From an uncultured Oscillospiraceae bacterium (lineage in GTDB: Bacteria; Bacillota; Clostridia; Oscillospirales; Oscillospiraceae), in NCBI GenBank assembly GCA_934668295.1, contig CAKUND010000022.1, positions 1 through 17,526 on the forward strand: a stretch of 17,526 nucleotides of DNA, in the 5' to 3' direction. Positions 1-17,526 of the stretch are shown here, in pieces (within the stretch, counting starts at the first letter, position 1; each line of letters starts with the position of its first letter). The position numbers were made by a program, and so were the translations under genes. The notes below the pieces were generated by a model, which was not told where the DNA came from, did no database searches, and saw only the letters and a list, made by a program, of their open reading frames with translations.

Positions 1-14
1 GTATAGTAAAGCTG

Positions 15-320
15 TCAAGCGTCGAGCGTCTCCAATAAAAAGCTCACGGGCCGGAAGCCGTCGTTGCAGGAGATCATAGCCGAGCGCGGATCTTTCATCC
101 ACCCGTCATAAATATTTTCCCCGCCGCTCGCCAGCGCCAGCACAAACGGCGACATGCTCTCCCACGCGCTCAGACAAAGCCCCTCCGGCCGGTTCCACCC
201 GTCCGCCACGAACACCTGCCCAAGCGTCATATCGCACGGATGCTCCATCGGATTCTCATATTCCGCCATCAGATCGGGATAACACCCCATCCGCATGACC
301 GTGATCCTGACTTTTTTCAT
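15..320 (-). CDS. TIGR04076 family small protein
   Basis: This 101-residue protein resembles the TIGR04076 family of small bacterial proteins of unknown function. The recognisable features are the opening KKVRITVM, the central GQVF-x-ADGWNRPEGLC-x-AW block, the ALASGGENIYDGW block and the SCNDGFRPV block near the end, with cysteines at 13, 29, 49 and 85. It has no signal peptide or membrane segment, so it is probably cytosolic. The ATG lies 8 nt after the stop of the upstream GNAT gene, and its ribosome binding site (CAGGAG) overlaps the end of that gene. The two are therefore probably co-transcribed. I recognise the family but know no biochemical role. Confidence 0.8.
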   Translation of the reverse strand: MKKVRITVMRMGCYPDLMAEYENPMEHPCDMTLGQVFVADGWNRPEGLCLSAWESMSPFVLALASGGENIYDGWMKDPRSAMISCNDGFRPVSFLLETLDA

Positions 321-328
321 AAGCGGTT

Positions 329-790
329 TTACTCCTGATACCGGTGCACATACATCCGCGACGGGGCATCTTCTCCGTCGCCCTGGGCCATGCAGAAAAA
401 GTCCCAGCCATAGCGCTCGTAGAAGCCGGTGTGGTCGGTCAGCAGATAGAGCGTGTCGATGCCTTTCTCGTGCATATCCCGGCAGACGAATTGCAGAAGC
501 GCGCCCGCAATGCCGCGGCAGCGGCAGTCCGGCTCGGTATAGACGGCGCAGACGTTCGGCGTCAGATCCTTGCGGTCATGAAAATCGTTTTCAATGACAC
601 CCATGCCGCCGATGATGCGCGGGCCTTCCAGCGCCAGATACCACTGCGGCACGGGGGCTGTCTCACGCAGCACAGCCGCCATGCTGTCCAGATATGCCTG
701 CTCCGGTACGCCCCATTTCGCGTGGAACCACGCCGCGGCCTGCGCTTTCAGCTCCGGCCTGTCCGTGAGCCGGATGATCGAATATTCCAT
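329..790 (-). CDS. GNAT family N-acetyltransferase
   Basis: A 153-residue single-domain GCN5-related acetyltransferase, which would transfer an acetyl group from acetyl-CoA to an unknown amine. The acetyl-CoA-binding motif A is visible as VYTEPDCRCRGIAGALL (about residues 83-99, with R-x-x-G-x-A), and the late GFYERYGWDF segment (122-131) is the usual C-terminal beta-alpha part of the fold. The chosen ATG has an AAGGAGGG ribosome binding site at good spacing. The frame is open upstream to 892, but that extension overlaps the terminator and the promoter. It is transcribed from its own promoter at 816-844 and is followed 8 nt later by the TIGR04076 gene. The substrate cannot be told from sequence. 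Confidence 0.85.
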   Translation of the reverse strand: MEYSIIRLTDRPELKAQAAAWFHAKWGVPEQAYLDSMAAVLRETAPVPQWYLALEGPRIIGGMGVIENDFHDRKDLTPNVCAVYTEPDCRCRGIAGALLQFVCRDMHEKGIDTLYLLTDHTGFYERYGWDFFCMAQGDGEDAPSRMYVHRYQE

Positions 791-815
791 AGACAGCCCT
801 CCTTTTTCTGTATTG

Positions 816-844
816 ATTATAGTACACGCAGCCAAAAGCCGCAA
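816..844 (-). promoter_or_regulatory. sigma-A-type promoter of the GNAT / TIGR04076 pair
   Basis: On the minus strand there is a perfect -10 box TATAAT (816-821), with TTGCGG as -35 (839-844) and a 17-nt spacer. The start would fall near 809, about 18 nt before the gene's ATG. The -35 box lies inside the 3' arm of the terminator hairpin that ends the pst operon, so terminator and promoter share DNA. The -35 match is only moderate (TTG conserved). Confidence 0.6.
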
Positions 845-1359
845 GCCCGCTTCCGGGCCTGCGGCTGCACAGCCAGCGCCCGCGCGATGCAAAGCCGCTG
901 CTGCTGTCCGCCCGAGAGGCCCAGCGCGCTTTTTTTCAGCCGGTCCTTGACCTCGTCCCAGATCGCCGCGCCGCGCAGCGACTGCTCGACGATCTCGTCC
1001 AGCTCGTCCTTTCTGCGCACACCGTGCGTCCGGGGGCCATAGGCAATGTTGTCGTAAATGCTCATGGGGAAAGGGTTCGGCTTCTGGAAGACCATGCCGA
1101 TCTCGCGCCGCAGCTCGTTCACGTCCACAGACGGCGCGAAGATATCCTGCCCGTTGTATTTGACCTCGCCCTCAATGCGCACGCCCGGGATCAGATCGTT
1201 CATGCGGTCGAGCGTCTTGAGAAACGTGGATTTGCCGCAGCCGGAGGGGCCGATGAGAGCCGTGATGCTCTTTTCGGGGATGTCCATCGACACGCCCTTG
1301 AGCGCCTTCGTCTGCCCGTACCAGAGCTGCAGGTCTTTGACTGTGATAATATCGTTCAT
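817..1359 (-). pseudogene. pstB: Phosphate ABC transporter ATPase PstB, C-terminally truncated
   Basis: PstB is the ATPase of the PstSCAB high-affinity phosphate importer and normally has about 250 residues. This frame gives 180. Present are the Walker A motif GPSGCGKST (37-45), the Q-loop region [19 protein letters not shown] (90-108) and the ABC signature LSGGQQQR (148-155). After ALAVQP (161-166) the similarity stops abruptly. The last 14 residues are encoded by the terminator hairpin and following DNA, not by pstB. Walker B, the D-loop and the switch histidine are missing, so it cannot hydrolyse ATP. The start overlaps the upstream pdx-like fragment by ATGA and has an AAAGGAA ribosome binding site. 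phoU, usually the next gene, is absent. One deletion from pstB through phoU to the operon terminator would explain this. Confidence 0.85.
834..866 (-). terminator. intrinsic terminator of the pst operon
   Basis: A 13-bp stem (837-849 with 854-866, one G-U pair in RNA) closes a 4-nt loop and is followed on the minus strand by TTTT. It sits inside the last codons of the truncated pstB. It was probably the original operon terminator, brought next to pstB by a deletion. Confidence 0.65.
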
Positions 1360-1625
1360 ACACGAGTTCCTTTCAATACCGGCTCGAAGGCCAGCCCGTA
1401 CCAGTGGCCGGGCTGCCGCTTGGCCGTTTCATGGATGCAGCTGTCGCAGAAATCCGCCGCGCGTAGCAGCGCCGTCTGCGGCGCCTGCCTGCTCAGCAGC
1501 TCACCGCTCAGTGCGCTGGTAAATACGTCGCCCGCGCCGTGCACGGTCATATCGACAGCTTCCTTCTGCACGAGCGTCACGCGCCCGTCCAGCCGCGCCA
1601 GGCCGCAGGGGGTGACAGCCTTCAT
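1356..1625 (-). pseudogene. C-terminal fragment of a pyridoxine/pyridoxamine-kinase-like protein
   Basis: The 89 residues resemble the C-terminal third of PfkB/ribokinase-superfamily pyridoxal-type kinases (normally about 280 residues). The key motif is VHGAGDVFTSAL (28-39): the GAGD anion hole with the catalytic aspartate, followed by the helix ALLRAADFCDSCI and a closing YGLAFEPVL. The substrate-binding N-terminal two thirds are absent. The ATG overlaps the stop of the permease gene (ATGA), and the stop overlaps the pstB start (ATGA), so it sits tightly inside a phosphate operon, an unusual place for it. The first few residues (MKAVT) could be a real kinase start joined to the C-terminus by an internal deletion. 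It is probably non-functional. ThiD-like or other ribokinase relatives are possible alternatives. Confidence 0.6.
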
Positions 1626-2485
1626 TGCTGGCTCCGTTTCTGGATCTGTTTTCCGACGATCCCGGCGGCAAGATTGATGAGCAGCGTTAAGATCATAAGG
1701 ATCGCCGCGATGGCGAAGGCAACGTCAAACTCGCCCTCCTCCTTCGCGTAGGCGTACAGCGCGACTGTCAGCGTCGCGCCGGGGCTGGCAAGCCCGATCA
1801 CGAATTTGTTCAGCGTGTGGGCAAAGCCTGCCGTGAACAGCAGCGCGGCGGATTCACCCAGAATACGGCCCGCAGAGAGGATGCAGCCGGTCACAATGCC
1901 GTCGATGCACCCCGGCAGCACGACCGTACGCACCACACGCCACTTGCCCGCGCCGAGGCCGAACGCGCCCTCGCGGTAGCTCTGCGGGACGGTCCGCAGG
2001 CTCTCCTGCGTTGTACGCAGGACGGTCGGCAGGTTCATAATGACGAGCGTCAGCGCGCCTGCAAGCAGACTCGTCTGCATGCCGAGAAATTCACAGAAGA
2101 ACAGCATGCCGACCAGACCATAGACGACCGACGGAATGCCCGCCAGCAGGCTGACCGCCGATTCCATCACAGTGCGAAGCTTTTTCGGGGCCATTTTGGA
2201 CAGGAACACCGCTGTCAGGAACCCGACCGGCACGCCGAGCAGGATCGCGCCGCACGTGCCGTATACGCTGGTGAGGATGAAGGGGAGAATGCCGTATTTC
2301 GGCTCGGCGGCCGTCGAGGCCCATTCGCTGCCGAACAGGAACTTTCCAAGGCCGATCTTTGTGATGGCCGGCAGGCCGGACAGGATCAGGTACACGGTGA
2401 TCAGCAGCACGCACCCAACTGTGACCAGACCCAACAGGAGGAAGACGCCGTGTACGACGTCTTCCATTGTCTGTTTCTTTTTCAT
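1622..2485 (-). CDS. PstC-PstA chimeric phosphate ABC transporter permease
   Basis: A 287-residue membrane protein with about six hydrophobic segments. Residues 1 to about 115 look like PstC: TM at 13-36, then FLFGSEWASTAAEPKYGILP and TSVYGTCGAILLGVPVGFLTAVFLSK, both typical of PstC. From about 130 onward it looks like PstA: EFLGMQTSLLAGALTLVIMN, TTQESLRTVPQSYREGAFG, LGAGKWRVVRTVVLPG, and the end LINLAAGIVGKQ. The switch falls in LLAGIPSVVYGLVGM (113-127), a stretch shared by both subunits, so homologous recombination between the paralogues would give exactly this in-frame fusion. The transporter normally needs a PstC/PstA heterodimer, and no second permease is present here. It follows pstS by 1 nt and overlaps the next fragment by ATGA. 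If functional at all, it would have to act as a homodimer. Confidence 0.75.
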   Translation of the reverse strand: MKKKQTMEDVVHGVFLLLGLVTVGCVLLITVYLILSGLPAITKIGLGKFLFGSEWASTAAEPKYGILPFILTSVYGTCGAILLGVPVGFLTAVFLSKMAPKKLRTVMESAVSLLAGIPSVVYGLVGMLFFCEFLGMQTSLLAGALTLVIMNLPTVLRTTQESLRTVPQSYREGAFGLGAGKWRVVRTVVLPGCIDGIVTGCILSAGRILGESAALLFTAGFAHTLNKFVIGLASPGATLTVALYAYAKEEGEFDVAFAIAAILMILTLLINLAAGIVGKQIQKRSQQ

Positions 2486-2486
2486 A

Positions 2487-2801
2487 TCAGCCGTTCACCG
2501 GGACAGCACCGGCGGAGGTGATGTACTGGGCTGCTTCCGCACTCAGAGCGAAGTCGAAGAACTTCTGTGCGTTGGCGCAGAGGGTCTCGCCGGTCTTGGT
2601 CACGAGGACGAACGGACGCTGGATCACATAGCTGCCTTCCTTTTCCTTGAACGCCTCGCCGAGCGTGCCGATGACCTTTTCTATCGAGGTCGAGCCGTCG
2701 GTCGTGACAGGGGAGGTGTCCTTCTTCGCGCAGCCGGCCAGCGTCAGCGCGGCAAGGGCAATGACAAGTACAGTCGTCAGAAGTTTGTTCATCTTTTTCA
2801 T
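2487..2801 (-). pseudogene. pstS: Phosphate-binding lipoprotein PstS with a large internal deletion
   Basis: PstS captures phosphate outside the cell for the Pst importer and usually has 270-300 residues; this frame encodes 104. The N-terminus is intact: a lipoprotein signal peptide (KKMNKLLTT then a hydrophobic core) with lipobox TLAGC (C24), then TTDGSTSIEKVIG (33-45), the first phosphate-binding loop. The C-terminus is also typical: GSYVIQRPFVLVTK (56-69) and FFDFALSAEAAQYI, ending SAGAVPVNG. The join is near residues 50-55 (GEAFKEKEG) and is in frame. The missing 160 or so residues include the other phosphate-binding loops and the hinge. The ATG has a GGAG ribosome binding site 9 nt away; two upstream extensions lack one. 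Probably dead as a phosphate receptor. Confidence 0.75.
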
Positions 2802-2931
2802 TTTGATGATCTCCTTTTTGATTTGTTTGACATCTCGTCTACGGTCAAAAGAATACTGCCGCCGTCTAAAATCCAAAAGCAGGATCCGGTAAAACTGCGG
2901 TCAAACTTTACGCCGCAATGTTAAATCGCGC

Positions 2932-2965
2932 AAAAAACTCCCCATGCCATGCGGCATGGGGAGTT
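2932..2965 (-). terminator. intrinsic terminator of the kinase-like gene
   Basis: A perfect 13-bp stem (2936-2948 with 2953-2965), a 4-nt loop and six T on the minus strand (2937-2932). It lies 24 nt after the kinase-like gene's stop and separates it from the pst operon. Confidence 0.9.
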
Positions 2966-2988
2966 TCGATGAGACGGGATACAGCCTG

Positions 2989-5778
2989 TCAACTCTTGAT
3001 GGTGAATTTTGCGGAATCGAGCAGCTGATTGCCGATGTAGATGGACAGCGTGTAATCGCCGTCGGTCTGCGGGGTGCGCGGGAAGTAGCCGACGAACATG
3101 TTCTTTTCCCACATGTCCTTCCAGACCAGCACGGAGCTGGACGAATCGACAATCTTGCCGTCCGCGTCGCGGACGACGAGATTGACCATGACCGTGCCGT
3201 CGGACGAGGCGTCCAGATTGCTGCCTGCGTCCACGTCGAACGCGACCAGCTCGCCCTTGGAGAACGTCGTGCGGCGCGTGAGCAGATCGACATAGCGGAA
3301 CGTCTCCTTGTTCGGCTTGAGGAACAGGCCGGTGTAGGGATTCTTGACGCCGTTGGCTGTGTAGGGATTGTCCACATTGGCCGTCGAGAAGGTCAGCTCC
3401 GTCTCGCCGTCGAGCGAATCGCCGCTCTTGAGCGCCAGCGTGACCTTGTATGTCGCGCCGGGGTACATGTTGTTGGCGGGGATCACGCAGGACTCCGTAT
3501 CCGTTTCGATGGTCTGCGGCTCCGCGTTTTCCACATCCTGCAGCGTGTAGGTCACGATCCAGCCGGGGTCGGCGGGCTCTGTTTCGCAGGCCCAGCTGAG
3601 GTTGACGTTGATGGTCCGGCCGGTCTCGTCCGTTTCGTCGGAGGACTTGAACTCCGTGACCTTCGTGATGGTCGGGGTGACATTCATGGCGTAGCTCGAG
3701 AGCATCGTCGGCGCGGAAACAACGATCTCGTATTCCGTGCCGGAGACGAGGTTTTCAAACGTCACGTTCGGGACGGTGACCTCCTTCGTCTCCTCGAAGC
3801 CGGCCTTATCCTTGATGGTGACGACCCACTTTTCGGGCGCGTCGCCGTCAAACTGCCAGGTAAGGATCGCGGACGAGCTCGAAAGCGCGATGGTCACGCT
3901 GTCGGGCAGCAGCTCGACAGTCGGGACGGTCGAGAGCGCGGTGCTGATCGCGCCGGTCAGGAGCGTATCGGCAGGGGCCTGCAGCGTAAAGGTGTATTCC
4001 GAATCAGACAGCAGATCGCTGATGACGACCGAGTGTCCGGAGAACGTCGCAGTCTTTGCCTCGGTCCCGGCAGCCTGATAGGAGACGGTCCACGTGTCAA
4101 AGTCAGGCCCGTCCTGAATGATGAAGTTGAGCTCTGCCTGCGTGATGGAGATGGGCGTGGCGGTGAAGCTCAGGATCTTTGTCTCGGCAAGCGTCGAGGC
4201 GGTGGCGGAATAGGAGCCTGTCAGCTTCCTGCCCTCCAGCGGAACGGCTTCGATCGTGTACTGCGTGCCCGGCACGAGCGAGTCAAACGTCATATCTGCG
4301 CCCGCTGTATAGGCCCTGCGGCTCTGGTTGCCGTAGGCGTCGGAGCAGGTGATGTCAAACGCGCCGCTTTCCTCGCCGGACTCGACCTGAACGGTCAGAT
4401 AATCCGTGCCGATGTCCGTCACGGTGACAGAGTCAACGCGCGTCACGGACGGGACGATCACAAAGAACCATACCGCCGCGGCGATCGCGGCCAGCGCGGC
4501 CGCGCCGATCAGCACCGGCAGGATCCATTTGGGCATGGACGCCCGTTTCTTTCGCCGCTGTCCGCGCGGAGGCAGATTGATCTTCAGCTCGTCCTCCCCG
4601 CCGTTCTCGGCAGGGGAGGGCGCGCCCTCCTCGTCCTCGGACGCATCCTGGGAATTCTCGTCCAGATCCAGGGGCGCCTGACCCACATCGCCGCGATGCA
4701 CCTCGTCGATGATGGCGTTGAGCATGGCCGTATCCGGCGAAAAGCTCTCTTTGAAGTCGTCCGCCATCTGCTCGGTGTCGGCGAACTGGACCGGCTCGAC
4801 CTCGTCTTCGGCGTTGGGGTCGATCGGCTCCGGCTCTCCCTCGATGGGCGGGACGATCAGCGCGTCGGAGGCCTCGTTGCGCTTGCCGTATTCCAGCAGC
4901 GCCTCCTGCAGCTCCTGCGGCGTCTGATAGCGGTCTTCGGGCTTGAAGGCGCAGGCCTTCAGCAGGATATCCGCCATTTCGTAATCCGCGTACATCGGAG
5001 CGGGCAGCTGCTCGCCGGTCACGCGCAGCTTGTCCGCTGCGCGGGCGGAGGTTTTTTCGTCCTCAAACGGGCCGTGGTTGCCGTTATAGATGCGGTAGAG
5101 GATCATGCCGACGGAATAGATATCCGTCGTCGGCTCGATCGTTCCCAGCAGGCTGAACAGCTCCGGTGCGGAGTAGGAGCTGAGCATGCTTTCCGGCATG
5201 GAGCAGTATTTCAGCTCATCGATCTTTGCGATGCCGAGATCGCCCAGCAGATAGTGCCCCGAACCGCTTAAGTACACGTTCGACGGCTTGACGTTGCGGT
5301 GGATGAGTCCCGCTTCGCGCAGGCTGCACAGCGCGCTGCACAGATCCAGACCCAGATTGACCGCGCCCGACTGCGTCATGGGCGTTTCAGCGAGCACCTC
5401 GGAAAGCGTCTGGCGGTATTCGGCCAGCAGATAGACCTCGAAGCCGACGCCGTCCTGCTTGGGCTCGATCTGATAGCTGCGGTAGCAGCCGATGTTCGGA
5501 CTGGCGGAGAGCTTTTCAAGCGTTTCGAGCTCCGACTGATAATCGGCGGCGACCTGCTTGTAATAATTCTGTGCATCCTCGACCGTGGCAGCCGCGCCGG
5601 TAAACATCAGCGCGTCGACCTGCTTCTGCGATTCCGGGATGCAGATATGCTTCAGATAATAGGACTGATTGCTTTTTGTGCTTTTGACAATATAGACAGA
5701 TGTACCGCCGCGCACGCTGATGCACTTGACGAGCTCCATGTTCGTCAGCAGCGGCGATATCATGTTCAGTTCTGGCAA
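2989..5778 (-). CDS. Membrane-anchored Ser/Thr kinase-like protein (HRN variant) with FN3-like ectodomain
   Basis: Hanks-type kinase domain (about residues 20-305, numbering from the upstream GTG), an acidic linker (about 315-410), a basic RGQRRKKR patch, one TM segment (about 426-450), then an outside region of about 490 residues. That region has four fibronectin-III-like repeats marked by L-x-x-G-T-x-Y, and a final beta-rich domain. The ATP lysine (K51 in YYLKH), DLG (188-190), APE (212-214) and the lysine and asparagine of the catalytic loop are present. The catalytic HRD aspartate is Asn (HRN, 168-170), and the glycine-rich loop is poor. This suggests a pseudokinase or very weak kinase that senses outside and binds nucleotide inside. 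PASTA repeats are absent. The start chosen is TTG at 5778, 8 nt after AAAGGAGG; the GTG at 5802 lies at the predicted transcription start. It has its own promoter and terminator, so it is monocistronic. Confidence 0.85.
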   Translation of the reverse strand: MPELNMISPLLTNMELVKCISVRGGTSVYIVKSTKSNQSYYLKHICIPESQKQVDALMFTGAAATVEDAQNYYKQVAADYQSELETLEKLSASPNIGCYRSYQIEPKQDGVGFEVYLLAEYRQTLSEVLAETPMTQSGAVNLGLDLCSALCSLREAGLIHRNVKPSNVYLSGSGHYLLGDLGIAKIDELKYCSMPESMLSSYSAPELFSLLGTIEPTTDIYSVGMILYRIYNGNHGPFEDEKTSARAADKLRVTGEQLPAPMYADYEMADILLKACAFKPEDRYQTPQELQEALLEYGKRNEASDALIVPPIEGEPEPIDPNAEDEVEPVQFADTEQMADDFKESFSPDTAMLNAIIDEVHRGDVGQAPLDLDENSQDASEDEEGAPSPAENGGEDELKINLPPRGQRRKKRASMPKWILPVLIGAAALAAIAAAVWFFVIVPSVTRVDSVTVTDIGTDYLTVQVESGEESGAFDITCSDAYGNQSRRAYTAGADMTFDSLVPGTQYTIEAVPLEGRKLTGSYSATASTLAETKILSFTATPISITQAELNFIIQDGPDFDTWTVSYQAAGTEAKTATFSGHSVVISDLLSDSEYTFTLQAPADTLLTGAISTALSTVPTVELLPDSVTIALSSSSAILTWQFDGDAPEKWVVTIKDKAGFEETKEVTVPNVTFENLVSGTEYEIVVSAPTMLSSYAMNVTPTITKVTEFKSSDETDETGRTINVNLSWACETEPADPGWIVTYTLQDVENAEPQTIETDTESCVIPANNMYPGATYKVTLALKSGDSLDGETELTFSTANVDNPYTANGVKNPYTGLFLKPNKETFRYVDLLTRRTTFSKGELVAFDVDAGSNLDASSDGTVMVNLVVRDADGKIVDSSSSVLVWKDMWEKNMFVGYFPRTPQTDGDYTLSIYIGNQLLDSAKFTIKS

Positions 5779-5808
5779 ATCCTTCGCCTCCTTTACAAAC
5801 ACATCTTT

Positions 5809-5837
5809 ATTCTATGTCATTTTCATAAAAAATGCAA
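5809..5837 (-). promoter_or_regulatory. sigma-A-type promoter of the kinase-like gene
   Basis: Minus strand: TTGCAT (5832-5837), a 17-nt spacer, then TAGAAT (5809-5814, 5 of 6 matches). Transcription would start near 5802. This argues for the TTG start at 5778 over the GTG at 5802. Confidence 0.65.
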
Positions 5838-5859
5838 TACAATATCTTGACCCATCCAC

Positions 5860-5888
5860 TTGGAATCTGTAACAATCTGTGATATACT
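5860..5888 (+). promoter_or_regulatory. sigma-A-type promoter of the zinc-ribbon/Big_2 gene
   Basis: TTGGAA (5860-5865), a 17-nt spacer, then TATACT (5883-5888, 5 of 6). The start would be near 5895, giving a leader of about 65 nt that contains a perfect hairpin. It is back to back with the kinase promoter, 22 bp between the two -35 boxes. Confidence 0.7.
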
Positions 5889-5914
5889 GTCTCCTGAGTC
5901 TGGATAAAAGCGAT

Positions 5915-5939
5915 GCTCCGCCGGGTTTGACGGCGGAGC
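5915..5939 (+). promoter_or_regulatory. leader hairpin upstream of the zinc-ribbon gene
   Basis: A perfect 9-bp stem (GCTCCGCCG with CGGCGGAGC) and a 7-nt loop lie in the predicted 5' leader, 21 nt before the ATG. There is no T tract after it, so it is not a standard terminator. It could be an RNA-stability or regulatory element; its role is unknown. Confidence 0.4.
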
Positions 5940-5960
5940 GCAATAGACGGAGGCCCTTTT

Positions 5961-7307
5961 ATGGAATTGAAAACCTGTGAATACTGCGGCACGGCATACG
6001 ACGCGCGCCTGCGCCAGTGTCCGTTGTGCGGACGCACGGCGGCAGGCCCCGCGGCCCCGGCAGAGCCGGAGCAGAAGCCAGCCGCATCGGAGCGGCGCAC
6101 GCAGAGCGCCCCTGCCGAGCGTCCTGCGCCGGGCAGGCGTCTGCGGCAGGAGCCCGGCGCGCCGAGAGCGTCCAGAGGCTACGCGGGCAAGCGCCTGCGC
6201 ACCGGCTCCGCACCGCAGCCGTCCGACGCGCAGAGCGCAGCCGGCGGCAATGTCTATGCCATTCCCAAGTGGATGATGACAGTCCTGTGCGTGATCCTCG
6301 GCATTGCGGTGCTGGGCGGTGCGCTGCTGGCGTTCAGCCGCCTCGGCTGGTCACCGCTGTACCGCGAGACGACGCTCGAAGCGCCCACGCAGTCCGCCGA
6401 GCCTGCGCAGCCGGAGCAGACGGAGGTCCAGCTGCCCACAGAGACGGCGCAGCCGGATGAGAACCGCTACATGAACGAGGAGGACCAGAAGCACGAGCAG
6501 ACAGCTGCCCCCGCGCAGGAGGAATCCGGCGTCAGCTGCACCAGCCTGACGCTTTCCGCGCCGACCGTGACCTTTGAGGACGCGGGCCGCTTCTTCAACA
6601 TCACCTTCACGCGCACTCCGGACGACTGCACCGAGTCCGTCACCTTCTCGTCCAGCGACGAAGCGGTCGCGACCGTTTCCGAGCAGGGCAAGATCGTCGC
6701 CGTGAACGCGGGCTCCGCCGTCATTACCGCACAGTGCGGGGAGCAGACGGCCCAGTGCCTCGTGACCTGTGACTTCGCCTATGTCGGAGGCGAAACGACC
6801 GGCGATGAGCCGGCAGAGCTGTCGCTGAACAAGGACGACCTGACGTTTATGAATGCGGGCGAACAGTATACCCTCTCCGTGACCGGCGTGCCGGAGGGCG
6901 CGAGGATCACCTGGCAGAGCAGCGACGAATCGGTCGTCACTGTCTCCGAAAACGGTGTTCTGACTGCCCGAGGCAAGGGCACCGCGACGGTAAACGCCGC
7001 AGTCGACGGCGGCAGCGATCTGACCTGCATCGTCCGCTGCAATTTTGAAGACAGCAGCGGCGAAGGCGCATGCACCATCAGCAACAGCGACGTCACCATG
7101 GGCGTCAAGGGCGAGACGTTCCAGATCTCCCTGCGCGACGCGAACGGGGATAGGATCACCGGCCTTCTGTGGGTCTCGAGCGACGTTTCCATCTGCTCGG
7201 TCGACGGCACCGGCGTCGTCAAGGCCGAGGGCAAGGGCACAGCCTACGTCTCCACGACCTACAACGGCGTCAGCTACGAGTGCATCGTGCGCTGCAACAT
7301 CAAATAA
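5961..7307 (+). CDS. Zinc-ribbon, single-TM protein with three Big_2 Ig-like domains
   Basis: 448 residues. A short zinc ribbon opens the protein (C6-x2-C9 ... C20-x2-C23), followed by a Pro/Ala/Arg-rich linker (26-100), one TM segment (about 105-125), an acidic Glu/Gln-rich stalk (136-188) and three bacterial Ig-like (Big_2) repeats, about 192-272, 284-362 and 372-448. Each repeat has the W/F-x-SSDxxVxxVs...G.v.a...G.a.v pattern and ends in a Cys-containing strand (CLVTCDF, CIVRCNF, CIVRCNI). The TM topology predicts the ribbon inside and the Ig repeats outside. The ATG follows GGAGG by 7 nt. It is divergent from the kinase-like gene and shares its promoter region, so a joint surface role is possible but unproven. 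A strong terminator follows at once. No enzyme motif is visible. Confidence 0.85.
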   Translation: MELKTCEYCGTAYDARLRQCPLCGRTAAGPAAPAEPEQKPAASERRTQSAPAERPAPGRRLRQEPGAPRASRGYAGKRLRTGSAPQPSDAQSAAGGNVYAIPKWMMTVLCVILGIAVLGGALLAFSRLGWSPLYRETTLEAPTQSAEPAQPEQTEVQLPTETAQPDENRYMNEEDQKHEQTAAPAQEESGVSCTSLTLSAPTVTFEDAGRFFNITFTRTPDDCTESVTFSSSDEAVATVSEQGKIVAVNAGSAVITAQCGEQTAQCLVTCDFAYVGGETTGDEPAELSLNKDDLTFMNAGEQYTLSVTGVPEGARITWQSSDESVVTVSENGVLTARGKGTATVNAAVDGGSDLTCIVRCNFEDSSGEGACTISNSDVTMGVKGETFQISLRDANGDRITGLLWVSSDVSICSVDGTGVVKAEGKGTAYVSTTYNGVSYECIVRCNIK

Positions 7308-7312
7308 GAAAT

Positions 7313-7358
7313 GTACAAACGACCGGACGCAGGATCCCTGCGCCCGGTCGTTTTGTAC
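7313..7358 (+). terminator. terminator after the zinc-ribbon gene
   Basis: Long inverted repeat: GTACAAACGACCGG pairs with CCGGTCGTTTTGTAC, with an inner CGCAGG/CCTGCG stem. TTTT follows the inner stem. A-T pairing outside makes it plausibly active in both directions. It starts 5 nt after the stop codon. Confidence 0.85.
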
Positions 7359-7388
7359 GCCAACGGCCGGCAGCGCTCGAACATGATT

Positions 7389-7467
7389 GGCAGGGGCGGA
7401 GCTCTGCTCTGTCTGCCCGCAGAAAAAGCACTGCTTCCATCGGATGGGGAAAAGCTCCGCCCCTGCC
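7389..7467. repeat. 79-bp inverted-repeat element, copy A of a dispersed intergenic repeat
   Basis: Perfect 15-bp outer arms (GGCAGGGGCGGAGCT at 7389-7403, its complement at 7453-7467) enclose 49 nt with two small inner hairpins. Part of it (7389-7424) resembles the reverse complement of 11215-11246. It has no coding capacity. It looks like a REP/MITE-like element and lies just upstream of the recQ promoter. Confidence 0.55.
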
Positions 7468-7489
7468 GACTGCGTCTGCGCTTCCGCTC

Positions 7490-7518
7490 TTGTCAATGCC
7501 GGCTGGGGCTGATATAAT
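7490..7518 (+). promoter_or_regulatory. sigma-A-type promoter of the recQ operon
   Basis: TTGTCA (7490-7495), a 17-nt spacer and a perfect TATAAT (7513-7518). The start would be near 7525, about 22 nt before the recQ ATG, whose GAAGGAGGG ribosome binding site lies between. Confidence 0.85.
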
Positions 7519-7546
7519 GTAGAAAAGAGACGAAGGAGGGCGAAAA

Positions 7547-9388
7547 ATGGATAAGCTTGCGGTGCTGCGGCAGTATTTTGGGTTTTCCGAATTCCGTGCG
7601 GGCCAGCAGACGCTGATCGACGCCGTCCTTTCCGGGCGCGACGCGCTCGGCGTGATGCCGACGGGCGGCGGAAAAAGCCTCTGCTATGAGCTGCCTGCCC
7701 TGCTGCTGCCGGGTATGACGCTTGTCGTCTCACCGCTGATCTCTCTTATGAAGGATCAGGTCATGGCGCTGCGCAGCGCGGGGATCCCTGCCGGGTGCAT
7801 CAACAGCGCCATGAGCATGGACGAGCTGCGCGAGGCGTATACAGACGCGCGCTATGGCGCGTACAAGCTTCTTTACGTTGCGCCCGAGCGGCTGCTGACC
7901 GACGGCTTCTGCACGCTTGCGCAGGAGCTCGAGATCCCGCTTGTCGCCGTCGACGAGGCGCACTGTATTTCCCAGTGGGGACAGGATTTCCGCCCCAGCT
8001 ATTTAAAAATCGTGGAATTTCTGCAGCAGCTCCCGCGCCGTCCGGCCGTCGCGGCCTTTACCGCAACGGCTACCGCGCAGGTGCGGAGCGATATCAGCCG
8101 CATTTTGCAGCTGCGTGAGCCGGAAACGGTCGTGACCGGCTTCGACCGGCCCAACCTCCGCTTCGAGGTGCTGCGCCCGCGGGACAAGCGCACCGCGCTT
8201 CTGCAGCTGCTCTCCGAGCGCCGCGACAAGAGCGGCATCGTCTACTGCGCTACGCGCAAGACGGTCGAGCAGGTCTGCGGCTTTTTGCAGGAGGCCGGCT
8301 TCGCCGCCACGCGCTATCACGCGGGACTGGACGCCGATGAGCGCCGGGAAAATCAGGAGGCGTTCATCTGCGACCGCAGCCCGGTCATGGCTGCGACCAA
8401 CGCCTTCGGCATGGGCATCGATAAATCGAATGTCTCCTACGTCATTCATTACAATATGCCCAAGAGCCTGGAGGCGTATTATCAGGAGGCCGGCCGCGCC
8501 GGGCGCGACGGCGCGCCTGCCGACTGCATCCTGTTGTATTCCTCCGGCGATGTCACAACAGCGAAATTTCTGATCTCCAATTCCTCTGAAAACGAGGAGC
8601 TGACCGACGAGGAGCGGCAGATCGTCCAGGCGCAGGAGCTGGCCCGGCTGGAGGTCATGACGGGCTACTGCAAGACGCAAAGCTGCCTGCGCGGCTATAT
8701 TCTGGACTATTTCGGCCAGCCGCACGAAGAAACCTGCGGCAATTGCGGCAACTGCCAGGCGGAATACGAGACGCAGGACTTTACGCGCGAGGCGCAGATG
8801 ATCCTGTCCTGCGTCGTGCGGGCGCGGAACCGGCTCGGCTACTGCGTGGGCGCGTCGATGCTGAGCCAGACGCTGCACGGGGGACGGTCGGCGCGCGTGC
8901 GGGAGCTGGGGCTTGATGATCTTCCGACCTACGGGCTGATGCACGCGCTGCCGTGCGCGCAGATCCGCGAACGGATCGAACTGCTGGAGCGGGAGGGCTA
9001 TCTGGAAACGGACCCTGTTCACGGCGGGATCAATACGACGGCGCGGGCAGCGAACGTGCTCTTTTCCGGTGAGCAGGTGCTTGCGCGCGTCCGCTGCTCC
9101 TCCATCAGCGAGCCGGAGCCGAAGAAAAAATCGGCCGCGGCCCGGGCGGACGAGCCGCTTCTGACCGCGCTGAAGGCGCTGCGCCTCCGCGTTGCGCAGG
9201 AGCAGCGTGTCCCGGCCTATATCGTCTTTTCCAACGCCACGCTTCTGGATATGGCTGCAAAGCGGCCCGCCTCCATGCAGGAGCTGCTGGAGGTGTCCGG
9301 CGTCGGTCAGGTCAAGGCGGAGCGCTATGGCGCAGCCTTTTTGAATGAGATCAGACAATACGAGCAGACACACGAGGAGGAACTATAA
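7547..9388 (+). CDS. recQ: ATP-dependent DNA helicase RecQ
   Basis: A 613-residue 3'-to-5' superfamily 2 helicase that acts in recombination and repair of stalled forks. Domains in order: N-terminal helicase core with FRAGQ (16-20), Walker A PTGGGKS (38-44), Walker B DEAH (136-139), TATAT (172-176); second core with motif VI QEAGRAGRDG (313-322); zinc-binding RecQ-Ct region with C380, C397, C400 and C403; winged helix (about 415-515); and a C-terminal HRDC domain (about 535-600) ending in the ELLEVSGVGQVKAERYG helix-hairpin stretch. The length is normal for a full-length bacterial RecQ, and all catalytic motifs are intact. It has a strong promoter, and the next gene starts 1 nt after its stop. 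Confidence 0.97.
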   Translation: MDKLAVLRQYFGFSEFRAGQQTLIDAVLSGRDALGVMPTGGGKSLCYELPALLLPGMTLVVSPLISLMKDQVMALRSAGIPAGCINSAMSMDELREAYTDARYGAYKLLYVAPERLLTDGFCTLAQELEIPLVAVDEAHCISQWGQDFRPSYLKIVEFLQQLPRRPAVAAFTATATAQVRSDISRILQLREPETVVTGFDRPNLRFEVLRPRDKRTALLQLLSERRDKSGIVYCATRKTVEQVCGFLQEAGFAATRYHAGLDADERRENQEAFICDRSPVMAATNAFGMGIDKSNVSYVIHYNMPKSLEAYYQEAGRAGRDGAPADCILLYSSGDVTTAKFLISNSSENEELTDEERQIVQAQELARLEVMTGYCKTQSCLRGYILDYFGQPHEETCGNCGNCQAEYETQDFTREAQMILSCVVRARNRLGYCVGASMLSQTLHGGRSARVRELGLDDLPTYGLMHALPCAQIRERIELLEREGYLETDPVHGGINTTARAANVLFSGEQVLARVRCSSISEPEPKKKSAAARADEPLLTALKALRLRVAQEQRVPAYIVFSNATLLDMAAKRPASMQELLEVSGVGQVKAERYGAAFLNEIRQYEQTHEEEL

Positions 9389-9389
9389 T

Positions 9390-9872
9390 ATGTATATCCG
9401 CCGTTTTGCCCCCGCCGATGCGGACGCGGTCGTCCGCGTGTCGGAGCTTGCCACCCGCATCACCTCCGGCGCTGTCTATGACGCGGCCTTCGTCGAGGAA
9501 ATGGTCGCCCAGCAGGATCGCGCGTACTTCCTGACACGCGGCGAACAGATGCACTTCTACGTCGCCTGCGAGGATGACGGGACCGTGATCGGCTGCGCCG
9601 CCTTCGGCCCGTACCACAAAAATCCGGCTGAGGGCTGCTTTTACTCCGTCTTTGTGCTGCCGGAGAAGCAGAAGCGCGGCGTGGGGCGCGCGCTTATTGA
9701 GACGATCGAGCGCGACCCGATGTTTTTGCGTGCGCCGCGCGTCGTGATCCCCGCTTCCATCAACGCCCTGCATTTTTATCAGGGACTCGGCTACACCTTC
9801 GCCCCCGGCGGCGACCGGCTGGACGAGGAGCAGCTTTACTGTCTGGAAAAGTTCCCGCAGCATCCCGCGTGA
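9390..9872 (+). CDS. GNAT family N-acetyltransferase
   Basis: A 160-residue acetyltransferase with the acetyl-CoA motif VFVLPEKQKRGVGRALIETI (87-106, Q/R-x-x-G-x-G) and a late ASINALHFYQGLGY strand-helix (122-135). It opens with the usual YIRRFAPADADAV. The start is the ATG 1 nt after the recQ stop, and its AGGAGG ribosome binding site lies inside the end of recQ, which indicates co-expression with recQ. It precedes a membrane-anchored DnaQ-like gene by 19 nt. The substrate is unknown; a link to DNA repair rests only on the neighbourhood. Confidence 0.85.
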   Translation: MYIRRFAPADADAVVRVSELATRITSGAVYDAAFVEEMVAQQDRAYFLTRGEQMHFYVACEDDGTVIGCAAFGPYHKNPAEGCFYSVFVLPEKQKRGVGRALIETIERDPMFLRAPRVVIPASINALHFYQGLGYTFAPGGDRLDEEQLYCLEKFPQHPA

Positions 9873-9891
9873 TCGGAAAGGAGGAAGCGCC

Positions 9892-11145
9892 GTGCGTTCC
9901 GTCAAGGGCATCATCATTGGGTTTCTGCTGATCCTGCTGGGCTTTGCGGCTGCGCAGTACAGCCTGATCGCGGCCGGCATTCTGGCTGCGGGCGGGCTTG
10001 CTGTCGTGATCGTGAGCGCGCTGCCGAAGCGAACGGAAAAGAGGCCGCCGCAGGCGGCCCCTGCGGCGCCGGAACCAGCTCCCGCAGAGCTTTCCGCGCC
10101 GGAGCTGCTGCCGGATATTCTGACTGACCCGCCTGTGCAGCCGGAGCCGCCCGCCCCGCCGAAGCCCGAGGCGGAGGCGCTTTACAAAACGCTTGCGGAG
10201 GCATATACGCGCATCGACGCGCTTTCCTGCCGCGGCCCGGCATGGATGTTGGAGCGCGATATCCGCCTGTGCAAAGCCTTCTGCGCCCGCTGGGACGGCG
10301 CAAAGGCCGACGCGCAGACCGCGGCGCTGCTGCGCGAAAGGGCGCGCTTCGTTGACTATTCCGATGAATTTCTTCTGCCGGGCTTCGGGAAGCACGGCAG
10401 GATCCCCGGCCGCCGTACCTCCGGCGATCTGCTGGAGGATCTGAGCGCCGCCGTTTTGAAGCAGACTGCGCGTCAGCAGACGGCGCTTGAGACCGCGCTG
10501 CGGGCGCAGAAGTGGTTCGAAAGCATCAAAAAGCAGCTGCGCCATATCCGGCCCGAGCCCGCAGACGCGTCTGCCCCGGCCTCGAAGCCGGAATACACGC
10601 CGCCCGACGCCGAGCCGCTCACGCGCGGGACTGCGCCGGAAGCGCTGGAGACATTTTTTGTCCTTGCCCTCAAAACGACGGGGAAAAGCCCCTCGCGTGA
10701 TGAGATCGTGCAGCTCTCACTCCTGAAATTCCGCCGCTTTGCGCCGGAATCTGTGCTGACCGCATATGTGCGCCCTGAAAAGGGACTGACAAAATATGCC
10801 CGCGAGACCGGCGTGACAGAACGCATGACGCAGGACGCGCCGACGCTCGCGCAGCTTCTGCCCGCCGTCGGCGCATATCTCGGCGAAGACGCGCCGCTGG
10901 TTCTGTTCCGCGCGGATGATCTGGCATTTCTCGGCGCGGCAGGCAGCGAGGCCGCCTGCGCGAAGCGCCCTGTCTACGACGTGCGGACGCTGACGGGCCA
11001 TAAGACCGCGCCGCTCGCCGAAGCCTTCGGCGCGGCATTTGAGTTCGTTCCCAGCCTTGCAGACGCCGAGGATGAAGCCCTCGCCTGCGGCCTGATCTTC
11101 TGCACCCTCGCCGACCGCGTGCTGCACCTGACGGCAAAGCGATGA
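9892..11145 (+). CDS. Membrane-anchored protein with degenerate DnaQ-like exonuclease domain
   Basis: 417 residues. An N-terminal hydrophobic stretch (about 5-43, two short TM helices or a hairpin) is followed by a Pro/Glu/Ala-rich linker (50-93), a helical middle region (about 94-220) rich in Arg and Leu, a second Pro-rich linker, and a C-terminal DEDDh-like fold (about 252-412). The exonuclease fold is recognisable from LKTTG-x-SPSRDEIVQLSLLKF (260-280) and TGVTERMTQDAPTLAQLLP (306-324). The catalytic D-x-E of motif Exo I is A259-L-K261. The Exo III histidine is missing, although aspartates near 343 and 391 remain. It is thus predicted to be inactive as a nuclease. The GTG start has GGAGG 7 nt upstream. 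It is probably third in the recQ operon. Confidence 0.75.
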   Translation: MRSVKGIIIGFLLILLGFAAAQYSLIAAGILAAGGLAVVIVSALPKRTEKRPPQAAPAAPEPAPAELSAPELLPDILTDPPVQPEPPAPPKPEAEALYKTLAEAYTRIDALSCRGPAWMLERDIRLCKAFCARWDGAKADAQTAALLRERARFVDYSDEFLLPGFGKHGRIPGRRTSGDLLEDLSAAVLKQTARQQTALETALRAQKWFESIKKQLRHIRPEPADASAPASKPEYTPPDAEPLTRGTAPEALETFFVLALKTTGKSPSRDEIVQLSLLKFRRFAPESVLTAYVRPEKGLTKYARETGVTERMTQDAPTLAQLLPAVGAYLGEDAPLVLFRADDLAFLGAAGSEAACAKRPVYDVRTLTGHKTAPLAEAFGAAFEFVPSLADAEDEALACGLIFCTLADRVLHLTAKR

Positions 11146-11214
11146 TTCGCGCCTGCCTACACCCAACATGCGGGCGCATCCGGATTTGCCGCAGATTTCT
11201 GAAAAAACACTGCA

Positions 11215-11246
11215 TTCTGCGGGCGGACAGAGTCGTCCGCCCCTAC
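11215..11246. repeat. copy B of the dispersed intergenic repeat
   Basis: Read on the minus strand, this stretch (GGTAGGGGCGGAC ... CTCTGTCCGCCCGCAGAA) matches copy A at 7389-7424 closely, apart from a short gap in the middle. It contains a perfect 8-bp hairpin (11221-11228 with 11235-11242, 6-nt loop). The 150 nt between the DnaQ-like gene and the following terminator hold nothing else recognisable. Confidence 0.5.
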
Positions 11247-11295
11247 CGAGATTGTGCGTATATCGCACTGTAGCACGAAATAGAGTGACCACATC

Positions 11296-11332
11296 CCCCT
11301 ATCATGCGTGTGTATGATAGGGGAGTCTTTTT
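11296..11332 (+). terminator. terminator upstream of the padR promoter
   Basis: A perfect 10-bp stem (CCCCTATCAT with ATGATAGGGG), an 8-nt loop and a T tract (11328-11332). It would end the recQ-GNAT-DnaQ-like transcript and isolate the PadR unit. Confidence 0.8.
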
Positions 11333-11344
11333 GCACCGTTTTGC

Positions 11345-11373
11345 TTGACAGCCTGCATGAAATATGCTACCCT
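11345..11373 (+). promoter_or_regulatory. promoter of the padR operon
   Basis: A perfect -35 TTGACA (11345-11350), a 17-nt spacer ending in TGC, then TACCCT (11368-11373). The extended TGn would offset the weak -10. The start is near 11380, inside the tandem repeat. Confidence 0.6.
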
Positions 11374-11374
11374 A

Positions 11375-11406
11375 TACCTAGCAATACAAAATACTTAGAA
11401 ATGCAA
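11375..11406 (+). promoter_or_regulatory. tandem 15-bp repeat, candidate PadR operator
   Basis: TACCTAGCAATACAA (11375-11389) and TACTTAGAAATGCAA (11392-11406) are direct repeats with three differences and a 17-bp period. They cover the predicted start site, directly before the padR ribosome binding site. PadR regulators commonly repress themselves, so this is a good operator candidate. Confidence 0.5.
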
Positions 11407-11417
11407 GGAGCACATGA

Positions 11418-11768
11418 ATGGACGATCGCTTTTCGCAGCAGCTCAAGAAGGGCGTCTTGGAGCTGCTGGTTTTGCAGACGATCTGCCGGGGGCCGACGTA
11501 CGGCTATGAGCTGATCACGCAGCTCAGCAGCCGCTCCGGCGGGCTGTTTACGCTCAGAGAGGGGACGCTGTACCCCATTTTGTACCGGCTGGAGGACGAC
11601 GGGCTGATCAAGGCCGTCTGGCAGCAGGAGGCGGGGCGCGCAGCCCCGCGGAAGATCTATTCCGCGACGGAAAAGGGCAGAGAAGAAAATGAACGCCGTC
11701 TTGGCCTCTGGGCTGGATTCCGAACGGCGGTAGACCGCTTTTGCGGGGAGGATGCAGGGCATGAATGA
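11418..11768 (+). CDS. PadR family transcriptional regulator
   Basis: A 116-residue winged-helix regulator of the small PadR type. Visible are the helix KKGVLELLVLQTICRG (10-25), the family hallmark PTYGYELITQL (26-36), the wing entry FTLREGTLYPILYRLEDDGLI (43-63) with the conserved GTLYP-x-L-x-R-LE, and the beta wing RKIYSATEKG. A C-terminal helix would be the dimerisation arm. The ATG has AAGGAG 7 nt upstream. Its stop overlaps the start of the HAAS-type membrane gene, so the two are translationally coupled. The tandem repeat over the promoter suggests autorepression. The ligand is unknown. Confidence 0.9.
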   Translation: MDDRFSQQLKKGVLELLVLQTICRGPTYGYELITQLSSRSGGLFTLREGTLYPILYRLEDDGLIKAVWQQEAGRAAPRKIYSATEKGREENERRLGLWAGFRTAVDRFCGEDAGHE

Positions 11769-12228
11769 AAAACAGCTTGCGCGCTATCTGCGCGCTGTCC
11801 GGCGGCGGCTTCCGCTGCCGGGGAAAATGAAGGACCGCGTGATGGATGATCTGCGCAGCTCGATCAGCGAGCGGCGCGAGGCCGGGCAGACAGATGAGGA
11901 GATCTTCGCTGCGCTCGGCTCCGCAAAGCAGACTGCATCGGAGCTTGCCGCGCAGCTGCCGGGCTACGCGATCCGCAAAAGCCCGTGGCGCTTTGTCTGC
12001 CTTGGCGCGGCGGTGCTTGCGCTGCTGGTCGGGCTTTTGAAAACCGTCACGAATCTGCGCGGCTTTGCATCTGTCGGGGTCATCGGCGGAGCGGACGGGC
12101 CGACGGAAATCTTCATCGCCGGGCCGCAGATCTTCGACTGGATGGACGTGATCGCCGCGGGGGTCGTGCTGGTGCTCGGGCTTGCCGGGTATCTGCTCCT
12201 GCGCCGCCTGCCGCCGAAGAAGGACTGA
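11761..12228 (+). CDS. HAAS/DUF1700-type membrane protein paired with PadR, carrying an IGGADGPT motif
   Basis: 155 residues. The N-terminal helical domain (about 1-68) has the DUF1700/HAAS pattern: LARYLRAVRRRLPLP, then VMDDLRSSISERREAGQTDEEIFAALGSA. This domain is typical of proteins encoded with PadR regulators. Two TM helices follow (about 76-95 and 128-148). Between them lies GVIGGADGPTEIF (106-118), which closely resembles the conserved loop of sodium-pumping decarboxylase beta subunits (OadB/GcdB), although the rest of that large protein is absent. The ATG at 11761 is preferred because GGGGAGG lies 9 nt upstream; an ATG at 11752 abuts the ribosome binding site. The gene overlaps padR by 8 nt. 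Its role is probably in membrane signalling to or with PadR. Confidence 0.75.
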   Translation: MNEKQLARYLRAVRRRLPLPGKMKDRVMDDLRSSISERREAGQTDEEIFAALGSAKQTASELAAQLPGYAIRKSPWRFVCLGAAVLALLVGLLKTVTNLRGFASVGVIGGADGPTEIFIAGPQIFDWMDVIAAGVVLVLGLAGYLLLRRLPPKKD

Positions 12229-12249
12229 AATTCAACAGGAGGAGTGACC

Positions 12250-12593
12250 ATGATCCATCTGGAACCGGTAACGCCGGAAAACTGGCGGTGCGGGCTGCGT
12301 GTCCGCGAGGATCAGCGTGTCTTCGCAGCGGACAGCGCCGGACTTCTTGACAGAGCCTGCGTGCGTATGCTCTTTCGCAGCAGTTCATTGATGCGCGCTA
12401 TCAGGGCCGGGGCTATGGCACTGAGGCTGTCAGACTGCTCCTGCAAAGGCTGAAGGCAGACGGGAAATTCGGGAGGGTCGTGCTCTGCTATGTCGATGGT
12501 GACGAGCCCGCGAAGCGGCTCTATGAGAAGCTTGGCTTCCGCCACACCGGGGAGGTCGAGGAGGACGAGATCGTCATGGAGCGGATGCTTTGA
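12250..12593 (+). pseudogene. GNAT acetyltransferase pseudogene with internal deletion and frameshift
   Basis: The first frame gives a clear GNAT N-terminus (IHLEPVTPENWRCGLRVREDQ and ADSAGLLDRAC) and then turns to nonsense. In a second frame from 12363, the C-terminal half reads FIDARYQGRGYGTEAV, then VVLCYVDGDEPAKRLYEKLGF, ending at 12593. The middle of the fold, about 40-45 residues between LLDRA and the motif A strand, is missing, and the two halves are out of frame. It resembles the BltD-like spermine/spermidine acetyltransferase group. The ribosome binding site (AGGAGGAG) is intact, and the gene follows the PadR/HAAS pair by 21 nt. Confidence 0.8.
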
Positions 12594-12645
12594 TGTGGAT
12601 TTATCACAAAGGTCTGTAGAGGCCGCTGCCCTTTGCCTCCGGCGG

Positions 12646-12679
12646 CCCTATCTTTTCCGCCTTGCCGGAAAAGATAGGG
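12646..12679. repeat. perfect 14-bp inverted repeat
   Basis: CCCTATCTTTTCCG pairs exactly with CGGAAAAGATAGGG across a 6-nt loop. It lies 52 nt after the GNAT pseudogene. No T tract follows, so a terminator is unlikely unless the paired T-rich arm serves as one. Confidence 0.7.
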
Positions 12680-12946
12680 GAGAAAAGGGGCGCTTGGTTA
12701 CGTTTGGTGCGTACTGCGGGTACAATTCAGGTAAGCCCCAAACCTTTAGTCGTTACGAACACACCAAGTCACCTCACGAGCGCTATGGTACGCGCCGCCT
12801 GTCACGGTACACCGAATTTGATAGCAGCTGCGTTTGAATGATTGCGGTAAATCCGCTTTGCGATCGAAATTTGCAGGGTAGTGCGGATTCGCATTGGTCT
12901 GCTGTCTGCCAAATATCAACGCTGTTCTTGTTATCGCGGGAAAGAT

Positions 12947-12973
12947 CCAAGAAAACCGAAGCGGTTTTCTTGG
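12947..12973. repeat. perfect 12-bp inverted repeat
   Basis: CCAAGAAAACCG pairs exactly with CGGTTTTCTTGG across a 3-nt loop (AAG). Confidence 0.7.
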
Positions 12974-12985
12974 GCGCTTTCAAGG

Positions 12986-13022
12986 GAGCCCAGGGGGGAA
13001 ATCGAAATCCCCCCCCGGGCTC
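12986..13022. repeat. inverted repeat with G6/C8 tracts
   Basis: GAGCCC pairs with GGGCTC, and inside it GGGGGG pairs with part of a run of eight C, around a 10-nt loop. A T-rich stretch (13024-13033) follows on the plus strand, so it could act as a terminator. The homopolymer tracts are prone to length errors. Confidence 0.6.
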
Positions 13023-13034
13023 GTTTCCTTTTTG

Positions 13035-13070
13035 TCACTTTTTCTTTTGGAGAAGCAAAAGAAAAAGTGA
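13035..13070. repeat. perfect 15-bp inverted repeat
   Basis: TCACTTTTTCTTTTG pairs exactly with CAAAAGAAAAAGTGA across a 6-nt loop. The arms are pyrimidine- and purine-rich, unlike the surrounding GC-rich sequence. Confidence 0.7.
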
Positions 13071-13125
13071 TTCCGTACCGGCAAATTTCTATGAATGTTC
13101 TTGCATTGACAGGTGCTTCGCGCCA

Positions 13126-13150
13126 GCTCCCCTTGCAAGGGGAGCCTTTT
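13126..13150 (+). terminator. hairpin with T tract between convergent units
   Basis: The palindrome GCTCCCCTTGCAAGGGGAGC (13126-13145) is followed by CTTTT on the plus strand. It would end transcription coming from the padR side, facing the end of spoIIR. On the minus strand there is no T tract. Confidence 0.55.
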
Positions 13151-13157
13151 AGAGCGC

Positions 13158-13766
13158 TTATTCCCCAAACAGGTATTTTTTCAGCGCCTGCAGCAGCTCC
13201 AGAGAGCGGAACTTGACTGCATACGCGCCGTTTGCGCGCGTCATCAGGCCGATCTCGGCGTCTGTAAAGCCGCCCGCCGCGGCGGCATCGGCGAAGCCGT
13301 CTGCTGTGGCCGGGACGCAGAGCGAGGGGAAGATCACGCACCACCAGTTGTGTCCCGCACCTTCCCCGATGGTCACACGCAGCGACCGGTACACGCCGGA
13401 CGGCAGCGAAAATGTGTCATACTCGCGTGTCGGAAACAGCTCACGGCGGAAGCTGACGCGGGCGGTCTCCCCGCAGCCCTGCCGCCGGAGCTCCGCGTTT
13501 GCCGCGGCTTCGAGCGCGGGGAGCTGCGCCTCGATCGCCTGCTTCGCGTCGGAAGCGCCGGAAAGCACGGTCTGCACCTCGCGCAGAACCGCGTCGCGCA
13601 CGCAGAGCTTCACGGCCTGATCCGCGCCGGAATCGGAATTTGCCACGACGTGCAGGCGGATGATCTTTTCTGCCATGCGCTGGCTCTGCGCCTGCAAAAC
13701 GGCGCAGGCCGTGACGGTAAGTACACTGATGCCCAGCAAAACAAGAGAAATGATCCGTTTTTTCAT
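13158..13766 (-). CDS. spoIIR: Stage II sporulation protein R (SpoIIR)
   Basis: SpoIIR is the forespore-made signal that triggers SpoIIGA to process pro-sigma-E in the mother cell. The 202 residues show an N-terminal membrane/export segment (about 5-24), the family motif IRLHVVANSDS (36-46), the VKLCVRDAVL helix (52-61), and the hallmark LPSGVYRSLRVTIGEGAGHNWWCVIFP (121-147, in pieces). The ATG at 13766 is used: the ribosome binding site AGGCGG is 8 nt upstream, and a GTG three codons earlier overlaps it. That ribosome binding site lies in the 3' arm of the ispE terminator hairpin, and a sigma-F-like promoter overlaps the 5' arm. In B. subtilis spoIIR is sigma-F-dependent, which fits. Confidence 0.95.
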   Translation of the reverse strand: MKKRIISLVLLGISVLTVTACAVLQAQSQRMAEKIIRLHVVANSDSGADQAVKLCVRDAVLREVQTVLSGASDAKQAIEAQLPALEAAANAELRRQGCGETARVSFRRELFPTREYDTFSLPSGVYRSLRVTIGEGAGHNWWCVIFPSLCVPATADGFADAAAAGGFTDAEIGLMTRANGAYAVKFRSLELLQALKKYLFGE

Positions 13767-13814
13767 AAAAAACACCGCCTAAACTGCTTTTGCAGACAGT
13801 TTAGACGGTGTTTT
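13767..13814 (-). terminator. ispE terminator whose hairpin contains the spoIIR ribosome binding site
   Basis: AAAACACCGTCTAAACTG pairs with CAGTTTAGGCGGTGTTTT (18 bp, one G-U in RNA) around a 10-nt loop, ending in six T (13772-13767) directly before the spoIIR ATG. It starts 7 nt after the ispE stop. Confidence 0.9.
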
Positions 13815-13826
13815 GCTGGTTTATAC
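13797..13826 (-). promoter_or_regulatory. candidate sigma-F promoter of spoIIR
   Basis: Minus strand: GTATA (13826-13822, matches GYATA), a 15-nt spacer, then GTCTAAACTG (13806-13797), which matches GGNNANAHTR at all but the second position. The -35 overlaps the ispE stop codon. The predicted start (about 13790) is in the hairpin loop, so the transcript would lack the 5' arm. Confidence 0.55.
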
Positions 13827-14726
13827 GGTCTTTGCCAGGAAAATCTGGCTGTATTTGTCCTTGAGCATCGTGCAGGCGACGGTCGCGTATTCAAACGAAT
13901 CGTAGATCCCGAACACGGCGGAGCCGGAGCCGGTCATCTGCGCGCCGTACGCGCCGTAGGTGTACATCATGGAGCGGATATAATTGATGTCAAAATGCTT
14001 CTGCATGACGACGGGCTCAAACACGTTGCACAGGCTGCCGCCGATGCCGAGCAGCTCGCCCTTCTGGAGGTTCAGCTGCATGGCCTTCTGATCCGGACGC
14101 TTTTCGATGAACGTCTCGTCGAGCGCACGGTACAGCTCCGGCGTGGAGACGGAAAAGTCCGGCTTGCAGATCACGACGAAGAACTCCGGCGCGGGGGGGA
14201 GCCGCGTCAAAAGCTCCCCACGGCCTTCGACCAGCGCCGTGCCGCCCATGACGCAGAACGGCACGTCGGAGCCGACCTGCGCGCCAAGCTCGCAGAGCGC
14301 GGGAATGGACAGGGGACTGTCATACGCGCGGTTCAGTGCCCGCAGGACGGCTGCCGCGTCGGCGCTGCCGCCGCCGAGACCGGCCTCGAGCGGGATGCGC
14401 TTGTTGATGAAGATCTCCAGTCCCTCCGGGGCCTTCCCGATACGGGCATAAAACGCCTCGGCGGCCTTCCACGCAAGATTGTCCCTGTCCTGCGGCAGGC
14501 CACAGGTGACGAGCTCCGGCTCGGTATGTCCGTCCGCATCCGGCGGCAGAACCTCGCGGTAGCAGTGAATCTGCCAGCCCTCACAGCCGACCGTGACGTG
14601 CACGTCGTCATGCAGGGAGACGGTCTGCATGATGGAGCGGAGATTATGATAGCCATCCTCGCGCCTGTCCAGAACATCCAGCGTCAGATTGACCTTGGCA
14701 AATGCGCCTTCGGTAAGCTCCTTCAT
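13821..14726 (-). CDS. ispE: 4-diphosphocytidyl-2-C-methyl-D-erythritol kinase IspE
   Basis: IspE phosphorylates CDP-ME with ATP in the non-mevalonate (MEP) isoprenoid pathway. This is a 301-residue GHMP kinase with the usual order: AFAKVNLTLDVLDRREDGYH (8-27) containing the catalytic lysine K11, the GHMP ATP-binding loop PLEAGLGGGSADAA (112-125), and GAQVGSDVPFC (148-158) with the catalytic aspartate D154. The C-terminal GSGSAVFGIY motif is also present. The length is normal. Its ATG overlaps the stop of the DUF1015 gene (TAATG), so translation is coupled. It is probably transcribed from the thrH promoter and ends at the terminator before spoIIR. Confidence 0.95.
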   Translation of the reverse strand: MKELTEGAFAKVNLTLDVLDRREDGYHNLRSIMQTVSLHDDVHVTVGCEGWQIHCYREVLPPDADGHTEPELVTCGLPQDRDNLAWKAAEAFYARIGKAPEGLEIFINKRIPLEAGLGGGSADAAAVLRALNRAYDSPLSIPALCELGAQVGSDVPFCVMGGTALVEGRGELLTRLPPAPEFFVVICKPDFSVSTPELYRALDETFIEKRPDQKAMQLNLQKGELLGIGGSLCNVFEPVVMQKHFDINYIRSMMYTYGAYGAQMTGSGSAVFGIYDSFEYATVACTMLKDKYSQIFLAKTV

Positions 14727-15970
14727 TACGCCTTGATCTTTCTGCCTTCCAGATAGTAGCGCTTCTCACGGCTGTGGCCCATGGAGAAGGTCTTTCTCGG
14801 CAGAACGCCGTCGGCGATGACGCCGCGGAACAGCTGGCTCTTTTCCATGGCAGGCAGCAGGAAGCCAATGGCGTTTTCCTGCTTCGCGAAGCCGATGAGC
14901 GCGTCGTCGTCATGGATGTAGTCGATCTCGCCGGGGTTGGACTTCAGATAATCGTCGAGGAAGTGCTGCAGGATGCCGACGGCCAGCTCGCCCTTGCTCT
15001 TATCCAGAACGATGGTGCCGGACTCCTCGCCCGCGTACCACTTGACCGGGAAGCCTTCCGTGCCGGCGCAGGCTTCTTCGAGGGCCTTGAGCAGCTTCTT
15101 CGGCTCGGTCTTGAAGATCACGCGGTGGATGGGCTCGAAGACCTGCGCGGGATCATGGATGTTTTCAAGCTCGACGAGTGCGTATCTGGCCGGATGGTTG
15201 GACAGATCGACGCCGGGGTTGTTCTTCTTCAGTTCTTCGTAGCAGGACTTTGCGGTCGCAAGGGAATGGTTGCCGTCGCCGACAGCGAAGACCATCGGGG
15301 TGCCCTTCAGGCCGGTGTACTTCTCGCCGACAGTGGCGGTATACTCGGTCAGAGCCTTGTTAAAGTCTTCCACGTCCTTGCCCTCAACGAGCCAGCCGGT
15401 GATGTGGCCGCCGTCTTCCATGAGGTCAAAGTCGTAAATTTTCTTGAGAGAATCCTTCTTCGCGGCGATCGGCTCGATGAGCTTCTTGTCGTGGTCGTCG
15501 CAGAGCATCAGCACGTGCGGCAGCTCGATGGGCGCGTCGCGGCGGACACGCTGACGGGGCGGGATGCGCTCGGGCACGGTGCGCTCGGTCGCGCGGATGG
15601 CAGAGGTCGCGCCGGGGGTGTAGTCATACGCGTCAAGGTCGACCATGCCGACAAGACCCTCGCGGATGGAGCCGTTTTCCAGCGTGCGCTCCACATAGAC
15701 GAAGCTGTTGGGATAGACCGTGAACACGCCGCCTTCCATGTACTTTTTCATGGTGGCGTTGATCTCGGCGGTGTGCTCCGCTTCCTTCTCGGTGCCGAGC
15801 TCGGCTTCGGGGAGGATCAGATTGATGGTGGACACAGCGCCCTCGGCGTTCTTGCGCACACGATCCCAGTACGCCTGATCGGACGTAAACTGGTCGCAGG
15901 CGATGACCGCCCATTTTTCCATATGGTCTGTTTTGGGCATCAGGATATCAGCGGGTAAAAATGCGTTCAT
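14726..15970 (-). CDS. DUF1015 family protein
   Basis: 414 residues of the DUF1015 family of uncharacterised cytosolic proteins. Family signatures are the N-terminal DHMEKWAVIACDQFTSDQAYW (15-35, in pieces), ATERTVPERIPPRQRVR (127-143), the GDGNHSLATAK motif (231-241), and a C-terminal IHDDDALIGFAKQENAIGF stretch. The spacing to the neighbours is tight: 35 nt after thrH and a 1-nt overlap with ispE. It has an AAAGGTGAT ribosome binding site. Homologues are often found near sugar-phosphate or serine genes, and the thrH neighbour here may point to phosphoserine/homoserine metabolism, but that is inference. No signal peptide or TM helix is visible. Confidence 0.9.
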   Translation of the reverse strand: MNAFLPADILMPKTDHMEKWAVIACDQFTSDQAYWDRVRKNAEGAVSTINLILPEAELGTEKEAEHTAEINATMKKYMEGGVFTVYPNSFVYVERTLENGSIREGLVGMVDLDAYDYTPGATSAIRATERTVPERIPPRQRVRRDAPIELPHVLMLCDDHDKKLIEPIAAKKDSLKKIYDFDLMEDGGHITGWLVEGKDVEDFNKALTEYTATVGEKYTGLKGTPMVFAVGDGNHSLATAKSCYEELKKNNPGVDLSNHPARYALVELENIHDPAQVFEPIHRVIFKTEPKKLLKALEEACAGTEGFPVKWYAGEESGTIVLDKSKGELAVGILQHFLDDYLKSNPGEIDYIHDDDALIGFAKQENAIGFLLPAMEKSQLFRGVIADGVLPRKTFSMGHSREKRYYLEGRKIKA

Positions 15971-16005
15971 CTTGAATCACCTTTCACATTAAATTTTCAT
16001 ATCAA

Positions 16006-16608
16006 TCAGGCCATAGCGGCCTTGATTCCATTGAGAAGTTCGTTGTAAGTCTCAAACGCGGGCAGCTGGGGGTAATCGGCCTTGATCCTGTCCGTCGAAC
16101 GGAACAGGAAGCCGGCCTTGCTGGCCAGGATCATCTCCAGATCGTTGTAGCTGTCGCCGGCGGCGATGGTCTCAAAGCCTATGGACTGCAGCGCCCGGAC
16201 GGTCGTAAGCTTGGAGTGCGCGCAGCGCATTCTGATGCCGCGGAGCATGCCATCCCTGCCGATCTCAAGCGAGTTGCAGAAGATCGTCGGCCAGCCGAGC
16301 TTTTTCATGAGCGGCTGCGCAAATTCTTCAAAGGTGTCGCTGACGATGATGGCCTGCGTCTGCGCGCGCAGCTCGTCCAGAAAGTCCTTTGCGCCGGGCA
16401 GCGGGTCGATCTGTGCGATGACATCCTGGATCTGCTTCAGACCCAGCCCATGCTCACGCAGAATGTCCATGCGCCAGCGCATGAGCTTGTCGTAATCCGG
16501 CTCGTCGCGCGTGGTGCGGCGCAGCTCCGGAATGCCGCTGACCTCGGAAAATGCGATCCAGATCTCGGGTACCAGAACGCCCTCAAGATCCAGGCAGATA
16601 ATATCCAT
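16006..16608 (-). CDS. thrH: ThrH-type phosphoserine phosphatase / homoserine phosphotransferase
   Basis: A 200-residue HAD-superfamily enzyme. ThrH can remove the phosphate from phosphoserine, or move it to homoserine to make the threonine precursor. The first motif is CLDLEGVLVPEIWIAF (5-20), with nucleophile D7 and Glu at position 9, the typical ThrH replacement for the second Asp. Then come ATTRD-like RTTRDEPDYDKLM, motif II IVSDTFEEF (88-96), K133 and motif III AAGDSYNDLEM (149-159). The start is the second of two close ATGs, because AGAGGA is 8 nt away from it but only 1 nt from the first. It heads an operon thrH-DUF1015-ispE with a promoter at 16669-16696. Confidence 0.88.
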   Translation of the reverse strand: MDIICLDLEGVLVPEIWIAFSEVSGIPELRRTTRDEPDYDKLMRWRMDILREHGLGLKQIQDVIAQIDPLPGAKDFLDELRAQTQAIIVSDTFEEFAQPLMKKLGWPTIFCNSLEIGRDGMLRGIRMRCAHSKLTTVRALQSIGFETIAAGDSYNDLEMILASKAGFLFRSTDRIKADYPQLPAFETYNELLNGIKAAMA

Positions 16609-16668
16609 GTGCATGTCCTCTGCTAAAAAAATTTGTGGAAGCCTAAAAAAATAACAGGCTCTATGTTC

Positions 16669-16696
16669 ATTATACAAAATCCTGCTGTAAAAGCAA
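16669..16696 (-). promoter_or_regulatory. sigma-A-type promoter of the thrH-DUF1015-ispE operon
   Basis: Minus strand: TTGCTT (16691-16696), a 16-nt spacer and a perfect TATAAT (16669-16674). The start is near 16662, giving a leader of about 54 nt that is AT-rich with a short GCCT/AGGC stem. The -35 is weak. Confidence 0.6.
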
Positions 16697-16784
16697 CAGC
16701 TATTTCAAGTTTTTTGCCGAAGACGCATGAAGCGGGCGATCCGGGCCATACTATCTTTGATTCTAAAATCAAGGAGATGGATGT

Positions 16785-16985
16785 ATGGATACACTTTGCC
16801 TGATCCTCGCCATTATCGGCGCTGTCAACTGGGGACTCGTGGGATTCGCGCGGTTCGATCTGGTCGCGTGGATCTTCGGTGGCCAGACCGCGGGCGTCAG
16901 CCGCGTGATCTACGCGATCGTCGGCATCGCTGGCCTCTGGTGCATCACGATGCTTTTCCGGAAACGCAGCCGTCCGGAGGCGTAA
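16785..16985 (+). CDS. DUF378 family small membrane protein
   Basis: 66 residues with two TM helices (about 3-20 and 38-58). The opening LCLILAIIGAVNWGLVGFARFDLVAWIFG is the DUF378 (YuzA-like) signature, with the NWGLVG motif at 15-20, and the second helix begins SRVIYAIVGIAGLW. The C-terminus is short and basic (RKRSRPE). The ATG has AAGGAG 8 nt upstream. The gene is divergent from thrH and followed by a strong terminator, so it is probably monocistronic. I could not find a convincing sigma-A promoter. The function of the family is unknown. Confidence 0.9.
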   Translation: MDTLCLILAIIGAVNWGLVGFARFDLVAWIFGGQTAGVSRVIYAIVGIAGLWCITMLFRKRSRPEA

Positions 16986-17008
16986 AGCCCGTCGACGCAT
17001 GAAAAAAC

Positions 17009-17039
17009 CGGACGCGGGTGCCTCCCGCGTCCGATTTTT
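17009..17039 (+). terminator. terminator after the DUF378 gene
   Basis: CGGACGCGGG pairs with CCCGCGTCCG (10 bp) across a 5-nt loop, followed by ATTTTT. An A-tract before the stem (17002-17007) would allow partial action on the other strand. Confidence 0.9.
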
Positions 17040-17054
17040 ATGCGTGCAGGCACG

Positions 17055-17087
17055 AACGGCCAGCTGCGATCCATGCAGCTGGCCGTT
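17055..17087 (+). repeat. perfect 13-bp inverted repeat upstream of the AbrB-type gene
   Basis: AACGGCCAGCTGC pairs exactly with GCAGCTGGCCGTT across a 7-nt loop, 80 nt before the ATG. Only three T follow, so it is a poor terminator. It may be a second half of the upstream terminator pair or a protein- or RNA-level regulatory site. Confidence 0.5.
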
Positions 17088-17166
17088 TACCTGCATATTT
17101 CTCCTGTGCATGCAAACAATAGCTTTGCAACCAGTACAAATACGAAAGGCATTGGAGGAGCAATTT

Positions 17167-17343
17167 ATGAAAGCAACAGGCATTGTCCGGCGCATCGACG
17201 ACCTCGGCCGCGTCGTGATCCCCAAAGAGATCCGCCGCACCCTAAGAATCCGCGAGGGCGACCCGCTGCAGACAGCATTGACACAGTGGGAAAGGTTTTG
17301 CTTTGCAATGGACGATTTAGCTAAACGGAACGGGTGGAAATAG
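17167..17343 (+). CDS. SpoVT/AbrB-type DNA-binding protein, truncated, with an unrelated tail
   Basis: 58 residues. The first 34 (MKATGIVRRIDDLGRVVIPKEIRRTLRIREGDPL, in order) are an almost textbook SpoVT/AbrB swapped-hairpin DNA-binding domain. SpoVT normally continues with the last strand of that domain (EIF-x-D type) and a GAF-like domain, to about 180 residues. Here, after GDPL, the sequence turns into QTALTQWERF and a Lys-rich end (AKRNGWK), which I do not recognise. The codons also change from GC-rich to AT-rich at this point, supporting a join between unrelated DNA. The ribosome binding site GGAGGAG is intact. It may be non-functional, or could still bind DNA weakly and interfere with full-length AbrB-type proteins. 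Confidence 0.7.
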   Translation: MKATGIVRRIDDLGRVVIPKEIRRTLRIREGDPLQTALTQWERFCFAMDDLAKRNGWK

Positions 17344-17409
17344 TACATAATGACGAAAGCGAGAGTTGTAACCGTGGGTATCCGAGAGGGATAAATCATG
17401 GAAACGAAT

Positions 17410-17451
17410 CGCCCGGATCCATTGCGCTGCAATGGATCCGGGCGACTTTTT
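17410..17451 (+). terminator. strong terminator after the AbrB-type gene
   Basis: CGCCCGGATCCATTG pairs exactly with CAATGGATCCGGGCG (15 bp) around a 5-nt loop, then ACTTTTT. The 66 nt between the AbrB stop and this hairpin hold nothing recognisable. Confidence 0.92.
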
Positions 17452-17455
17452 GTAT

Positions 17456-17484
17456 AAAGAAAACCACCGGCAATGCCGGTGGTT
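17456..17484 (-). terminator. minus-strand terminator of an off-window gene
   Basis: AACCACCGGC pairs with GCCGGTGGTT (10 bp, 3-nt loop). On the minus strand it is followed by TTCTTT. It would end a leftward gene lying beyond the right edge. Confidence 0.75.
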
Positions 17485-17526
17485 CCCAAAAGCTTTAGCT
17501 ATGCATAGAAAAAATGTCCTCCTTTG

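What the first reader, a model, noticed from the sequence alone, without database searches (positions are those of the whole stretch)
13764..13826. Terminator, sigma-F-like promoter and spoIIR ribosome binding site nested in one hairpin
Seen: the ispE terminator (18-bp stem, six T) ends exactly at the spoIIR ATG, and the only spoIIR ribosome binding site (AGGCGG) is in its 3' arm. A sequence matching the sigma-F consensus at all but one position (GTATA, 15 nt, GTCTAAACTG) overlaps the 5' arm and would start RNA in the loop. Known: spoIIR is a sigma-F gene in B. subtilis. Inference: vegetative read-through from ispE is stopped, and any that escapes hides the ribosome binding site. Forespore transcripts lack the 5' arm, so the site is free. 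This would be a compact, promoter-choice-dependent translation lock that keeps a key intercompartment signal silent until forespore sigma-F acts.
Basis: partly seen in the sequence, partly recalled or inferred. Interest (0 to 1): 0.75.

Follow-up and report, generated by a model that had tools for sequence, protein, structure and literature searches.

The report
Promoter inside a gene-blocking RNA hairpin
In a group of spore-forming bacteria, the DNA just before a key sporulation signal gene appears to be at once a stop sign for stray RNA, a cover over the gene's translation start, and the spore-specific switch whose own RNA escapes both blocks; the pattern is conserved in many relatives but has not been tested at the bench.

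Summary
On the minus strand the ispE stop is followed by a hairpin (18-bp stem, one G·U) whose U-tract ends at the spoIIR ATG. Its 3' arm holds the only Shine-Dalgarno (SD) sequence. GTATA-N15-GTCTAAACTG, a forespore-type promoter, places its -10 in the 5' arm. The promoter recurs with a 15-nt spacer in 75 of 81 close loci (window included) and 56 of 63 family loci outside the training set. The arms covary. The element stays with spoIIR in 11 of 15 loci where ispE is not adjacent. Upstream sequence locks the spoIIR start beyond its own shuffles in 69 of 81, 51 of 63 and, class-wide, 18 of 48 loci, against 2 of 30 gpr and 2 of 72 ispE starts; sigG gives 15 of 30. Of 57 element matches in 101 genomes, 49 lie at spoIIR. 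The mechanism is of a known kind (phage T4 gene e; B. subtilis sigG read-through hairpin). What looks new is its use at spoIIR, its fusion with an intrinsic terminator, and its depth of conservation. No transcript was mapped; start site, termination and translation effects are inferred.

The parts
13821..14726 (-). ispE, upstream gene (isoprenoid precursor pathway)
   Evidence: TIGR00154 213.6 bits; ORF
13158..13766 (-). spoIIR, forespore signal gene
   Evidence: TIGR02837 152.7 bits; ORF (listed there from the GTG at 13775)
13822..13826 (-). -35 element GTATA (overlaps last ispE codon and stop)
   Evidence: sequence; position weight matrix; kept when unlinked from ispE
13797..13806 (-). -10 element GTCTAAACTG of forespore-type promoter
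   Evidence: 15-nt spacer, matrix score 21.5 bits, (the window is in the training set)
13797..13814 (-). 5' arm of the hairpin; contains the -10
   Evidence: fold; covariation
13787..13796 (-). loop; predicted forespore transcript start near 13790
   Evidence: inferred from the -10 position; not mapped
13769..13786 (-). 3' arm of the hairpin
   Evidence: fold; covariation
13773..13780 (-). Shine-Dalgarno AGGCGGTG (interrupted by a C)
   Evidence: anti-SD duplex -9.6 kcal/mol
13767..13772 (-). T6 tract of the terminator, ending at the start codon
   Evidence: sequence
13764..13766 (-). spoIIR ATG

Best explanation
The 63-bp ispE-spoIIR junction is a promoter-choice lock. RNA polymerase coming from ispE makes the whole hairpin, so most transcripts end at the U-tract, and any that pass carry the spoIIR SD buried in an 18-bp stem. 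Forespore RNA polymerase (sigma-F, perhaps also sigma-G) uses the promoter whose -10 lies in the 5' arm and starts RNA in the loop. That RNA has only the 3' arm, so it neither terminates nor hides its SD in that stem, and spoIIR is translated. Shown: sequence, folding energies, conserved promoter spacing, covariation, specificity for spoIIR. Inferred: sigma factor, start site, termination, translation effect and biological purpose.
For: Promoter: 56 of 63 family loci not used in training exceed the 99th percentile of shuffles, all 56 with a 15-nt gap; 78 of 81 in the training set (75 with 15); 31 of 48 class-wide (23 with 15). Lock (cost of opening -17 to +12 in RNA from -120 minus RNA from -28): median 14.4 against 2.4 kcal/mol shuffled in the 81, at most 5 of 100 shuffles reaching in 69 of 81; 51 of 63 family; 18 of 48 class; window 18.9, 0 of 100. 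With 10 near-duplicates (a shared 50-mer) removed: lock 64 of 76, 47 of 58, 18 of 48; promoter 73 of 76, 51 of 58, 31 of 48. Controls: gpr 2 of 30, ispE 2 of 72. Duplex between promoter and downstream sequence reached by at most 2 of 200 shuffles: 74 of 78, 51 of 54 and 13 of 31 loci with a promoter, overlapping the -10 by 5 or more bases in 137 of those 138. Covariation: 131 cells changed on both sides against a mean of 26 and a maximum of 46 in 2000 whole-arm swaps, 82 arm pairs; tool control 0 of 500 shuffles, 67 of the 82 pairs. G·U 62 against A·C 8 outside the fixed promoter positions (63 against 13 over all), so the mRNA-sense strand is the folded one. SD strength of the 3' arm median -9.4 kcal/mol in 108 loci, between ispE -7.85 and gpr -10.55. 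The element stays with spoIIR without adjacent ispE in 11 of 15 loci. 49 of 57 model matches in 101 genomes lie at spoIIR.
Against: No transcript ends, termination or translation data for any of these organisms were at hand. In short-transcript minimum-energy folds 5 or more SD bases are still paired in 52 of 69, 38 of 49 and 8 of 13 locked loci with a promoter, though the opening cost (median 7.4, 144 loci) is like that of ispE (7.9) and gpr (8.9). The SD is atypical (GGA-C-GG). 12 of 81 close, 12 of 63 family and 30 of 48 class loci show no significant lock; 5 of the 18 locked class loci have no promoter match. The element is absent in 4 of 15 loci without adjacent ispE, and 47 of 101 genomes gave no model match (strict filters). 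Another forespore gene, gpr, lacks both the lock and, mostly, this promoter motif (1 of 30). Relatives are not independent samples.
Confidence: 0.77

Rival explanations
1. It is simply an efficient ispE terminator; promoter and SD were packed into it because the intergenic space is short. Termination alone matters and hiding the SD has no function.
For: The T-run is usual (52 of 81 close loci have the SD arm followed by T). In 11 close and 3 family loci the 3' arm lies upstream of the SD (at least one, L059, by start assignment), so there a terminator encloses the promoter while the SD is outside the core stem.
Against: Where ispE is not adjacent the element stays with spoIIR in 11 of 15 loci. 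Some relatives pair the -10 with the start codon, SD or early codons without a U-tract after the stem (L056, L065, L239, L244). Pairing of the start region is far beyond shuffles while gpr and ispE starts are near chance.
Confidence: 0.14
2. The inverted repeat is a DNA site for a repressor or other protein, not an RNA structure.
For: It is an inverted repeat that overlaps a promoter.
Against: G·U pairs 62 against A·C 8; loop lengths vary widely, with long loops in L067 and L070; the 3' arm ends at SD and U-tract in most close loci. Covariation alone would not tell RNA from DNA.
Confidence: 0.03
3. The hairpin limits spoIIR translation or RNA stability at all times, also in the forespore (as the small B. 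subtilis sigG RBS hairpin does), because the true start lies upstream of the hairpin.
For: PMC5942855 shows a small RBS hairpin that dampens sigG translation before and after the switch (passages read). One search lists two sigma-70-like hexamer pairs on the minus strand inside ispE (2 found, 0.7 expected by shuffling).
Against: The forespore-type promoter lies within the 5' arm with fixed spacing, so RNA from it lacks that arm. Conserved promoters beyond -150 were not sought.
Confidence: 0.05

Closest known systems
Bacteriophage T4 gene e (lysozyme) leader
   Same: Long early transcripts hide SD/start in a helix; late promoters lie in the region of the 5' strand of that helix, and their transcripts are well translated (PMC3014915, passages read).
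   Different: Phage late promoter, and no intrinsic terminator in the passages read; here forespore-type promoter, terminator fused, cellular developmental gene.
Bacillus subtilis sigG (spoIIIG) read-through hairpin
   Same: A large hairpin is proposed to block translation of read-through from the spoIIG operon and cannot form in RNA from the sigG promoter (PMC5942855, passages read; it cites Masuda 1988 and Sun 1991, which I did not read).
   Different: Different gene (sigma factor, not the SpoIIR signal); no terminator described in the passages read. In this family sigG also scores as locked in 15 of 30 genomes.
Intrinsic (Rho-independent) terminator
   Same: G+C-bearing stem followed by T6.
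   Different: The 5' arm also carries a -10 element and the 3' arm an SD, so a transcript started within it would escape termination (inferred).

Membership tests
Promoter-choice translation lock (T4 gene e / sigG type) | Long transcript buries SD or start codon in a helix | tested here: met
   By folding: window ddG 18.9 kcal/mol, 0 of 100 shuffles; 69 of 81 and 51 of 63 loci
Promoter-choice translation lock (T4 gene e / sigG type) | Stage-specific promoter lies in the 5' strand of that helix | tested here: met
   By sequence conservation: -10 overlapped by the duplex in 137 of 138 significant loci; sigma use not shown
Promoter-choice translation lock (T4 gene e / sigG type) | Short transcript made in vivo and translated better than the long one | not testable with these tools
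   Needs 5'-end mapping and reporters
Sigma-F type forespore promoter | -35 GTATA-like, about 15 nt, -10 with a conserved upstream G and A, A, T | tested here: met
   B. subtilis consensus letters recalled; the C. difficile rule (G on the upstream side for sigma-F, A on the downstream side for sigma-G) read in PMC3789822 passages
Sigma-F type forespore promoter | Transcription depends on sigma-F | not testable with these tools
   No expression data
Intrinsic terminator | Stable stem plus U-tract | tested here: met
   not listed by the scan because of its loop limit
Intrinsic terminator | RNA 3' ends at the U-tract | not testable with these tools
   No Term-seq data
Known Rfam RNA family | Match at gathering score | tested here: not met
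   0 matches in the window

The most novel reading that the evidence does not exclude
Across Clostridia the two forespore decision genes spoIIR and sigG are guarded by promoter-embedded translation locks that were re-made several times with different partners (SD, start codon, early codons), and in Oscillospiraceae and kin the spoIIR lock was merged with a terminator so that one 18-bp arm is read as promoter -10, terminator arm and anti-SD at once. The SD itself is bent to fit, split by the C that pairs with the fixed G of the -10.
Probability: 0.5. Interest if true: 0.75.

Novelty: new variant of a known kind. Interest (0 to 1): 0.62.

Why it matters
SpoIIR is the forespore signal that leads to sigma-E activation in the mother cell, so leaky expression in vegetative or predivisional cells could start the mother-cell programme in the wrong place (established B. 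subtilis knowledge, recalled). A lock opened only by transcript start choice would give compartment control of translation with no extra protein. It also suggests that read-through from neighbouring genes is a selective problem for such signals, which can be tested with simple reporters, and it supplies a compact triple-coded part (promoter, terminator and SD cover in about 60 bp).

Tried and rejected
Own genome: none is held, so genome-wide background in this organism could not be made; relatives were used instead.

A DNA operator reading was considered and rejected on G·U against A·C counts and variable loops.

The idea that T at -10 position 2 (consensus G, recalled) is forced by the SD was tested: 91 of 97 loci with the SD in the arm have T, 6 of 14 with the arm upstream of the SD (Fisher p 1.5e-5). 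But 10 of 17 class loci with a promoter and no such helix also have T, and relatives are not independent, so I do not rely on it.

The first automatic sorting by 3'-arm type over-called 'START' because duplexes were extended into the gene; one search replaced it. A few loci there labelled start codon or coding (L011, L018, L057, L069, L080, L111, L112, L116, L125) look like a start codon taken slightly too far upstream, and L059 like one taken too far downstream.

The T-run count used the outermost pair and is not used. gpr as a source of the forespore motif gave 1 of 30; sigG gave 10 of 30.

The first removal of duplicates (9 loci) missed 10 loci that share a 50-mer with another one (L001 with the window, L013, L025, L045, L049, L092, L111, L119, L131, L140); one search gives the counts without them, and the picture is the same.

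Literature: no paper was seen that describes this at spoIIR. The searches that bear on it are (spoIIR with hairpin, 3 papers; spoIIR with terminator, 8 papers; spoIIR with stem-loop, 1 paper), besides. Of these papers I saw passages of PMC5942855, PMC7438776 and PMC3789822, and for the parallel of PMC3014915; the rest only as listings. One search lists 25 of 3,807 papers, none with spoIIR, and tells nothing about absence. Only an open-access library was searched.

Full report
What is there. All features are on the minus strand. The last codon and stop of ispE (GTA TAA) contain GTATA (13826-13822). Fifteen bases later comes GTCTAAACTG (13806-13797), the end of an 18-base arm whose partner (13786-13769) runs into T6 and the spoIIR ATG. 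The sense-strand fold is -33.7 kcal/mol, z -7.5, 0 of 200 shuffles as good. RNA from the loop folds at -7.2, no better than shuffles. On the sense strand the stem has a G·U where the other strand would have A·C. Four of the six T are within the 18 bp.

Relatives. The closest genome locus is L001 (Ruminococcaceae RUG14158; SpoIIR 92%, IspE 97% identical). I used 192 distinct spoIIR starts, the window among them (202 gathered, 1 without a start codon, 9 duplicates dropped): 81 'close' (the window, the best 80 of 367 relatives less one duplicate, and L083), 63 'family' (30 best by score and 40 of the other listed rows, less 7 duplicates), and 48 'class' (30 best and 20 of the other rows, less one duplicate and one without a start). 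L081 (copy of L001) and L082 (stored in the other orientation) were left out. Ten more loci share a 50-mer with another locus; counts without them are given below.

Promoter. A two-box matrix trained on the 81 gives GTATA-N15-GTCCATACTG; 78 of 81 exceed the shuffled 99th percentile, 75 with a 15-base gap. In the 63 family loci not used for training 56 exceed it, all with 15; class-wide 31 of 48, 23 with 15. Without near-duplicates: 73 of 76, 51 of 58, 31 of 48. The same kind of site (GG[CA]AATACTG) lies before sigG in 10 of 30 genomes; the matrix finds a site before gpr in 1 of 30 and before ispE in 2 of 72. C. [quoted passage not shown] passages). I therefore say forespore promoter, sigma-F likeliest.

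Is the -35 only the ispE stop? No. It keeps its place when the stop is elsewhere (L005, L007, L011, L015, L018, L021, L070). In 15 loci where ispE is not found or ends more than 145 bases upstream, the element is present in 11 (L004, L020, L027, L054, L055, L056, L059, L065, L066, L069, L080) and absent in 4 (L058, L068, L072, L079). L020 has GTTTA in place of GTATA; L056 and L065 have the start-codon form described below. L266 (G082) has the element before a short SpoIIR-like beginning that then runs out.

Lock. I computed the cost of opening -17 to +12 in RNA from -120 minus that in RNA from -28, against 100 dinucleotide shuffles of the upstream part. At most 5 of 100 shuffles reach the observed value in 69 of 81, 51 of 63 and 18 of 48 loci; the window has 18.9 kcal/mol and 0 of 100. 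Without near-duplicates: 64 of 76, 47 of 58, 18 of 48. Controls: gpr 2 of 30, ispE 2 of 72, sigG 15 of 30. The best duplex between promoter and downstream sequence is reached by at most 2 of 200 shuffles in 74 of 78, 51 of 54 and 13 of 31 loci that have the promoter. Of the 18 locked class loci, 13 have the promoter match.

Covariation. For 11 pairs in 82 distinct arm pairs (those with 9 or more pairs; 11 of 132 loci had fewer), 832 of 902 cells pair against a mean of 662 and maximum of 699 when whole arms are swapped; cells changed on both sides number 131 against a mean of 26 and maximum of 46. The 3' partner was placed by one free offset, which favours pairing. The tool's own count on 67 of the 82 agrees, 0 of 500 shuffles on all five measures, and every slid register is far worse. 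The fifth base of the -10 is A in 82 of 82 although its partner is T in 59: promoter and stem are separate constraints.

Architectures. Close: SD in the 3' arm 57 of 81 (52 with a T-run); arm upstream of the SD 11; start codon or coding 7 (several look like start-codon misassignment); promoter without helix 3; no promoter 3. Family: SD in arm 40 of 63; upstream 3; start codon or coding 5; no helix 6; no promoter 9. Class: no promoter 17 of 48, no helix 17, the other 14 varied. In L056 and L065 the -10 region pairs with the start codon and no U-tract follows; in L239 with early codons; in L244 with the SD. These cases argue that hiding the start matters apart from termination.

SD. The 3' arm typically reads GGA-C-GGTG, an SD interrupted by a C, with a median anti-SD energy of -9.4 in 108 loci, against -7.85 for ispE and -10.55 for gpr (anti-SD letters recalled). 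The C pairs with the fixed G of the -10; my reading is that the SD is split to allow this.

Specificity. Model R1 (47 close loci, window excluded, L001 included) finds the window element at 58.7 bits. In 101 family genomes it gives 64 rows, 7 of them the opposite strand of the same place, so 57 places in 54 genomes (strict filters, 52 first-look candidates scored in each listed genome). 35 agree with spoIIR positions, and 14 more have SpoIIR downstream by a profile (two of them weakly, L274 and L276). The other eight: L266 (relict), L272 (before a sugar-nucleotide-transferase-like gene), L283 (before a secreted-protein-like gene), and five that look like plain terminators (L278, L279, L282, L284, L285). 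47 of 101 genomes had no match at this threshold.

Known parallels. T4 gene e (PMC3014915, passages) and B. subtilis sigG (PMC5942855, passages) are described as working in the proposed way. I saw no paper in the open-access library describing it for spoIIR (above all; the papers listed there were seen as listings except PMC5942855 and PMC7438776). In PMC5942855 the one mention of spoIIR is in the reference list. Subscription papers were not searched.

Limits. Start site, termination and translation are inferred. Short transcripts still pair part of the SD in many loci (52 of 69, 38 of 49, 8 of 13), though opening cost is ordinary. Samples are related and partly chosen by score. Bacilli spoIIR was not examined.

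Noticed in passing
L184-L213, e.g. L195, L200, L190: sigG starts in the same family also have the SD region paired to upstream sequence that includes the forespore promoter (15 of 30 significant), like the B. subtilis sigG read-through hairpin.
   Followed up: partly
L272 (G048) and L283 (G081): The same GTATA / -10-in-hairpin arrangement before a sugar-nucleotide-transferase-like gene and before a secreted-protein-like gene (names by eye from the translation): possible further locked forespore genes.
   Followed up: partly
L266 (G082): The spoIIR leader and about 15-20 codons remain, then the sequence runs into what looks, by eye, like an addB-type gene: a likely fossil of spoIIR loss (no TIGR02837 match in G082).
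   Followed up: partly
window 817-2876: Phosphate-transport genes look scrambled: a pstA-like gene, an ABC ATPase gene with an odd end, a kinase fragment between them, and a short PstS-like lipoprotein without a Pfam match; no pstC noticed (names pst by eye). Misassembly or decay.
   Followed up: no
L221, L233, L237 and L222, L226: Class-level relatives where the promoter spacer pairs with AGGGGGAA (the SD), or the -10 region pairs with early codons of spoIIR.
   Followed up: partly
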